Shown here piece by piece: positions 1-64,000 of a stretch of DNA of 64,000 nucleotides. The notes under the pieces were generated by a model. It worked only from the letters and a program-made list of their open reading frames with translations, searched no databases and had not been told where the DNA came from. Each line of letters opens with the position of its first letter. Positions within the stretch are counted from its first letter, which is position 1. Both the position numbers and the translations under genes were made by a program. Origin of the DNA: Kribbella solani (GTDB lineage: Bacteria; Actinomycetota; Actinomycetes; Propionibacteriales; Kribbellaceae); contig NZ_JACHNF010000001.1 of assembly GCF_014205295.1 (NCBI RefSeq), positions 5,704,001 to 5,768,000 of the forward strand. The letters are read 5' to 3'.

Positions 1-236
1 CGGATCATGCCGACCGCCGCGGTGATCTGGAGTAGTACACCGACCGCGAACAGGCCCGTACCGAGGCTGGAGTGCTGGTGCTGGCCCAGCCAGATCGCGC
101 CCTGCAGACACACCGTGAAGCCGAGATACCCGGCCAGCCACCAGGTGGTCATGGGCAGCAAGTTCTTCCACCAGAGCCGGAACGTATCCAGGATCAGGTG
201 GACCATCTCGCGAAAGCCATCAACCAGCGTGCGCAT
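1..236 (-). CDS. Partial membrane protein (N-terminal 78 residues)
   Basis: The leftward reading frame opens at an ATG at 234-236 and runs off the left edge. The visible part starts MRTLVDGFREMVHLIL, an amphipathic stretch, and then holds two hydrophobic segments (about residues 28-49 and 60-78) separated by a short His/Gln-rich loop, so it is an integral membrane protein. I do not recognise the family. It follows the DciA-like gene on the same strand after 66 bases, the position where gyrB is often found in related origin regions. The 3' end is outside the window, so size and domain content are unknown. Confidence 0.6.
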   Translation of the reverse strand, partial: MRTLVDGFREMVHLILDTFRLWWKNLLPMTTWWLAGYLGFTVCLQGAIWLGQHQHSSLGTGLFAVGVLLQITAAVGMI

Positions 237-302
237 CGGGCCCGATCCTAAGGGAGCGGTGGGTCGCGGCCGCAATCCGCGTCCGGCCGTCGCCGTGGGT
301 GG

Positions 303-866
303 TCAGCCGTAGGTGTCGCGGGGGCCGCGGCCGCCGCGGATGGTGCGGGGGCCCTTGCGCCAGGAGGGGGTGTGTGGGCCCTGGACGTTGACGCGGGTGA
401 CGGTGCCGTCGCCCAGTTCGGTGTTCAGGCGGCGGACCAGGTCGGGGGCGAGCAGCTTGAGCTGGGTCGCCCAGGCGGTCGACGAAGTCCGCACGGTCAG
501 CACGGTGTCCTCGTACGACTCGGGTTTGCAGTGTTCGGCCATCTCGCGCCCGACGATGGTCGGCCAGCGCGCCATCACCCCGTGCACCGCGACGTCGACC
601 TCCCAGCCCTGATCGCGCATCAGCCGGCCGAGCGTGTTGGTCAGCTTCTGCGGGTCGCGATCATCGGGCCGGGCGCTGCTGATCTGGGCGCCGTCGATCC
701 GCGGCCGGCGGCGGCGCTTGACCGGCTTGATGCCGCCCTTCGCCGCCTGCTGCTTCAGCCGGCCGGCCAGCGACTTGGCCAGATCCAGACCCTGCTTGTC
801 GTGCTCGGCCTCCGGCCCCGGGTCGCTCTCGAGGTCGCTCTCGGCGGAATCCGGAGGTTCAGGCAC
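303..866 (-). CDS. DciA-like protein (DUF721 family)
   Basis: A 187-residue protein with an acidic, disordered N-terminus, a basic patch around residues 48-57 ([10 protein letters not shown]) and a C-terminal DUF721/DciA domain, with the characteristic W..IVG..MAEHC and L.VR..S..WA.QL segments at about residues 101-140. DciA proteins load or regulate the replicative helicase DnaB in bacteria lacking DnaC/DnaI; that role is family knowledge. The start overlaps the end of recF by 8 bases, indicating translational coupling. Position directly after recF is typical of actinomycetes and strengthens the call. Confidence 0.85.
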
Positions 867-1998
867 GCCGAACGGTCCCGTCCCCGACCTCGAAACGCAC
901 CCCGCTGAGCTCAGCCGGTACGTCCGCGCCGACCGCCGCGGTCACCAGCACCTGCTCGGCCGGTGCGACCAGCTCAGCCAGACGGTCGCGGCGCTGCGAA
1001 TCGAGCTCGGCGAACACGTCGTCGAGGATCAGCACCGGTTCACCTCCGTCCGCGCGCAGCAGCTCGTACGAGGCCAGCCGTAGCGCCAGCGAGAACGACC
1101 ACGACTCACCGTGACTCGCGTACCCCTTCGCAGGCAAGTCCCCGAGCCCGAGTACGACGTCGTCGCGATGTGGTCCGACCAGCGAAACCCCGCGCTCCAG
1201 CTCGTCCTGCCGCTTCTCCCGTAACGTCGCGAGCAGCACCTCCGCGAGTTGCTCCCGGGACACGACTCCCGGTTCGAGCACGATCGATGACTTGTACTCG
1301 AGCCGCGCATCGCCCTTGCCGCGGGCAACAGCGTCGTACGCGCCGGACACCAACGGGCGCAGGGATTCCAGCAGCTCCAGCCGGGTCGCCAGCAGATCGG
1401 ATCCGGTCCGGGCAAGATGCGAGTCCCAGACTTCGAGCGTACGCAGCTGTCCTTCGGCGGCGCTGGTCCGGTTCTGGCGTCGTGCCTGGGATGCGCTCCG
1501 GAGCAACGAGTTCCGTTGCTTCAGCACCCGGTCGTAGTCCTGGCGTACGCCGGCCATCCGGGGCGACCGGAGCGTCAGCAGCTCGTCCAGGAACCGCCGC
1601 CGCTCGGACGGGTCGCCCTTCACCAGCGCGAGATCCTCCGGCGCGAACAGCACCGTACGCAACAGGCCGAGCACTTCCCGGGGCCGCGGCACCGGCGAAC
1701 GGTTGATCCGGGCCCGGTTCGCCTTCCCCGGATTGATCTCCAGCTCGACGACCACGTCGCGGTCGTACTGGCTGCGGATCTCGGTCCGCACGATCGCCCG
1801 GGAGGCGCCGGCCCGGACCAGCGGGGCATCGGTCGCGACCCGGTGCGAACCGAGCGTGGCGGTGTAGTGGATCGCTTCGACCAGGTTGGTCTTGCCGTGA
1901 CCGTTCGGCCCGACGAAAGCCGTCACGCCCGGGGCGAGCTCGACCTCCGCCTGCTGGTAGGACCGGAAGTCGAGCAGACCCAGGGCGGTGACGTACAC
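859..1998 (-). CDS. recF: DNA replication and repair protein RecF
   Basis: A 379-residue SMC-like ATPase that helps load RecA onto gapped DNA through RecFOR. Walker A is GPNGHGKT at residues 30-37, the ABC signature-like SHGESWS lies near residue 285, and Walker B LILDD is at 323-327 followed by the D-loop FAELD. The N-terminus starts at the conserved strand ([13 protein letters not shown]). The GTG start at 1996-1998 lies one base after the gnd stop codon, so the genes are almost certainly co-transcribed and coupled; the 3' end overlaps the DciA-like gene. Length is normal for the family. Confidence 0.97.
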
Positions 1999-1999
1999 C

Positions 2000-2911
2000 T
2001 CAGTGCTTGGTCGGGGGCGTCGCGTACGAGGGGTCCTCGGCGCCCTTCACCGCGTGACCGCCGAACTGGTTACGCATCGCGGCGATCGCCTTCATCGCCG
2101 GCGAGTCGTCCTGCCGGGACGAGAACCGGGCGAACAACGCGGCCGCGATGGCCGGCACCGGGACCGCGTTGTCGATCGCGGCCTCGACCGTCCAGCGGCC
2201 CTCGCCGGAGTCGTCGGCATACCCCTGGATCTTGGCCAGGTGGTTGTCGTCCTCGAGCGCGTTCACCAGCAGGTCCAGCAGCCAGGACCGGATCACGGTG
2301 CCCTCGCGCCAGGACCGGAACGCCTCCGGCACGTTGTCGACGATGTCGGCCGCCTCGAGCAGCTCGTAGCCCTCGGCGTACGCCTGCATGATGCCGTACT
2401 CGATGCCGTTGTGGACCATCTTCGAGAAGTGCCCGGCACCGACCTTGCCGGCGTGGACGAAACCGAACTCGCCTTCGGGCTTCAGCGCCTCGAAGATCGG
2501 CATCACGGCGTCGACGGTGTCCTTGTCGCCGCCGCACATCAGCGCGTACCCGTTCTCCAGGCCCCAGACGCCGCCGGAAACCCCGCAGTCGACGAACCGG
2601 ATGTCCTTCTCGGCCAGCTGCGCGGCCCGGCGGGTGTCGTCGGTCCAGCGGCTGTTGCCGCCGTCGATCACGATGTCACCGGGCGACAGCAGCTCGGCCA
2701 GCTCGGTCACGACCGGGTCGATCGCCTGCACCGGGACCATCACCCAGACCACCTTCGGCGCGCCGGTCAGCTGACCGACCATGTCGGCCAGGTCCTTGGC
2801 GTCCGAGATCTCCTGGTTCGAGTCGAAACCGACCACGGTGTGACCCGCGTCGCGGATCCGCTGGCGCATGTTGCCGCCCATCTTGCCGAGACCGACAAGG
2901 CCGAGCTCCAT
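2000..2911 (-). CDS. gnd: 6-phosphogluconate dehydrogenase (decarboxylating), short NAD-type
   Basis: A 303-residue enzyme of the oxidative pentose phosphate pathway converting 6-phosphogluconate to ribulose 5-phosphate and CO2. The Rossmann motif GLGKMG is at residues 7-12; substrate-site motifs DGGNS, GVSGG and [10 protein letters not shown] follow. The short (about 300-residue) form and Asp30 at the end of the second strand, instead of the NRT-type phosphate-binding residues, suggest NAD rather than NADP as cofactor (inference). An AAGGGG ribosome-binding site precedes the ATG. It sits between dnaN and recF, an arrangement seen in several actinomycetes. Confidence 0.95.
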
Positions 2912-2937
2912 CGTGAATCCCCTTGTTCTGTTGGATT

Positions 2938-4083
2938 TCAGCTGTTCAGGCGGACCGGCATCAGCACGTACCGGAACTCGCTGATCGGGTCGCCGTCGAA
3001 GTCCCGTACGCCGGTCAGCTCGGCCGGCTTCGTCGCCTGGGTGAAGGCCAGGTGCGCCACCGGCGTACCGATCGCGCCCAGGCCGTCGAGCAGGTACGTC
3101 GGGTTGAAGCCCACCGTCACCGGGTCCCCGGAAACCCGGGCCTCCAGCGACTCGGACGCCTGCGCCTCGTCACCGCTGCCGGCGTCCAGCGTGACGGTGT
3201 CGTCCTCGAACGTCAGCCGGACCGGAGCGTTCCGCTCGGCCACCAGCGCGACCCGCTTGACCGCCTCGACCAGGGTCGCGGTGTCGATCCGGACCCGGGT
3301 CGCGATCGCCGCGTCGGTCGGGATGATGCCACGGACCTTCGGGAACTCGCCGTCCAGCAGCCGGGTGGTGGCGCGCCGGCTGCCACCGGACACCTGCCCC
3401 TCGAAGCCGACGATGCCGTCACCGGTACCCGGCGCGGCCAGCGACACGGTCACGTCCGAACCCGTCATCGCCTTGGCGGTCTCGGACAGCACCCGGGCCG
3501 GCACCAGCGCGGCCGCGGACGCGTCGGGGGACTCCGGGTTCCACTCCAGCTCACGGATCGCCAGCCGGTACCGGTCGGTGGCCAGTAGGGAGATCGTCGA
3601 ACCCTCGATCTCGACCCGGACACCGGTCAGCACCGGCAGCGTGTCCTCGCGGCCGGCCGCGGTGACGACCTGGGAGACGGCCTGGGTGAAGACATCCGAC
3701 TTCACCGTGCCGCTCGCGGCCGGAAGCTCCGGAAGGGCCGGGTACTCCTCGGTGGGAAGCGTCTGCAGGGTGAACCGCGAGCTGCCACAGGTGACCTGAG
3801 CCTTCGCACCGTCCACCGCGACATCCACGGGCTGGTTCGGGAGGCTCTTGGAGATGTCGGCGACGAGCCGGCCGGAGATCAGGCACTTGCCCGCGTCCGC
3901 CACCTGCGCGGGCACGGTGACTCGTACCGACGTTTCGTAGTCGAAGCCGGACAGGGTGATCTGCCCGTCCTCGGCCTCGACCAGAAGGCCGGCCAGGATC
4001 GGGACGCTGGGACGACTGGGCAAACTACGCGCGGCCCAGGCCACCGACTCGGCCAGTACGTCGCGCTCGACGCGAAACTTCAC
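2938..4083 (-). CDS. dnaN: DNA polymerase III beta subunit (sliding clamp)
   Basis: A 381-residue clamp built of three tandem domains, tethering DNA polymerase III to the template. It begins MKFRVERDVLAESVAWAAR and ends in the typical clamp tail (LMPVRLNS). I chose the GTG at 4081-4083 because AGGAGG lies nine bases upstream and because family members start at this KFRVERD segment; the frame stays open further upstream, but that region is the origin. It is transcribed leftward behind dnaA and ahead of gnd-recF. Confidence 0.97.
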   Translation of the reverse strand: MKFRVERDVLAESVAWAARSLPSRPSVPILAGLLVEAEDGQITLSGFDYETSVRVTVPAQVADAGKCLISGRLVADISKSLPNQPVDVAVDGAKAQVTCGSSRFTLQTLPTEEYPALPELPAASGTVKSDVFTQAVSQVVTAAGREDTLPVLTGVRVEIEGSTISLLATDRYRLAIRELEWNPESPDASAAALVPARVLSETAKAMTGSDVTVSLAAPGTGDGIVGFEGQVSGGSRRATTRLLDGEFPKVRGIIPTDAAIATRVRIDTATLVEAVKRVALVAERNAPVRLTFEDDTVTLDAGSGDEAQASESLEARVSGDPVTVGFNPTYLLDGLGAIGTPVAHLAFTQATKPAELTGVRDFDGDPISEFRYVLMPVRLNS

Positions 4084-4577
4084 CGCTGGGTGCCTCCTGT
4101 ATCGGCTGGGTGCCAGGCAGATCCTGCCACGGACAAGTGTGCTGTGCGCCATTCGGGCCTGACGTGGCGCTTCGGGCGGGTCGCGTCGGCGTCGTACCGG
4201 TGTTGTTGCCAGCTGTCGTGCAACTGCTGTCGAGGACAGCCTGACAGGTCGCTCAAGCCGGCGCGAGTGCGGGGTTTTCCCCAGCTCGAGCCGCTCGTTC
4301 GTTTTGTGGACTTTGGACTCTCTACAGGTTCCATAGTGTTCTTCGCACCGGTGGATAGTGTGGAAAAGCGGTGTCTTCGCAGGTCAGACCGCAAATGGCC
4401 ATGTGGACGGCGTGTGGACGGCGCTCGCTTTGTCTGCGGACGACGGTGGACGACGAAATCTGTCCCCACAGCCAATCCACATGATCGACTGACCTTTCCA
4501 CGGCAATACCCACAGTTTTCCACAGCTGTGTCCCCAGGCTGTGCAGCTCTCGGCAGCTCAGTTCGACGGCCGACGAG
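4084..4577. other. Candidate replication origin (oriC), dnaA-dnaN gap
   Basis: This 494-base gene-free stretch holds many DnaA-box-like sequences. Matches with one mismatch to TTATCCACA are TTTTCCACA at 4516-4524 (+) and at 4359-4367 (-). Weaker ones (two or more mismatches) are at 4305-4313, 4349-4357, 4402-4410, 4413-4421, 4473-4481 and 4494-4502. In Streptomyces and Mycobacterium the origin is in this dnaA-dnaN gap, so the location is expected. No perfect TTGTCCACA is present here; those lie on the other side of dnaA. The dnaN promoter must also be in this stretch. Confidence 0.75.
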
Positions 4578-7500
4578 CTACTGCTGTTTGGCCTGATGCT
4601 TGATCCGGTTGGTCAGTTCGGTGACCTGATTGAAGACCGACCGCCGCTCGGACATCAGCTGCCGGATCTTCCGCTCGGCGTGCATCACGGTCGTGTGGTC
4701 GCGGCCGCCGAACTGCTGGCCGATCTTCGGCAGCGACAGGTCGGTGAGTTCGCGGCACAGATACATGGCGATCTGCCGCGCGGTCACCAGTACGCGGCTC
4801 CGGCTCGATCCGCACAGGTCGTCGATGGACAGCCCGAAGTACGAGGCGGTCTGGCCCATGATCATGCTCGCGGTCACCTCGGGCTTGCTGCCCTCGGGGA
4901 TCAGGTCCTTCAGCACGATCTCGGCCAGGCTCAGATCGACCGGCTGCCGGTTCAGGCTGGCGAATGCGGTCACCCGGATCAGCGCGCCCTCGAGCTCGCG
5001 GATGTTCGTCTGCACCTTCGACGCGATGAACTCCAGCACCTCCGGCGGCGCGGTCAGCCGCTCGGTCGCCGCCTTCTTCCGCAGGATCGCGATCCGGGTC
5101 TCCAGGTCCGGCGGCTGGATGTCGGTGATCAGACCCCACTCGAACCGGTTCCGCAGCCGGTCCTCCAGCGCCTCCAGCCGCTTCGGCGCGCGGTCGGAGC
5201 TGATCACGATCTGCTTGTTCGCGTTGTGCAGCGTGTTGAAGGTGTGGAAGAACTCTTCCTGCGTCTGGATCTTGCCTTCCAGGAACTGGATGTCGTCGAT
5301 CAGCAGCACGTCGACATCGCGGTACCGGCGCTGGAACTGGGACGCCTTGTCATCACGGATCGCGTTGATGAAGTCGTTGGTGAACTCTTCACTCGACACG
5401 TACCGGACCCGGGCGCCGGTGTAGAGACTGCGTACGTAGTGCCCGATCGCGTGCAACAGGTGCGTCTTGCCCAGACCGGAGTCGCCGTAGATCAGCTGCG
5501 GGTTGTACGCCTTGCCCGGCGCCTCCGCGACCGCGACCGCCGCCGCGTGCGCGAACCGGTTCGAGCTGCCGATGACGAACGTCTCGAAGGTGTACTTCGG
5601 GTTCAGCCGCGCCTCACCCTGCGCCTCGGTAGCCGGCTGGGTCGGCACTGAGCCGCTCGGCCGCGGAGCAACCGAACCAAGCGGCTGCCCGAACGGCGGC
5701 TGCCCATAGTGCTGCGGCGCAGCCTCCTGATGCGGCGCGTACTGCGCCCCGTGATCCGGATCAGTCAGCGCGGACTGGATCGTCGGCTGGTACGCGCCAT
5801 CCGTACGCAACGGTTCCCGCACCGCCGGCGGCTGCGGCCGCCCACTCCCCGCCCGCTGCCCACTCCCAAGCCGCCCCTGCTGCTCCTGCACATTCCCCTG
5901 AACACCCTGCTGCCCAGCCTGCTGCCCAGCTCCGTGCCCAGCCTGCTCCCCAACTCCTTGCCCGGCGTGCTGCCCAGCTCCGTGGCCAGCCTGCTGCCCA
6001 ATCCCTTGCCCGGCTTGCTGCCCAGCCTGTTGCCCAGCACCCGGCTGCCCCAACTGCTGTGCCTGCTGCTGCCCCTGCCCGACCGGCTGCCCCTGCCCGT
6101 GCTGCTGCTCCTGGCCGTGCTGCTGCCCGTGCTGCCCCTGGCCGTGTTGCTGCGCCCCATTCGCCTGCTGCGACCGGTCCAACTGCTGCGACTGATCCAC
6201 CTGCGGTTGCTGGTCGGCCTGCCCACCCGGCTGCAGCCCTGCCTGCTGGTGCGACTGCTGCGACGGCTGCTGCCCGATCTCACCGAACTGCCCGTGCCCG
6301 AGCTGACCTGCCTGACCAGGACCGGCCTGACCCGACTGCCCGGACTGCCCGTGCTGATCCGACTGCCCGGACTGCCCGTGCTGATCCGGCTGCCCGGACT
6401 GACCGGACTGCCCAAACTGACCCGACTGACCCGACTGCCCGAGCTGGCTGTACTGCCCGAACTGCCCCGGCTGCCCAAGTCCACCGTGCTGCCCCGGCTG
6501 CCCAAGTCCACCGTGCTGCCCCGGCTGACCGAACGGCCCGGGCTGCTGGTGTGGTTGCTGTTGGGCGTGCTGCTGCAGATGAGGCTGCTGCCCGTACTGC
6601 TGCTGCCCCAGCGAGTTCTGCTGGAGATGCTGACCGTGCTGCTGTGATTGCGCGGGTTGCTGCGAGTACTGCTGCTGCGGCGCCGCCTGCTGCTCCTGAA
6701 TCTCCGGGTCGAGTGACGGGTCGACAGTCACCGCGATCCGGATGTCCCGACCGAAGCTCTCGGTCAGAATCCGCTCCAGGTCCGGCCGCAGCCGAGTCTC
6801 CAACTGCCCCCGGGTGAAGTCGTCCGGCACCGCCACGATCGCCGTACTCTCGTGCAACGTCACCGGCCGAGAGTTCGTCAACCAGGCCCGCTGATTCGGC
6901 GGCAACCCAGCAAGCACCCGAGCCCACGCATCCCCCAGATCCGTAGCCGCCCCCACCACCGCCCCACCCAACTGCCCCGAGTACTGCCCACCCGGCTGCT
7001 GGTTGTGCTGCTGGGAGTGCGGCTGTCCGGTTGCCTGTTGGGTTGGCTGTTGTCCGAGGTGCTGTTGTCCGGCTGCCTGCTGGGTGTGCTGCTGCCCGAG
7101 GTGCTGCTGCCCGTGCTGTCCTTGGACCTGCACTTGCTGCACCTGTTGCTGAGTCTGAGGTTGCTGCGGTGCCATCTGCGGCTGCTGCGCTTGCTGAGGA
7201 GCCGCCTGCTGCGGCACGTAGTGCGGAGCCGACTGCCCAACCAACTGCTGCCCACCAACTTGCTGATACGGCTGCTGCTGCGAAACCTCCTGAGCCACCC
7301 GCTCCTGAGCCACCCGCTCCTGAGCGACCTGCTCCTGAGGCACCCGTACGTCAGTCGCGTACTCCTGCGATACCTGCCCGTGAAGCTCCAGCTCCCGAGC
7401 CGCCTGCCCGTGGGCCGCCTGCTCCTGAGCTGCCTGCCCGTGGGCCGCCTGCCCCTGAGGTACGTGTTCGTGGGGCATCTGTTCGCGGGACTGACCAGCC

Positions 7501-8852
7501 GGCGAGAACGACTCCTGCGTCAGCTCATGCGCCTGCTGCGGCACCAACTGCTCCTGGGGGAGCTGCTCCGACGACAGCTGTTCCTGGCCGACCTGCTCCG
7601 ACTGGATCTGTTCCTGATTGGTCTGCTCCGCGGGCGGTTGTTGCTGCTGAGCCTCTTCCTGGGAGACGCCGTCGGCAGGCGACTGGTCCTCAGAACCGTG
7701 CTGCTGAAACGCCTGCTGCCCGGTGACTTGCCGCCCGGCGACCGGCTGCTCCGATGACGGCTGCTCCGGGGGCTGCTGTACGGGGGACTGCTGCACCTGA
7801 CCCTGTTGCTCCGACGTGTCCTGCCCCAAGACCTGTTGTTCCGCGAGTTGGAGCTGTTGGTCGGTGGAAGGCTTGGGTGTCGGCTCGTCGGTGGCGGACG
7901 TGTCCGCGTTCGAGTGACCGACGGACTGTGGCTCGGCGGGGGAGTTGCTCGGCCGCTGATCGTCGGCGGGCGCCGCGGGCTGCGCGCTCGACCCGGACGC
8001 CGCCGGGAACAGCGGTTCCGGGACCTGCGGGTCTGCGGTGTGCAGATCTGCGGTGGCGGAGCCGGGGGTGTCCGAGCCGACGGTCTGCGCGTTCGGGCTG
8101 ACCGTCTGCGAGTTTGGGTTTGAGGTTTGTGGGCTTGGGTTGTAGGGGGACGAGGGGGTGGGGGTCCACTGGTTGGGGGCTGGGTTGTCCACTGGTGCAT
8201 CACCCTCGTTCGGTCCCGGGACGGCTGTGTCTCGGGACCCAGTACCCCATTCGGCGGATCCGCTCCACTGGTTGCCCGTACCGGCGTGTTGGATGTCGCC
8301 GACGGCGGGGGCGCTGCCGAAGTAGGTGCTGCCGACGGCCGGGAGGTCGGTGGCGGCACGTTCCAGTTCGGAGCGGTAGCCGTACGGTCCGGGTGGTGGC
8401 GCGGGGCGGTACCCGGAAGCCGGCGGTTGCTGTGGCATCGGGATCGGCAGTGACGGGCTCAGGTAGTCACCCGGATCCGTCCACGGCCGGTCCGCCCGCG
8501 ACTGCTCCCGCTGGGACTGCTCACGCCCCGACCGGTCCGTCTGCGACCGGTCCGTCTGCGACTGGTCCGGCCGCGGTTGCTCTGTCCGCGGTTGTTCCGT
8601 GCGGGGCAGCTCTGATCGGAATGGTTCCGGGCGGGGCTGTTCCGGGCGGGGGCGTGGCTCGGGTGCGGGTGGGACCTCGGTGCGGAAGTTCGCGGTCGGC
8701 TCGGGCCGGAGGCCGGCGTCGGGTTCGGGCCGTAGGTCGTGTTTGCCGTCGGCGGCGAACTCCGGTCGAGGTTCGGCCGGGCCGGTGGTGAATGGGCCGG
8801 TCGTGAATGGGCTGGGTGTGAAATCCGCATTGGCGGAATGGTCCTCGACCAC
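4578..8852 (-). CDS. dnaA: Chromosomal replication initiator DnaA, giant form with Gln-rich extension
   Basis: The frame encodes 1424 residues; DnaA is usually about 450-650. Domain I starts near residue 638 ([13 protein letters not shown]). The AAA+ domain III starts near 1085, with Walker A GDSGLGKT at 1123-1130 and Walker B aspartates at 1186-1187. Domain IV ends the protein, with the DnaA-box signature [14 protein letters not shown] from 1383. Residues 1-630 are an extension, first Pro/Glu/Arg-rich, then Ser/Thr/Pro-rich, then strongly Gln-rich. Residues about 715-1080 are a Gln/Gly-rich domain II. The GTG at 8852 has a good ribosome-binding site (GGGGAG, six-base spacing), which supports the long form. 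In-frame GTGs at 6959 and 6956, just before domain I, have only weak upstream signals and would give a conventional protein. All core motifs are intact. Confidence 0.95.
5610..6710 (-). repeat. Gln/Gly-rich low-complexity domain II of DnaA with tandem repeats
   Basis: The stretch linking domains I and III encodes about 370 residues dominated by Gln, Gly, Ser and His. It includes true tandem DNA repeats: a 27-bp unit at 6333-6386 (two copies, encoding nine-residue DQHGQSGQS-type units) and another 27-bp unit at 6462-6527 (2.4 copies, encoding GQPGQHGGL-type units). Around 5905-6060 a looser GQQAGQ/GAGQQ repeat is present. Such units are prone to slippage, so length variation between strains is expected. 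Confidence 0.8.
6960..8852 (-). repeat. N-terminal low-complexity extension of DnaA
   Basis: This part encodes about 631 residues before domain I. Residues 1-140 are Pro/Arg/Glu/Asp-rich with repeated RPEP/RTEQPR-like units. Residues about 140-320 are Ser/Thr/Pro/Asn-rich. Residues about 320-630 are Gln/Glu/Ala/His-rich with repeats such as AAHGQ and VAQER. No stop codon interrupts it, and its composition matches the domain II linker, which argues it is translated as part of DnaA. Confidence 0.6.
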
Positions 8853-9504
8853 GCGTTGCTCCCCGAATCCATCGCTGCGGTGGCCGGCGCAGACCGGGAA
8901 AGCTCCCGTCCGGCGCGACCGTTCGACCCGATACCGTGCGGCTGTTGAGTCGGCGTGCTGTTCGGCTCAGCGCGGTAGCTACCGCCGTTCCTGGTATCCG
9001 CCTTGTCCACACGGTTGTCCACAGTTGTGAACGACCGCCGGAGCAGGTTGGTTACCGATCGCGGGGTGTGGGACCTCTGGTGTGAAGGAGTGACGCTAAC
9101 AAGTCCGCCCAGCCACCTTCAAGCCGTCATCCACAGGCTATGAACACCAAATTGGGGGCAACCTGCGGCGTGTCGGGTGGACGGCGGAGCGTAGTCATGG
9201 TTGGAAATCGCTCTCGGTGCCCGATCTGAGCCGGAGCGTACGGGGTGGGTGGCGGGCGTCGTCGGCAACCGGCTGTCCACTAGACTGTCCACAAGCCTGT
9301 GGAAAACTCTGGGGATACCTGGTTTGACCTGTCCACAGCAGGCCACCTATCGTGGATCGGTCGGTGTTGAGCCGGCCCTTTCGTGCTGCGCTCCCTGCGG
9401 GACCTTACTGGTTCTCCGACGGTGTGCAGGACTGCACCACCGGGCAGATCCTAATCAGTGGATTTGTCGACAATTTGTGATCTCGAGTAACCGGAGTCAT
9501 TCCA
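8853..9504. promoter_or_regulatory. dnaA-rpmH intergenic region with DnaA boxes
   Basis: A 652-base gap between divergent dnaA and rpmH. Perfect actinomycete DnaA boxes TTGTCCACA lie at 9003-9011 and 9015-9023, in the same direction 12 bases apart. Further boxes are TCATCCACA 9127-9135, CTGTCCACT 9273-9281, CTGTCCACA 9285-9293 (again 12 bases apart), TTTTCCACA on the minus strand at 9298-9306 and CTGTCCACA 9329-9337. It must hold the dnaA and rpmH promoters. The boxes suggest DnaA autoregulation, part of the origin, or both. A TTGTCGACAA palindrome lies at 9464-9473. Confidence 0.75.
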
Positions 9505-9642
9505 GTGAGCAAGCGGACGTTCCAGCCGAACAACCGTCGTCGGCACAAGAAGCACGGCTTCCGTCTTCGGATGCGCACCCGTGCGGGCCGGGCGATCATC
9601 GCCGCCCGCCGTGGCAAGGGTCGTCAGCGCCTCGCGGCCTGA
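9505..9642 (+). CDS. rpmH: Ribosomal protein bL34
   Basis: A 45-residue highly basic protein of the large ribosomal subunit, starting [19 protein letters not shown] and ending [10 protein letters not shown], the classic L34 sequence. The start is the GTG at 9505-9507, with GGAG eight bases upstream. It opens the rightward cluster rpmH-rnpA-yidD-yidC-jag-rsmG-parA-parB and directly follows the DnaA-box region. Confidence 0.97.
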
Positions 9643-9668
9643 GCGACCTCCTCGACGGTGACCACCTC

Positions 9669-10019
9669 GTGTTGCCCGCGTCGAACCGGCTGCGCCGGTC
9701 CGACGACTTCCGTCGCGCCGTCCGGTCCGGACGTCGTGCGGCGCGGCGCGCGGTGGTTCTCCACCTGCTGGTGGCGGACGGCCAGGGCGACCCGGCCGTA
9801 CCCCCTCGCGTCGGATTCGTTGTGAACAAGGCGGTGGGCAACGCGGTTCTGCGGAACCGGGTCCACCGCCGCCTGCGTGCCGTGCTGGCATCGCGGCTGA
9901 GCGATCTGCCGGCCGGCAGCCTGACCGTTGTCCGCGCCCTCCCGTCGTCCGCCTCGGCGTCGTACGACGAGCTGGTCGCGGAGGTCGACGGTGCGCTCCG
10001 CCGGCTGCAGCGATCATGA
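9669..10019 (+). CDS. rnpA: Ribonuclease P protein component
   Basis: A 116-residue basic protein that assists the RNase P RNA in maturing tRNA 5' ends. The start (GTG at 9669, [23 protein letters not shown]) matches the usual family N-terminus, and the RNR-type motif ([16 protein letters not shown]) is near residues 58-73. The frame is open far upstream across rpmH, but that is chance. The ribosome-binding site is weak. The last codons overlap the yidD start (ATGA), so the two are translationally coupled. Confidence 0.93.
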
Positions 10020-10330
10020 TGCGCGTGAATCCCGTGCGGAGCGGGATCATCGGTTTTCTCAAGCTGTACCGCCTGCTGATCAGCCCGCTGTACGGGCAGG
10101 TGTGCAGGTTCTACCCGAGTTGTTCGGCGTACGCCTTGGAAGCGGTCGAACGCCACGGTGCGGTGCGCGGTAGCTGGCTGGCGGTGAGGCGACTCCTCCG
10201 CTGCCACCCGTGGAACCCCGGCGGCTACGACCCCGTTCCACCCACAGATGTCGACCAGCGCGGAGAGCCCCTCTCCGCCAACCAGCCCGGATCGTCAGCC
10301 GACGCCGGGCCTGTGCAGCGAGGTGTGTGA
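10016..10330 (+). CDS. yidD: Membrane protein insertion efficiency factor YidD
   Basis: A 104-residue protein with the YidD core [20 protein letters not shown] and the cysteine pair (CRFYPSCS, then [16 protein letters not shown]). It is thought to help YidC insert membrane proteins. It overlaps rnpA by four bases and is followed immediately by yidC. About 30 C-terminal residues beyond the core are hydrophilic and not conserved. Confidence 0.94.
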
Positions 10331-11554
10331 GTGACTCTTCTGGCCATCCCCGGGCTCGCGGTGTGGGACGGGATCGTAGACCTGTTCAACACCGTCATGA
10401 CGCCGCTGTACTGGGCCGTGTCGGCGCTGCTGGTCGGGTGGCACTGGCTGCTCGGCCAGGTGCTCGACCCGAACGGCGGCTGGGCCTGGGCGTTGTCGAT
10501 CGCCGGCCTGACGATCGTGATCCGGACCATCCTGATCCCGCTGTTCGTGAAGCAGATCCGGTCCAGCCGGAACATGCAGCTGCTGCAGCCGAAGATGAAG
10601 GAGCTGCAGAAGAAGTACGGCCATGACCGGGAGAAGCTCGGTCAGGAAATGATGAAGCTGTACAAGGAGACGGGTACCAACCCGTTCTCCTCGTGCCTGC
10701 CGCTGCTGCTGCAGTCGCCGATCTTCCTGGCGCTGTTCCGGGTGCTCGACTACGCGGCCAAGGGCCAGTGGCACAGCGAGATCATGAAGCCGTACGTCAA
10801 CTCGCTGCAGCACGCGAAGATCTTCGGCGCGGAGATCTCGCAGACCTTCCTGAAGGCCAGCGGCGCCGGCTCGGGCAACGTCAAGGTCGTCGCGATCGTG
10901 CTGATCATCCTGATGACGGCGACGATGTTCACCACCCAGCTGCAGCTGATGCGGAAGAACATGCCGAAGGAGGCCCTCACCGGCCAGGCGGCGCAGATGC
11001 AGAAGATCATGCTCTACGTCTTCCCGATCTTCTTCCTCATCGGTGGCTTCAACTTCCCGATCGGTGTACTCATCTACTGGTTCGTCTCGAACCTGTGGAC
11101 GATGGGCCAGCAGTTCTACGTGATCCGCCGGAACCCGGCTCCGGGTACGCCGGCGTACGACGCGATGCAGGAGCGCAAGCGGCACCACAACGTCCGCCAC
11201 GGCAAGCCTGCCGACGAGGGCGTCCCGGGCACGACCGACACCGACACCGCGACCGAGACCGACCGTCGCCCGGCCCAGCGGCAGCAGCCGAAGCGGCAGT
11301 CGCGGAGCGACCGGCGTGGCGGTAGCGGGTCGACCGGTACCTCCGGCTCGAACGCGTCGGACAACGGGCAGACCGCCGCGAGCGCTTCGCAGGACGCGCC
11401 GCAGGGCCAGGAGACGACGCCCAAGAAAACTCAGGCCGGGGGCGCCAAGCGTCAGCCGGCCGGCAAGAAGGGTTCGGGAGCGAAGCGCCAGCCCGCGGCG
11501 AAGTCGGCCGCGCAGAAGAAGGCGGCGCAGAAGCGTTCGGGTGGTTCGCGCTGA
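10331..11554 (+). CDS. yidC: Membrane protein insertase YidC
   Basis: A 407-residue Oxa1/YidC-family insertase, the short form without the large periplasmic domain of Gram-negatives. Transmembrane segments lie near residues 20-42, 50-75, 105-135, 175-200 and 225-260. The positively charged groove segment (IRTILIPLFVKQIRSSRNMQ) and the cytoplasmic hairpin (LQPKMKELQKKYGHDREK) are present. The last 130 residues form a very basic Lys/Arg/Gln/Ser-rich tail, typical of forms that contact ribosomes. The GTG start lies directly after the yidD stop. Confidence 0.96.
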   Translation: MTLLAIPGLAVWDGIVDLFNTVMTPLYWAVSALLVGWHWLLGQVLDPNGGWAWALSIAGLTIVIRTILIPLFVKQIRSSRNMQLLQPKMKELQKKYGHDREKLGQEMMKLYKETGTNPFSSCLPLLLQSPIFLALFRVLDYAAKGQWHSEIMKPYVNSLQHAKIFGAEISQTFLKASGAGSGNVKVVAIVLIILMTATMFTTQLQLMRKNMPKEALTGQAAQMQKIMLYVFPIFFLIGGFNFPIGVLIYWFVSNLWTMGQQFYVIRRNPAPGTPAYDAMQERKRHHNVRHGKPADEGVPGTTDTDTATETDRRPAQRQQPKRQSRSDRRGGSGSTGTSGSNASDNGQTAASASQDAPQGQETTPKKTQAGGAKRQPAGKKGSGAKRQPAAKSAAQKKAAQKRSGGSR

Positions 11555-11633
11555 GGCGCTGACCGCTGTCCCTGTTCTTGCTTGACGAACCTGGTCCCCG
11601 TGGGGCGGATCTCGACATTGTGAAGGAGTGGCC

Positions 11634-12164
11634 GTGACCGACGGCGTGCAGAACGAGGCGGAGCAGTCCGCCAGTACGAACAGCGGTAACAACGGCGGCG
11701 CCGACGACCGCCTCAAGGCGCTCGAGGCGGAGAGCGACATCGCGGCGGACTACCTGGAGGAACTGCTCGACATCGCCGACCTCGACGGTGACATCGACAT
11801 GGACATCGACGGGGATCGCGCCGCGGTCTCGATCGTCGGTGCCGAGCTGAACAACCTGGTCGGCGAGAACGGCAAGGTGCTGGAGGCGCTCCAGGAGCTG
11901 ACCCGGCTGGCCGTGTATCGGGAGACCGGTGAGCGGTCCCGGCTGATGCTGGACGTGTCGAACTACCGGGCGAACCGGAAGGCCGAGCTGGAAGAGGTCG
12001 GCCGGAAGGCGGTCGACGAGGCGAAGGCGTCCGGTACGCCGGTGCGGCTGGACCCGATGACGCCGTTCGAGCGCAAGGTCGTCCACGATGTGGTGGCCGC
12101 CGCCGGGCTGACGTCCGAGTCCGAGGGCGAGGAGCCCCGTCGGCGCGTGGTGGTACAGCCGTGA
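11634..12164 (+). CDS. jag: RNA-binding protein Jag/KhpB (KH and R3H domains)
   Basis: A 176-residue protein. After an acidic, disordered N-terminus come a KH domain (about residues 25-115, with the loop [21 protein letters not shown]) and an R3H-type C-terminus ([18 protein letters not shown]). It is a single-stranded RNA-binding protein, found next to yidC throughout Gram-positive bacteria. I chose the GTG at 11634 because AAGGAG lies five bases upstream; the GTG at 11628 overlaps that site. Confidence 0.93.
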
Positions 12165-12174
12165 TCGCGGCACG

Positions 12175-12846
12175 ATGAACGAGGACGTTTCACGTGAAAC
12201 ACCGCCGCTCGTGGAGAAGCTGTTTCCACGGGCGGCGGTCCGGCTTTCGGCGTACGCCGAACTGCTCGCCACCGAAGGCACTCTGCGTGGGCTGATCGGT
12301 CCGCGAGAGGTGCCGCGGCTCTGGGACCGTCATCTGCTGAACTGCGCGGTCGTCGAACGACTGGTTCCGGAAGACGCGTCGGTCGCCGATGTCGGTACGG
12401 GCGCCGGACTGCCTGGGATCGTGCTCGCGATCGTCCGGCCTGATCTCCAGGTGTCGCTGGTCGAGCCGTTGCTCCGGCGGACCACCTTCCTTCAGGAAGC
12501 AGTCGACGTACTGGAGCTGGACAACGCGACGGTCGTCCGGGCCCGAGCGGAGGATCTTCCGCCGGCGTCGTACGACGTGGTGACTTCCCGCGCGGTCGCT
12601 CCATTGGGCAAACTGGCGCGATGGTGCCTGCCGCTCTGTGTCGAGGGTGGACTGATGCTGGCGATGAAGGGGTCGTCCGCGGAGGAGGAAGTGGACGCCT
12701 CGGAACGTGAATTGACCAAGCTCGGAGCAGAGCTTTGGCATATTCATCAACTCGGCGGCGAGGAACTGGCCCAGCCCACGACTGTGGTGAGTATTGTGGC
12801 CGGACGTGCTGCAGGGGGATCCCGGCACGGAAGACGCGGGAGGTGA
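12175..12846 (+). CDS. rsmG: 16S rRNA (guanine-N7) methyltransferase RsmG
   Basis: A 223-residue SAM-dependent enzyme methylating G527 of 16S rRNA (E. coli numbering); its loss gives low-level streptomycin resistance in several bacteria. The SAM loop [11 protein letters not shown] is at residues 70-80, and RAV and KGSS motifs follow. The fifth codon onward (VSRET) is written by a parS site at 12187-12200, so the start of this gene doubles as a centromere element. The stop lies at the proposed parA start. Confidence 0.96.
12187..12200. other. parS site 1 (in rsmG)
   Basis: The perfect 14-bp palindrome GTTTCACGTGAAAC is the core of the bacterial parS consensus bound by ParB. It lies within codons 5-9 of rsmG. 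Confidence 0.95.
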
Positions 12847-12854
12847 GCGGGTTG

Positions 12855-14294
12855 GTGAGTCGTGCCCTCGGATGGCCCGAGAAGAGCACCGGTGAGCCGA
12901 GGTCGGAACCAGGCATCGGCTGGCCGACCGAACCGGACGCCGCGGTTCGCGTGGTCACCCAGGACGCGACTCCCAACCCGACCCCAGCCCAGAACACCTC
13001 AGCTGTCGTTCCGGTCCCGCCGATCGACACTTCGGGGCTTCGTGCTGCCGCCGCTGCCGGCCTGGACGGTCCGGCCGTGGTCGACCCGAGCGCCGTTTCA
13101 CGTGAAACAGCGGCCGCCGTTTCACGTGAAACACCCTCGATGCGGGATGATGGTTCCGAGTCCGATTCGGCACCTCTGGTGGACGCCGAGCCGGACTTCT
13201 CCGAGTCTCCACCGCCTGTGGATGACCACCGCATGAAACTGCCGGTTTACCCGGGAATTCATCCACAGAAGCCTGTGGACGGAGCTGGGGGCAGACCCGC
13301 TCCGACCCCTACAGACATCCTCTTCGGGCCAAGTCCCGCACCTATTGGAATGGGCGCTATGACTGCCGCACAGATCGCCGCGCGGGCTACGTCGGACGAG
13401 CTTCAGCGACGACTCCTTGAGACTCCGATCGCCGCCGCGACCGAACGGACCCTGCTGGTGAATGAAGGACGCACGATGGGCCGGGAGTTCCCGCTGCCCG
13501 ACCAGACTCGAGTCTTCGTCGTCGCGAACCAGAAGGGTGGCGTCGGCAAGACCACCACGACGGTCAACGTCGCCGCCGGACTCGCGCTGTACGGCGCCAG
13601 GATCCTCGTGATCGACCTCGATCCGCAGGGAAACGCGTCGACGGCCCTGGGCATCGACCACGCCGAAGGCACGCCGGGTGTGTACGAGGCCGTGATCGAG
13701 GGCGAGCCGCTGAGTAAGCTGATCCAGCCCTGTGCCGAGCATCCCGGGATTCAGGTGATCCCGGCGACGATCGACCTGGCCGGCGCCGAGATCGAGCTGG
13801 TCAGTCTGGTGGCCCGCGAGAGCCGGCTGAAGAGCGTGCTCGAGGCCTACCTGTCCGAGACTGAAGCCGCGGGGGAGAAGTACGACTACGTCTTCATCGA
13901 CTGCCCGCCATCGCTCGGCCTGCTGACCGTGAACGCGCTGACCGCCGCGCGCGAGGTGCTGGTCCCGATCCAGAGCGAGTACTACGCGCTGGAGGGTCTG
14001 TCCCAGCTGCTCCGCCACATCGACATGGTGAAGTCGCACCTGAACCCCGGGCTGGACGTCTCCACCATCCTGCTGACGATGTACGACGCCCGGACCAAGC
14101 TGGCCGGCGAGGTGGCGGCGGAGGTGCGCGGCCACTTCAAGGACGCGGTGCTCCGGACCGCGGTGCCGCGCTCGGTGCGGATCTCCGAGGCGCCGAGTCA
14201 CGGGCAGACCGTGCTGGCGTACGACCCCGCGTCGGCGGGCGCGCTGTCGTACCTGGAAGCGTCCCGCGAGATCGCGATGCGGAACAACGCCTGA
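12855..14294 (+). CDS. parA: Chromosome partitioning ATPase ParA (Soj)
   Basis: A ParA/MinD-type ATPase of about 479 residues. The deviant Walker A motif [10 protein letters not shown] is near residues 227-236, the DLDPQGNAS switch follows, and the Walker B segment [12 protein letters not shown] lies about 125 residues on. The first 200 residues are a Pro/Ala/Asp-rich disordered extension, longer than usual. The start is uncertain: GTG 12843 (overlapping the rsmG stop), TTG 12852 and GTG 12855 all sit near a GGGAGG site. Two parS sites lie inside the extension. ParA drives origin segregation with ParB. Confidence 0.93.
13095..13108. other. parS site 2 (in parA)
   Basis: Perfect GTTTCACGTGAAAC, in frame as VSRET within the disordered ParA N-terminus. 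The next copy starts 24 bases later. Confidence 0.95.
13119..13132. other. parS site 3 (in parA)
   Basis: Perfect GTTTCACGTGAAAC, 24 bases (eight codons) after site 2 and in the same frame, giving a second VSRET in ParA. Confidence 0.95.
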
Positions 14295-14316
14295 TCTGTC
14301 GGTTCGGTATGGCACC

Positions 14317-14330
14317 GTTTCACGTGAAAC
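14317..14330. other. parS site 4 (parA-parB gap)
   Basis: Perfect GTTTCACGTGAAAC in the 85-base gap between parA and parB. Confidence 0.95.
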
Positions 14331-14379
14331 GTGGCAGCGCAGCAGTAGTTCAGCAGGTTGTCGATCTCGAGGGAGCGCG

Positions 14380-15387
14380 ATGAACACCCGACTCGGACGC
14401 GGACTTGGTGCGCTGATCCCCAGCTCGCCGACGCCCACCACCCTCGGCAGCAAGTCGAGCTCCATCCCTGGCGCACCGCCGGTGGCCAAGCCGGCCGACG
14501 CCGACGCGGGGGACGCGAGCACGCCAGGCACGCCAGGTACGGCCGTGTCGAGTGGACCGGAGTTGGCGGTTGTCCCGGGAGCCTCGTTCGCGGAGATCGA
14601 CGTCGAGAAGATCACCCCGAACCCGAAGCAGCCGCGGACGGTCTTCGACGAGGATGCGATGGACGAGCTCGTCCACTCGGTCAAGGAGATCGGTCTGCTG
14701 CAGCCGATCGTCGTTCGGCGGCTCGACGACGGCAAGTACGAGCTGGTGATGGGTGAGCGGCGCTGGCGGGCGACGCAGGCGGCCGGTCTGACCACCATCC
14801 CAGCGATCGTCCGGGAGACCTCGGACGACGACATGCTCCGCGACGCGCTGCTGGAGAACCTGCACCGCAGTCAGCTGAACCCGCTCGAAGAGGCGGCCGC
14901 GTACCAGCAGATGCTCGACGACTTCGGCTGTACGCAGGAAGTGCTCGCGACCCGGATCGGGCGTTCGCGTCCGCAGATCTCCAACACGCTGCGGCTGCTG
15001 AAGTTGCCGGCATCGGTGCAGCGGCGAGTTGCGGCCGGCGTACTGTCGGCGGGTCACGCCCGTGCCCTGCTCGGACTGCCGAGTGGCGATGCGATCGAGC
15101 GGCTGGCGCAGCGGATCGTTGCCGAGGGCATGTCGGTGCGTACGGTCGAGGAGATCGTTGCGCTCGGCGACATGAACACCGACGACGCGCCGGTGGCGCG
15201 GAAGCGGAACAAGCCGGTCGCGCCGCGACTGGTCGATCTGGCCGATCGGCTCTCGGATCGCTTCGAGACTCGGGTGAAGGTCGACCTCGGCAAGACCAAG
15301 GGAAAGATCACCGTCGAGTTCGCGTCGATCGACGACCTGGAGCGAATCGTCACCCTGATGGACCCGAATCGGGTCTCCGGCGACTGA
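14380..15387 (+). CDS. parB: Chromosome partitioning protein ParB (Spo0J), CTPase
   Basis: A 335-residue DNA clamp that binds parS and spreads using CTP. It starts with the ParA-contacting basic stretch [14 protein letters not shown]. The CTP-binding GERRWR motif is at residues 125-130 and ENLHR at 159-163. A helix-turn-helix ([20 protein letters not shown]) and a C-terminal dimerisation domain follow. A GGGAG site lies four bases before the ATG. It is co-directional with parA, with parS between and on both sides. Confidence 0.97.
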
Positions 15388-15507
15388 AAATCCGATCCAA
15401 CGGTGAGTCCGCGAACTCGCTGAGGATCGCGCTCACAGAGCTAGTTCGAAGTACGAAGTATGCGATTCATACCCAGAGGGATTTGTCGACAAAACCACTT
15501 AGAAACT

Positions 15508-15545
15508 AATGGGGTCACCGTTTCACGTGAAACGGTGACCCCATT
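15508..15545. other. parS site 5 in a perfect 38-bp palindrome
   Basis: The core GTTTCACGTGAAAC is at 15520-15533. It is extended on both sides by exact inverted arms (AATGGGGTCACC and its complement), so the whole of 15508-15545 is a perfect palindrome. It lies between the convergent ends of parB and the DUF3817 gene, where an intrinsic terminator would be expected. It may serve both as parS and as a hairpin; no T-run follows on the plus strand. Confidence 0.9.
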
Positions 15546-15558
15546 GTTCTGAGCAGGG

Positions 15559-15912
15559 TCAGCGACCGAGAAGCTCGTGCGTCGTCTTCCGCTCGGCGTA
15601 GAACGACAGGAACGGAATCGTCCCGGCCAGCGCCATCAGCACGAGTCGCGGGAACGACCAGCGGACCCGGCGGAACAGGTCGAAGGTGCCGAGCAGATAC
15701 ACCATGTACAGGAACCCGTGCAGTGGGCCGATGACGTCCATCGCACCGGCGCTGTCGGCGAAGTACTTGAGCGGCATCGCGAGGAATACCAGCAGCAGGA
15801 GCATCACCCCGACGATGTACGCGATCACGCGGTAGCGCATCAGCGCACCGCGAACAGCCGGGGTGAGGGGCCGGGAGCCGGCGGAGGTGGCGGGATCGGC
15901 AGAGGAAGTCAC
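15559..15912 (-). CDS. DUF3817 family membrane protein
   Basis: A 117-residue protein with three hydrophobic segments and the DUF3817 pattern of a Lys-Tyr after the first helix, GPLHGFLYMVYLLGTFDL in the second and FAER-like residues at the end (SFYAERKTTHELL). Function is unknown. The GTG start at 15910-15912 overlaps the SURF1 stop as GTGA, so it is translationally coupled as the last gene of the ddl-like/SURF1/DUF3817 operon. Confidence 0.88.
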   Translation of the reverse strand: MTSSADPATSAGSRPLTPAVRGALMRYRVIAYIVGVMLLLLVFLAMPLKYFADSAGAMDVIGPLHGFLYMVYLLGTFDLFRRVRWSFPRLVLMALAGTIPFLSFYAERKTTHELLGR

Positions 15913-16886
15913 GCTGAAACGGTACCGCTTGACCCCACACGCGCACCGGCCTGGTCGGCCTCCCGGCCATCCAGCCCGTCCCTGTCGTCCAACGCACCGG
16001 ACCCATCAGTGCGGCCAGCGCCATCGGCGCCTACCGCGACGTCCGCTCGGGCGCCATCATCGGGTCCTTCGCCCGCGTCGTCGCCCGCGTCGTCGTCGGG
16101 GTCATCGGACTCGCCCTGGGAGCGGTGTGCGTCGATCACCATTCGGCCCCACATCCACAGGGTGAAGGCCGCGAAGACCCACCACTGGAAGGCGTATGCG
16201 ACGTTCCGCAGGCCGGCCTGCTCGGTCGGTGGGGGAGGCGGGGTGACAGCCGCCGGCGCCGGCGCCGGTACAACTCCGGCGTCCAACGAGGTCTCCACCA
16301 CGAACGCGTCGTACAACCGGTAATCCACCATGTGCACGATCGTCGGAATCCGCAGAGACGACAGCACCCGCCCCTTCGCGGCATCGCCGGAAGAGTCCTC
16401 GGCCTCGGACGCGACTACCGCTCCGGTCAACCGCACAGTGCCAGTCGGCGCCTTCACGGCCGGATCGGAAACCGAAGGCACCCAGCCCCGGACCACCATC
16501 ACTCCGCCGCTGGCGTCCAGTTTGACCGGAGAGGCGACCCAGAACCCGTCCCTGCCGCCCTGTGAGCGGTTCGCGATCAGCACCTGGTCCGCCGCAGGCC
16601 CCCAGGTCCCTTCGACTGTCACGCGGCGACCGACGGCCTTGGACGGCAGTCCCTCGTCGATCGAGAACAGCGACTGCAGCGACACCGGCGCGCCCTCGGC
16701 TCGCTTCGCCGTCGCGTTCGCCGTCTTCGAGTGATAAACGTCCAGTTGCCACACGCCCAGCACCGACATCACCGCGGCGATCGCCAGCGCCAGCGCCAGC
16801 AGTCCGCTCCACCGCGGGGTCAGCACGATCCGCCAGAGCGGACGATCCGGCTGACTGTCAGACGCCAGGTCGCGGGTGTCGGACAT
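15909..16886 (-). CDS. SURF1 family cytochrome oxidase biogenesis protein
   Basis: A 325-residue protein with the SURF1 plan: one transmembrane helix near residues 27-46, an extracytoplasmic domain (GRRVTVEGTW, then VVRGWVPS) and a second helix in RNVAYAFQWWVFAAF near residues 228-250. SURF1 proteins help assemble aa3-type cytochrome oxidase. The last 70 residues form a highly acidic Asp/Gly/Ala-rich tail not part of the family core. An AGAGGG site precedes the ATG. The gene lies 14 bases after the ligase gene. Confidence 0.88.
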   Translation of the reverse strand: MSDTRDLASDSQPDRPLWRIVLTPRWSGLLALALAIAAVMSVLGVWQLDVYHSKTANATAKRAEGAPVSLQSLFSIDEGLPSKAVGRRVTVEGTWGPAADQVLIANRSQGGRDGFWVASPVKLDASGGVMVVRGWVPSVSDPAVKAPTGTVRLTGAVVASEAEDSSGDAAKGRVLSSLRIPTIVHMVDYRLYDAFVVETSLDAGVVPAPAPAAVTPPPPPTEQAGLRNVAYAFQWWVFAAFTLWMWGRMVIDAHRSQGESDDPDDDAGDDAGEGPDDGARADVAVGADGAGRTDGSGALDDRDGLDGREADQAGARVGSSGTVSA

Positions 16887-16900
16887 CGATCCCTCTCGGT

Positions 16901-17848
16901 TCAGCGGGCCGCGGCAGTGGCCAGCAGGTCGCGACAGAGTACGCCGAGCTCGACTCCGGCCGCCTCTGCGGCCAGCGGAACCAGCGACGTCTCGGTCATC
17001 CCCGGCGCGACGTTCACCTCAAGGAACCACGGCACCCCGGCCGCATCCACGACGAGGTCGGACCGGGACAGGTCGCGCAGGCCCAGGGCCTGGTGCGCCT
17101 GCACCGCCGCGGCGGCACACGCGCCGGCGACCTCCGGTTCCAGCCGCGCGGGTACGACAAACTGCGTCGCCCCGGCCGTGTACCGCGCTTCGTAGTCGTA
17201 GAAGCCCGAGTCCGGCCGGATCTCCACCGCGGGCAGCGCGCGCGGACCGTCGCCGGTGTCGATCACCGTCACCGCGACCTCGGTCCCATCGATGTACTGC
17301 TCGATCAACGCCACCGGGCCGTACGCGTAGCAGTTCACCATCGCCGACGGCAGCTCCTCGGCCGACCGGACGATCGAAGCGCCGAGCGCCGAACCGCCGC
17401 GGGCCGGCTTCACCACCAGCGGCAACCCGATCTGCTGAACGACAGCCTCCATCAGCGACGCGGCGCCCAACTCCCGGAACGTGTCGTGTCCGAGCACGAC
17501 CGACGCCGGCGTGTGCAGGCCGGCGGCCCCGACGACGGTTGCCGCGACCGGCTTGTCGAAGGCGGTGCGGCAAGCGGCCGCGTCGGCCCCGACGTACGGA
17601 ACGCCGTACAGATCGAGGACCTGGCGCAGCGCGCCGTCCTCGCCGGTGACGCCGTGCAGGACCGGAAAGACCGCGTCCGGCGGATCCTCGCGCAGCCGCT
17701 CGACCAGGCTCGCGTCGACGTCCCGCTGTTCGACCTCGACGCCGACGCTGCGCAGGGCGTCCGCGACCCGCCGGCCGGACCGGAGCGAGACGTCCCGCTC
17801 GTGCGACAGTCCGCCGGCCAGTACCAGCACTCGACCCAGATCACTCAT
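16901..17848 (-). CDS. D-alanine--D-alanine ligase family ATP-grasp protein
   Basis: A 315-residue ATP-grasp enzyme. It has a ligase N-terminus (LVLAGGLSHERDVSLRSG), a glycine-rich loop (KPARGGSALGAS), EQYIDGTE, and the metal/substrate site FLEVNVAPGMTETS near residue 277, where true Ddl proteins have the EVNT.PG.T pattern. It may make D-Ala-D-Ala or another dipeptide; without a comparison the substrate is not certain. The ATG at 17848 starts at the conserved strand; a GTG at 17866 is an alternative. Confidence 0.82.
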   Translation of the reverse strand: MSDLGRVLVLAGGLSHERDVSLRSGRRVADALRSVGVEVEQRDVDASLVERLREDPPDAVFPVLHGVTGEDGALRQVLDLYGVPYVGADAAACRTAFDKPVAATVVGAAGLHTPASVVLGHDTFRELGAASLMEAVVQQIGLPLVVKPARGGSALGASIVRSAEELPSAMVNCYAYGPVALIEQYIDGTEVAVTVIDTGDGPRALPAVEIRPDSGFYDYEARYTAGATQFVVPARLEPEVAGACAAAAVQAHQALGLRDLSRSDLVVDAAGVPWFLEVNVAPGMTETSLVPLAAEAAGVELGVLCRDLLATAAAR

Positions 17849-17956
17849 CACAAATATCCCGATCACTCGTGGGCGACTCCGGCACGGGCGCCGGTCCCGA
17901 GGCCCACTGGAACGGTACCGCTAATGCGTCAAGGACCCACCGCCACCCGGCAACCC

Positions 17957-19267
17957 TTAACTCAGCTCTGGCCCCGGGGCGTCGTAGTCGCGGCCCGCGC
18001 CCGGTGGCACCGAGCCGAAGGTCTGCCGCAGTTCGAGCTCTTCGTTGATCACCGCGGCCAGCCGGCCGACCCCTTCGGTGATCCGCTCCGGCGTCGGATG
18101 ACAGTACGAGAGGCGCATGCACTGCGACCCGAATCCGTCCGAGAAAAAGGCGGTTCCGGGAACGTACGCGACGCGGTTGGTGACCGCGCGGGGCAGCATC
18201 GCCTTCGCGTCCAGCCCGTCCGGCAGCGTCAGCCAGACATAGAACCCGCCACCCGGCTTCGTCCAGGTCGTTGCCGCCGGCATCTTCTCGGTCAGTGCCG
18301 CGAGCATCGCGTCCCGGCGCTCGCGGTACATCTCCCGGAACTGCTTCACCTGACCCATCCAGTCGTGCCGAACCAGGTACGACGAGATGGCCAGCTGGCT
18401 GAAGATCGGTGGGCACAACGTCGCGGACTCCTGCGCCAGCACGAGTTTCTCGCGTACGGCGTGCGGCGCGACCGCCCAACCGACCCGGAACCCGGGCGCG
18501 AACGTCTTCGAGAACGAACCGAGGTAGATGACGCCTTCCCGATCCGCCGCCCGCAACGCCCGCTGCGGTTCCCCGTCGAACCCGAGCAGCCCGTACGGGT
18601 TGTCCTCCAGGATCAGCAACTGCGCCCGCTGGCAGATCTCCAGCACCCGCGCCCGCCGCTCGTCCGACAGCGAGACACCGGCCGGGTTGTGGAAGTTGGG
18701 AATCGTGTAGAAGAACTTGATCCGCTTGCCGGCCGCCCGCACCGAGGCGATCGCCTGCTCCAGCGCCTCCGGTACGACGCCGTTGTCGTCCATCGCGACA
18801 TGCACGACCTCGCACTGGTACGCACGGAAAACGCCGAGCGCGCCGACGTACGAAGGTGCTTCGCAGATCACCACGTCGCCCGGATCGCAGAACACCCGTG
18901 TGACCAGGTCGACCGCCTGCTGGCTGCCGACGGTGACGACGACGTCGTCCGGATGGGCCTCGATGCCCTCCAGCCGCATGATGTCGCAGATCTGGTCACG
19001 CAGCGTCGGGTCGCCCTGACCGGAGCCGTACTGCATCGCGGTCGCGCCGTTCTCGATCACCAGGTCGCGAACCGCGCTGCCGACCACGTCCAGCGGCAGC
19101 CCGCCGATGTTCGGCATGCCGCCCGCGAGCGAGACCACCTCGGGCCGGCTGGCGACCGAGAACAGTGCCCTGATCTCGGATGCGGTCATGCCCTTCGTCC
19201 GGGCTGCATACGCCTCGACGTAGTTGTCGAGGCGGGTCTGCCGGACATCGGGCACGTCAGCACTCAC
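17957..19267 (-). CDS. PLP-dependent aminotransferase (LysN/ARO8-like, class I/II)
   Basis: A 436-residue fold-type I aminotransferase. The PLP lysine is Lys254 in GSFSKTFAPGFRVGW; the Asn/Pro motif NPAG (194-197), DNPYG and the C-terminal arginine region (MRLSYCHP) are present. LAGGMP at 48-52 places it with 2-aminoadipate or aromatic aminotransferases and MocR-type domains, but no DNA-binding domain is fused. I chose the GTG at 19267 because GGAG lies upstream and the preceding residues are low-complexity. Amino acid substrate unknown. Confidence 0.88.
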   Translation of the reverse strand: MSADVPDVRQTRLDNYVEAYAARTKGMTASEIRALFSVASRPEVVSLAGGMPNIGGLPLDVVGSAVRDLVIENGATAMQYGSGQGDPTLRDQICDIMRLEGIEAHPDDVVVTVGSQQAVDLVTRVFCDPGDVVICEAPSYVGALGVFRAYQCEVVHVAMDDNGVVPEALEQAIASVRAAGKRIKFFYTIPNFHNPAGVSLSDERRARVLEICQRAQLLILEDNPYGLLGFDGEPQRALRAADREGVIYLGSFSKTFAPGFRVGWAVAPHAVREKLVLAQESATLCPPIFSQLAISSYLVRHDWMGQVKQFREMYRERRDAMLAALTEKMPAATTWTKPGGGFYVWLTLPDGLDAKAMLPRAVTNRVAYVPGTAFFSDGFGSQCMRLSYCHPTPERITEGVGRLAAVINEELELRQTFGSVPPGAGRDYDAPGPELS

Positions 19268-19460
19268 GAGGGCCACTCCAACGGTGATCGAGGGGGAAGT
19301 CACCAGGTTACGTCGAGAGACCCGAGTCTGGGCTGTGGATCGGCGCGACCTCTCACTACCATGCCTTATAGGGGCAGGTTCGACCATGCCGGAATCTGGC
19401 TGTTGAGACAGCCGGGGCAACGGTGCGGCCTGAGAGGCTGAGCTGGAAGGCAGGATCGGG

Positions 19461-19661
19461 ATGAGCGTGGGCAAGACAGCCGGCTGGACGCTCGGTGGAT
19501 TGTTGCTGGGCGTGCTGGCCGGGTTCGCCGGTGAGTTGTTCCGGCGTCAGTCCAGCGCGACGGTGCAGCAGCGGTACGTTGCTCCGGAAGCGACGCGTAC
19601 GCCGGACGCGCGGACGCCCGCGCCGGTACCCGAACCAGCGGCCGAGCCGGCCGTGACCTGA
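19461..19661 (+). CDS. Small single-pass membrane protein
   Basis: A 66-residue protein with one hydrophobic Gly-rich helix (residues 7-24) and a Pro/Ala/Arg-rich hydrophilic tail. I do not recognise it. An ATG follows GGAAGG and a structured leader; the gene is divergent from the aminotransferase and is followed after 73 bases by a GNAT gene on the same strand. Confidence 0.6.
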   Translation: MSVGKTAGWTLGGLLLGVLAGFAGELFRRQSSATVQQRYVAPEATRTPDARTPAPVPEPAAEPAVT

Positions 19662-19734
19662 TGCCGAGGGCAACACGTACCGTGACGAAGCTAACAGGCA
19701 CCGGGCGAGATCGCTCCGCTGAGCGGACGCGCTG

Positions 19735-20388
19735 ATGGCCCGACGGCTCGAACCGCTGACGCTCGCCAATCTCGGCGAGCTTCCGCTGCCGTGCCGTGAC
19801 TGTGCCTTCTGGGAGCTCGATCCGGTCGCCGTGCGCCAGGCCGTACGCAACGGGGACACCGGCCTGGAGAAGGAGGCCTGGCTTTCCCAGTTGCTGCTCG
19901 ACTGGGGACCGGCCGGCTTCGTGCTGTCCGTCGACGACGATCCGGCCGGGTTCGTGATCTACGCGCCGGCGAAGTACCTGCCGCGCATCCACGCGTTTCC
20001 GACCGCGCCGGTCAGCCCGGACGCGGTAGTACTCGCGACCGGGCGGATCCAGCCGCGGTACCTCGGTCTCGGCCTGGGCAAGATCCTCGTGCAGGCGGTC
20101 GCCAAGGACGTACTCAAGCGTGGGTTTCGGGCCCTGGAGGCGTTCGGGGACTCGCGCTGGGACGGGCCGGGCTGCGTCTGGCCGACCGAGTTCCTGCGCG
20201 CGGTCGGCTTCGGGGTCGTCCGCGAGCATCCGCGAAACCCGCGGCTCCGGCTCGATCTGCGCTCGGCGATCACCTGGCGGAGCGAGATGGAGGCCGCCGT
20301 CGAGCGGCTGATGGGGGCGATCCGCCCCGAGAAGTCACCGCACGCGCCGGTGACGGTCCGGGACGCGCTGAGGTCGGGCCCGGAGTAG
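19735..20388 (+). CDS. GNAT family N-acetyltransferase
   Basis: A 217-residue protein with the acetyl-CoA-binding segment RIQPRYLGLGLGKILVQAVAKD (the R/Q..G.G..L pattern) near residues 102-123. The N-terminus (LPCRDCAFWELDP) has a Cys pair and is shared with a family found in actinomycete origin regions. The acceptor is unknown. Its TAG stop touches the start of the next gene, indicating an operon with the DUF2784 and HAAS genes. Confidence 0.82.
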   Translation: MARRLEPLTLANLGELPLPCRDCAFWELDPVAVRQAVRNGDTGLEKEAWLSQLLLDWGPAGFVLSVDDDPAGFVIYAPAKYLPRIHAFPTAPVSPDAVVLATGRIQPRYLGLGLGKILVQAVAKDVLKRGFRALEAFGDSRWDGPGCVWPTEFLRAVGFGVVREHPRNPRLRLDLRSAITWRSEMEAAVERLMGAIRPEKSPHAPVTVRDALRSGPE

Positions 20389-20390
20389 TG

Positions 20391-20783
20391 ATGGGGTGGC
20401 GCCTGCTGGCCGACGTGGTCATGGTCGTACACGGCGCCTTGCTGCTGTTCTTCGTGATCGGCGGCTTCCTCGCCTGGCGCTGGCCGAAGCTGATCTGGGT
20501 ACACCTCACGATCGTGGTGTGGAACGTCGTGATCGTGCTGGTCGACTTCGGCTGTCCGGTGACGGCCACCGAGAAGTACTTCCGCCGGCTGGGCGGCGAC
20601 AGCGTGTACTCGGGCGGGTACATCGAGCACTATCTGGACGGGTGGCTCTGGCCCGCAGGGAAGACCTCAACCGTGGAGCTGGTCGCCTTCGCACTGGTGG
20701 TGATCGCGTACGTCGGCTTCGTGATCATGCGGCTCGGTCGACGGTCCAAGGTCAGGGGCGAGTCAGTGGGACCCCGGACGTGA
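20391..20783 (+). CDS. DUF2784 family membrane protein
   Basis: A 130-residue protein with three hydrophobic helices. The DUF2784 pattern is clear: ADVVMVVHGALLLFFVIGG, a conserved FGCPVT.TEKYFR segment and HYLDGWLWP. Function is not known. I start at the ATG 20391, five bases after GGAG; a GTG at 20388 overlaps the upstream stop. Its TGA overlaps a possible GTG start of the next gene. Confidence 0.85.
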   Translation: MGWRLLADVVMVVHGALLLFFVIGGFLAWRWPKLIWVHLTIVVWNVVIVLVDFGCPVTATEKYFRRLGGDSVYSGGYIEHYLDGWLWPAGKTSTVELVAFALVVIAYVGFVIMRLGRRSKVRGESVGPRT

Positions 20784-20812
20784 GCCCGCGCGCGCGTCCT
20801 CATACTGGAGGG

Positions 20813-21466
20813 GTGTCCAGTATCAGCACGCCGGTCGACGTCTACCTGGCCGCACTGAGCCGCGAGCTCAGCGGACCGCGGCGCCGCAAGGCGGATCTGC
20901 TGGCCGAAGCCCGCGATCACCTGACCGACGCGACCGAAGCCTTTGAGGCAGGCGGTCTCGAGCGGCGCGACGCCGAGCAGGAAGCCGTCGACGACTTCGG
21001 GGACCTCTCCGAGGTGGCGCCCGGCTACCGCGCCGAGCTCGCGATCACCCAGAGCCGCCGGACCGCGATGATGCTGCTGATGGCACTGCTGATCCAGCCG
21101 ATCGTCTGGCAGGGCGGCGCCTGGATCTGGACCCACGAGCCCACCCGGACGAGCGCTCTGAACGACTTCCTGCAGGTTCTGGTCCGCGACATCGGCGGTG
21201 TGGTGATCGCCGGCGCGGTGCTGGCCGTCATCGGCACCGGCATCGGAGTTCGGTACCCGCTCGTCCGCGAGCACCTGAGTCGCGTGACGGCGATCTTCAC
21301 GCTGGCCGGCTCCGCGCTGATCGCCGTCATCGGCGTCGCGATGGCATCCACCAGCCTCGACGACCGCGGCCTGCTCGCGTACGCGGTGGTCGGCACGTTC
21401 GTCGTCCTGCCGCTGACGTTCGTCAGCCTGCAGGCGAAGCGCTGCCTACGCCTCGCCCGGGCGTAG
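20813..21466 (+). CDS. HAAS/permease-prefix domain membrane protein
   Basis: The protein starts with a cytoplasmic helical domain (VDVYLAALSRELSGPRRRKADLLAEARDHL, then AVDDFGD) of the HAAS type that is usually found beside PadR regulators. It then has four hydrophobic helices. At GTG 20813 (217 residues) a CATACT -10-like element lies seven bases upstream, so a leaderless transcript is plausible. An alternative GTG at 20780 overlaps the DUF2784 stop. The facing PadR gene ends inside its 3' end (21-base overlap). Confidence 0.75.
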   Translation: MSSISTPVDVYLAALSRELSGPRRRKADLLAEARDHLTDATEAFEAGGLERRDAEQEAVDDFGDLSEVAPGYRAELAITQSRRTAMMLLMALLIQPIVWQGGAWIWTHEPTRTSALNDFLQVLVRDIGGVVIAGAVLAVIGTGIGVRYPLVREHLSRVTAIFTLAGSALIAVIGVAMASTSLDDRGLLAYAVVGTFVVLPLTFVSLQAKRCLRLARA

Positions 21467-21772
21467 CACGCCCTCAACCACCGAACGGAACGCCAGCCAC
21501 TCCTGCTTGCCGGATGCGAGCATCTTCGCGCCGGCGCTGGTGAGCTGGTAGGTCCGGCGTTTCCGCCCGCCCACCGTGCTCCACTCGCTGGCCAGGTAGC
21601 CGGCCCGCTCCAGCCGCCGCAGCGCCGGATACAGCGTGCCGGTCGGTAGGTCGAGCTCACCACCGCTGCGCGCCAGCAGCGCCTCCATGATCGCGTAGCC
21701 GTGCAGCGGCTCGGCCTCGACGACGGCCAGGATCATCGGGTCGAGGTGTCCACGCAGCGCATCCGCCTTCAT
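21446..21772 (-). CDS. PadR family transcriptional regulator
   Basis: A 108-residue winged-helix protein with the PadR pattern LHGYAIMEALL, LPTGTLYPALRRLERAGYL and GGRKRRTYQLTSAG. PadR proteins of this size repress adjacent transporter genes and are induced by small hydrophobic compounds. It is divergent from the MMPL transporter gene, with repeated motifs in the gap. This suggests self- and transporter repression (inference). Confidence 0.92.
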   Translation of the reverse strand: MKADALRGHLDPMILAVVEAEPLHGYAIMEALLARSGGELDLPTGTLYPALRRLERAGYLASEWSTVGGRKRRTYQLTSAGAKMLASGKQEWLAFRSVVEGVLRPGEA

Positions 21773-21829
21773 GTAGCCAGTCTACCCATATGGCTGCTAA
21801 TGTCGAGAGGCAACATGTAGCCGATCTAC
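21771..21829. promoter_or_regulatory. Candidate PadR operator with direct repeats
   Basis: Two near-identical 15-mers, ATGTAGCCAGTCTAC (21771-21785) and ATGTAGCCGATCTAC (21815-21829), lie 44 bases apart (four helical turns) between padR and the MMPL gene. The first overlaps the padR start codon. A CCATATGG palindrome (21786-21793) lies between them. Confidence 0.55.
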
Positions 21830-21855
21830 TTATGAAGTTGTGAGGAGGCCCTGAG

Positions 21856-24000
21856 ATGGCCGTGGACACACCCGCACGACCGCCCCGAACGACCCGGCCC
21901 GGTCTGCTGCACCGGGTGTCCGGCTGGGCTATGCGGCGTGCCGTACTGGCGCTGGTGCTGTGGGTGGTCGCGCTGGCCGCCGTGACCGTCGCATCGACGC
22001 TGATCGGCGACCGGTACAAGAACGACACCTCGCTGCCGGGCACCGACTCCCAACGGGTCACGGACATCTTCCGCGCGCATCAGCCGCAGGGCGACACCGC
22101 CTCGGTGCAGATCGTGGTCCGCGCCGACGGCGGGCTCGACGCCGACAAGTCCCGGGTGGCGTCCATGCTGGCCGCGGTCCGCGGGCTCCCGCACGTCGCC
22201 TCGGTCGCGGATCCGTTCACTGCTCCGGGCTCTTTGTCGACAGATCGACGTACCGCTTACTCGACCGTCGCCCTCGACGTCGCGCAGGCGGACATGCCGA
22301 TCGACGACGTCCGGGCGATCATCCACCAGGCCCAGGACTTCGCCCGGCCGGGACTGCAGGTCGAGGTCGGCGGTGACCTGGCCCGGACTGCCGCGGAGAG
22401 TTCGGGTGGTGCCTCCGAAGGCGTCGGCATCCTTGCCGCGCTGGTGATTCTGGTCTTCCTGTTCGGATCGTTGCTCGCGGCAACACTTCCGCTGCTGACG
22501 GCGGTGTTCGCGGTCGGCAGTACGCTCGGCCTGCTGGTGCTGGCGTCGCACTTGTTCACGGTGCCGGAGTACACCGCGCCGGTGATGATGCTCGTTGGCC
22601 TCGGCGTCGGCATCGACTACGCGCTGCTGATCTTCTCCCGGTACCGGCATGAGTTGCTCAAGGACGGCACCGACCGTGCGTCCGCGTCGACCGTGGCGCT
22701 GGACACCGCCGGCCGTTCGGTGATGTTCGCCGGCTGTACGGTCGTGATCGCCCTGCTCGGCCTGCTCGCATTGGGACTTGGTGCTCTGCAAGGCGTCGCG
22801 CTCGGCGTCACGTTGACCGTACTGACGACGATGCTTGCCGCCGTCACCCTGCTGCCCGCGCTGCTGACCCTGTTCGGCAAGCGGATCGAGCGGAGCGTAC
22901 GCAAGCACGCCGCGAAGAGCCGGCGGACGCCGGGCGACGGCTGGCGGAAGCTGGCCGCGATGGTGCAGCGCCGTCCGCTGATTCCGTTGGTACTCGGGGT
23001 GGTCGCGCTGATCGCGTTGTCCTTGCCGGCGTTGAACATGCGGCTGGGGTTCGCCGATGCCGGCACCGATGCGCCGACGAAGACCAGCCGGAAGGCGTAC
23101 GACCTGTTGGCCGAAGGCTTCGGGCCGGGATTCAACGGGCCGCTCGTCGTGGTGTCGCAGGGCGATCAGGCAGCGGCGCAGGAGCTCGGCAAGACCCTCG
23201 GCGCGGATCCGGACATCGCAGCGGTCACGCCGCCGCAGGTACTTCCGGACGGCAAGATCGCGACCGTACTGGCGTTCCCGAAGTCGGCGCCGCAGGACGC
23301 GGCGACCAGCGACCTCGTCCAGCGCCTGCGCGACGACACGCTGCCGAAGCTCGAGGCGCAGACCAAGGCGACGTACCTGGTCGGTGGCTCCACCGCGGCG
23401 GCAGACGACTTCGCCGCCGCGGTCAGCAAGCGGCTGCCGATCTTCGTCCTCGTGGTGGTCGGACTGTCGGCGCTGTTGCTGATGGCGGTGTTCCGCTCGA
23501 TCCTGATCCCACTGAAGGCGGCCGCACTCAACCTGCTCAGCATCGGCGCCTCGCTCGGGGCGATCACGCTGGTGTTCCAGCAGGGCTGGTTCGGCGCGCA
23601 GGCCGGGCCGATCGAGGCGTTCGTGCCGGTGATGATCTTCGCGATCGTGTTCGGGCTGTCGATGGACTACGAGGTGTTCCTGGTGTCCCGCATCCACGAG
23701 GAGTGGCGGCGTACGAACGACGCGCGGGCCGCCGTTCGCGAAGGACTCGCCACCACCGGCACCGTGATCACCGCGGCGGCCGCGATCATGATCGTGGTCT
23801 TCGGCGCGTTCCTGCTCAGCCCGGATCGGATGCTGAAGCAGTTCGGCCTCGGTCTCGCGACCGCCGTACTGATCGATGCGTTGCTGATCCGGTGCGTGAT
23901 CGTCCCGGCAGTGATGCGGTTGTTCGGCGACCGCGCATGGTGGCTACCGCGTGGCCTCAACCGCATCCTGCCGAGGATCAAGCTGGAGGATCACTCGTAG
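21856..24000 (+). CDS. MMPL/RND family membrane transporter
   Basis: A 714-residue RND-type exporter with two repeats, each having a large extracytoplasmic loop followed by a transmembrane bundle. The proton-relay motifs GIDYALLIFSRYRHEL (first half) and MDYEVFLVSRIHEEW (second half) are present, as in MmpL proteins. A GAGGAGG site precedes the ATG. It probably exports lipids or toxic hydrophobic compounds under the neighbouring PadR. The stop overlaps the convergent next gene by 10 bases. Confidence 0.9.
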   Translation: MAVDTPARPPRTTRPGLLHRVSGWAMRRAVLALVLWVVALAAVTVASTLIGDRYKNDTSLPGTDSQRVTDIFRAHQPQGDTASVQIVVRADGGLDADKSRVASMLAAVRGLPHVASVADPFTAPGSLSTDRRTAYSTVALDVAQADMPIDDVRAIIHQAQDFARPGLQVEVGGDLARTAAESSGGASEGVGILAALVILVFLFGSLLAATLPLLTAVFAVGSTLGLLVLASHLFTVPEYTAPVMMLVGLGVGIDYALLIFSRYRHELLKDGTDRASASTVALDTAGRSVMFAGCTVVIALLGLLALGLGALQGVALGVTLTVLTTMLAAVTLLPALLTLFGKRIERSVRKHAAKSRRTPGDGWRKLAAMVQRRPLIPLVLGVVALIALSLPALNMRLGFADAGTDAPTKTSRKAYDLLAEGFGPGFNGPLVVVSQGDQAAAQELGKTLGADPDIAAVTPPQVLPDGKIATVLAFPKSAPQDAATSDLVQRLRDDTLPKLEAQTKATYLVGGSTAAADDFAAAVSKRLPIFVLVVVGLSALLLMAVFRSILIPLKAAALNLLSIGASLGAITLVFQQGWFGAQAGPIEAFVPVMIFAIVFGLSMDYEVFLVSRIHEEWRRTNDARAAVREGLATTGTVITAAAAIMIVVFGAFLLSPDRMLKQFGLGLATAVLIDALLIRCVIVPAVMRLFGDRAWWLPRGLNRILPRIKLEDHS

Positions 24001-24953
24001 TGCGAGCTCCACACGCGGGCCTTGTAGATCTCTGCTCCGGTCAAGGTCCGCGTCGCGGCCGGTGACGCGAAGCTGACGGTGTCGGTGCACCAACTGGTCC
24101 GGCACCCCGACTTCGGGCTGGTCCGGACCTGCTGGCCGTTCGCCTTGCTGGTGATGCTCTTGATACCGGCTTGGTCGTACGTCGCGACGACCTTGCGGCT
24201 CGACTTGCTGACCTGGTACACCTTCGAACCGGTCGAGACCCACAGCCGGTCGTGGTTCGCGAGCACCGGCGACAGGTCGTGGCCACCGCCGGTCGGCAGG
24301 GTGATCGTGTTCTGCTCGGACAGGGTCGGTGCCGCGGCGGTGCCGCCGACCGTCAGCGCGACCAGTTGGTCGCCGCCCAAGGCCCACAGCACCTTCCGGG
24401 TCGGATCCCACTGCACGCCGTGGGCGTCGGGCAGCGCGTAGCTGGCGTAGCCGGCCGAACTCGAGCCCTGGGACGCGTTGTACAGCCGGATGAAACCGCC
24501 GGCGCTCGCCGCCACGGCCACATTGCCGTTGGGCAGCATCTCGATGCTGTGCGGGTTGTTGGAGGCGCCAACATTAACCCCCCAGATCCGTTGTCCGGCC
24601 GGATAGCTGATCAACGCGGCCAGGCCATTTGAGTCGGCGACCACGGCGACGGAGGAACCTGACTTGAGCCGGAGCTTCGCGTCACTGGGCAGTCCCCAGG
24701 CGGATGTCAGGTCGCCGAACCCGTTCGCCGCCGTCGGCGACCAGCTCCAGGTCTGAGCGGCCCCGGTGTTCCAGTTCGCGACTGCCGGGTTCATCACCCG
24801 GAGCCGGGCGGCGGACGGATTGTCGAACCTCTGATCGGTGAGAGCGATCAGGTCCCCGTCGGCGGCAGGGCGGGCGGCCGCGCCGGCGGGCAGTTGCATC
24901 GTAGGAGTCAAGAGAGCGGCCAGGAGGCCGAGGCTGCTGAAGAGGCGGATCAT
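23991..24953 (-). CDS. Secreted beta-propeller-like protein (possibly DUF6528)
   Basis: About 320 residues. A signal peptide ends near AGAAARP. The rest has repeated strand-rich units (VWALGGDQLVALTVGG, RLWVSTGSKVYQVSK, SNNPHSIEMLPNGNVAVAAS), like a propeller. A Cys pair (GCRTSWCTD) lies near the C-terminus. I believe this matches DUF6528, but could not check. GGGAG lies five bases before the ATG at 24953; a GTG is at 24956. The gene ends convergently with the MMPL gene. Confidence 0.65.
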   Translation of the reverse strand: MIRLFSSLGLLAALLTPTMQLPAGAAARPAADGDLIALTDQRFDNPSAARLRVMNPAVANWNTGAAQTWSWSPTAANGFGDLTSAWGLPSDAKLRLKSGSSVAVVADSNGLAALISYPAGQRIWGVNVGASNNPHSIEMLPNGNVAVAASAGGFIRLYNASQGSSSAGYASYALPDAHGVQWDPTRKVLWALGGDQLVALTVGGTAAAPTLSEQNTITLPTGGGHDLSPVLANHDRLWVSTGSKVYQVSKSSRKVVATYDQAGIKSITSKANGQQVRTSPKSGCRTSWCTDTVSFASPAATRTLTGAEIYKARVWSSHYE

Positions 24954-24956
24954 CAC

Positions 24957-25046
24957 TACTCCCAGGTTGTCAGGTGCGACCTAGGGTAGTAATTTTCGCG
25001 AAAGCTGGCCAGGTATGAGAATAATTAACTAAATGGGAAGGAATAA
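24957..25046. promoter_or_regulatory. AT-rich gap, promoter of the secreted protein
   Basis: This gap is far richer in A/T than its surroundings (notably 24990-25046). It lies between two leftward genes, so it likely holds the terminator of cwlM and the promoter of the secreted protein. I see no clear hairpin. Confidence 0.4.
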
Positions 25047-26171
25047 CTACACAGTCAGCTGGCCCAGCCGCAGCATTCCGGTGGCCGCGTCCTGCTCCGG
25101 CGGCAGGTACACGCGCTGGATCGCGACCACGATCGACTCCGCGACCACGTCGCGGAACGCCGGGTCCGCCAGCCGGGCCGAGTCGTGCGGGTTGGTGACG
25201 TAGCCGATCTCCAGCCGGACCGCGGGCATCTTCGTACGGCGAAGCAGATCCCAGGTCTTCGCGTGCGTACGACAGTCCAGCAGGTCCGTACGAGCAACGA
25301 TCTCGCGCTGCACCAGGCCGGCGAACTGCTCGCCGACGCTCGACGTGGCGCCGTGCAGGTCATTGCCGTAGAAGTACGTCGCGACGCCCTGCGCCTCCGG
25401 GTTCATCGAACCGTCGGTGTGCAGGGAGACGCACAGGTTGGCGTCGGTCTCGTTCGCGAAGGCGGCGCGGGACAGCTCGTCCGGGCCCTGATCGCGGCCG
25501 CGGGACAAGTACGCGCGGACGCCGGTGGCGCCCAGCCGGCCCTCGATCCGGGAGGCGAGGTCGTACGCGATGTCCGACTCGCGCAGGCCGTAGCCCTCCC
25601 AGCCGTGGTCGAAACCGCCGTGGCCGGGGTCGATCACGACGGTCTTGCCGGACAGCCGCGGCCCGGCGGCGCGTACGGCCTCCCGGGCCCGGAGCGCGTC
25701 CGGCCGGCCGCCCGTAGCCATTGGGCGGATCCGCTGCAGCGCCTTGAAGGTCGAGGGGCCACACGTCCCGTCGGCGGGCAGGCCCATGTTCCGCTGGAAC
25801 TCGGTGACCGCGCGCTGGGTGTCGGCGGCGAAGATCCCGTCGACCCGGGCGACCGCGAAGCCCAGCTCCTGCAGCTTCGCCTGCAGCGCCTGCACGTCGT
25901 CACCGGAGAGCGGGTGCGACGGCACGTACGTGAGCAGCCGGTCGCCCAGCCGCCAGCGCGCGTCGTCGATGGCCTGGTAGGTCTGTGGGCCGACGATCCC
26001 GTCGATCATCAGCCCACGTTGTTGCTGGAACCCCCGGACAGCGTGTGCGGTCGCTTCGTCGTAGACGTCGTGACCGCCGGTCAGCAGCCCGAGCCGCTGC
26101 AGCTTTCCGACGATCTCGGCGACCGCTTCACCGCGGTCGCCGATCCGGTACACGCCGTGCGGGGATTCCAT
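25047..26171 (-). CDS. cwlM: CwlM-like N-acetylmuramoyl-L-alanine amidase with two peptidoglycan-binding domains
   Basis: A 374-residue protein: two PG_binding_1 domains (about residues 9-68 and 88-148) and an Amidase_3 domain (about 175-355). Zinc ligand motifs are present: DPGHGG, RESD, SLHTDG and RLEIGY. No signal peptide is visible, as in mycobacterial CwlM, which is known to act in the cytoplasm as a regulator of MurA. The order sigM-anti-sigma-trxB-trxA-cwlM matches Mycobacterium. AAGGAG lies five bases before the ATG. Confidence 0.88.
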   Translation of the reverse strand: MESPHGVYRIGDRGEAVAEIVGKLQRLGLLTGGHDVYDEATAHAVRGFQQQRGLMIDGIVGPQTYQAIDDARWRLGDRLLTYVPSHPLSGDDVQALQAKLQELGFAVARVDGIFAADTQRAVTEFQRNMGLPADGTCGPSTFKALQRIRPMATGGRPDALRAREAVRAAGPRLSGKTVVIDPGHGGFDHGWEGYGLRESDIAYDLASRIEGRLGATGVRAYLSRGRDQGPDELSRAAFANETDANLCVSLHTDGSMNPEAQGVATYFYGNDLHGATSSVGEQFAGLVQREIVARTDLLDCRTHAKTWDLLRRTKMPAVRLEIGYVTNPHDSARLADPAFRDVVAESIVVAIQRVYLPPEQDAATGMLRLGQLTV

Positions 26172-26199
26172 AGTGCTCCTTGCGGTGTAGCGGACGATC

Positions 26200-26535
26200 T
26201 CAGGCAGTGAACTCGGCGAGCTCCTTCAGCAAGGCAGCCTTCGGCTTGGCGCCGACGATGGACTTGGCCAGCTCACCGTTCACATAGACGTTGATGGTAG
26301 GGATACCGGTGACCTTGTAGTTGCTCGGGGTGACCGGGTTCTCGTCCACGTTCATCTTCAGGAACGTCAGCTTGTCGCCGTGGTCCGCGTTCAGTTCCTC
26401 CAGGATCGGGGAGACCTGGCGGCAGGGGCCGCACCACTCGGCCCAGAAGTCCACCAGCACCGGCTTGTCGCTCTTCAGCACGGTCTGGTCGAACTCGGCG
26501 TCGGTGACGGCGTTCATCTTCTCGCCCACGGGCAT
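26200..26535 (-). CDS. trxA: Thioredoxin
   Basis: A 111-residue thioredoxin with the redox site WCGPC at residues 34-38, the conserved FWAEW before it and the cis-Pro segment TGIPTINVY. It is reduced by the adjacent thioredoxin reductase. AAGGAG is only two bases from the ATG at 26535; a GTG six bases further in has ideal spacing, so the true start may be 26529. The gene lies 49 bases after trxB and probably shares its promoter. Confidence 0.95.
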   Translation of the reverse strand: MPVGEKMNAVTDAEFDQTVLKSDKPVLVDFWAEWCGPCRQVSPILEELNADHGDKLTFLKMNVDENPVTPSNYKVTGIPTINVYVNGELAKSIVGAKPKAALLKELAEFTA

Positions 26536-26584
26536 ATCTCCTTCGTACGGTGTCAGCTTCGGTCTGGGAAGGCCTGGGGATACG

Positions 26585-27571
26585 TCAGACGGTGACGGGC
26601 TGGGTCGCCGCGGCGGCAGCGGCGGTCGCCGCGTCCTCCAGGGTGGCCAGGTAGCGCTCCGCGTCCAGCGCGGCCGCGCAGCCGGTGCCGGCCGCGGTGA
26701 TCGCCTGCCGGTAGGTGTGGTCGACCAGGTCGCCGGCCGCGAACACGCCCGGCAGGTTCGTCTCGGTGCTGTCCGGCCGCACCAGCACGTAGCCCTCGGC
26801 GTCCAGCTCGACCTGGCCCTTGACCAGCTCCGAGCGCGGGTCGTGCCCGATCGCGATGAACAGTCCGGTGGCCGGCAACTCCCGGGTCTCACCGGTGACG
26901 GTGTCCTTCAGCGTCAGATGGCTGAGCTTGTCGTCGCCGTGGATCGTCTCGACCGCCGAGTTCCACTGGAACTCGATCTTGTCGTTCGCGTACGCGCGGT
27001 CGGCCATGATCTTCGAGGCGCGCAGCTCGCCGCGACGGTGCACCAGGTGCACCTTCTTGGCGAACTTGGTCAGGAAGGTGGCCTCCTCGACGGCGGAGTC
27101 GCCACCGCCGACGACCGCGATCTCGTGGTCGCGGAAGAAGAACCCGTCGCAGGTCGCGCACCAGGACACGCCGTGGCCGGACAGCCGGTCCTCGTCCGGC
27201 AGGCCGAGCTTGCGGTAGCCCGAGCCCATCGCCAGGATCACTGCCTTGGCGCGGTGCTCGGTGCCGGCCGAGTCGGTGACGACCTTGATCTCACCGGTCA
27301 GATCGACCTTGATCACGTCGTCCGGCACCAGCTCGGCGCCGAACCGCTCGGCCTGCGTGCGCATCTCGTCCATCAGCGCCGGACCCATGATGCCCTGCGC
27401 GAAGCCGGGGAAGTTCTCCACCTCGGTGGTGTTCATCAGCGCGCCACCGGCGGTCACGGAGCCTTCGAACACCAGCGGCTCCAGGGCCGCGCGAGCGGCG
27501 TACACGGCGGCCGTGTAGCCGGCCGGGCCGGAGCCGATGACGATGACGTTGCGGACTGCGGAGTCGCTCAT
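26585..27571 (-). CDS. trxB: Thioredoxin reductase
   Basis: A 328-residue NADPH-dependent flavoenzyme. The FAD motif GSGPAGY is at 13-19, the redox pair C138-A-T-C141 is followed by DG, and the NADPH motif [10 protein letters not shown] follows. It keeps TrxA reduced. A GAGGAA site precedes the ATG. A SigR/SigH-type promoter lies 40-68 bases upstream, so oxidative-stress control is likely. Confidence 0.97.
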
Positions 27572-27612
27572 GCAGGCGTTCCTCGGGGAGTCGAGATCGA
27601 TACGACGGATTC

Positions 27613-27639
27613 AACGGATCCTAGAGGCCGTCCATTCCC
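27613..27639 (-). promoter_or_regulatory. SigR/SigH-type promoter of trxBA
   Basis: On the minus strand, GGGAAT (27634-27639) is followed by exactly 18 bases and then GTTGAA (its GTT at 27613-27615). This is the known consensus for the thiol-stress sigma factors SigR of Streptomyces and SigH of Mycobacterium (GGGAAT-N18-GTT), whose regulon includes trxBA. Confidence 0.85.
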
Positions 27640-27702
27640 CCTGACCGGGGCGGTGGGGCGGGGATGTATCAAATACGGTACCCACCTGCACAGACCATGA
27701 AC

Positions 27703-28464
27703 TCAGCGGCTGCGCAGTGTCACGTTGGTGTCGTAGAACGAGCTCGCGACGCCGCCTGGTTCGCTACAGCCGGTGACCGCAAAGATGTGGATGTCACGCG
27801 GCGTACTGCCCTGCAAACCGATCAGCGTGGCCCGGGTGCCGTCGATCTTGGCCGGCTGGATCAGCCGGATCGCCGGATTCGGCCGGCCGGCCGCGAAGGT
27901 CTTCGCGCAGGCCTGCTCGGCCGCCGTACCGTGCAGGATCGCGTTCGGCGTCTGCTCGAGCCACTTCTGCGTACGCGGACCGATGTCCTTCGTGCTGATC
28001 GTGACCGTGTCGGCCGGCGGGCTGTTCTGGTCCGTACTGGCCGCGCCTTCGTTGGCCTGGTCCTTGGTCGCGAACACCACGCCGACGCCGAGCGCCGCGA
28101 TCAGTACCACGCCGGCCGCCGCGCCGAGCAGCTTCGGCAGGTGCCGCCGGGGCTCCTCGCGGAACTGGGCCAGCGAGTGCACGCCGACCGTGGACGCGCG
28201 CAGCACCGACTCGGACACGATCACCGCGTCCAGGTGCTCGGCGACGTCGGCCGGCATCGGGATGTCCGCCCGGCCCTCCTCGGCGAGGTCGGCGGTCAGC
28301 TCCAGCAGCGCGTCGTACGTCTGCTGGCACTCCGGGCAGGCCTTCACGTGCTCGCGGGCCCGGTGCGCCTCGGTCGCGGGCAGCAGGTTCTCGATCAGGT
28401 CGGCGATCGTGTCCGTGTCCAGGTGCTCGAGGTGTTCACTGGTCGGCAGACCGGGGTCGGTCAT
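27703..28464 (-). CDS. Anti-sigma factor for SigM (RsmA-like), zinc-finger type
   Basis: A 253-residue single-pass membrane protein. The cytoplasmic N-terminus has the zinc anti-sigma motif H39-x3-C43-x2-C46, followed by a transmembrane helix near residues 112-131 and an extracytoplasmic domain. It most likely holds the neighbouring SigM inactive. GGAGGTGAG lies before the ATG. It is in the position of mycobacterial rsmA, between sigM and trxB, and is transcribed after sigM. Confidence 0.85.
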   Translation of the reverse strand: MTDPGLPTSEHLEHLDTDTIADLIENLLPATEAHRAREHVKACPECQQTYDALLELTADLAEEGRADIPMPADVAEHLDAVIVSESVLRASTVGVHSLAQFREEPRRHLPKLLGAAAGVVLIAALGVGVVFATKDQANEGAASTDQNSPPADTVTISTKDIGPRTQKWLEQTPNAILHGTAAEQACAKTFAAGRPNPAIRLIQPAKIDGTRATLIGLQGSTPRDIHIFAVTGCSEPGGVASSFYDTNVTLRSR

Positions 28465-28582
28465 CGGGGGCTCACCTCCGCACGGGAAGGCCGTAACAGC
28501 ACAGTCATAGGGGTACTCCGGTCGAAAGCAGCTGACATCCGGTCGCCAGAGGCAGGCGACTTCGCTTCGACGGGGTACCCAC

Positions 28583-29299
28583 TCATTCGGTTCCCACTGC
28601 TTCCGGAGTGGTTTTGTCCGGGTCGCCGGACCCGCGGGTGGTCTGCCAGTGCCGGAGCAGCGGCAGCAGTTTGGCCCGGCCGCGGGCGCACCGCGACTTG
28701 ACCGTGCCGGGGGCGCAGTCGAGGATCGCGGCCGCTTCCTCGATCGAGTACCCCTCCATGTCGACCAGGACCAGCGCGGCCCGCTGGTCCTCGTTGATCT
28801 GCTTGAGCGCGTTCAGCACGTCCAGCCGCCGCTCCCGGACCTCGGCCGGGTCCTCCTCGGCCGGCCCGGCCAGCTCGGCGGCGCGGTCCTCGTCCTCGGG
28901 CAGCGGGTCGGCGGCGCGGACCTGCCGGCGCCGAATCCGGTCCAGACAGGCGTTCACCACGATCCGGTGCAGCCAGGTGGTGACCTTCGCGTCACCGCGG
29001 AACGAGTCCGCCCGCCGGAACGCAGAGATGAACGCCTCCTGCAGCGCGTCCGCCGCCTCCTCGGGCTCGCCGAGGGTACGGATCGCGACCGCCCACATCC
29101 GGTCCCGGTGCCGCTTGACCAGGAACCCGAACGAGTCCGGATTGCCGGCCACGTGCATCCTGAGCAGCTCGTGGTCGTCCAGCTGCTCGTAACTCGTCGG
29201 CCCGGCGGGCACCGGCTCGGGCACGCCCGGAACCGCCGGCTCGCCCGCGCCGATGCGCGGGACGTCCGGCGAGTTGCCCGAGTCCAGGGGAACGGTCAT
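28583..29299 (-). CDS. sigM: ECF RNA polymerase sigma factor SigM
   Basis: A 238-residue ECF sigma factor. Region 2 spans about residues 50-115 (FLVKRHRDRMWAVAIRTLG, then EEAADALQEAFISAFRR) and region 4 spans about 165-215 (YSIEEAAAILDCAPGTVKSR). The synteny with the pseudokinase/murJ genes and the downstream anti-sigma factor identifies it as the SigM orthologue. Its ATG overlaps the pseudokinase stop by four bases. Confidence 0.9.
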   Translation of the reverse strand: MTVPLDSGNSPDVPRIGAGEPAVPGVPEPVPAGPTSYEQLDDHELLRMHVAGNPDSFGFLVKRHRDRMWAVAIRTLGEPEEAADALQEAFISAFRRADSFRGDAKVTTWLHRIVVNACLDRIRRRQVRAADPLPEDEDRAAELAGPAEEDPAEVRERRLDVLNALKQINEDQRAALVLVDMEGYSIEEAAAILDCAPGTVKSRCARGRAKLLPLLRHWQTTRGSGDPDKTTPEAVGTE

Positions 29300-30951
29300 T
29301 TCTGGATCGCGACCTCCGAGATCGTGCCCCGGTACTTGCCGCCGTCGTCCTTCGGCAGCTTCGTCAGCCAGACGAGCACGTACTGCGTCTCGGTGGACGC
29401 CGAGACCGGAAGCGTCACCGTACCCTCCGGCTGGTCCTCCTTCGTCGCGACCGGCGTCCAGCCGTCGATCGTGTCCGGGGACGTGGCGGTGTCGCCCTTC
29501 GGGATCAGCACCTGCAAGCTGGTGCCGTCTCCCTTCAGGCCGACCGCGACACTCGAGATCGGGGTCTTGGCGCCCAGGTTGTAGATGATGCCGACGCCCG
29601 GCTTCAGGCCGCCGAGGTTCGGACGGCTGTACGACATCGTCGTCCAGGTCGTGCTCGGGTCGCCGTCGTACGTGTTCGGTACGTCCTTCGGGTGCTCGCT
29701 CTTGTCACCGTCCGGGTCGAAGTCCTTGGCGCTCGCGATCGTCGCCTTCCCGCCGGTCGTCGACGGGGTGGTACTGGTCTGCGGCGTGCTGCTGGTGCTG
29801 GTACTGCTGTTGTTGCTGCTCTTGTCGTTGTTCATCGCGCCCTTGAGCAGGAACTGCGCCATCGCGACCACCGAGAGCAGCGCGAGAATGGCGAGCAGGA
29901 TCAGGATCCGGCCGCCCCAGGAGCCCTTCCGCTTCGGCTCGTCCCGGCGCCGGCCGTTGCCGTTCCCGTTCGCCGGTGGCTGCCGCCGGACCGGTCCGGT
30001 CTCGGCCGCGGCGTTGTAGGCGGGCTGCGGCGGGCGGTACCCGGTCGGTTCGGGGTTGTACACCGGCTGCGGGGTCGGGTCGAGCGCCGGCGGCGCGGTC
30101 GGCGGTACGACCTGGGTCGCGTCGTCGATGCTGCCGTTCTGCCGGGCGACCTGGACGGTCTCGTCCATCTGATTCGGCGGCTCGTGCGAGCTGCCGACGA
30201 CACCGGACAGCGCGGCGGACAGGCCGGCCGCGCTGGTGATCGGCGGTGCGTGGTGCCGCGGCGGGTCGCCGAGCAGCCGGTCGCTGATGTCGTCCAGCGA
30301 GCGCGGCACCCCGGCCCGTACCTGCCGGGGGCTGAGCAGCCGGCCGTGCTCGACCGGCGCGGGCTGCAGGCCCCAGGCCGGCGCCGGACCGGGCCAGCGG
30401 CCGGTCAGCGACGCGTACAGCAGCTCGCCGAGCGAGTGCACGTCCTCTTCGGGCGAACCCGCGCCGGACGAGCGCAGCGCCGCCTCGGTGGCGACCCCGA
30501 CGACCTTGATCGCGCCCGCGTCCGTGACCACCACGGTCGCCGGGCTGATCGCGCCGTGCGCGTAGCCGGTGCGGTGCAGGTTCTCCAGGGCTTCGGACAC
30601 CTCACGGGCCAGCCAGCCCGCCTGCTGACCGGTCAGCGGCCCGCTGGCGAGCATCCGCTCCAGCGGCCGGCCGCCGGACCACTCGCGGACGCAGTACGTG
30701 ACGCCGTCGTGCACGTCGCAGTCGAGCACCCGCAGGAACCGCGGGTCGTTCGCGGCGGCGGCCCGGCGGGCGGCGTCGAAGAGCAGGTTGGTCCGCGGAT
30801 CGCCGACCGGCAGCACGTCGACCACGACCGCACGGCTGAGCACCTCGTCGACGGCGCGCCACACCCGGGCGCCGTCGATCTCCGCCAGCAACTCGGCGAT
30901 CCGGTACCGTCCGGCCAGCAAGGCACCAGGACTCACGGTCTGGTTCGACAC
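29296..30951 (-). CDS. Membrane pseudokinase (MviN/Rv3910 C-terminal-like)
   Basis: A 551-residue protein. Residues 14-250 have a protein-kinase fold but are catalytically degenerate: the VAIK lysine is absent (VVVDVLPVG), HRD is replaced by HGAISP and DFG is missing (VVGVAT). A Pro/Asn-rich linker, one transmembrane helix (near 345-365) and a Thr/Ser-rich stalk lead to an extracellular discoidin-like domain. In Mycobacterium the same architecture is fused to MurJ and recruits FhaA; here it is a separate gene just after murJ. The GTG start has AAGGAGG 12 bases away. Confidence 0.85.
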   Translation of the reverse strand: MSNQTVSPGALLAGRYRIAELLAEIDGARVWRAVDEVLSRAVVVDVLPVGDPRTNLLFDAARRAAAANDPRFLRVLDCDVHDGVTYCVREWSGGRPLERMLASGPLTGQQAGWLAREVSEALENLHRTGYAHGAISPATVVVTDAGAIKVVGVATEAALRSSGAGSPEEDVHSLGELLYASLTGRWPGPAPAWGLQPAPVEHGRLLSPRQVRAGVPRSLDDISDRLLGDPPRHHAPPITSAAGLSAALSGVVGSSHEPPNQMDETVQVARQNGSIDDATQVVPPTAPPALDPTPQPVYNPEPTGYRPPQPAYNAAAETGPVRRQPPANGNGNGRRRDEPKRKGSWGGRILILLAILALLSVVAMAQFLLKGAMNNDKSSNNSSTSTSSTPQTSTTPSTTGGKATIASAKDFDPDGDKSEHPKDVPNTYDGDPSTTWTTMSYSRPNLGGLKPGVGIIYNLGAKTPISSVAVGLKGDGTSLQVLIPKGDTATSPDTIDGWTPVATKEDQPEGTVTLPVSASTETQYVLVWLTKLPKDDGGKYRGTISEVAIQK

Positions 30952-31054
30952 GGTGTCTCTTGCCCTCCTTGATGCCCCAACGGCCTGATCGCAGCCCCCA
31001 TGCTAGTGCCCCGTTGACCAGACAAGGGGTGCACTATCGCACAAGCGCTCCGGA

Positions 31055-32701
31055 TCACCGGCCGATCGGCAGCTTCGATGTGACCATGGACACCACGTCG
31101 TTCACTTCGTGAATCCGCAGTACCCGGGAGATACCGGCGTACACCGGCAGCATCACCGCCGCCGCGATCGCCAGTTCGAGGATCGCGCCGAGCGGTCCGG
31201 ACCAGTTGACGGCGAGGCTCAGAATCCAGAGCACCACCTTGCCGGCCCCGGCCCCGGCCACCGCCGCGATCACCATCGCGAGCAGCGGCAGCCCGATCCC
31301 GGAGCCCGGCACCCGGGGCACCCGGCGGCGTAGCACCGGCCGCGAGACCAGGACGGCGACGAGGTACGCGAGCGCGTACGCCCCACCGAGCACCACGCCG
31401 CTGAACCGGAGATCTTCCTGATTGAGCAGTACCCGGACCCCGATCACGGCCGCCGCGATGTTCGTACCGGCGATCACGCACTGCAGGAAGAACGGTGTCC
31501 GGGTGTCCTCGAACGCGTAGAACGTGCGCAGCTGGAAGTACTGGATGGTGAACGGCACGATCCCGAGCGCGAGTGTCATCAGCGTGTACGACATCAGCGT
31601 CAGGTTGTTCCGGCCGGAGCCGTACCCGGCGATCAGCGTCACGATCGGGTACGCGAACGCGACCATCGCCGCTGCCGCCGGGACCACGATCGCCAGCGTC
31701 TGCCGGATCGACCGGGCCGAGATCTGGGCCACTTCGACCACGTCACCCTCGGCGGCCAGCGCGGACATCTGCGGCAGCGCGGCGGTCGCCAGCGAGACGG
31801 TGACGATGCCGTGCGGCACCAGGATGATGAGCATCGCGGTGCTGTACGCGAACAGGCCGGCCTTGGCGCCCGGGTCCTCCGAGGCACTACCGGCGATCGC
31901 CAACTGCGTGACGACGACCAGGGTCACCTGGTTCACGGCCACGAAGAGCACTGTCCACAGGCCCAGCCGGGCGGTGTGTCCCAGCCCGGTGCCACGCAGG
32001 CCGAACTTCACCCGGTACCGGTGACCGCTGGCCCGCAGGTACGGCAGCAGGACGAGCAGCTGCACCGCGATGCCGAGCGTGTGCCCCAGGCCGAGCAGCA
32101 GCTCCTCGCCGTGGCTGTAGGTCGGCGGGTTGTCGCCGACCCGGTAGATCAGCAGGAAGATCACGATCGAGCCGCAGGCGACGATGTTGTTAGCGATCGG
32201 CGCCCACATCATCGGTCCGAACCGGCGGCGCGCGTTCAGTACCTGGCCGACCAGGACGAAGGCGCCGTAGAAGAAGATCTGCGGCAGGCAGAGCCGGACG
32301 AACATCACCAGGTTCGCCTTCTCGGCCACCCGGGACGGGTCGTGCAGTTCCTTCGGCAGGTACAGCTCCGCGATCGCGGGCGCGAGCAGTACGCAGCCGA
32401 CCGTGACGACCGCAAGCACCACGAAGCCGAAGGTCAGGATCCGGTTGGTGAAGTCCTGGCCGCCGTCGTCGTGATTCTTGATCGCGCGCACCAGCTGCGG
32501 GACCAGGACGGTGTTGAAGACGCCGCCGGCCAGCAGGATGTACAGACTGTTCGGGATCGTGTTCGCCGCGGTGAAGATGTCACCACGGAGCGCGGTACCG
32601 ATCGCGGCCGCGAGCAGGGCGATCCGGATGAATCCGAGCAGGCGGGACAGCACCGTTCCGGCTGCCATCACCGCCGCGGATCGCAGGGTGCGGTCAGCCA
32701 T
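31055..32701 (-). CDS. murJ: Lipid II flippase MurJ
   Basis: A 548-residue MOP-superfamily protein with about 14 transmembrane helices. The N-terminus (GTVLSRLLGFIRIALLAAAIG and FNTVLVPQLVRA) is the MurJ signature. It flips the peptidoglycan precursor lipid II outward. Unlike the mycobacterial protein it ends without a kinase-like domain, which is in the next gene. The ATG overlaps the end of the DUF6049 gene by eight bases. A gap of 103 bases separates it from the pseudokinase gene. Confidence 0.94.
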   Translation of the reverse strand: MADRTLRSAAVMAAGTVLSRLLGFIRIALLAAAIGTALRGDIFTAANTIPNSLYILLAGGVFNTVLVPQLVRAIKNHDDGGQDFTNRILTFGFVVLAVVTVGCVLLAPAIAELYLPKELHDPSRVAEKANLVMFVRLCLPQIFFYGAFVLVGQVLNARRRFGPMMWAPIANNIVACGSIVIFLLIYRVGDNPPTYSHGEELLLGLGHTLGIAVQLLVLLPYLRASGHRYRVKFGLRGTGLGHTARLGLWTVLFVAVNQVTLVVVTQLAIAGSASEDPGAKAGLFAYSTAMLIILVPHGIVTVSLATAALPQMSALAAEGDVVEVAQISARSIRQTLAIVVPAAAAMVAFAYPIVTLIAGYGSGRNNLTLMSYTLMTLALGIVPFTIQYFQLRTFYAFEDTRTPFFLQCVIAGTNIAAAVIGVRVLLNQEDLRFSGVVLGGAYALAYLVAVLVSRPVLRRRVPRVPGSGIGLPLLAMVIAAVAGAGAGKVVLWILSLAVNWSGPLGAILELAIAAAVMLPVYAGISRVLRIHEVNDVVSMVTSKLPIGR

Positions 32702-35051
32702 CCTTCGAACCGACTCCTTCTTTCAGTGACGCGTCCGGAGTCGCGGCTTCGGGGACGCCGTCCGGCTCGGAGCGCCCATGGGCGGGATCAGGGGTCTGCG
32801 CGCCGCCCGGCAGCTCCGGCTCGGCGATGCCGGCAGTCTCGGTGCTCTCGGTGCCCTGCGCGGTCCCGGCGTGCTGACCTGTCTCGGTGTTCTGGGTCGC
32901 GGCCTCCGCCGCGGCCGGGTTGCGGCGTTCGCTGCGGACCCGGCGGTAGATCCGGACGAACGACGTCCCGAACAGCAGCGCGCAGGCGGCGCCGACCAGG
33001 ACCCAGCCGACGCTGCCGTACTGGCTGGCCTGGATCAGCAGCTCCTGGGATTTCCCGATCGGCTGACCGTCCGCGTTCACGACCTGGGCGTCGGCCCGGA
33101 TCAGACCGTTCTGCTCGGCGCTGGCGTTGATCCGCGGCGTCCACTTGCCGTGCGGCGGCAGTACGACGGTTTCCGGCGTCTCGATCTTCAGGTCGGTCCG
33201 GTTCACGGCCTTGACCACGATGCCGACCCGTACGGACCACTCGGTGTCGTTGGCGATGGTCAGCGGGAAGGTGCCCTTGCTGCCGGCCAGGTTGACCTTG
33301 ATCTCCTTGCGCAGGCCCTTGTCGACCTTGGCGTTCACCAGCCGTACGCTGCCGAGCTGCTTGTTCACCGAACCGAGCTCGATCGCGGCGAACTGCCGGG
33401 ACTCCTCCGGGTACCCGTTCCAGCCGGCCGAGGCGGACCGCAGCAGTGCCTGCGACATCACCTCCGGCAGCGCCGCCTCGTCGACGAGCAGCTTCTGCAT
33501 CGTGCTGGTCGCGTTGGCCAGCCGGCCGACGCTGGTCAGCTGGTTCTCGGTCAGGATGCCGTTGGTGGCTTCGGGGGCTGGTGCCCTCATGGTGCGCGGC
33601 CGCTGGTTGCCGTTCGCGATCGAGCTCAGGTCGGTGGCCTTGAGCCAGGGCAGGGTGAGGCTGTTCGCGAGCGCGGCGGTGGCGGTGCCGTCGGTGTCCC
33701 AGCCGCGCGGCGGCAGCGCGACGACGGACGAGGCGCCCTGGCCGCCGCCGCTGGCCGCGAGCAGAGCGGTCACGGCGGCGAACCGCTGCCGGACCTGGAG
33801 CGGGGTGTCCACGGCGTCCGCGTCCGGGCCGCCGGCGGTCAGGGACGAGTCCGCGACCACGGTCCGGACCGCTTGGTCCGGGCTCTCGGGGGCGATGAGG
33901 TTGTACACGGGGGTGGTGGTCAGCACCGGGCGCTTGGCGGCCGGCCACGAGGAGCTGCTGACCAGGTTCAGGTCCTCGGCCGTGGCGCCGGGGAAGCCGG
34001 TGGACGCGGGGCCCAAGTAGCGGCTCGCCGCGGCTCCACCCTCCAGCCAGAGCCCGTTGGCGAACCCGGTGGAGCCCAGGTCGAAGCGCTCGGTCCGGGT
34101 CCGGGCCTGCCGGACCATGTCCTTCAACTGGCCCCCGGCTTCCAGTAGCGAGGCCACGTCCGGATCGCCGTACGGCAGCAGGACGACTTCGTTGCCGTGC
34201 GCGCGGCTGGCGTCGAACTCCTTGAGCCAGTTGATCGCCGCCACTTGTCCAGTACCCGTCGTGGTCTGGCCGTTCTGACTGACGACGACGTAGCCCTTCG
34301 CCAGCTGCCGGATTTCGTCGAGCATCGCCGGATCGACCAGCCAGGTGACGCGGTGCTGTCTGCCCAGCATCAGCGACCGGCCCAGTGCGCCGGTCGGGCC
34401 GAGGTCCTTGGCCAGTGACTCGTTCGCGAAGTTCTTACCGCCGAGTTGGGTCGGGCGGTGCAGCAACGGGATCACGAGCGCGGTGTTGACGGTGCGGGTC
34501 AGCGGCTCCTTGCCGGCCACCGGCATCAACGTGCGGGACCGGCCGGCGGCGATGCGTTCGCTGTTCGGCGGCTGGCCGCGAAAACCGACGCCGACGACGT
34601 ACACGCCGGTGTGGTCGCTGATCCGCCATTCCTTCCACGGCACCGTGAGCGCGAAGGCGACCGTTTCCTTCGGTGCCAGCGGCCGCTCGAACGGTTTGAA
34701 GGTCTGCGGATCGTTGGTCAGGTTCCCGCAGCTGTCCCGCTTGTCCATCGGGATGTTCTGCTCGGTCGGGATCGCGTCCAGGGCGGAGGTGCTGGCCAGC
34801 CGGGTCCGGTCGATACAGGCCAGTACCTGCGGGTCGGCGAACGTCACCGAGCTGGTGTTCGTCACCGTGCCCTTGATCACCACCGGCTGACCGGGCTTCG
34901 GCACCGACGGGCTGAACCCGTCGATGGAGACCTGAACGACCGGGTCGTCACCCGGCGCCGCCTCGGCCGGAGCCGCCACGGTCGCTGCCGAAGCAGCCAC
35001 CAACAGGCCGGCCCCCAACACCGCCGGGAGCCTCAGTCGCCGTCTGAACAC
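32694..35051 (-). CDS. DUF6049 family secreted membrane-anchored protein
   Basis: A 785-residue protein with an N-terminal signal peptide (ending near AEAAPG), a large extracytoplasmic part with an Ig-like domain near residues 38-130, and a C-terminal transmembrane helix (WVLVGAACALLFGTSFV) followed by an Arg-rich cytoplasmic tail. It is the counterpart of mycobacterial Rv3909, which sits beside murJ; function unknown, presumably cell-wall related. The GTG start is only 24 bases from the divergent CCA-transferase start. Confidence 0.85.
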   Translation of the reverse strand: MFRRRLRLPAVLGAGLLVAASAATVAAPAEAAPGDDPVVQVSIDGFSPSVPKPGQPVVIKGTVTNTSSVTFADPQVLACIDRTRLASTSALDAIPTEQNIPMDKRDSCGNLTNDPQTFKPFERPLAPKETVAFALTVPWKEWRISDHTGVYVVGVGFRGQPPNSERIAAGRSRTLMPVAGKEPLTRTVNTALVIPLLHRPTQLGGKNFANESLAKDLGPTGALGRSLMLGRQHRVTWLVDPAMLDEIRQLAKGYVVVSQNGQTTTGTGQVAAINWLKEFDASRAHGNEVVLLPYGDPDVASLLEAGGQLKDMVRQARTRTERFDLGSTGFANGLWLEGGAAASRYLGPASTGFPGATAEDLNLVSSSSWPAAKRPVLTTTPVYNLIAPESPDQAVRTVVADSSLTAGGPDADAVDTPLQVRQRFAAVTALLAASGGGQGASSVVALPPRGWDTDGTATAALANSLTLPWLKATDLSSIANGNQRPRTMRAPAPEATNGILTENQLTSVGRLANATSTMQKLLVDEAALPEVMSQALLRSASAGWNGYPEESRQFAAIELGSVNKQLGSVRLVNAKVDKGLRKEIKVNLAGSKGTFPLTIANDTEWSVRVGIVVKAVNRTDLKIETPETVVLPPHGKWTPRINASAEQNGLIRADAQVVNADGQPIGKSQELLIQASQYGSVGWVLVGAACALLFGTSFVRIYRRVRSERRNPAAAEAATQNTETGQHAGTAQGTESTETAGIAEPELPGGAQTPDPAHGRSEPDGVPEAATPDASLKEGVGSKDG

Positions 35052-35075
35052 GCCGTCACCGTAACCTAGTTCCCC
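35052..35075. promoter_or_regulatory. Compact bidirectional promoter
   Basis: Only 24 bases separate the divergent starts of the DUF6049 gene and the CCA-transferase gene. The centre (35062-35071, TAACCTAGTT) reads as a -10 element in both directions: TAACCT rightward and TAGGTT leftward. Rightward, the start codon is eight bases after the element, so the CCA-transferase mRNA is probably leaderless. -35 elements would lie inside the opposing gene. Confidence 0.6.
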
Positions 35076-36536
35076 GTGTCACCCTTTGCCGACCAGTCAG
35101 CCCCCGCCGGATCCTTGCCCGCCGTGCAGCGGCGCGCCGTCCAGGCCTTGCTGGAACTCGCTCCGGTGGTCGACGAGCTGGGCTCCCGCTTCGCCGCCGC
35201 CGGCCATGAGATCGCCCTGGTCGGCGGTCCTGTCCGGGACATTCTGCTCGGCCGGGGGAGCAAGGATCTGGACTTCACCACGTCAGCCCACCCGGACGCG
35301 ATCGAGCGGCTGGTGGCCGGCTGGGCGGACCACGTCTGGGACATCGGCAAGGCGTTCGGCACCATCGGTTGTCGTAAGGGTGAGTGGGTCCTGGAAATCA
35401 CTACGTACCGGTCGGAAACCTACGATCCCACGTCGCGCAAACCCGAGGTCGCGTACGGGGACAGCCTGGAGGCCGACCTGGCCCGCCGGGATTTCGCCAT
35501 GAACGCGATGGCGGTCCGGCTCCCGTCCCGGCAGTTCGTCGACCTGTACGGCGGGATCGAGGACGTGGCGCACCAGCGCATCCGTACTCCCGGTACCCCG
35601 GAGGACTCGTTCTCCGACGACCCGCTGCGGATGATGCGGGCGGCCCGGTTCGCGGCGCAGCTCGGCTTCACCCCGGACCCGGCGGTGGTGGCGGCGATGA
35701 CCGCGATGGCCGACCGGATCACGATCGTGTCCGCCGAGCGGGTCCGCGACGAGCTGGAGAAGCTGATGATCGCCGACCACCCGCGGGTCGGACTGGAACT
35801 GCTGGTCGGTACCGGCCTGGCCGGGCACGTGCTGCCGGAGCTGCCCGCGCTCCGGGACGCGAAGGACGAGCACAACCGGCACAAGGATGTGTACCAGCAT
35901 TCGCTCACCGTCCTCGATCAGGCCATCGATCTGGAGTCCCGTCTCTCTGTTCCGACGCCCGATTTCGTCGTTCGGTTCGCCGCGTTGCTGCACGACATCG
36001 GAAAACCCAAGACGCTGCGGTTCGAAGGTGACCGGAAAGTGACGTTCCACCACCACGACGTGGTCGGGGCGAAGCTGGCCCGGAAGCGGATGAAGGCGCT
36101 CCGGTTCAGCAACGAGCAGATCGACCAGGTCAGCAAGCTGATCGAGCTGCACCTGCGTTTCCACGGGTACGGCGAAGGCGAGTGGACCGATTCCGCCGTC
36201 CGCCGGTACGTGCGCGACGCCGGCGACCAGCTCGAGCGCCTGCACGTACTCACCCGGGCCGACTGCACCACCCGCAACCGCCGCAAGGCGGACGCCCTCC
36301 GGGCCGCGTACGACGACCTGGAGGAGCGGATCGCCCGCCTCCAGGAGCAGGAGGAGCTGGACGCGCTCCGCCCCGACCTGGACGGCAACCAGATCATGGA
36401 GATCCTCGGCATCGCCCCGGGCCGCGAGGTCGGCGAGGCCTACAAGTTCATGATGGAACTCCGCCTGGACCAGGGCCCCCTCGGCGAGGACGAGGCCCGC
36501 GAGCAACTACTCAACTGGTGGTCCACCCGAAGCTAG
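35076..36536 (+). CDS. CCA tRNA nucleotidyltransferase with HD domain
   Basis: A 486-residue enzyme adding or repairing the CCA end of tRNAs. The nucleotidyltransferase head has LVGGPVRDILLG and DLDFTT (metal-binding DxD), the RRDF.MNA segment follows, and an HD phosphohydrolase domain (FAALLHDIGKP, then HHHDVVG) lies in the middle. It matches mycobacterial PcnA (Rv3907c) in position and size. The GTG start has no ribosome-binding site, consistent with a leaderless mRNA. Confidence 0.93.
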   Translation: MSPFADQSAPAGSLPAVQRRAVQALLELAPVVDELGSRFAAAGHEIALVGGPVRDILLGRGSKDLDFTTSAHPDAIERLVAGWADHVWDIGKAFGTIGCRKGEWVLEITTYRSETYDPTSRKPEVAYGDSLEADLARRDFAMNAMAVRLPSRQFVDLYGGIEDVAHQRIRTPGTPEDSFSDDPLRMMRAARFAAQLGFTPDPAVVAAMTAMADRITIVSAERVRDELEKLMIADHPRVGLELLVGTGLAGHVLPELPALRDAKDEHNRHKDVYQHSLTVLDQAIDLESRLSVPTPDFVVRFAALLHDIGKPKTLRFEGDRKVTFHHHDVVGAKLARKRMKALRFSNEQIDQVSKLIELHLRFHGYGEGEWTDSAVRRYVRDAGDQLERLHVLTRADCTTRNRRKADALRAAYDDLEERIARLQEQEELDALRPDLDGNQIMEILGIAPGREVGEAYKFMMELRLDQGPLGEDEAREQLLNWWSTRS

Positions 36537-36587
36537 ACCGGCTCCGGCAGCAGTAAGAGTTCGGTCACACGCATTAAGGTCCTGCCC

Positions 36588-37199
36588 GTGGACGTGTGGA
36601 GCATCGTCGGGTGGGGCGGGTCGGCGCTGGTTGTGCTGTCGTTGTTGCAGACCCGGATCCTGCGGCTGCGCATCCTGAACCTCGTCGGCTGCGTGATCCT
36701 GGTCGCGTTCAACGCGATCGTCGGGGTCTGGCCGATGGTGGGGATGAACGCCGTACTCGCGGTCATCAACGTCGTACATCTCTGGCGGTTGCTTCGGCAC
36801 CGGCACGACGAGACCGAGTACCAGGTGCTCCAGGTCGGCGAGACGGACGCGTACCTCGGCTACATCCTGGACCGGCATCGCAAGGACATCACCCGCTTCA
36901 ACCCCGGCTTCAGTGCCGGCACGAGCCCGTACGCGTTCCTGGTCCAGCACGGCGACCGCACCGTCGGCGTGGTCCTGGCCCACGACGCCGGCACCGGCCG
37001 GGCGCAGATCGACCTCGACTACGTGGTGCCGAAGTACCGCGACTTCACCCCGGGCGAGTTCGTCTACCGCCGCAGCGACGTCTTCACCCAGCACGGTTTC
37101 CGTCAGGTACTTGCCCCACCCCGCATGCGTGACTCCGCCCGCTATCTGAGCAACCTCGGCTTCCACCACGACGGCGAAGATCTGGTCCTCAACCTCTAG
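36588..37199 (+). CDS. YgjV-like inner membrane protein
   Basis: A 203-residue protein. The first 70 residues form three hydrophobic helices with the YgjV pattern (GWGGSALVVLSLLQTRILRLRILNLVGC, then FNAIVGVWPMVGMNAVLAVINV). The remaining 130 residues are a soluble domain with a GNAT-like look (VVLAHDAGTGRAQIDLDYVVP, YLSNLGF). Function unknown. A TAAGGT -10-like element lies seven bases before the GTG start, suggesting a leaderless transcript. Confidence 0.7.
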   Translation: MDVWSIVGWGGSALVVLSLLQTRILRLRILNLVGCVILVAFNAIVGVWPMVGMNAVLAVINVVHLWRLLRHRHDETEYQVLQVGETDAYLGYILDRHRKDITRFNPGFSAGTSPYAFLVQHGDRTVGVVLAHDAGTGRAQIDLDYVVPKYRDFTPGEFVYRRSDVFTQHGFRQVLAPPRMRDSARYLSNLGFHHDGEDLVLNL

Positions 37200-37271
37200 A
37201 GTTCCTTCGCTTTGTCGAGATTTGATTGCGAAGTAGTGCGCGAAACGGGTGGTTTGTGGCAGGTTTTGGGC

Positions 37272-38726
37272 ATGACGCTTCGGATCGGCATTGCCGGGAT
37301 CGCCATCGAGTCCAGTACGTTCTCGCCGCACCGGGCCGGGCTGGCGGACTTCGACGTCCGCCGCGGAGACCGCCTGCTGGAGCGGTACGAGTTCCTCGGC
37401 AAGGACTGGGCGCAGGGGATCGAGTGGGTTCCGCTGGTACACGCGCGCTCGCTGCCCGGCGGCGCGGTGCTGCCGGAGGTGTACGACGACCTGTCCGCGG
37501 AGATCATCACCCGCCTCGAAGCGGCCGGTCAGCTGGACGGGTTCTTCTTCGACATCCACGGTGCGATGAGCGTAGTCGGCCGGCAGGACGCGGAGGCCGA
37601 TCTCGCCACCCGCATCCGGTCGGTACTCGGTCCCGACGTACTGGTCTCGGCGTCGATGGATCTGCATGGGAACGTGTCCCGCGAGCTCGGTACGGCGGTC
37701 GACCTGATCACCTGTTACCGGATGGCGCCGCACGAGGACGCGATGGAGAGCCGTGAGCGCGCCCTCCGGAATCTGGTCGAGCGCGTGCGCTCCGGCAAGG
37801 GCAAGCCCGGGAAGGCGTGGGTTCAGGTCCCGGTGCTGCTGCCGGGGGAGAAGACGTCGACGCGGCTGGAGCCGGCCAAGTCGATCTACCGGCGGGTAGC
37901 TGAGATCGCGGACGAGCCCGGCGTACTGGATGCTGCCGTGTGGGTCGGGTACGCGTGGGCGGACGAACCGCGCTGCCGGGCAGCAGTCGTCGTAACCGGT
38001 GATGACCACGAGCTGATCACCACCCGGGCGGCCGAGCTGGCGCGGGCGTACTGGGATGCCCGCGACAACTTCGAGTTCGTCGCGCCGACCGGGACGTTGG
38101 CCGAATGCGTCGAAGCCGGCCTCGCGAGCAGCGCGCGCCCGTTCCTGATCAGCGACTCCGGCGACAACCCGACCGCGGGTGGTGCCGGCGACACGTCCTG
38201 GACGCTCGGCCAACTGCTGACCGTCGAGGAGCTCGCCGCCGGCAAGGCAACCGCGATCCACGCCAGCATCGCCGACCCCGACGCGGTCGCCGCTTGTGTC
38301 GCGGCCGGCGTCGGCAACGAAGTACACCTCACCGCCGGCGGCAAGGTCGACTCCGGCCCCGCCGGTCCGGTCGCCCTGTCCGGCACCGTCTTCTCCTTGT
38401 CCGAAGATCCGGTCGGCGGCACCGTCGCGGTAGTCAAGGCCGGCGGCCTCCACTCAATCCTCACCAGCCGCCGCAAGCCGTACCACCACCTGGCCGACTT
38501 CACCCTCCTCGGCCTGAACCCCGCCACCACAGACCTCGTCATCGTAAAGATCGGCTACCTGGAACCCGAGCTCTACAACCTCGCCGCCGACTGGCTCCTG
38601 GCCCTGACCCCCGGCGGCGTAGACCAGGACCTCCTCCGCCTGGGCCACCACGGAGTCCTCCGCCCGCTGTACCCCTTCGACCCAGCAATGCCCGCCCCAA
38701 CCCTCACCCCAGAACTACTCCCGTAG
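37272..38726 (+). CDS. M81 family metallopeptidase (MlrC-like)
   Basis: A 484-residue protein of the DUF1485/MlrC family. It starts at RIGIAGIAIESSTFSPH and has the conserved FDIHGAMS, SMDLHGNVS, YRMAPHED and DSGDNPTAGGAGDT motifs, which hold the proposed zinc ligands. MlrC of Sphingomonas acts late in microcystin breakdown; most homologues have unknown substrates. I use the ATG at 37272, where homology begins; no clear ribosome-binding site is visible. The last 200 bases of the sense strand are unusually C-rich. Confidence 0.85.
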   Translation: MTLRIGIAGIAIESSTFSPHRAGLADFDVRRGDRLLERYEFLGKDWAQGIEWVPLVHARSLPGGAVLPEVYDDLSAEIITRLEAAGQLDGFFFDIHGAMSVVGRQDAEADLATRIRSVLGPDVLVSASMDLHGNVSRELGTAVDLITCYRMAPHEDAMESRERALRNLVERVRSGKGKPGKAWVQVPVLLPGEKTSTRLEPAKSIYRRVAEIADEPGVLDAAVWVGYAWADEPRCRAAVVVTGDDHELITTRAAELARAYWDARDNFEFVAPTGTLAECVEAGLASSARPFLISDSGDNPTAGGAGDTSWTLGQLLTVEELAAGKATAIHASIADPDAVAACVAAGVGNEVHLTAGGKVDSGPAGPVALSGTVFSLSEDPVGGTVAVVKAGGLHSILTSRRKPYHHLADFTLLGLNPATTDLVIVKIGYLEPELYNLAADWLLALTPGGVDQDLLRLGHHGVLRPLYPFDPAMPAPTLTPELLP

Positions 38727-38743
38727 GTAGAAGCGCGGGGGTG

Positions 38744-39331
38744 TTACAGCTTTCGGAGTACGTGGAGGGCTTCTATGGAGTGGTCTATCAGGTGGTTGGC
38801 GTCGTATGGGCGGTCTTCTTCGGGGAGGCCGGACCATTCGAGGGCGAGGTCTTCGGTGTACGACAGCCAGGCGTGAATGCGCAGGTACTCCGGTGACGTC
38901 GGCGCATCGGCGACCTCGGGGGTACCGATGTACGTGAGGATGCGCTTCGTCAGGCCGGCGCGGGTTTCGTCGTACACCTCGACCGCGTAGTCGTCGCCAC
39001 CAGCGGCACCGCGTACGAAGGAAATGTACGCCGGCCGCCGTCGGGCGATGAACGCGACGAACTGCACCAGCATCTCGCGCAGTTGTTCTTCGGGCGGGAG
39101 TGATTCGTCCGCCTTGGTCACCCGCAGCAGGCGACGCCCGGCGGCTGAGATGACAGCGACGTAGTAGTCGCGTTTGCTCGGAAAGTAATGGAACAGCAAC
39201 CCGCGGGAGATCCCGGCCTGGCCGGCGATGGCGTCGATCGACAGCTCGTGGATCGGTTTCGTGCGCAGCATCATCAGGCCGATCTTGACCAGCTGCTTCT
39301 TGCGGTCCTCCGCCGAGAGTCGGTGCTCCAT
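38744..39331 (-). CDS. TetR family transcriptional regulator
   Basis: A 195-residue regulator. The helix-turn-helix is near residues 28-50 (LSIDAIAGQAGISRGLLFHYFPSK). The ligand domain has no close match I can name. It faces the six-gene catabolic operon across a 55-base gap holding a palindrome, so it likely represses it. It ends convergently with the M81 gene. Confidence 0.92.
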   Translation of the reverse strand: MEHRLSAEDRKKQLVKIGLMMLRTKPIHELSIDAIAGQAGISRGLLFHYFPSKRDYYVAVISAAGRRLLRVTKADESLPPEEQLREMLVQFVAFIARRRPAYISFVRGAAGGDDYAVEVYDETRAGLTKRILTYIGTPEVADAPTSPEYLRIHAWLSYTEDLALEWSGLPEEDRPYDANHLIDHSIEALHVLRKL

Positions 39332-39334
39332 CTA

Positions 39335-39349
39335 TTGAGCATTGCTTAG
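39335..39349. promoter_or_regulatory. Candidate TetR operator
   Basis: TTGAGCATTGCTTAG is an imperfect inverted repeat (the T-x-AGCA-x-TGCT-x-A core is symmetric), four bases upstream of the tetR start codon and in the promoter gap of the facing operon. Confidence 0.55.
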
Positions 39350-39386
39350 AAGATGGGCTACGGTCAAGACGAGGAGAGGAGTCTTG

Positions 39387-40625
39387 ATGGGGTTCGAACC
39401 TTCGGCCCGGGCTCAGGACCTGATTGCCCGTGTTGCCGAGTTTCTGCGGACCGAGATCGAGCCGGTCGAGGCCGAGTTGCACACCGCGATCCGGAGTGCC
39501 GGCGACCCGTGGCAGCCGCAGCCGCTGATCAAGGACCTGCAGGCGCGAGCCCGCGCCGCCGGCCTGTGGAACCTGTTCCTCCCGCCGGCCGAGCCGGGCA
39601 ACGAGCAGTACGGCGAAGGCCTGTCCAACTTGGACTACGCCCCGATCGCCGAACTCACCGGCCGGTCGTTCATCGCGCCGTACGTGTTCAACTGCAACGC
39701 GCCGGACACCGGCAACATGGAGGTCCTGCTCCGCTACGGCACCGACGAGCAGCAGAAGCGCTGGCTGGAACCGTTGCTCGACGCCACCATCCGCTCCGCG
39801 TTCTGCATGACCGAGCCGGACGTCGCGTCCTCCGACGCCACCAACATGGCCGCCACCGCTGTTGTCGAAGGCAACGAAGTGGTCCTGAACGGACGCAAGT
39901 GGTGGAGTACGGGCGTCGGCCATCCGGACTGTGAACTGCTGATCTTCATGGGCCTCACCGCACCCGACGCGCATCGGTACGAGCGGCACACCATGGTCCT
40001 CGTACCGCGTGATGCCCCGGGCGTGAAGGTGGTCCGGCTGCTCCCGGCAATGAGCAGGTACGACGAACCGCACGGCCACGGCGAGGTCTCGTTCACCAAC
40101 GTGCGCGTACCAGTCGAGAACATCCTGGTCGGCCCGGGCAAGGCGTTCGAGATCGCCCAAGGGCGGCTCGGTCCGGGTCGCGTACACCACTGTATGCGGC
40201 TGATCGGACTGGCCGAGAAGTCCCTCGAGCTGGCGCTGCGGCGCGGTACCAGCCGGACCGCGTTCGGCAAGCCGCTGGTGAACCTCGGCGGCAACCGGGA
40301 GCGGATCGCGGACGCTCGGATCGCGATCAACCAAGCACGTCTGCTCGTCCTGCAGACCGCGTACCTCCTCGACACGCAAGGTCTGGTCGGTGCGTTGAGC
40401 GAGGTCAGCCAGATCAAGGTCGCGGTGCCGCGGATGGCGCAGGACGTGATCGACATGGCGATCCAGTTGCACGGCGGTGGCGGCCTGTCCGACGACTTCC
40501 CGCTCGCCGCGGCCTGGACGAGCGCCCGGGCGCTGCGGCTGGCCGATGGTCCGGACGAAGTGCATCGTGGCGTGATCGCCAAGATCGAGCTGGCCTCGTA
40601 CCTGGCCGGTCAGGAGGCGACGTGA
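39387..40625 (+). CDS. Acyl-CoA dehydrogenase (ACAD10/11- and LvaC-like)
   Basis: A 412-residue flavoenzyme. FAD and substrate motifs CMTEPDVASSDATNM and GRKWWSTG, the RLGPGRVHHCMR helix and the C-terminal HGGGGLSDDFPLA are present. The segment ADGPDEVH has Asp where medium-chain enzymes have the catalytic Glu (YEGT), as in the ACAD10/11-type branch (family placement is recognition). GAGGAG lies upstream of the ATG. First gene of the operon; its stop overlaps the next start. Confidence 0.9.
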   Translation: MGFEPSARAQDLIARVAEFLRTEIEPVEAELHTAIRSAGDPWQPQPLIKDLQARARAAGLWNLFLPPAEPGNEQYGEGLSNLDYAPIAELTGRSFIAPYVFNCNAPDTGNMEVLLRYGTDEQQKRWLEPLLDATIRSAFCMTEPDVASSDATNMAATAVVEGNEVVLNGRKWWSTGVGHPDCELLIFMGLTAPDAHRYERHTMVLVPRDAPGVKVVRLLPAMSRYDEPHGHGEVSFTNVRVPVENILVGPGKAFEIAQGRLGPGRVHHCMRLIGLAEKSLELALRRGTSRTAFGKPLVNLGGNRERIADARIAINQARLLVLQTAYLLDTQGLVGALSEVSQIKVAVPRMAQDVIDMAIQLHGGGGLSDDFPLAAAWTSARALRLADGPDEVHRGVIAKIELASYLAGQEAT

Positions 40626-41404
40626 GCCGGGTTCTCGTCACCGGTGCCGCGAGCGGGCTCGGCGCCGCGCTGGTCGCCAGGTTTGTTGCTGACGGCCACC
40701 AAGTGCTCGGTACGGACGTCGCCGAAGGCACCGTGGACCGGAGGCTCGACGTACGAAGTGCCGATGACTGGGATGCCGCGGTCGAGTGGTGTAAGCAGAA
40801 CTGGGGCGGCCTGGACATCCTGGTGAACAACGCCGGGATCGCGACCGGTGGCCGGATCGACGTCGAGACGCTGGACGAGTGGAATCGGGTCGTCGACATC
40901 AACCTGATGGGTGTGGTTCGCGGGTGCCGCGCGTTCACGCCGATGTTCAAGCGCCAGCGTTCCGGTTACATCGTCAACACCGCGTCCGCGGCCGGGCTGA
41001 TCCATCCGCCGATGATGAGCTCGTACAACACGGTGAAGGCCGGTGTGGTCGCGCTGTCGGAGACGCTGTCACACGAGCTGCGCCCGTACGGCGTGACCGT
41101 GTCCGTGCTCTGTCCGTCGTTCTTCCGGACGAATCTCGCCGACTCGATCCGCGGCGCGGACACCACGATGGGGACGGCCGCGCGGCAGCTGATCGAGACG
41201 TCGCCACGGACCGCCGACGACATCGCGACCGCGGTGCTGGCGGGGATCGCGAAGAAGCGGTTCCTGATCATCCCGGACCGGCCGGCCCGGGTGGCGTGGC
41301 TGTCGAAGCGCTACGCCCGCCCGCTGTACAACCGTCAGATGTACAAGATCGCGGCCCGCGCCCACATTCGCGCCGAACGGGAAGAGCGGTCGGACCGGCA
41401 GTGA
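40622..41404 (+). CDS. Short-chain dehydrogenase/reductase
   Basis: A 260-residue SDR with the cofactor motif TGAASGLGAA, NNAGIA, and catalytic Ser (NTASAAG) and YNTVK (Tyr-x3-Lys). It starts with a GTG overlapping the dehydrogenase stop (GTGA) and ends in a GTGA overlap with the kinase-like gene. It may interconvert a hydroxy/keto acyl-CoA in this pathway (inference). Confidence 0.9.
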   Translation: MSRVLVTGAASGLGAALVARFVADGHQVLGTDVAEGTVDRRLDVRSADDWDAAVEWCKQNWGGLDILVNNAGIATGGRIDVETLDEWNRVVDINLMGVVRGCRAFTPMFKRQRSGYIVNTASAAGLIHPPMMSSYNTVKAGVVALSETLSHELRPYGVTVSVLCPSFFRTNLADSIRGADTTMGTAARQLIETSPRTADDIATAVLAGIAKKRFLIIPDRPARVAWLSKRYARPLYNRQMYKIAARAHIRAEREERSDRQ

Positions 41405-42459
41405 CGGGAGCACCGGACGGCGCCCGGCCGGTACGGGCCGAGGACGCTTTCGACGTGGCCGCGATGGATGCCTGGCTGCGGTCCCGGACCGAGTTGCCGG
41501 ACGGTCTGCCGGAGGTCAGGCAGTTCACCAGCGGCGCGTCGAACCTGACCTATCTGTTGGCGTACCCCGATCGCGACCTGATCCTGCGCCGCCCGCCCAG
41601 CGGCACGAAGGCGAAGAGCGCCCACGACATGGGCCGCGAGTACCGGATTCAGGCAGGCCTCAAACCCGTCTTCCGCTACGTCCCCGAAATGGTTGCTCAT
41701 TGCAACGATGAGACGGTGATCGGCTCCGAGTTCTACCTGATGGAGCGCGTCGCCGGCACCATCCCCGGGCACCGCGCGCTCGGCGTCGACCTGACCGCTG
41801 CCCAAACCCGGCAGCTCGGCTTCACGCTGATCGACACCCTCGCCGAGTTGCACGCCGTCGATCCCGCCGCGGCCGGCCTGTCCGACCTCGGTCGCGGCGC
41901 CGGGTACGTGGGCCGTCAACTCACCGGCTGGTCCGACCGGTACCGCAAGGCAAAGACCTGGAACGTACCCAGCTACCACAAGGTCATCAGCTGGCTTGTG
42001 GATAACCAACCGAATGACGTCCGGACCTGCGTTATCCACAACGACTTCCGGCTCGACAACGTCGTGCTCAGGCCGGACGATCCGCTCCGCGTGGTCGGCG
42101 TCCTCGACTGGGAACTCGCCACTCTCGGCGATCCGTTGATGGATCTCGGCAGCGCACTGGCGTACTGGGTGCAGGCCGATGACGACTGGGCGTTTCGCCG
42201 GTTCAAACTGCAGCCGTCGGACGTACCCGGCATGCTGACGCGCGACGAGATCGTGCGGTACTACACGGAACGCTCCGGCCTCGAACCGGTGAACTGGGCG
42301 TTCTACGAGGTATTCGGGCTGTTCCGGCTGGCGGTGATCGCGCAGCAGATCTACTACCGCTATCACCACAAGCAGACGCGGAACCCGCGCTTCAAGAACT
42401 TCTGGCTGCCGGTGAACGTACTCGAGCGGCGCTGCCGCAGGATCATCCGGCAGGCTTAG
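41401..42459 (+). CDS. APH-like phosphotransferase (ACAD10/11 kinase domain or LvaA-like)
   Basis: A 352-residue aminoglycoside-phosphotransferase-fold protein. The catalytic segment IHNDFRLDN and metal site DWELATLGDPLMDLG are intact, as is LILRRPPSG with the early Arg/Lys region. In animals this domain is fused to an acyl-CoA dehydrogenase (ACAD10/11); in Pseudomonas LvaA it phosphorylates a 4-hydroxyacyl-CoA. Antibiotic modification is unlikely given the context. Start is GTG 41401, overlapping the SDR stop. Two DnaA boxes lie inside. Confidence 0.88.
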   Translation: MTGAPDGARPVRAEDAFDVAAMDAWLRSRTELPDGLPEVRQFTSGASNLTYLLAYPDRDLILRRPPSGTKAKSAHDMGREYRIQAGLKPVFRYVPEMVAHCNDETVIGSEFYLMERVAGTIPGHRALGVDLTAAQTRQLGFTLIDTLAELHAVDPAAAGLSDLGRGAGYVGRQLTGWSDRYRKAKTWNVPSYHKVISWLVDNQPNDVRTCVIHNDFRLDNVVLRPDDPLRVVGVLDWELATLGDPLMDLGSALAYWVQADDDWAFRRFKLQPSDVPGMLTRDEIVRYYTERSGLEPVNWAFYEVFGLFRLAVIAQQIYYRYHHKQTRNPRFKNFWLPVNVLERRCRRIIRQA

Positions 42460-43311
42460 GTGGCTGCCATCTATCTGGTCCGGCACGCGCAGGCTTCGTT
42501 CGGCGCGCGCGACTACGACAAGCTGTCCGCGTTGGGGGAGCAGCAGGCGGCTCGGCTCGGGCAGACCTTGGCCGAGGTGCAGCCGGCGCTGGTGGTTTCC
42601 GGTTCGATGCGCAGGCATCAGCAGACCGCGACGTTGGCCGGCTTCACCGCGGAGGTGGACGCGGGGTACGACGAGTTCGATCACCAGGAAGTGATCGTCG
42701 CGCACAAACCCGCGTACCGGAATCATGCAGTGATGGTCGCCGAGCTGGCCCGGACCGGTCATCCACAGCGGGCGTTCCAGACCATGTTCACGGCGGCGAC
42801 GGACCGCTGGATGTCGGGCGCGGACGGCTACAGCGAGACCTTCGAGGCGTTCTGCGAGCGGTCCGGCGCGGCGGTTCGGCGTACTGCCGAGCGCCTCGGG
42901 AAGGGGGAGTCCGCCGTGGTGTTCACGTCCGGCGGGCCGATCGCGGCGGTGGTGAGCAGGCTGCTGTCCGGCGGTGACGGACTGTGGCCGAAGCTGAACC
43001 CGGTGACGATCAACACCGCGATCACCAAAGTCGTGTCCGGTCGCGGCGGGCTGACTGTGGTGAGCTACAACGAGCACGTACACCTCGGCACCGAGCTGCT
43101 CTCGTACCGGTAGCTCTTGCACAGAATAGGACTCCGATGCGACGGAACATCCTGATCACCGGCGCCAGTTCCGGGCTCGGTGCGGAGATGGCCCGGCAGT
43201 TCGCCGCGAAGGGCCATGACCTGGCGCTGACCGCGCGCCGTACCGAGCGCCTGGAAGCGTTGCGGGCCGAGCTGGCCGGAAGTTATCCACAGGCCAAGGT
43301 GGTTATCCACA
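41997..43311. other. DnaA-box cluster inside the catabolic operon
   Basis: Perfect TTATCCACA boxes lie at 41997-42005 (minus), 42032-42040, 43283-43291 and 43303-43311 (plus), with a one-mismatch copy TCATCCACA at 42759-42767. All are within coding sequence, about 33-38 kb from the putative origin. The first pair is 35 bases apart start to start, the last pair 20. Confidence 0.7.
42460..43113 (+). CDS. Histidine phosphatase family protein
   Basis: A 217-residue phosphoglycerate-mutase-like phosphatase with the RHG-type motif LVRHAQASF (R8, H9). The second His region is in the central part (VVFTSGGPIAAVV has Ser-Gly-Gly where many members have His-Gly, so this motif is altered). The GTG start directly follows the kinase-like gene's stop. 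It might hydrolyse a phosphorylated intermediate of the pathway (inference). Confidence 0.82.
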   Translation: MAAIYLVRHAQASFGARDYDKLSALGEQQAARLGQTLAEVQPALVVSGSMRRHQQTATLAGFTAEVDAGYDEFDHQEVIVAHKPAYRNHAVMVAELARTGHPQRAFQTMFTAATDRWMSGADGYSETFEAFCERSGAAVRRTAERLGKGESAVVFTSGGPIAAVVSRLLSGGDGLWPKLNPVTINTAITKVVSGRGGLTVVSYNEHVHLGTELLSYR

Positions 43312-43880
43312 CGCTGGATGTGAATGACCACGAGCAGGTCTTCGAGGTGTTCCGGGCGATCGACGCCGAACTGCCGCTGGATCGAGTCGTGGTGAACGCC
43401 GGTCTCGGCAAGGGCGCCCCGCTCGGTACCGGCCGCTTCGACGCGAACCGGGACACCGCGCTGACCAACTTCGTCGGCTCGCTCGCCCAGGCCGAGGCGG
43501 CGATGGAGCTCTTCCGGGCGCGGAACGCCGGCCATCTCGTCCTCATCTCGTCGATCTCCGGGTTGCGCGGTCTGCCGAAGACGGTCACCACGTACGCGGC
43601 GACCAAGGCCGGCCTCGCCGCGCTCGGCGAAGGGCTCCGAATGGAGCTGCTCGGGAAGCCGATCAAGGTGAGCACGATCTACCCCGGTTACATCCGGTCC
43701 GAGATGAACGAGAAGGTCGCGAACACGCCGCTGATCGTCGGCACCGAGCCCGGAGTACGCGCGATCGTCGCCGCGATCGAGGCGGAGAAGGCGAAGGCGT
43801 ACGTGCCCCGGTGGCCGTGGGCGCCGATCGCGCGGGTGATGCGGTTCGCGCCGCTGCCGGTGCTGAGGAGGATGATCTGA
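43137..43880 (+). CDS. Short-chain dehydrogenase/reductase (second)
   Basis: A 247-residue SDR with TGASSGLGAE at the N-terminus, VVNAGLG, SSISG and the catalytic YAATK. The hydrophobic C-terminus (WPWAPIARVMRFAPLPVL) suggests membrane association. It begins 23 bases after the phosphatase gene and ends overlapping the next start (TGATG). Two perfect DnaA boxes lie at 43283-43291 and 43303-43311 in its coding sequence, using codons rare for this genome. Confidence 0.9.
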   Translation: MRRNILITGASSGLGAEMARQFAAKGHDLALTARRTERLEALRAELAGSYPQAKVVIHTLDVNDHEQVFEVFRAIDAELPLDRVVVNAGLGKGAPLGTGRFDANRDTALTNFVGSLAQAEAAMELFRARNAGHLVLISSISGLRGLPKTVTTYAATKAGLAALGEGLRMELLGKPIKVSTIYPGYIRSEMNEKVANTPLIVGTEPGVRAIVAAIEAEKAKAYVPRWPWAPIARVMRFAPLPVLRRMI

Positions 43881-44851
43881 TGCGGTGGGGGCTGACCGTA
43901 CCGTTGACCGGGGTGCCGCTGCGTGACCATCGGGACCTGATCTCGGAGCTGTACGACCTCGGGTACACCGATCTGTGGTCGGCGGAGGTCGCGGGCGCGG
44001 ACGCGTTCACCCCGCTGGTCCTCGCGTCCGAATGGGACGACCGGCTGCGGTTGGGGACAGCCGTCGTACCGGTACACACTCGCGGTCCGGCCGCGCTCGC
44101 GATGAGCGCGGCGGCGCTCGCGGACCTCGCACCCGGCCGGTTCGTACTCGGCATCGGCGCGTCGTCCGAAACGATCGTGACCGGGTGGAACGGGATCGCG
44201 TACGACCCACCGTTGGCGCGTACGCGGGACGTACTGCGCTTCCTGCGGCAGGCGTTCGCGGGGGAGAAGGTGGACGGGTCGTTCGACAGCTTCACCATCA
44301 ACCGGTTCCGGTTGGAGAAAGCGCCGGACGTACCGCCCGCGATCATGCTGGCCGCGTTACGCCCGCAGATGCTCCGGCTGGCCGCGCGAGAAGCCGACGG
44401 CGCGATCACGAACTGGTTGTCCGCCGAGGACGTACGCCAGGTCCGCGCCGAGCTGGGCCCCGGCAAGGAACTCGCCGCCCGCATCTTCGTCTGCGTCACC
44501 GAAGACGCCGAGATGGCCCGCAACATCGGCCGCTACCTGATCGCCACGTACCTGACCGTCCCCGGCTACGCCGCCTTCCACGACTGGCTCGGCCGCGCCG
44601 ACCTGATGAAACCCATGCGCGAAGCCTGGTCCACCGGCAACCGCAACGCCGCCATGGCCGCCATCCCCGACCACCTCGTCGACGCCCTGATAGTCCACGG
44701 CACCCCGGCCGAATGCCAATCCCACATCAACCGCTACATCGAAAACGGCCTCGACACCCCCATCATCGCCACCCTCCCCACCGCCACCCCTCTCCTCCAA
44801 ACCGCCCAATCCCTCGCCCCGAACCGAAGGACACCGCTCCGCGGCGACTGA
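43880..44851 (+). CDS. LLM-class oxidoreductase, probably F420-dependent
   Basis: A 323-residue luciferase-like TIM-barrel protein (MRWGLTVPLTG, GLGTAVVPVHTR-type strand, FVLGIGASS). Actinomycete members commonly use F420; flavin use is possible. The ATG overlaps the preceding TGA. The last 80 codons are strikingly C-rich and G-poor on the sense strand, different from the first half. Last gene of the operon; substrate unknown. Confidence 0.85.
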   Translation: MRWGLTVPLTGVPLRDHRDLISELYDLGYTDLWSAEVAGADAFTPLVLASEWDDRLRLGTAVVPVHTRGPAALAMSAAALADLAPGRFVLGIGASSETIVTGWNGIAYDPPLARTRDVLRFLRQAFAGEKVDGSFDSFTINRFRLEKAPDVPPAIMLAALRPQMLRLAAREADGAITNWLSAEDVRQVRAELGPGKELAARIFVCVTEDAEMARNIGRYLIATYLTVPGYAAFHDWLGRADLMKPMREAWSTGNRNAAMAAIPDHLVDALIVHGTPAECQSHINRYIENGLDTPIIATLPTATPLLQTAQSLAPNRRTPLRGD

Positions 44852-44967
44852 CCTTCTGGCACCTTCGGTGCCGCGCCGACCCGCTCGTGGGCTGCTTGCC
44901 TGGCCAGTTGGTGGGTTGCCTGGTGGGAATTCGAGGGGGTGACGCTGCATTTGAGGGGGCAACGGGT

Positions 44968-45714
44968 TCAGGAGGGGGTTAGTTGGAAGGCGGTTACGCA
45001 GAGGGGGGCGGGGGGTAGTTGCTGGATTATCAGGATGCCGGTGGTTTGGGTGTTGTTGGTGGTGCCGGTGAGGGGGATTACGAAGGTGGGGGACTGGCCG
45101 ATGGGGTGGCCGGGGGTGAGGTTGGTGGGTGGGGTGAGGAGGGTTTTGATCAGGGTGGGGAGTAGTTGGCGGGAGTTCGCGCAGGCCAGTTTTGTGGCGG
45201 CGGTTGAGTTGTTGGCGTTGAGGTGGGTGACGAAGCGGGCGGCCAGGGCGCTGGCTTCGGCGGCTGTGGCGGGGTTCGCGGGGGAGACCGGCTGACCGGT
45301 GGACGTCCAGGTGGTCGACCACGTCGTCGTCGAAGAACTGCTGGACGGCCGACCAGTTGGAACACCAGTCCGGCCGGCAGTTGGTGCGGTGGTCGCGGCG
45401 GGCGGTCGTGGAGTGCGCGCCGCCGCTCCCGGTGACGCCGATCCGGACGAGGCCCCAGGCGAAGAACCCGGTGTGGACGCTGGTGAAGGTGCCTGGGAGG
45501 TCGGTGGTGAAGTGGCGTTGGTGGTGTGGTTGGTGACCAGGCGGTAGGCGAGGATGCCGAGTGCGGCCAGGGCTACCAGGGTCAGTACGGCGATCAGGGC
45601 GATGATCAGGCCGGCGCGGCTCTTCCGGGGTGGCCGGCCGTACGGGGGCGCTGATTGGAAGTCCTGTACCGGCGGTTGCCAGCGCTGGTTCGGCTCGGGC
45701 GGAAGTGAGCTCAC
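44968..45714 (-). CDS. Membrane-anchored extracytoplasmic protein
   Basis: A 248-residue protein of unknown function: a short cytoplasmic Pro-rich N-terminus, one transmembrane helix (residues 35-58), a 90-residue Ser/Thr/Pro/Ala-rich linker and a C-terminal domain of about 100 residues (AAEASALAARFVTHLNANN, then CANSRQLLPTLI and a late Cys), resembling small secreted lipoprotein-type folds. Codon use shifts to very C-rich in the 3' half. It is last in a leftward run behind the two-component genes. Confidence 0.75.
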   Translation of the reverse strand: MSSLPPEPNQRWQPPVQDFQSAPPYGRPPRKSRAGLIIALIAVLTLVALAALGILAYRLVTNHTTNATSPPTSQAPSPASTPGSSPGASSGSASPGAAARTPRPPAATTAPTAGRTGVPTGRPSSSSSTTTWSTTWTSTGQPVSPANPATAAEASALAARFVTHLNANNSTAATKLACANSRQLLPTLIKTLLTPPTNLTPGHPIGQSPTFVIPLTGTTNNTQTTGILIIQQLPPAPLCVTAFQLTPS

Positions 45715-45735
45715 GGGGTCAGTGTGGCAGCGTGG

Positions 45736-46149
45736 TCAGGCCAGGCGCTGCTGTTTCAGCCAGATAGTTGCCCGCCGGTTCGAGGCGCGGGAGAGCCAGG
45801 CGTCCTGGATCACCTCGGTCAGCTCCTGGCGGGACAGTTCGCCGAGCCGGCTCGCGCGTACGAGCACGGACGGATGCCCGTCGAAGTGCGGTGTGGTGAA
45901 GAACGGCTTCGACTCGTCCGACACCAAGGCCAGCTTCTCGTCCTCGGATTCGACCCAGATCATGATCACGTCGTCGTACCGCTCCCCGGTCACGTCGTCG
46001 ACGGCGTCCGGCCGGGGCGTACGGAAGAACACGAACGACTTCCCGCCGACCTGGTACACCGGCCGGTCGGTCCCGTCGTCACGTTCCCATTTGGTGACGT
46101 ACGGCATCCCGCCGGCGATCTTGTGTACGTCAGCCACCCGCGCCTTCAT
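45736..46149 (-). CDS. MmcQ/YjbR family protein
   Basis: A 137-residue protein of the MmcQ/YjbR (CyaY-fold) family, with the VYQVGGKSFVFFRT, FTTPHFDGHPSVLVR and DAWLSRASNRR segments. These are described as DNA-binding-like, but function is unclear. It starts 10 bases after the histidine kinase gene and is 21 bases before the next one, so it is probably in the same transcript. Confidence 0.88.
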   Translation of the reverse strand: MKARVADVHKIAGGMPYVTKWERDDGTDRPVYQVGGKSFVFFRTPRPDAVDDVTGERYDDVIMIWVESEDEKLALVSDESKPFFTTPHFDGHPSVLVRASRLGELSRQELTEVIQDAWLSRASNRRATIWLKQQRLA

Positions 46150-46159
46150 GTCAGACAGG

Positions 46160-48019
46160 TTAGTCAGCCGGAATCCACACCGTGAAGGTCGATCCGGAAC
46201 CGACGACGCTGGTGACGGTGATGCGCCCGTCGTGCGCCTCGATCAGATGTTTGGTGATCGCCAGACCAAGTCCACTGCCCCCGGTACTGCGGGTACGCGA
46301 CTGATCCGCCCGGTAGAACCGATCGAACAGATGCGGCAGATGTTCTTCCGCGATCCCGGTCCCGTTGTCGGTGACGGTGAGTTTGTACCCGTCGTCGACC
46401 AGCCGTACGCCGACGACAACCTGCCCGCCGGGCGTGTACCGGATCGCGTTCGAGACCAGATTCCCCAACGCCTGCCGAATCCGCGCGCCGTCCACAACCG
46501 CAATCGCCGGCGCGACAGCTGTCGACGTGAGACTGACAGCAGCAGCGTCCGCAGCCGGTCGATGCGCCGAAACCACCTGATTGGCCAGTTCGGTCAGATC
46601 CCGCGGCGCCGGATGCAGGCGCAGCATGCCCGCGTCGGCGAGGGCGAGATCCTGCAGATCGGCGACGAGATGTTCGAGCAGCGCGGTCTCTTCGAGCAGC
46701 GAGCTGACGAGTTCGCGATCGAGCGGTACGACGCCGTCCTCGGACGCGACCAGGTACCCCTTGATGTTGGCCAGCGGCGTACGCAGCTCATGCGCTACGT
46801 CGCTGACCATCGCCTTGCGCTGGAAGTCGTGCCGCTGGATCGATTCGGCCATGTCGTTGAACGCGTTCCCGAGCCGCGCGACCTCGTCCTTCCCGCTGAC
46901 CGGGACCCGCGCCGCGTGATCGCCGTTGCGCATCCGCTGCGCGGCGCCGGTGAGCGCGACGATCGGCCGGACCAGGCGGCGGCCGGCGAAGATCATCACC
47001 AGCGCGGCGATCAGCAGTACGCCGAGGGCGGTCGCGGCCGTACGCAGCAGTCCTTCGCCGGAGAACACGTCGAACGTGCTCTTCGCCCCGAGGTACAGCT
47101 TGGCCGGCGGCGCGACGTACGGCGTCAGTGCCTGCACCCGGGCCTGCGTGGCGCACTCCATGAACCGCGCGGAAGCCGTGCCGTCGTCCTTCGGCTGGAC
47201 CGACTTGATCCCGTCGTAGTCGGTGAGGTCGTACTTGACCCCGGCCTTGTCCAGACAGTCGGTGGCCCGCCGGATCTCGTCGTCGTTGACGATCTTCGCC
47301 TTCGCGCTCGGCGCGTTCAGCCCGGCCGGCATGCAGTTGTCCGGATTCGCCCGCACCAAGGGCTTCTCCAGCTTCTTCACGTTTGCGGTCGACCCGGCCG
47401 ATTCGACCATCACCTGCGGGATCCGGTCGGTTGTGGACACGCTCGCGGACTGTCCCTTCGCGGCGTAGCAGGCGACCGCCTTCTTGGCCAGCGCATCGCG
47501 GGCGCGCTTCTCCTCGTCGGTCATGCCCCAGCCCGGGTACATCATGAACGGGGTTCCGATCACCGGCGACACCGTCGCGTACCCCTCGACCTTGCCGAAC
47601 GCGACGGTCTTCCGGGCCGCGTACACGGTCGTCGTGCCGGCCAGTGTCGCGGACCCGTCGTTCCGCGCGTCGATGGTTGCCGCCGGCACCGACGGGAGTT
47701 CGGGCGCGGCGCCGAGGATCCGGGCCGAGTCCGTGATCACCGTGCCGTCCTCGGCCGTGACCGCGATCCGGCGGCCGAGCTTGTCGGCCAGGTCGTGCAC
47801 AAGTTTGTCCACACCCGACCAGCCCGGATGCTCCGAGGCGTACTTCGACAGCTCGCCGTAGATCTCGCCGTCCACCTGGAGCTGCCCGGTGTTCAGGTCG
47901 ATCTCGCCCTGCAACTTCTCCGACGTGCTGTACGTGGCGATCACCGCGGTCGCGATCACCGCGCCGAGCGCGACCGCGAGCGACAATCCGAGGAACCGGA
48001 TCAGCACGCTACGACGCAT
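46160..48019 (-). CDS. Sensor histidine kinase
   Basis: A 619-residue kinase: helix near residues 7-30, a long extracytoplasmic sensor (about 31-320) with four Cys, a second helix, HAMP, then HisKA with MVSDVAHELRTPLANIKGY (phosphorylated His) and an ATPase domain (NAIRYTPGG, DNGTGI, GLGLAI). The sensor contains TDCLDKAGVKY and MECATQA motifs like those of the divergent lipoprotein. The ATG overlaps the response regulator's 3' end by 11 bases. A perfect DnaA box (TTGTCCACA) is at 47805-47813. Confidence 0.93.
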   Translation of the reverse strand: MRRSVLIRFLGLSLAVALGAVIATAVIATYSTSEKLQGEIDLNTGQLQVDGEIYGELSKYASEHPGWSGVDKLVHDLADKLGRRIAVTAEDGTVITDSARILGAAPELPSVPAATIDARNDGSATLAGTTTVYAARKTVAFGKVEGYATVSPVIGTPFMMYPGWGMTDEEKRARDALAKKAVACYAAKGQSASVSTTDRIPQVMVESAGSTANVKKLEKPLVRANPDNCMPAGLNAPSAKAKIVNDDEIRRATDCLDKAGVKYDLTDYDGIKSVQPKDDGTASARFMECATQARVQALTPYVAPPAKLYLGAKSTFDVFSGEGLLRTAATALGVLLIAALVMIFAGRRLVRPIVALTGAAQRMRNGDHAARVPVSGKDEVARLGNAFNDMAESIQRHDFQRKAMVSDVAHELRTPLANIKGYLVASEDGVVPLDRELVSSLLEETALLEHLVADLQDLALADAGMLRLHPAPRDLTELANQVVSAHRPAADAAAVSLTSTAVAPAIAVVDGARIRQALGNLVSNAIRYTPGGQVVVGVRLVDDGYKLTVTDNGTGIAEEHLPHLFDRFYRADQSRTRSTGGSGLGLAITKHLIEAHDGRITVTSVVGSGSTFTVWIPAD

Positions 48020-48722
48020 GGTCGGCCGCCAGCTTGTCGGCGAGCTTGTACCCGACGCCGTAAACGGTCTTCAGGTACGCCGGCTCGCCCGGCGACGGCT
48101 CGATCTTCTTCCGGAGGTTCATCATGTGGACGTCGACGGTCCGGTCGAACACGTAGTGGTCGAAGCCGAACGCGTGCTCCAGCAGTTGCTGCCGCGAGAA
48201 CGCCCGCCCGGGGGAAGCGGCCAGACAGGCGAGGATCTTGAACTCCGCCGGGGTCAGGTCGATCAGCTCCCCGGCCACCCGCACCTCGTGCCGGCCCGGG
48301 TCGATCTCCAGCGCACCGACCCGGTACACCTCGCCCTCGCCGCGGACTCTCGTCCGGCGCAACACGGTGCGGACCCGGGCGACCAGCTCCCGCGGGTTGT
48401 ACGGCTTGGTCAGGTAGTCGTCCGCGCCCAGGTCGAGCCCGAGCAGCAGGTCGTCCTCGGTGGACCGGGCGGTCAGCATGATGATCGGCAGGCCGGCGCC
48501 GTTCGAGGCGTCGGCGCGCAGTACGCGGCACACGTCCAGGCCGTCCACCTTGGGCATCATCACGTCGAGTACGAGCAGGTCGGGGCTGCGCCGGCGGGCC
48601 TCGTCGATGGCGGCCCGGCCATCGTGCACGACGACGGTCAGGTGCCCTTCGCGTTCGAGGTACCGCCGGATCAGATCCGCCTGTTTGAGGTCGTCTTCGG
48701 CGACCAGGATCCGCGCTGGCAT
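48009..48722 (-). CDS. OmpR/PhoB family response regulator
   Basis: A 237-residue regulator. The receiver domain has ILVAEDD, the phosphoacceptor Asp in LLVLDVMMPK and the Lys in DYLTKPYNP. A winged-helix output domain (LTPAEFKILACLAASPGRAFSR, then VDVHMMNLRKKIE) follows. I start at ATG 48722; a GTG and a TTG lie just upstream. The gene is co-transcribed with the kinase. Direct repeats with 11-base spacing in the divergent promoter gap are candidate binding sites. Confidence 0.93.
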   Translation of the reverse strand: MPARILVAEDDLKQADLIRRYLEREGHLTVVVHDGRAAIDEARRRSPDLLVLDVMMPKVDGLDVCRVLRADASNGAGLPIIMLTARSTEDDLLLGLDLGADDYLTKPYNPRELVARVRTVLRRTRVRGEGEVYRVGALEIDPGRHEVRVAGELIDLTPAEFKILACLAASPGRAFSRQQLLEHAFGFDHYVFDRTVDVHMMNLRKKIEPSPGEPAYLKTVYGVGYKLADKLAADHAS

Positions 48723-48744
48723 ACGCACCAATGTCGCCGAAGAT

Positions 48745-48812
48745 GATGAGAATCCGATGAAGATCGGCTGAGAGCATCAGGTGCAAACCGGTCCTTCACA
48801 GGTTCTTCACGG
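48745..48812. promoter_or_regulatory. Direct repeats with 11-base pitch between regulator and lipoprotein genes
   Basis: GATGAG/GATGAA occur at 48745 and 48756, and CTTCACAG/CTTCACGG at 48794 and 48805; both pairs have exactly 11-base spacing. OmpR/PhoB-type regulators bind such repeats. A third variant CTTGACGG is at 48814. Confidence 0.45.
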
Positions 48813-48835
48813 CCTTGACGGCACGCTCGGCTGCC

Positions 48836-49906
48836 ATGGGAATGACACGGAAAGCACCGGCCGGTGCGCTCGCGGTTATCGCCGTCCTGGCGCTGGCCGC
48901 GTGTGGCAACGGCAACGACCCCGCCCCGGTGGGCGGCGACAAGAAGAGTGAGAAGAGCCCGCTCGCGGAGTACATGGGCGACGGTTTCGCCACCGTGTCC
49001 GGCGGCGGCGCATTCGTGTCCGCGACTCGGTTGGGTGGCGGCAAGCAGCCGAGTGAGGAGGATCTGGCCAAGCAGCGCAAGGTCGAGGACGCGACCGTCG
49101 CCTGCATGAAGAACGCGGGCTTCGAGTACATCGCGGTCGCGCCGGACTCGGCCAAGAAGGGCAAGTTCGACGACGCGTTCAACCTGCCGCCGGACAAGTT
49201 CGCCGAGCAGTACGGGTACGGCATCAGCACGATCGACTGGTCCAAGGCCGGACCGGACGACAGCAGCGACCCGAACAAGAAGATCCGCGACGCACTGTCC
49301 CCGACCGCCCAGAAGGCGTACGACAAGGCGCTGAACGGTGACGGCGGCGGCCCGGCCGGCACGGTCAAGGTCGAAGTAGGTGGCGACGGCCCGTCGAGCA
49401 AGGGTCAGCTGGACCAGGGCTGCCGCGGCAAGGCAGCCGCCGATATCTATGGCAAGGGCGAGGACCGCGAGGCCGATTTCAAGAAGTACGAGAACCTGTT
49501 CAAGGACATCCAGGCGCTGTCCCAGCGGATCGACGCCGATCCGCGCGTGGTCGACGCGACCAAGGCCTGGTCCGACTGCCTCGCCGACGCCGGTCAGCCC
49601 GGATTCAAGAAGCTGAACGAGCCGCAGGAGAAGATTCGCAAGGAACTGGACACGCTGACCGGGAACAAGCCGAGCGGGGACGGCCCGATGAAGGTTCAGG
49701 GCCCGCCGTCGTTCGACAAGGTCGACGCCGCGAAGCTCGGTGACCTGCGCAAGGAGGAGATCGCGCTGGCCACCGCCGACCAGAAGTGCAAGGCGTCGAA
49801 GTACAACGAGCCGTACAAGACGGTCCAGTACGAGCTGGAGAAGGAGTTCGTCGCGCAGAACAAGGCGCAGCTGGAGGCGTACCGCGACGGAATGGCGAAC
49901 CGGTGA
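48836..49906 (+). CDS. Lipoprotein with C-x2-3-AG motifs, unknown function
   Basis: A 356-residue protein with a lipoprotein signal (VLALAAC lipobox near residue 25). The mature part is Lys/Asp-rich with four further Cys in similar settings (VACMKNAGFEY, QGCRGKA, SDCLADAG, QKCKAS), probably forming two disulfides. The start is the ATG 48836 or 48842. It opens the operon with an adaptor and ABC transporter, divergent from the two-component genes. Likely a surface sensor or substrate-binding component (inference). Confidence 0.8.
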   Translation: MGMTRKAPAGALAVIAVLALAACGNGNDPAPVGGDKKSEKSPLAEYMGDGFATVSGGGAFVSATRLGGGKQPSEEDLAKQRKVEDATVACMKNAGFEYIAVAPDSAKKGKFDDAFNLPPDKFAEQYGYGISTIDWSKAGPDDSSDPNKKIRDALSPTAQKAYDKALNGDGGGPAGTVKVEVGGDGPSSKGQLDQGCRGKAAADIYGKGEDREADFKKYENLFKDIQALSQRIDADPRVVDATKAWSDCLADAGQPGFKKLNEPQEKIRKELDTLTGNKPSGDGPMKVQGPPSFDKVDAAKLGDLRKEEIALATADQKCKASKYNEPYKTVQYELEKEFVAQNKAQLEAYRDGMANR

Positions 49907-51198
49907 CCTCATCACCCAAGTCCCGGCGCCGGGTCCTGGTCGGGATCTCCGCGATCGCGGCGGCGTCACTCGGCGTCGGCGTGGTCGCGGGCAGCCGGAT
50001 CACCTCGCCGGAGGACGCGGCCGCGAAGACCGCGCCGCCGAGCGCCTCTCAGATCACCGTTCCGGCGGAGAAGAAGGCGCTGTCGAGCAAGGTGGTCGGT
50101 CGTGGGGACGCGTCGTTCGACGGCGCGGTGAACATCCGGGTCGAAACCAGCGGCCTCAAGACACCGGCGATCGTCACCGGAAAGGTGCCGGCCGTTGGTG
50201 CCACCATCACCGAGGGCAAAGCGTTGCTGGAGATCACCGGGCGACCGGTGATCGCGCTCGCCGGTACGTTGCCGATGTACCGCTCGCTCTCGCCCGGCAG
50301 CAAGGGTCCGGACGTACTGCAGTTGGAGCAGACCCTCGACCGGCTCGGCTTCGACCCGGGCAAGGTCGATGAGGAGTACGACGGCGACACGGCCCGCGCG
50401 GTGGAGCGGCTGTACGAAGCGGCCGGGTACGACGCGCCGGCGCCCGACGAGGGTCTCCAGCAGGCCGTGGACGGGGCGAAGAAGAACGTCGACGGGCTGA
50501 AGAAGGCGCTCCGGCAGGCGCAGGTGCAGCTGAAGCAGGCGAAGGCCGCGAAGGCCAAGGACCTGACGGTACAGCAGGGTGCCGTCGACGACGCCGAGGC
50601 GAACCTGGCTGACGGCCGGCAGGCGCTGAACGAGGCCGAGTTCAAGGCGGGTACGCCGCTGCCGGTGTCGGAGATCGTGTACGTGAAGACGCTGCCGCGC
50701 CGGGTCGACAAGGTGAACGTCGAGCGCGGCGGCACGGTGAACGGCGTGGTGATGTCGGCCAGCGGGGCCTCGCTGGTGGTCACGCTCAAGGTCGACGTGC
50801 AGACCGCCGAGCACCTGAAGGCAGGCATGCCGGCGACGCTCACCCTCGGCGACGGCTCGACGGTCGCGGCGAAGGTACGTCGAATGACCCGCAACGGTGA
50901 CAACTACGACGTGGTGGTCGCGCCGAACAAGCTGACCGCAAAGCAGATCGAACAGCTGCGGGACGCGAACGTACGGGTGTCCATTCCGGTCAAGAGCACC
51001 ACTGGAAAGGTGCTTGCCGTACCGATCGCCGCGGTGTCGTCAGGCTCCGACGGCGGCGCGCGGGTCGAGGTACTGCGGAACGGGAAGATCGAGCTCGTAC
51101 CGGTCAAGGTCGGACTGTCCGCGGACGGGTACGCCCAGGTCACGCCCACCGGCGACGCGACCCTGACCGAGGGCGATCAAGTGGTGGTCGGGCGATGA
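49903..51198 (+). CDS. HlyD/MacA-like adaptor with peptidoglycan-binding motif
   Basis: A 431-residue protein with a signal/anchor (VLVGISAIAAASLGVGVVAG), a biotinyl-lipoyl-like region, an embedded PG_binding_1 domain (GPDVLQLEQTLDRLGFDPG), a Lys/Ala coiled coil (GAKKNVDGLKKALRQAQVQL) and beta-rich C-terminal domains. It resembles adaptors in Gram-positive MacB-type systems. GTG start overlaps the lipoprotein stop (GTGA), and its stop overlaps the ATP-binding gene start. Confidence 0.85.
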   Translation: MTSSPKSRRRVLVGISAIAAASLGVGVVAGSRITSPEDAAAKTAPPSASQITVPAEKKALSSKVVGRGDASFDGAVNIRVETSGLKTPAIVTGKVPAVGATITEGKALLEITGRPVIALAGTLPMYRSLSPGSKGPDVLQLEQTLDRLGFDPGKVDEEYDGDTARAVERLYEAAGYDAPAPDEGLQQAVDGAKKNVDGLKKALRQAQVQLKQAKAAKAKDLTVQQGAVDDAEANLADGRQALNEAEFKAGTPLPVSEIVYVKTLPRRVDKVNVERGGTVNGVVMSASGASLVVTLKVDVQTAEHLKAGMPATLTLGDGSTVAAKVRRMTRNGDNYDVVVAPNKLTAKQIEQLRDANVRVSIPVKSTTGKVLAVPIAAVSSGSDGGARVEVLRNGKIELVPVKVGLSADGYAQVTPTGDATLTEGDQVVVGR

Positions 51199-51890
51199 CC
51201 GGCGCCGTCGGGGTCGCGCTGCCGGCGCCGGTCGTGGAGATGATCGGCGTCCGGCGGTTCTTCCCGGGGCCGCCCGAGGTGGAGGCGATCCGGGACGTCG
51301 ATCTGACCATCCGGCAGGGCGAGTACCTGTCGATCGTCGGACCGTCCGGGTCCGGGAAGTCGACCCTGCTGCACCTGCTCGGGCTGCTGGACAACCCGAG
51401 CGACGGGACGTACCGGCTGGACGGCGTGGACACGATGAGTCTGCGCGAACGTCGTCGGGCCGTACTGCGCGGCGAGCGGATCGGGTTCGTCTTCCAGTCC
51501 TTCCATCTGCTCAACCACCGGACCGTACTGGAGAACGTCGCGCTCTCGATGGTGTACGTCGGCGTACCGCGGAAGGAGCGCGTCGCCCGGGCGCGAGTCG
51601 CACTGGAGCGAGTCGGGCTCGGGCACCGGATGGAGTTCGGGCCGGCCACCCTGTCCGGCGGTGAGCGGCAGCGGGTCGCGATCGCCCGCGCGCTGGTCGC
51701 GGAGCCCAGTCTGCTGCTCGCCGACGAACCCACCGGAAACCTGGACACCACCAACGCGGAGGCGATCCTCGAAGTGTTCGACGAGTTGCACCGGGACGGA
51801 ATGACGCTGGCCGTCATCACCCATGACGAACATGTCAGCGCGCGGGCCCAGCGCCGGGTTCGCATCGTCGACGGGACGCTCCAGTGGTGA
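51195..51890 (+). CDS. ABC transporter ATP-binding protein (MacB/LolD type)
   Basis: A 231-residue ATPase with Walker A GPSGSGKS, Q-loop FVFQSFHLL, signature LSGGERQRVAIARAL and Walker B LLLADEPTGNLD. This class pairs with FtsX-like permeases that move envelope compounds by mechanotransmission. Overlaps both neighbours by a few bases. Confidence 0.95.
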   Translation: MTGAVGVALPAPVVEMIGVRRFFPGPPEVEAIRDVDLTIRQGEYLSIVGPSGSGKSTLLHLLGLLDNPSDGTYRLDGVDTMSLRERRRAVLRGERIGFVFQSFHLLNHRTVLENVALSMVYVGVPRKERVARARVALERVGLGHRMEFGPATLSGGERQRVAIARALVAEPSLLLADEPTGNLDTTNAEAILEVFDELHRDGMTLAVITHDEHVSARAQRRVRIVDGTLQW

Positions 51891-53275
51891 ACCCCCCAGC
51901 AGGCCCCCCGGAAGATCCCGCCGGCGGGCCGTCCACCTCTCCGCCCGGACCTGACTGGTTCGGCCCGGAGCCGGAGGCGCCGCCCGCCCACGCGGCGTCT
52001 CCACGGTCCCGCCGCCGCGGATTACTGCGCCGTGCTTCCGAGCGGTTCCGCGGCGGCGGGTCCCGACTTCGCACCGGACCCGCCTTGCGAGACGTACTGG
52101 ACGAGGCGCTGGCGGGCGTCGCCGCGCGGCCGACCCGGCTGGTGCTGACAACGCTCGGCACCGTACTCGGCGTGGCCGCACTGGTCGGGACCGTCGGACT
52201 GGGACAGACCGCGGGCGGCCAGATCACCCAGAAGTTCGATCTGGCGGTGGCGACGCGCGTCGTCGTATCGCCGGACGACAAAGGCGGTGACGACAAGGAG
52301 GCGGCCACCGTACTGCCCTGGGACGCGGCGGACCGGATCGCCCGGCTGAACGGTGTGGAAGCCGCCGGCACGGTCAGCGCGGTCGACGTCGGATCGGACC
52401 TGGTCCAGTCGGTCGCGGGGCTCGGTGACCAGAGCGAAGGCCAGGCGCTGAAGGTGATGGCCGGTTCGGCCGGGCTGTGGGACGCCGTCCGGGCGACTCT
52501 CGCCACCGGGCGGTTCTTCGACGCCGGGCACGACCAGCGCGGCGACAAGGTCGTTGTCCTCGGCAAGCATGCCGCCGAGCGGCTCGGCATCAACCGGGTC
52601 GACGGGCAGCCGGCCGTGTTCATCGGCGACCAGCCCTACACGGTCATCGGCATCCTCGACTCGGTCGCCGGCCGGGCCGAGCTGAACGACGCGGTGATCA
52701 TGCCGAACGGTACGGCCCGGACCGGGTACGGCCTGGAGTCACCGGACGCGGTCGAGATCCGGACCGCCGTCGGCGCGGCCCAGTTGATCGCCAAGCAGGC
52801 ACCGATCGCGATCGACCCGAACAACCCGAGCACCCTGCGGGTCGACGCGCCGCCGAAACAAGGCGCCGTACGAGAGGGCGTCCAGGCGGACCTGAACGCA
52901 CTGTTCCTGCTGCTCGGGGCGGTCGCGCTGCTCGTCGGTGGGCTCGGAATCGCGAACGTGACCCTGCTGTCCGTACTGGAACGGGTCGGGGAGATCGGGT
53001 TGCGCCGGGCGCTCGGAGCGGCGCGAAGACATATCGCGCTGCAGTTCCTGGTGGAGAGCGTGATCGTCGGCTTCCTCGGCGGACTGCTGGGTACGGCGGT
53101 CGGCGTCATCCTCACCGTCGGGGTGTCCTTCGTACGGGACTGGACACCGATCCTGGACAACCGGTTGGCGTTCGGTTCACCCCTGCTGGGTGCGGTCATC
53201 GGCCTGATCGCCGGCACGTACCCCGCCTGGAAGGCCTCCGCCATTCAGCCCATCACCGCGTTGCGCGGCGCGTGA
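51887..53275 (+). CDS. FtsX-like ABC transporter permease (MacB type)
   Basis: A 462-residue permease with a Pro-rich cytoplasmic N-terminus, a first transmembrane helix near residues 85-105, a large extracytoplasmic MacB-PCD domain, and three C-terminal helices (LLLGAVALLVGGLGIANVTLLSV, then EIGLRRALGA and a final YPAWKASAIQPITALRG). The GTG overlaps the ATPase stop. The last 99 bases overlap the 3' end of the convergent MFS gene. Confidence 0.92.
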   Translation: MNPPAGPPEDPAGGPSTSPPGPDWFGPEPEAPPAHAASPRSRRRGLLRRASERFRGGGSRLRTGPALRDVLDEALAGVAARPTRLVLTTLGTVLGVAALVGTVGLGQTAGGQITQKFDLAVATRVVVSPDDKGGDDKEAATVLPWDAADRIARLNGVEAAGTVSAVDVGSDLVQSVAGLGDQSEGQALKVMAGSAGLWDAVRATLATGRFFDAGHDQRGDKVVVLGKHAAERLGINRVDGQPAVFIGDQPYTVIGILDSVAGRAELNDAVIMPNGTARTGYGLESPDAVEIRTAVGAAQLIAKQAPIAIDPNNPSTLRVDAPPKQGAVREGVQADLNALFLLLGAVALLVGGLGIANVTLLSVLERVGEIGLRRALGAARRHIALQFLVESVIVGFLGGLLGTAVGVILTVGVSFVRDWTPILDNRLAFGSPLLGAVIGLIAGTYPAWKASAIQPITALRGA

Positions 53276-54526
53276 GCTGAGCCGTCCGTACACCAGGCCG
53301 GAACCGGCGAAGCCGAGCACGATCAGTGCCAGCACCGGGTAGGACTTCCCGTTGTCGGGCAGGATCGTCGCGCCGAGCGCCGCCGCGGAGACCTGCCCGA
53401 CGTTGAAGATCATGTCGTACAGCGCGAACACCCGGCCGCGGTACACGTCGTCGACACCCGTCTGGACGAGGGTGTCGACGCTGATCTTGATGCCTTGCGC
53501 GCAGATACCGGTGAGGAAGCCGCCGATCACCAGCGCGGGTTTCGTGTACAGGCCGATCGGCACGATCGTCACCACGGCCGCGACGAAGAACAGCACCGTG
53601 ATCCAGCGCCGCAGCGACAGCACCCGCGTACCCCAGGGGGTGATCAACGCGGCGACGAACAGCCCGGCGCCGACCGCGCCGGTCGCGATCGCCAGTGCGC
53701 CGAAGGCCTGATCGAGCTGACCGGGACCGTAGAAGTAGTTGCGGTACAGCAGGATCATCGCGACCGTCATCAGGCCGAAGAAGAACCGCAGCGAGCCGAT
53801 CGCGGCCAGTCCCAGCGCCGGCTGCTTGCGCTCCCGCAGGTGCCGCCCGCCGTCGACCAGGCCGGTCGCGATCGTCCGCACCGCGGCGAGGATCCCCGGC
53901 TCGTCACCGCGCAGGTCAGGGCCGAGCTGGTCGCGGCGCAGCCTCAGCGCGAGCAGGGCTGCCGCGACGTAGATGACGACCGTCAGGCCGAGGACGGACA
54001 GATCGGAGTCGACCAGCAGTTTCACGCCGGCGCCGATCCCGCCGCCGACCAGGAAGGCCGCCGTGCCGGAGGTCGGGGTTACGGCGTTGGCCATCACCAG
54101 CTCGTCGCGCTCGACCACGTGCGGCAGACCGGCGGAGAGCCCGGAGAGCAGGAAGCGGTTCACGCCGAGGGTGAGGAGGACCGCGAGGTAGAACAGCACG
54201 CCCGCGTTGCCGGCGGCGACGATCGCGCCGACACCGATCACGAGTACGGCCCGGGTCAGGTTCGCCCCGAAGAGGATCTGGCGACGGGACCAACGATCCA
54301 GCAGTACGCCGGTGAACGGGCCGAGGATCGAGTACGGCAACAGGGCGACCGCGAACAACCCCGCGATCGCGGCCGCGTCCGGCGCTCGTTCCGGCGAGAA
54401 CAGCACGTACGACGCCAGCGCGACCTGGAATACGCCGTCACCACACTGCGACGTCAGCCGGACCGCGAACAGCCGCCGGAAATCCCGGCGCCGCAGCAAC
54501 GTCCCCAGATCCCGGATGAACCGCAC
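53177..54526 (-). CDS. MFS transporter
   Basis: A 449-residue exporter-like protein with about 12 hydrophobic helices and the loop motif DRWSRRQILFGANLTRA between helices 2 and 3. The first helix starts after FRRLFAVRLTSQCGDG. The GTG at 54526 follows a TACAGT -10-like element by six bases, suggesting a leaderless mRNA. The final 33 codons lie antisense to the end of the permease gene. Confidence 0.88.
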   Translation of the reverse strand: MRFIRDLGTLLRRRDFRRLFAVRLTSQCGDGVFQVALASYVLFSPERAPDAAAIAGLFAVALLPYSILGPFTGVLLDRWSRRQILFGANLTRAVLVIGVGAIVAAGNAGVLFYLAVLLTLGVNRFLLSGLSAGLPHVVERDELVMANAVTPTSGTAAFLVGGGIGAGVKLLVDSDLSVLGLTVVIYVAAALLALRLRRDQLGPDLRGDEPGILAAVRTIATGLVDGGRHLRERKQPALGLAAIGSLRFFFGLMTVAMILLYRNYFYGPGQLDQAFGALAIATGAVGAGLFVAALITPWGTRVLSLRRWITVLFFVAAVVTIVPIGLYTKPALVIGGFLTGICAQGIKISVDTLVQTGVDDVYRGRVFALYDMIFNVGQVSAAALGATILPDNGKSYPVLALIVLGFAGSGLVYGRLSSRAAQRGDGLNGGGLPGGVRAGDQADDRTQQG

Positions 54527-54542
54527 GCCTGCACTGTAACCG

Positions 54543-55172
54543 TCAGCGGTTGGGCAGCAGGTACTCCAGCATGGCATCCGCCTGGCCGAGCATCGGGAAG
54601 TGCGAACCGGGCAGTTCGTCCGGTGCGAAGCCGAGCCGCTCCGTCGTCACCCGGCGCAGGAAGTCGACCGGGAAGACCCGGTCGTCACGGGTGATCACCG
54701 CCCGGGTCGGCACCTCCGGCCAGCGTTCGAACGTACACGGATCGTTCATCGGGCCCGCGGTCTGCGTACGCAGCTGCTGCCGCGCCTCGGCGGCGTACTC
54801 GGCGGGGAGATCGTGGAAGAACAGGTCGGCATCGCTTGGTTCCACGACGTGACCGGTGTTCGGCCACCACTCGCTGATCCGCTCCCCGGGCGCGGGCACC
54901 ATGGCCGTGACCAGCACGAACTCCTTCACCGGCAGGCGATCACACACCAGCGTGCCGGTGAATCCACCGAGTGAGTGCGCCACGACGACAACCTCTTCAC
55001 CGTCAGGCACCGCGTTCACCACGGTGTCGACGTACGCCGCCAATCCGGCCGACGGATCTTGACAAGGCAGATCCACCGCGATTACTTCATGCCCACGCGC
55101 GCGCAGCCCGTCAGTCACCGGATGCCAATGCCAGGAAGTGCATCCGGCGCCCGGGATCAGTACAAATCGCAT
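54543..55172 (-). CDS. Alpha/beta hydrolase
   Basis: A 209-residue hydrolase with the nucleophile elbow AHSLGG (Ser in VVVVAHSLGGF), an oxyanion segment LIPGAGCTSWHWHP and a late His (GSHFPML); the acid is in TRDDRVFP. The family includes esterases such as salicylate-ester hydrolases; substrate unknown. I start at ATG 55172; a TTG lies six bases upstream. It ends 16 bases before the MFS start and is transcribed toward it. Confidence 0.88.
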   Translation of the reverse strand: MRFVLIPGAGCTSWHWHPVTDGLRARGHEVIAVDLPCQDPSAGLAAYVDTVVNAVPDGEEVVVVAHSLGGFTGTLVCDRLPVKEFVLVTAMVPAPGERISEWWPNTGHVVEPSDADLFFHDLPAEYAAEARQQLRTQTAGPMNDPCTFERWPEVPTRAVITRDDRVFPVDFLRRVTTERLGFAPDELPGSHFPMLGQADAMLEYLLPNR

Positions 55173-55326
55173 GCTCAATTCAATCCTCTGTAAAGGCCAA
55201 TCGGGAGACGCGCCGTAGGTAGTGGGGTTCAGCCGCCGGGCGATAGGGTCATGCTGACGGTGTCACAGTCCGTTGCGCACCGGTTACGACGGCCCGGTTC
55301 CGGGCCGCAGCGCGGATGGGAAATTC

Positions 55327-56172
55327 ATGGCTGAATCGCAGGACGAGAACGTCGACCCGCGGATGTTCGAGCAGCTCCGGCTCGACCGGCCGCACGGCGC
55401 TCGGGTGTACGACTACTTCCTGGGCGGGAAGGACAACTTCGCGATCGACCGGCAGGCCGCCGAGCATCTGCTGCAGGCGTTCCCGGGATTCCGAACCGCC
55501 GCCCTCTCGAACCGGATGTGGATGCACCGCGCGGCCAGGTACGCGGCCGAGCAGGGCATCACCCAGTTCCTCGACGTCGGCACCGGTATCCCCACCAGCC
55601 CGAACCTGCACGAAGTGGTCCAGGAGATCACCCCGTCGGCCCACGTCGTGTACGCCGACAACGACCCGATCGTGCTGGCGCACTCCCGGGCGCTGCTGGT
55701 GAGCAAGCCGGAAGGCAAGACGGCGTACCTCGAGGCCGACGTCACCGACCCGCAGAAGATCCTGGGGTCCGACGAGGTCACGGGGCTGATCGACTTCAGC
55801 CAACCGGTCGCGCTCAGCATCGTCGGGGTCTTCCACTACCTGCCGGACGCGCTCAAGCCGTACGACCTGGTCCGCCAGCTGGTCGAGCCGCTCGCGCCCG
55901 GATCGCTGCTGATCTTCTCGCACTGCACGCCGGACTTCGCGCCGGAGCTGTGGGAGCGGGCGATGGTGGTCTACAAGGCCGACGGCGGTGACGCGCAGGT
56001 CCGCAGCAAGGAAGAGGTCACCCGCTTCTTCGAGGGCACCGAGCTGGTCGAGCCAGGCGTCGTGTCCCCCTTCCGGTGGTACCCGGACCAGGAGACCGAC
56101 CGACTGGTCGAGAAGGGCGAGTTCACCGACATCATGTGCAGCCTATGGGTCGGAGTCGGCCGCAAACTCTGA
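55327..56172 (+). CDS. SAM-dependent methyltransferase (Methyltransf_19/DUF574)
   Basis: A 281-residue protein of an actinomycete-expanded family. It has the N-terminal HGARVYDYFLGGKDNF, the SAM loop FLDVGTGIPTSPN, VYADNDPIVLAH and FSQPVALSIVGVFHYL. Targets are unknown; these genes often accompany regulatory systems. The ATG at 55327 follows a GGGA site. It is divergent from the hydrolase gene. Confidence 0.9.
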   Translation: MAESQDENVDPRMFEQLRLDRPHGARVYDYFLGGKDNFAIDRQAAEHLLQAFPGFRTAALSNRMWMHRAARYAAEQGITQFLDVGTGIPTSPNLHEVVQEITPSAHVVYADNDPIVLAHSRALLVSKPEGKTAYLEADVTDPQKILGSDEVTGLIDFSQPVALSIVGVFHYLPDALKPYDLVRQLVEPLAPGSLLIFSHCTPDFAPELWERAMVVYKADGGDAQVRSKEEVTRFFEGTELVEPGVVSPFRWYPDQETDRLVEKGEFTDIMCSLWVGVGRKL

Positions 56173-56308
56173 CGGCGCTGGCCGCAAACCCCTGACGAAC
56201 TCCCGGCGGCGCCGATCCTCCCCGGCTCCGCGCCGCCACCCCGTCAGCCGCCGCTCGCCCGCGCCGCGCCGCCGCTCCGTCGTCCACCGGTGCCTGACCC
56301 GCCGGTCG

Positions 56309-56752
56309 TCAACCGCCGCTTCTTTGCAGGTTCTCCACGGTCTTGAGGGCCGTCGCGTCCTCCAGCGCCCGCGCCTCCGGTGTCAGGTTCTCGCCGAAGT
56401 CCGCCGCGGTCGCGCTCGCCCGGATCTCCAGCCGCCCGGTGTTGCCGCCGTCGGCCGCCAAACAGCGCCAGCCCCACTCGAGCGCCTCTTCCCGGGACGC
56501 CACCTCGATCAGGCAGAACCCGGCAATCAGCTCCTTGGTCTCCGCGAACGGCCCGTCGATCACCCGGCGTTCGCCCGCCTCGAGCTCCATCCGGAACCCT
56601 TTCGAGCTCGGCAGCAGCCCGTCGGCCGCCAGCAGCACGCCCTTCTCGGCCATCTCCGCCATCACCAGACCCATCGCGGTCAGGCTCTCCTCGCTCGGCA
56701 ACCCACCTGCCTCGGACTCCTCGCTGGCCCGGAACATCATCAAGAAGCGCAT
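56309..56752 (-). CDS. YciI/DGPF-domain protein
   Basis: A 147-residue protein with the DGPFAETKELIAGFCLIEV motif and MRFLMMFRASEESEAG start. This ferredoxin-like fold family is often linked to ECF sigma factors; no such factor is adjacent here. GAGGG lies five bases before the ATG. Confidence 0.88.
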   Translation of the reverse strand: MRFLMMFRASEESEAGGLPSEESLTAMGLVMAEMAEKGVLLAADGLLPSSKGFRMELEAGERRVIDGPFAETKELIAGFCLIEVASREEALEWGWRCLAADGGNTGRLEIRASATAADFGENLTPEARALEDATALKTVENLQRSGG

Positions 56753-56897
56753 CGCAACCCTCCACTCAGCGTTAAATCCCGAGACGAATCTATACAGCGG
56801 CGGGGACCATCGGGCAGGCTACTCACAGTGTGTCCATGTACACCGGCCGTGAGTATGTCAAGTGAGGCGCGCCGGAGTCCCTGAGGAGACCCGCCCC

Positions 56898-56999
56898 ATG
56901 CAAACCCGCCCCCGCCCGTCCGATGCCCGACGTGTCGGTATCCCCAACTGTTCGACCGACCCCAGCCGAGGCGCGTACACAGCCCGCTGCGCCACCTGA
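56898..56999 (+). CDS. Possible 33-residue leader peptide
   Basis: An ATG preceded by TGAGGAG opens a 33-codon frame rich in Arg and Pro, with two Cys, one near its end (YTARCAT then TGA). It stops ten bases before a terminator-like hairpin. It could be an attenuation peptide for the downstream protease gene. It may be chance; no homologue known to me. Confidence 0.3.
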   Translation: MQTRPRPSDARRVGIPNCSTDPSRGAYTARCAT

Positions 57000-57008
57000 T
57001 CCCAGACC

Positions 57009-57054
57009 ACCCGGGGCCGCCGATCCCACCGAGATCGACGGCCCCGGGTCTTTT
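57009..57054 (+). terminator. Terminator-like hairpin before the metalloprotease gene
   Basis: Arms ACCCGGGGCCG (57009-57019) and CGGCCCCGGGT (57039-57049) pair perfectly, and an inner four-base CGAT/ATCG helix extends the stem. CTTTT follows. It lies only 45 bases upstream of the protease start, so it would attenuate that gene unless bypassed. Confidence 0.65.
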
Positions 57055-57098
57055 CGGGGGGAACCGCCCATCGGGGGGACCGTGAGGAAGGACCGACA

Positions 57099-58529
57099 GT
57101 GAAAAGAATCCGCCGCATCGGTGCATTGGCGTGCTCCGGTGCTGTTGTTTTCGGAGGGCTGGCTGCCGCATTTGGCAACCAGGCCAGTGCGCGGCCGACA
57201 CCGGTTGACCAGCTCTTGTCACAGCCATTGGCCGGCAGTCAGGCGCTCAGTAAGGTGCAGACCCGGCTCAGTGAGGTCGCGGAGCTCAACCGGCTTCCGG
57301 TAGCTCAGCTCCGGCAGACCCTTGCCACCGACAAGACTGCCTGGCTGGACGCGGACAGCAGACTGTTCTTCCGCGAACCCAGTCTGACCACCGCACGGAA
57401 GTCACCCGAAGCATCACCACGCTGGGCGCGTACCGCGGTGGCCGGCGCGACCGGTCCGGCGTTCCAGTTGCACAGCAAACCCGGTTCGAACCGGGTGATC
57501 TACCTGGATTTCGATGGTCACACCATCACCGGTACGGCTTGGAACGCGTCCAAGGGCGTCGACCCGGTGAACGTGTCCCCGTACGACACCGACGGCAACC
57601 CGGCGACGTTCAGTACCGCGGAGCAGGACGTGGTGCGAGACGTGTGGGCGCGAGTGGCTGAGGACTACTCGACGTTCGACGTGGACGTGACGACCGAACA
57701 GCCGCCGCAGTCCGCGATCGACCGGTCCGGTACGTCGGACCAGCAGTACGGCACCCGCGTACTGATCGATCCGGACACCTGGTACCAGTCCGGTTGTGGC
57801 TGTGGTGGTGTGGCGTACGTAGGGGTGTACGACAGTTCCAGCCGGCATGACTACTACCAACCGGCTCTGGTGTTCACCAAGGGAGTCGGCACTGGTGCGA
57901 AGAACCTTGCCGAGGCGGCGTCGCACGAGGCGGGCCACAACGTCGGCCTGAGTCACGACGGCACGTCATCCGTCGGGTACTACCAGGGTCATGGCGCGTG
58001 GGCGCCGATCATGGGCGTCGGGTATTACCGGGGCATCAGCCAGTGGAGCAAGGGCGAGTACGCCGACGCCAACAACAAGGAAGACGACTTCGCGGTCATC
58101 GGTACGCACGGGCTGGCGTTGCGTGCTGACGAAGCCGGTGACACTACTGCGACCGCGGCCGCGCTTGCGGTTGGTACGCCGGTGTCCGGTGTGATCGCGA
58201 AGGCGGACGACACCGACGTGTACCGCGTCGACATCAGTGCCGCCGGCAACTACACCGCAACGGCGGACGCGGCTCCGACCGGTGGAAACCTCGACATCAA
58301 GCTGGACCTGCTGGACAGTTCCGGTGCGGTTGTGGCGTCCAACGACCCGGCCTCCGGGCAGAGCGACGCCGGCACGCCGACGGGACTCGGTGCGAGTGTC
58401 AGCACCGCGCTTCAGCCGGGTCGGTACTACCTGCGGATCGACAACGTCGGCTACGGCGATCCGCTGAACACGGGCTACTCGACGTACGGCAGCCGCGGCG
58501 CGTACAGCCTCGGCATCAAGCCCGCCTGA
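57099..58529 (+). CDS. Secreted zinc metalloprotease with PPC domain
   Basis: A 476-residue exported protein. A signal peptide ends near ASA (residues 29-31) and a propeptide follows. The metzincin zinc site HEAGHNVGLSHD starts at His276 (H276, H280, H286), with a Met-turn near residue 308 (PIMGVGYYRG). Two Cys (SGCGCGG) precede it. The last 120 residues form a beta-rich pre-peptidase C-terminal domain. GAGGAAGGA lies before the GTG start. Confidence 0.9.
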   Translation: MKRIRRIGALACSGAVVFGGLAAAFGNQASARPTPVDQLLSQPLAGSQALSKVQTRLSEVAELNRLPVAQLRQTLATDKTAWLDADSRLFFREPSLTTARKSPEASPRWARTAVAGATGPAFQLHSKPGSNRVIYLDFDGHTITGTAWNASKGVDPVNVSPYDTDGNPATFSTAEQDVVRDVWARVAEDYSTFDVDVTTEQPPQSAIDRSGTSDQQYGTRVLIDPDTWYQSGCGCGGVAYVGVYDSSSRHDYYQPALVFTKGVGTGAKNLAEAASHEAGHNVGLSHDGTSSVGYYQGHGAWAPIMGVGYYRGISQWSKGEYADANNKEDDFAVIGTHGLALRADEAGDTTATAAALAVGTPVSGVIAKADDTDVYRVDISAAGNYTATADAAPTGGNLDIKLDLLDSSGAVVASNDPASGQSDAGTPTGLGASVSTALQPGRYYLRIDNVGYGDPLNTGYSTYGSRGAYSLGIKPA

Positions 58530-58624
58530 TCCCTGCGGCTGGTCGGTCGCTGGCGGACCGACCAGCCCCAGGCCCTGGTCAGAGCGGTACTCGCCGGCGT
58601 CAACGCCCACCTGGCCGACGAACG

Positions 58625-59821
58625 TCAGGCCAAGTGGCCGGCCGCCAGTTGTGCCAGCGCGACCGCTTGGTCGCCAAGAACCGCATCGTCGAACCGCACG
58701 ATGCTCGAATGGTTCGACGGTGCCTCCGCCGCGGACACGTCGTCCGGCCGGGCGCCGACCATCACGAATGTGCCCGGGACCTCCTTCAGCACCATCGAGA
58801 AGTCCTCGGCTCCCATCAACGGGTTGTCGAGGCCCTGCACCCGATCCGCTCCGAACAATCCGGTGAGCACCTCGAACGTCTCCGCCGTACGCGCCACGTC
58901 GTTGACCGTCACCGGGTACTGCGGATCGAGCCGCGCGTCGGCCGTACACCCATGCGCCGCGGCGATCCGCTCCGCCAATGCCGGCAGCTCACGCGTCAGC
59001 TGATCGAGCATCGCGTCCGACAACGTACGCACCGTCGCGCCGAGCCGAGCGGTGTTGGGGATGACGTTGATCGCGACACCTGCCTCGAGCTGCGTCACCG
59101 TGATCACCACCGGGTCGAACACACTCACACGCCGGGTCGCGTACGCCTGCAATGCGAGCACGATCTCCGCGACGACCGGTACCGGATCGACGGTCCGGTC
59201 AGGCATCGACCCGTGCCCACCCTTGCCGCGTACGGTGATGTGCAACTGGTTGGAGCTCGCCATCGTCGTACCGGGGCGCAGCTGGAACACTCCCCTGGCC
59301 GCCTGCGCCCAGACATGCAGGGCGTACGCCGCGATCGGCTTGTCGCCGGTTGCGTCGAGTAGACCCTCGCGCAACATGTACCCGGCACCGCCGAGACCTT
59401 CCTCGCCCGGCTGGAACATGAAGAGCACGTTGCCCTTCAGTTCCTCCCGGCGCGCGCTCAGCAGCTGGGCCGCGCCGACGAGTCCGGCGGTGTGCAGGTC
59501 GTGGCCGCAGGCGTGCATGTTCCCGTTCTCGGCCGCGTACTCCAGCCCGGTCTCCTCGACCACGGGCAACGCATCCATGTCGCCACGCAGGAGCACCGTC
59601 GGTCCTGGCTGACCACCACGCAGTACGGCAACGACGGAGGTGAGCTCCTGTCCCGTGGTCACCTCGAGCGGCAGGCCGGCAAGCGCGTCCAGCACGACGC
59701 TCTGCGTCCGCGGCAACATCAGCCCGACCTCAGGCTCCCGATGCAAGACCCGTCGCAACTCCACCAGCCCGGGAAGCACCGCCGCACCTTCACCCAGAAA
59801 CTCCACCAATCCACCCTTCAT
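58625..59821 (-). CDS. M20 family amidohydrolase
   Basis: A 398-residue metal-dependent hydrolase of the IAA-amino acid/hippurate hydrolase group. Metal-ligand motifs are HREPEVGL (N-terminal), RGDMDALPV, MHACGHDLHTA, QPGEEGLGG and a late MGAEDFS. It cleaves N-acyl amino acids or related amides; substrate unknown. The start is ATG 59821, or the GTG at 59809, which has a better ribosome-binding site (AAGGG). Confidence 0.88.
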   Translation of the reverse strand: MKGGLVEFLGEGAAVLPGLVELRRVLHREPEVGLMLPRTQSVVLDALAGLPLEVTTGQELTSVVAVLRGGQPGPTVLLRGDMDALPVVEETGLEYAAENGNMHACGHDLHTAGLVGAAQLLSARREELKGNVLFMFQPGEEGLGGAGYMLREGLLDATGDKPIAAYALHVWAQAARGVFQLRPGTTMASSNQLHITVRGKGGHGSMPDRTVDPVPVVAEIVLALQAYATRRVSVFDPVVITVTQLEAGVAINVIPNTARLGATVRTLSDAMLDQLTRELPALAERIAAAHGCTADARLDPQYPVTVNDVARTAETFEVLTGLFGADRVQGLDNPLMGAEDFSMVLKEVPGTFVMVGARPDDVSAAEAPSNHSSIVRFDDAVLGDQAVALAQLAAGHLA

Positions 59822-60226
59822 CCGGCAGGCCAACCCCCCACACCGCCCCAACCCACCACAAACCCGCCACCGGGGTCCACCCCACTCCCCCGTGCGGGCG
59901 AATAACCACTTGCCCGGTAAGGCATCATGGAACTGTTGCCCGCGGAGACGCGGTCGACCGAACTGAAGAGGGACCAAGTACGACTCCCCTCAGCGCCGCG
60001 GGACGGGTGCCGAGGCCGGGTGCGGACAGGGTCGGAGGAAGCTCCAGGACCCCGATTTGCATCCGGACCATGGATGTCAGTAATGTTCTTCTTGTTGGAG
60101 CGAGGCGCGGACGCGAAAGCGGCCAAGCCCTTCAACAAACTCCCTGAAGGATTCGTAAGCCGAAACCTGCCTCGGTAAGTTTCGGTAAATGAGTCACGCA
60201 GAGAGACTGGATCGAAAAAGGCCGAT
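59822..60226. other. Gap upstream of the rRNA promoter
   Basis: No convincing gene. It begins with a very C-rich, G-poor plus-strand stretch (59822-59890). A small hairpin pairs CCGAAAC (60160-60166) with GTTTCGG (60179-60185), just upstream of the rRNA promoter. Additional rRNA promoters may lie here, but I could not identify them. Confidence 0.4.
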
Positions 60227-60255
60227 TTGACCGGCTGGAAGCGAAACAGTAAAGT
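60227..60255 (+). promoter_or_regulatory. rRNA operon promoter
   Basis: TTGACC (60227-60232), a 17-base spacer and TAAAGT (60250-60255) match the housekeeping promoter consensus well. It lies about 255 bases upstream of the mature 16S rRNA. Confidence 0.8.
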
Positions 60256-60313
60256 TGGGCGAGTTGCCCCGGAGCTTCAAACGAAAGTGCGAAGCGCGGT
60301 GTGCGTCCGATTC

Positions 60314-60334
60314 TTGAGAACTCAACAGCGTGCC
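60314..60334 (+). promoter_or_regulatory. boxA-type antitermination element of the rRNA leader
   Basis: The TTGAGAACTCAACAG stretch in the leader matches the conserved actinobacterial rRNA leader element used for Nus-factor antitermination. A related copy precedes the 23S gene. Confidence 0.65.
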
Positions 60335-60510
60335 GAAAGTCAATGCCGAAAGATGCATTAACCCCGTCTACAGGCATTTGTTTGTCTGTGGCGGATTCCT
60401 TTGAAGTAATACGGATGACAAGCCAGTGATGGTTTTGTTTCTGATTCAAAGGGTCATTCGATGTTGTTGACTGTCCGGGGCTCCTTTGGGGTTTCGGTTG
60501 TCTATATTTT

Positions 60511-64000
<3,490 letters not shown>

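Follow-up and report, generated by a model that had tools for sequence, protein, structure and literature searches.

A parS-centered palindrome adjoining a conserved array of 8-bp boxes behind parB in Kribbella solani, and a possible role of the array in limiting ParB sliding

Behind parB in Kribbella solani, a perfect 38-bp palindrome with a parS core at its center is adjoined on its left by a tandem array of 8-bp boxes. The array was missed in the preliminary description of this DNA and is the more widely conserved of the two features. Tentatively, and somewhat short of probable, the two are read here as parts of one element, in which the palindromic parS stands at the outer edge of a conserved combination of array and parS behind parB, and the array limits the sliding of ParB. 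The sequence shows the palindrome, the convergent junction, the conserved array, and the position of most parS sites between two arrays; from it, we infer that the array would bind a protein, that the bound protein could act as a roadblock, and that the hairpin might end transcription. Coordinates refer to the window, the whole stretch of 64,000 nucleotides that was analyzed. Its relevant features are listed from left to right, with a strand where one applies.

9449..9496: weak partner array with box TGTCGACA at 9465-9472; score 15.5, strong only in the box itself
12187..12200: parS in rsmG (motif search)
13095..13108: parS in the parA reading frame (motif search)
13119..13132: parS in the parA reading frame (motif search)
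14317..14330: parS between parA and parB, in a palindrome of only 16 bp (motif and palindrome search)
14380..15387, + strand: parB (Pfam ParB_N/HTH_ParB/ParB_C)
15460..15507: tandem array of 8-bp boxes, ATGCGATT CATACCCA GAGGGATT TGTCGACA AAACCACT TAGAAACT (array score)
15484..15491: best box, TGTCGACA; its start precedes that of the parS core by 36 bp
15508..15545: perfect palindrome or hairpin with parS central (palindrome search, folding, and genome-wide stem search)
15520..15533: parS core GTTTCACGTGAAAC, the fifth and last of the genome (motif search)
15559..15912, - strand: DUF3817 gene, convergent with parB (PF12823)

The palindrome at 15508-15545 holds the core GTTTCACGTGAAAC centrally, at 15520-15533, between two exact 12-bp arms, and the pair just beyond it (15507/15546) is a mismatch. 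This bears out the preliminary description, which had placed a parS core with exact 12-base inverted arms at the junction where parB (+ strand) and the DUF3817 gene (- strand) converge. Among the perfect palindromes of the 64-kb window it ranks first by length, the second reaching only 18 bp. As a single strand it is predicted to fold at -30.4 kcal/mol (z -7.7) into a stable, GC-rich hairpin with a short loop of 4 nt, all features of the terminator type. The inverted stem GGGTCACC..GGTGACCC has no second copy in the whole 7.85-Mb genome, and this single occurrence rules out that the arms belong to a terminator stem used repeatedly in the genome. At ~0.28 complementarity per position, the calculated chance of 12 matched arm pairs is ~2e-7 per site, and the longest perfect arm among 148 other parS sites from 37 Kribbella loci is 9 bp; both support the earlier claim that arms of this length do not arise by chance. 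The sole Rfam match in 14000-16500 was a sub-threshold miRNA (E 0.11, below gathering), which was set aside as a hairpin look-alike.

Five parS cores, and no more, occur in the 7.85-Mb genome at one mismatch or fewer, and all of them lie within 12187-15533, in agreement with the four other sites counted earlier. The core at 15520-15533 has the marks of a chromosomal parS, i.e., a palindromic core (GTTTCACGTGAAAC), parB adjacent to it, and dnaA/dnaN within ~13 kb. The copies in the rsmG and parA frames (12186-13133) translate to VSRET peptides; here the DNA site shapes the protein sequence. The dnaA reading frame (4578-8852) is 1424 aa long because a very long Q/G-rich linker separates its N- and C-terminal domains.

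The junction was compared across 38 Kribbella genomes. A parB match was found in 37 of them, and the locus from parB to DUF3817 was readable in 36; the two left out are G036, which has no parB match, and L116, in which a contig ends before DUF3817. A parS-like site lies within the interval in all 36 readable loci, and in each the core has a TGTCGACA box (one mismatch or fewer) 15-38 bp away. In these composite sites, the core is GTTTCATGTGAAAC, one base off parS, in 24 of 36 loci, perfect in 7, and another one-mismatch variant in 5. The box of L117, 15 bp from its core, lies beyond the scan range, and this locus was added by hand to the 35 others for the counts of arms and T-tracts. A strict pattern combining box and parS occurs once per genome in 32 of the 38 genomes, with 0 control hits.

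The arms of the composite sites behave differently from their cores. Perfect arms of at least 4 bp flank 20 of the 36 composite sites, compared with 5 of the 148 other parS sites (37 loci). When left and right arms were re-paired between genomes, the observed mean was reached in 0 of 10,000 trials, in a test that merges identical arms but not phylogeny and in which related genomes are non-independent samples. A tendency to self-complementary flanks, with varying arm sequences, is not private to this genome. The 12-bp arms themselves are private to it, because L117, the sister genome on the parB tree, has arms of only 2 bp, and 5 of the 36 sites have none. Thus, the full arms are not conserved in relatives, an outcome that the preliminary description had itself named as speaking against its reading.

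In many Kribbella loci, the last opposite-strand gene has its 3' end close to the parS-like site. The site lies ~50 bp or less from the DUF3817 stop in this genome and several others, and in further loci it falls within the final codons of a methyltransferase-like gene inserted there. Methyltransferase-like and RibD-reductase-like genes, both named by eye from their translations, are variably present in the parB-DUF3817 interval across L116-L152, and the parS-like site persists across the genus while these genes come and go. The methyltransferase-like frame ends across the site in several loci.

The array at 15460-15507 is built from an 8-bp palindromic unit that approximates WRKCGMYW. Its array score of 22.7 is the highest in the window, and 100 shuffles of the window gave 17.1 at most. 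Another peak resembling an array, at 22219, falls within a reading frame and was treated as chance. Across Kribbella, the array is shorter and partly degenerate. A lag-8 signal is present between the box and parS (z 7.7, from related genomes), and none is seen across the genus in the left 56 nt (z 0.2); chance may therefore account for the left units here. A third 'conserved' box ~68 kb to the left (G000:C1:5651020), seen in all 14 loci fetched, was rejected because coding sequence accounts for it, namely GPYVDKS on the reverse strand, which, read by eye, presumably echoes a GH43 motif.

Outside Kribbella, the six-unit array score is highest in the locus behind parB in 61 of 64 related loci. 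The matrix was trained on 42 box-bearing loci from outside Kribbella, which makes 42 of the 61 passing loci non-independent. Among the loci outside the training set, 19 of 22 pass, and those titled Streptosporangiaceae MAG, Actinopolymorpha, and Trebonia do not. The median array has 8 units. In 56 of the 64 loci, the gene that follows, as called by a simple GC-frame rule, lies on the opposite strand. TGTCGACA itself is found in 43 of 64 loci in the span -60..+500 around the parB stop; when all 96 palindromic 8-mers with four G/C were counted in the same way, the next best reached 13, and the median was 0. Base identity in the 64 nt to the right of the box peaks at lags 8, 16, and 24 (z 13.4, 11.1, and 6.6; 42 box-bearing loci), i.e., the units are short, contiguous, and in register, as in arrays of the ribbon-helix-helix (RHH) type. 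At the class level, the score behind parB exceeds 20 in 5 of the 29 loci scored, two of which come from one order.

Only 3 of the 64 loci outside Kribbella have a parS-like core (three mismatches or fewer) at most 500 nt from the parB stop. In L202, from a Nocardioides-type genome (G268:C22:80000-90000, 5271), a GTTTCATGTGAAAC core behind parB occupies the apex of a long GC hairpin, CCACGGGCCCCGGA..TCCGGGGCCCGTGG, and this parS-in-hairpin is apparently independent of the one described here. L227, from another actinobacterial family, has a parS in a perfect 22-bp palindrome, CGCTGTTTCACGTGAAACAGCG, 16 bp after the parB stop. L216, also from another family, shows a near-perfect run of 8-bp repeats, CGTCGACC/AGTCGACC, behind parB. 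Searches of open-licence PMC papers gave no title or abstract that describes an array of this kind or a parS terminator.

A second array is found near dnaA. A strict 4-unit pattern matches in 8 of 59 genomes of one Nocardioides-type genus, although this pattern is insensitive, and a backwards control also matched several of the 8 genomes. Where the genes are recognizable, the strict matches are in dnaA or behind parB. The dnaA-linker array is present in all ten Nocardioides-type genomes examined for the dnaA-to-parB region, five of which had been picked for the parB side only. It lies between the N- and C-terminal matches in nine of the ten; in the remaining one, it sits at the margin of the C-terminal match. 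Each of the seven continuous dnaA-parB regions has exactly two peaks of at least 15, spaced 6.3-6.8 kb apart, and 18 of their 21 parS sites (one mismatch or fewer) fall between the peaks. In the K. solani window, the weak partner at 9449-9496 is in the dnaA-rpmH intergenic region, just before rpmH. The left partner in Kribbella is approximately one box and little more, with a score of at least 15 in 6 of 10 loci.

These arrangements can be accommodated in a mechanism based on a known effect of bound proteins. DNA-bound TetR stops the spreading of ParB clamps from one side in vitro, as described in an excerpt of PMC7053999. Arrays filled by several dimers near a parS, placed around a parS cluster, could be a natural boundary or a stop that renders loading one-sided. 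In the proposed mechanism, dimers of a predicted protein would fill the array cooperatively, and the geometry suggests that this protein is of the RHH type. The protein coat would act as a roadblock to ParB clamps, keeping ParB that loads at the parS cluster within the parAB operon and letting it spread from the outer parS to one side only. In the Nocardioides-type genomes, the boundary on the other side would be the dnaA array. In K. solani, the long hairpin arms would be a lineage-specific addition, probably also ending transcription from both genes.

Several observations speak against this proposal. The outer parS is outside the array bracket, and confinement would therefore be incomplete. 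The Kribbella array is also short, its left partner being little more than one box, and the GTTTCATGTGAAAC core at 24 of the 36 Kribbella sites is one base off parS, which makes the ParB site there only putative. A Pfam RHH_1 search of this genome gave one match, an unrelated-looking 60-aa protein encoded 3.2 Mb away and far from oriC. As a lone gene at that distance, without a link to the array, it was rejected as the array binder.

Alternatively, the junction may hold only a parS and a bidirectional intrinsic terminator, with the array being incidental, an explanation that appears unlikely. The strong hairpin (-30.4 kcal/mol) and the convergence of the two genes at the site agree with it, as does the Nocardioides-type locus L202, where a 14-bp GC hairpin in a comparable place carries a parS-like core in its apex. 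Termination is possible in this genome because T makes up 5 of the 8 bases following the 9-bp GC stem on both strands (ATTGTTCT, ATTAGTTT). However, after the full 12-bp arms, T accounts for 3 of 8 and 4 of 8 bases here, and a count of 5 or more T among the 8 bases beyond the full arms is reached on neither strand at any of the 36 Kribbella sites. Arms of at least 4 bp accompany these tails in 20 of the 36 sites, 5 sites are without arms, and a terminator scan of the window has no entry for 15508-15545. With a U-tract that is not conserved across the genus and no entry in the scan, the site can plausibly be a bidirectional intrinsic terminator in this genome only. The preliminary description had read the element as a ParB loading site and a bidirectional transcription-blocking hairpin at once, which is supported in part; its parS core, non-random hairpin, and convergent junction (with a parS-like site in 36 of 36 loci) hold, whereas the arms and the U-tract are not conserved. 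Moreover, the array is kept outside Kribbella far more widely (61 of 64 loci) than the parS-like core (3 of 64), which argues against an incidental array.

Two further explanations concern the boxes themselves. They could be DnaA sites that form a reservoir or a regulatory cluster around oriC, which we consider improbable. The DnaA-box consensus is TTGTCCACA, and TTGTCGACA is one base away from it; one array is in dnaA, others are near oriC, and the origin region of this genome has TTGTCCACA boxes at 9003 and 9015. A DnaA box cluster would consist of TTGTCCACA-type 9-mers, whereas the boxes here read TTGTCGACA, with G in place of the second C of TTGTCCACA, and the units (consensus WRKCGMYW) are 8-bp palindromes in strict register whose RKCGMY part does not preserve TTGTCCACA. 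The arrays could also be a second centromere-like site, at which an RHH protein takes part in origin segregation itself and does not merely set a ParB boundary. This seems hardly likely, even though the contiguous short repeats are like plasmid RHH centromeres, as portrayed in excerpts of PMC7308502 and PMC9499535, and the arrays are located at parB and dnaA. The Pfam RHH_1 search, covering one genome, gave no candidate RHH partner near the arrays.

The preferred reading remains an array that limits ParB sliding. A wider version of it, on which we are more hesitant, is that Nocardioidaceae and Kribbella share an undescribed marker of the origin domain. In this version, arrays of 8-bp boxes at the 3' end of parB and in or next to dnaA would bracket oriC and the parS cluster, and a cooperative RHH-like protein would read them as a ParB-domain boundary or a second chromosomal centromere. 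What keeps a sliding ParB clamp close to the origin is, to our knowledge, an open question in the field. With its conserved, defined sequence, its bracketing of the parS cluster, and its short distance from a parS, such an array would be a concrete candidate boundary that can be deleted. The array could likewise serve as bait in the search for a new protein that binds the origin in a large family of bacteria.

The locus shares features with several known systems and departs from each of them. Like other chromosomal ParB-parS (ParABS) systems, it has the exact 14-bp core, an oriC-proximal cluster, and an adjacent parAB; unlike them, one of its sites is the center of a 38-bp palindrome and has a fixed place next to a tandem array of 8-bp boxes where two genes converge. 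The GC-rich perfect stem, the 4-nt loop, and the convergent junction are also found in intrinsic bidirectional terminators, but here the T-tract is weak and absent in relatives, and the apex is a predicted protein-binding site. The met boxes of MetJ are likewise tandem 8-bp palindromic boxes, although they are promoter operators, whereas the boxes described here are at the 3' ends of genes and inside dnaA. Near the partition genes of plasmids TP228 and pSM19035, RHH proteins bind contiguous arrays of short repeats, according to excerpts of two reports (PMC7308502, PMC9499535). The excerpts describe arrays of several units, which are tetramer boxes with spacers in parH of TP228 (ParG) and 7-bp repeats in parS of pSM19035 (Omega). 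In contrast, the units here are 8-bp palindromes that are chromosomal and stand beside an ordinary parABS; the relation to plasmid RHH centromeres is one of resemblance, not membership. Finally, the GTTTCATGTGAAAC core of 24 of the 36 Kribbella sites retains one intact GTTTCAC half, as in the half-parS binding of Pseudomonas aeruginosa. The latter involves hundreds of scattered heptamers in the excerpted account of PMC10419367, whereas Kribbella has one fixed site per genome.

Follow-up and report, generated by a model that had tools for sequence, protein, structure and literature searches.

A tandem pair of DnaA boxes (TTATCCACA) located inside a short-chain dehydrogenase (SDR) gene of Kribbella solani appears to be maintained for its DNA sequence, the codon comparisons supporting DNA-level selection on at least this pair (boxes 43283 and 43303) in one Kribbella clade. 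Together with two further exact copies in a nearby gene, these boxes are predicted high-affinity DnaA sites and probably members of a titration field centred on the origin of replication (oriC); that DnaA binds them is what we infer from their sequence. The locus is real, is beyond chance and is partly under selection at the DNA level. It represents a known kind of arrangement, and is unusual in being placed inside coding sequence and in the steep gradient that surrounds it.

DnaA boxes within a run of co-directional genes

The DNA analysed, referred to here as the window, is the 64-kb stretch between positions 5,704,001 and 5,768,000 of the 7.8-Mb Kribbella chromosome, and the features discussed are collected in Table 1. 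Among named organisms, the nearest relatives of a box-carrying gene come from species of Kribbella. A search for TTATCCACA in the window revealed four exact copies and none besides, each at the position and on the strand claimed for it in the initial annotation. Their location inside coding sequence was equally confirmed, with two boxes around 60% into a gene for an APH-family phosphotransferase and two some 150 bp from the start of the SDR gene; both genes form, with the histidine phosphatase gene between them, a run of co-directional genes. The APH-family protein is 75-89% identical across Kribbella. The boxes of the SDR gene share the same orientation at a spacing of 20 bp, about two helical turns, and the distance from the boxes to the dnaA-rpmH oriC is 33.0-34.3 kb.

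Table 1. Positions of the features discussed, numbered within the window unless a genome position is given
Feature	Position	Strand	Details
DnaA box TTATCCACA, exact	41997..42005	-	in APH-family gene
DnaA box TTATCCACA, exact	42032..42040	+	over catalytic VIHND loop codons of APH-family gene
TCATCCACA, one mismatch	42759..42767	+	in histidine phosphatase gene
DnaA box TTATCCACA, exact	43283..43291	+	tandem pair member 1, SDR gene; codons ..T TAT CCA CA.
DnaA box TTATCCACA, exact	43303..43311	+	tandem pair member 2, SDR gene; codons.TT ATC CAC A..
APH-family phosphotransferase	41401-42459	+	352 aa; Pfam PF01636, E 9.5e-52
Histidine phosphatase	42460-43113	+	217 aa; Pfam PF00300
Short-chain dehydrogenase (SDR)	43137-43880	+	247 aa; Pfam PF00106, E 2.2e-37
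dnaA	4578..8852	-	1424 aa; C-terminal AAA+ and DNA-binding domains; Pfam PF00308, PF08299
Two TTGTCCACA boxes	9003..9023 (starts 9003, 9015)	+	dnaA-rpmH intergenic region
crgA-linked cluster region	L038:5100-5270 = genome C1:5645100-5645270

Fewer than 0.1 copies had been estimated to occur by chance per 64 kb, and dinucleotide shuffles of the window were in agreement, with 0.01 copies expected and 0/100 shuffles reaching four. When a high local box density was assumed in a simulation, the chance of four copies in 1315 bp was still about 0.001, for a length that was chosen post hoc, after the data had been seen. The one-mismatch copy described at 42759 is present too (TCATCCACA), but it was detected in 0/29 relatives and is probably incidental.

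The codons used by the boxes had been described as rare in these genes. This was so for CTT (1.5% of Leu codons), GTT (7.5% of Val) and TAT (14% of Tyr), but not for GAT, which with 24% of Asp codons is not rare; the CCA codon (5.7% of Pro) is also disfavoured. Elsewhere in the APH gene, a disfavoured GTT valine codon at 41692-41694, outside any DnaA box, is invariant in 15/15 close species.

An origin-centred field of TTATCCACA

The dnaA-rpmH region, near position 9.0 kb of the window, was used as the oriC reference; the two TTGTCCACA boxes that it contains are mostly conserved among the relatives compared. Domain IV of the adjacent DnaA aligns with the solved DnaA chains 3pvp and 1j1v and retains the GRDHTTV DNA-binding motif. 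The protein also carries several hundred glutamine-rich residues N-terminal of the AAA+ domain, and across six Kribbella genomes the stop-to-stop open frame of dnaA varies between 637 and 1462 codons. In one relative (G028, C1:4390796-4391822) the dnaA match is split in two frames within the DNA-binding domain, which suggests a frameshift or an assembly error.

In the whole genome, TTATCCACA was found 62 times compared to 4 for the reversed pattern, and TTGTCCACA 100 times compared to 21. Within 300 kb of oriC there were 27 of the 60 copies of TTATCCACA on the main contig, where 4.6 were expected (P about 6e-15). To either side of oriC the density drops as the distance grows, being 65/Mb at less than 100 kb and about 4/Mb at more than 500 kb, whereas the near-origin excess of TTGTCCACA was weaker (23 vs. 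7.7 expected). In the 520-kb origin region TTATCCACA is the top over-represented 9-mer (27 copies vs. 0.1 expected from a third-order Markov model). It also ranks first among its 1680 letter permutations, and a 260-kb region distant from the origin contains a single copy; therefore, an artefact of base composition is unlikely. An extended form of the site, roughly A-G-TTATCCACA-G, is common to seven Kribbella genomes. About half of the near-origin boxes appeared to be intergenic, although this split is approximate, being based on a rough gene call in which the APH gene went undetected and the SDR boxes were placed in an antisense frame.

Other kinds of element were also considered. A dispersed repeat or a base-composition effect was ruled out, as the 1680 permutations average 0.29 copies against 27, and a polar motif of the Chi or KOPS kind was ruled out since copies on both strands are present to either side of oriC. 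The parS sites (GTTTCACGTGAAAC) are separate, at 12.2-15.5 kb, and were likewise discarded as an explanation; the five exact copies cluster beside oriC (12187-15533), near a parB-like gene (14380-15387). A search for structured RNA in two regions found none.

The scan of the whole genome that the initial annotation had proposed showed that close box pairs are concentrated in the vicinity of oriC rather than being spread throughout the genome. The suggestion of a replication-control site hidden in these genes is partly supported, in that the origin-centred field fits DnaA titration, but the locus is one member of this field and is not unique.

The same bias was detected in other genomes. In 19 Kribbella genomes, this one included, 24-73 copies of TTATCCACA were counted vs. 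2-9 of the control, and in genome G034 17 vs. 4. With oriC positions computed from dnaA, an origin-centred excess within 300 kb was found in G004, G014, G016, G028 and G034 (P 4e-3 to 2e-7). Beyond the genus, three genomes of other actinomycete families (two from f22, one from f21) have 7-9 copies at less than 100 kb from dnaA, where 0.3-0.7 were expected, an excess more compact than that of Kribbella, and a weak excess near dnaA was detected in family f7. Thus, the phenomenon is general and not peculiar to Kribbella.

The individual positions are much less stable than the density. Among the boxes of the whole zone that could be aligned, 8/19 were identical in G016 and 7/17 in G014, compared to backgrounds of 33% and 31%, respectively, calculated from other 9-mers of equal G+C content. 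As these values are close to background, most box positions turn over; the excess of density is preserved despite this turnover, which would fit selection on how many sites lie near oriC.

Two other groups of boxes were noted. On the other side of oriC, 68 kb away, an intergenic cluster (genome 5,645,124-5,645,234) consists of two inverted TTATCCACA boxes 102 bp apart that flank TATCCCCAG, TGTGCACA and TTATCCCCA motifs; the label crgA for its neighbour is a probable reading of a small membrane protein. This layout is recognisable in 7/7 Kribbella genomes compared, two of which do not belong to the close clade; in G028 the second box is altered. Among 297 genomes of the class searched for the core of the cluster, this genome was the only one to contain it, so the core could not be used for finding wider homologues. 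A second pair embedded in coding sequence lies 153 kb from oriC (G000 C1:5866059 and 5866229, 170 bp apart). It is kept in 4/4 relatives compared, with one site as TTGTCCACC in one of them, and switches between the TTG and TTA Leu codons retain a DnaA box.

Conservation of the boxes and rival explanations

The conservation of the four boxes was followed in a codon alignment of 30 Kribbella loci, those of this genome and 29 relatives; the counts for the 15 close species include the K. solani genome under study. Box 43283 is TTATCCACA in 13/15 close species and TTGTCCACA in 2/15, box 43303 is TTATCCACA in 11/15, TTGTCCACA in 3/15 and CTATCCACA in 1/15, and box 42032 is exact in 11/15 and TTGTCCACA in one more. 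A DnaA box of either form is kept in 15/15, 14/15 and 12/15 of these species, respectively. Box 41997 belongs to this species alone, with 3-6 base differences in the 29 aligned relatives. Outside the close clade, box 42032 persists in exact form in L021 and L025, and the pair was found in L025 alone, where the two corresponding sites read TCATCCACA and TTGTCCACA. Retention in relatives, proposed beforehand as a check on the cluster, was seen for the pair in the 15 close species but did not extend to the deeper Kribbella, where the boxes are mostly missing though the proteins are conserved; such a loss had been named in the initial annotation as evidence against its proposal, and it was thus observed in part. 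Judged from the alignment, the presumed four-box cluster is a conserved pair plus a semi-conserved single box plus a species-specific box.

The changes within the pair are mostly from TTATCCACA to TTGTCCACA, even at an amino-acid cost (Tyr to Cys and Ile to Val), and these A-to-G changes still leave a recognised actinomycete DnaA box; TTGTCCACA is listed as a high-affinity DnaA box for Streptomyces and Mycobacterium (PMC4285127). Codon 48 of the SDR gene encodes Ser, His or Arg depending on the species, yet its third base, with which the box begins, is T throughout.

Third bases were compared on a tree of the 15 species built without the boxes (about 1.1 substitutions per site). Disfavoured A/T third bases were invariant in 4/5 cases in the boxes vs. 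2/21 outside (Fisher P 0.005), and all third bases taken together were unchanged in 8/9 vs. 177/590 (P 0.0005), in a small sample that excludes box 41997 and in tests run once the boxes were already known. When all nine columns were counted, the pair in the SDR gene was only moderately unusual, with 12.6% of the same-phase windows showing as few changes. For box 42032, only the third base of GTT is informative because the amino acids of the overlapped catalytic loop are fixed anyway.

These data bear on whether the boxes could be genuine DnaA sites that are neutral or weakly selected and are shared by the clade mainly through common descent, an explanation that we consider rather unlikely. It would agree with the positional conservation near background in the zone as a whole, with the novelty of box 41997 and with the absence of most boxes from the deeper clade, whereas the invariance of third bases at disfavoured A/T positions and the repeated replacement of TTATCCACA by TTGTCCACA over a 15-species tree of such depth argue against it.

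A role in transcription control, in which DnaA bound to the boxes would act as a repressor or roadblock of the operon and tie its metabolism to the replication cycle, seems clearly less plausible. DnaA is a known transcription factor (PMC4447404), and the intergenic half of the near-origin boxes obtained from the rough gene call would be compatible with such a function, but the boxes analysed here lie inside coding sequence and not at a promoter, and the same box excess is found around many unrelated genes.

It is very improbable that the pair constitutes an element of the datA/DARS type, acting together with a DNA-bending protein to change the nucleotide state of DnaA. Despite the presence of closely spaced conserved boxes near oriC, only two boxes are conserved and these are restricted to one clade, further conserved weak boxes were not found around the pair, and all four boxes are in coding sequence and not in non-coding DNA as in such elements. 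The crgA-linked intergenic cluster is better suited to this function and represents a better datA-like candidate than the 43283/43303 locus.

Finally, chance or protein and codon constraints alone, without any role in DnaA binding, are hardly credible as the origin of the boxes, for although the amino acids VIH and YPQ allow a box and a conserved catalytic loop contains one of the sites, 0.01 copies were expected in the window, the distribution is centred on the origin, disfavoured codons are retained and amino-acid changes preserve a DnaA box.

Proposed titration of DnaA and comparison with known systems

Under the preferred reading, in which the boxes belong to an origin-centred titration field, their position within tens of kilobases of oriC would cause them to be copied soon after initiation. 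This early copying would double the number of sites and free DnaA would drop, so a second start would be delayed. The spacing of the tandem pair would let two DnaA molecules bind to one face of the DNA. Selection would act mainly on the count of sites near oriC, with a few positions, those of the pair included, being held for long. More tentatively, selection on titration sites near oriC may be strong enough to leave its mark on protein-coding genes, where it would fix codons that are disfavoured and, in places, amino acids as well, with the count of sites kept while positions turn over; as the number would be maintained while positions come and go, dose and distance from oriC would outweigh single loci.

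Whether chromosomal titration of DnaA limits replication is a long-running question. DnaA-box clusters of Bacillus subtilis and Streptomyces coelicolor are reported to repress untimely initiation (review, PMC5742627). In Escherichia coli, boxes accumulate near oriC and titration has been argued (Olivi et al. 2025, PMC12371093), experimental support having been reported as recently as 2025 (PMC12371093). In Kribbella, the gradient of one exact motif is steep and simple, dozens of species have been sequenced, and for the boxes inside genes synonymous codons serve as an internal neutral control. Comparative genomics could thus be used to test what the titration model predicts about dose and distance, and removal of the conserved pair could leave the protein unchanged.

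The clusters of B. subtilis, as Okumura et al. (2012) are summarised in PMC5742627 and PMC4447404, are likewise outside but near oriC and are reported to repress untimely initiation; compared to what these summaries describe, the Kribbella boxes lie in coding sequence over 1.3 kb and are known here from sequence. S. coelicolor, also an actinomycete, has clusters outside oriC that limit initiation, according to the account of Smulczyk-Krawczyszyn et al. (2006) in PMC5742627, and two large genomes of one other family (G075 and G112) show TTATCCACA concentrated at less than 100 kb from dnaA. However, the high-affinity box of Streptomyces is TTGTCCACA (PMC4285127) whereas the strongest near-origin motif of Kribbella is TTATCCACA, and the coding-embedded pair of Kribbella is clade-specific.

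The Kribbella locus also resembles datA of E. coli, a group of DnaA boxes outside oriC that lowers active DnaA, but datA works with IHF and is non-coding (PMC5742627, PMC4585315), whereas no such architecture was found at the locus described here and all its boxes are coding. As in Kribbella, boxes are over-represented in the vicinity of oriC in E. coli (Olivi et al. 2025, PMC12371093). The E. coli boxes prefer the lagging strand (PMC12371093), whereas strand polarity is not apparent in Kribbella. Moreover, the excess of E. coli is modest, with a median Z of about 2.1 for about 900 boxes of a loose motif (PMC12371093), in contrast to that of Kribbella, which amounts to about 15-fold for one exact 9-mer.
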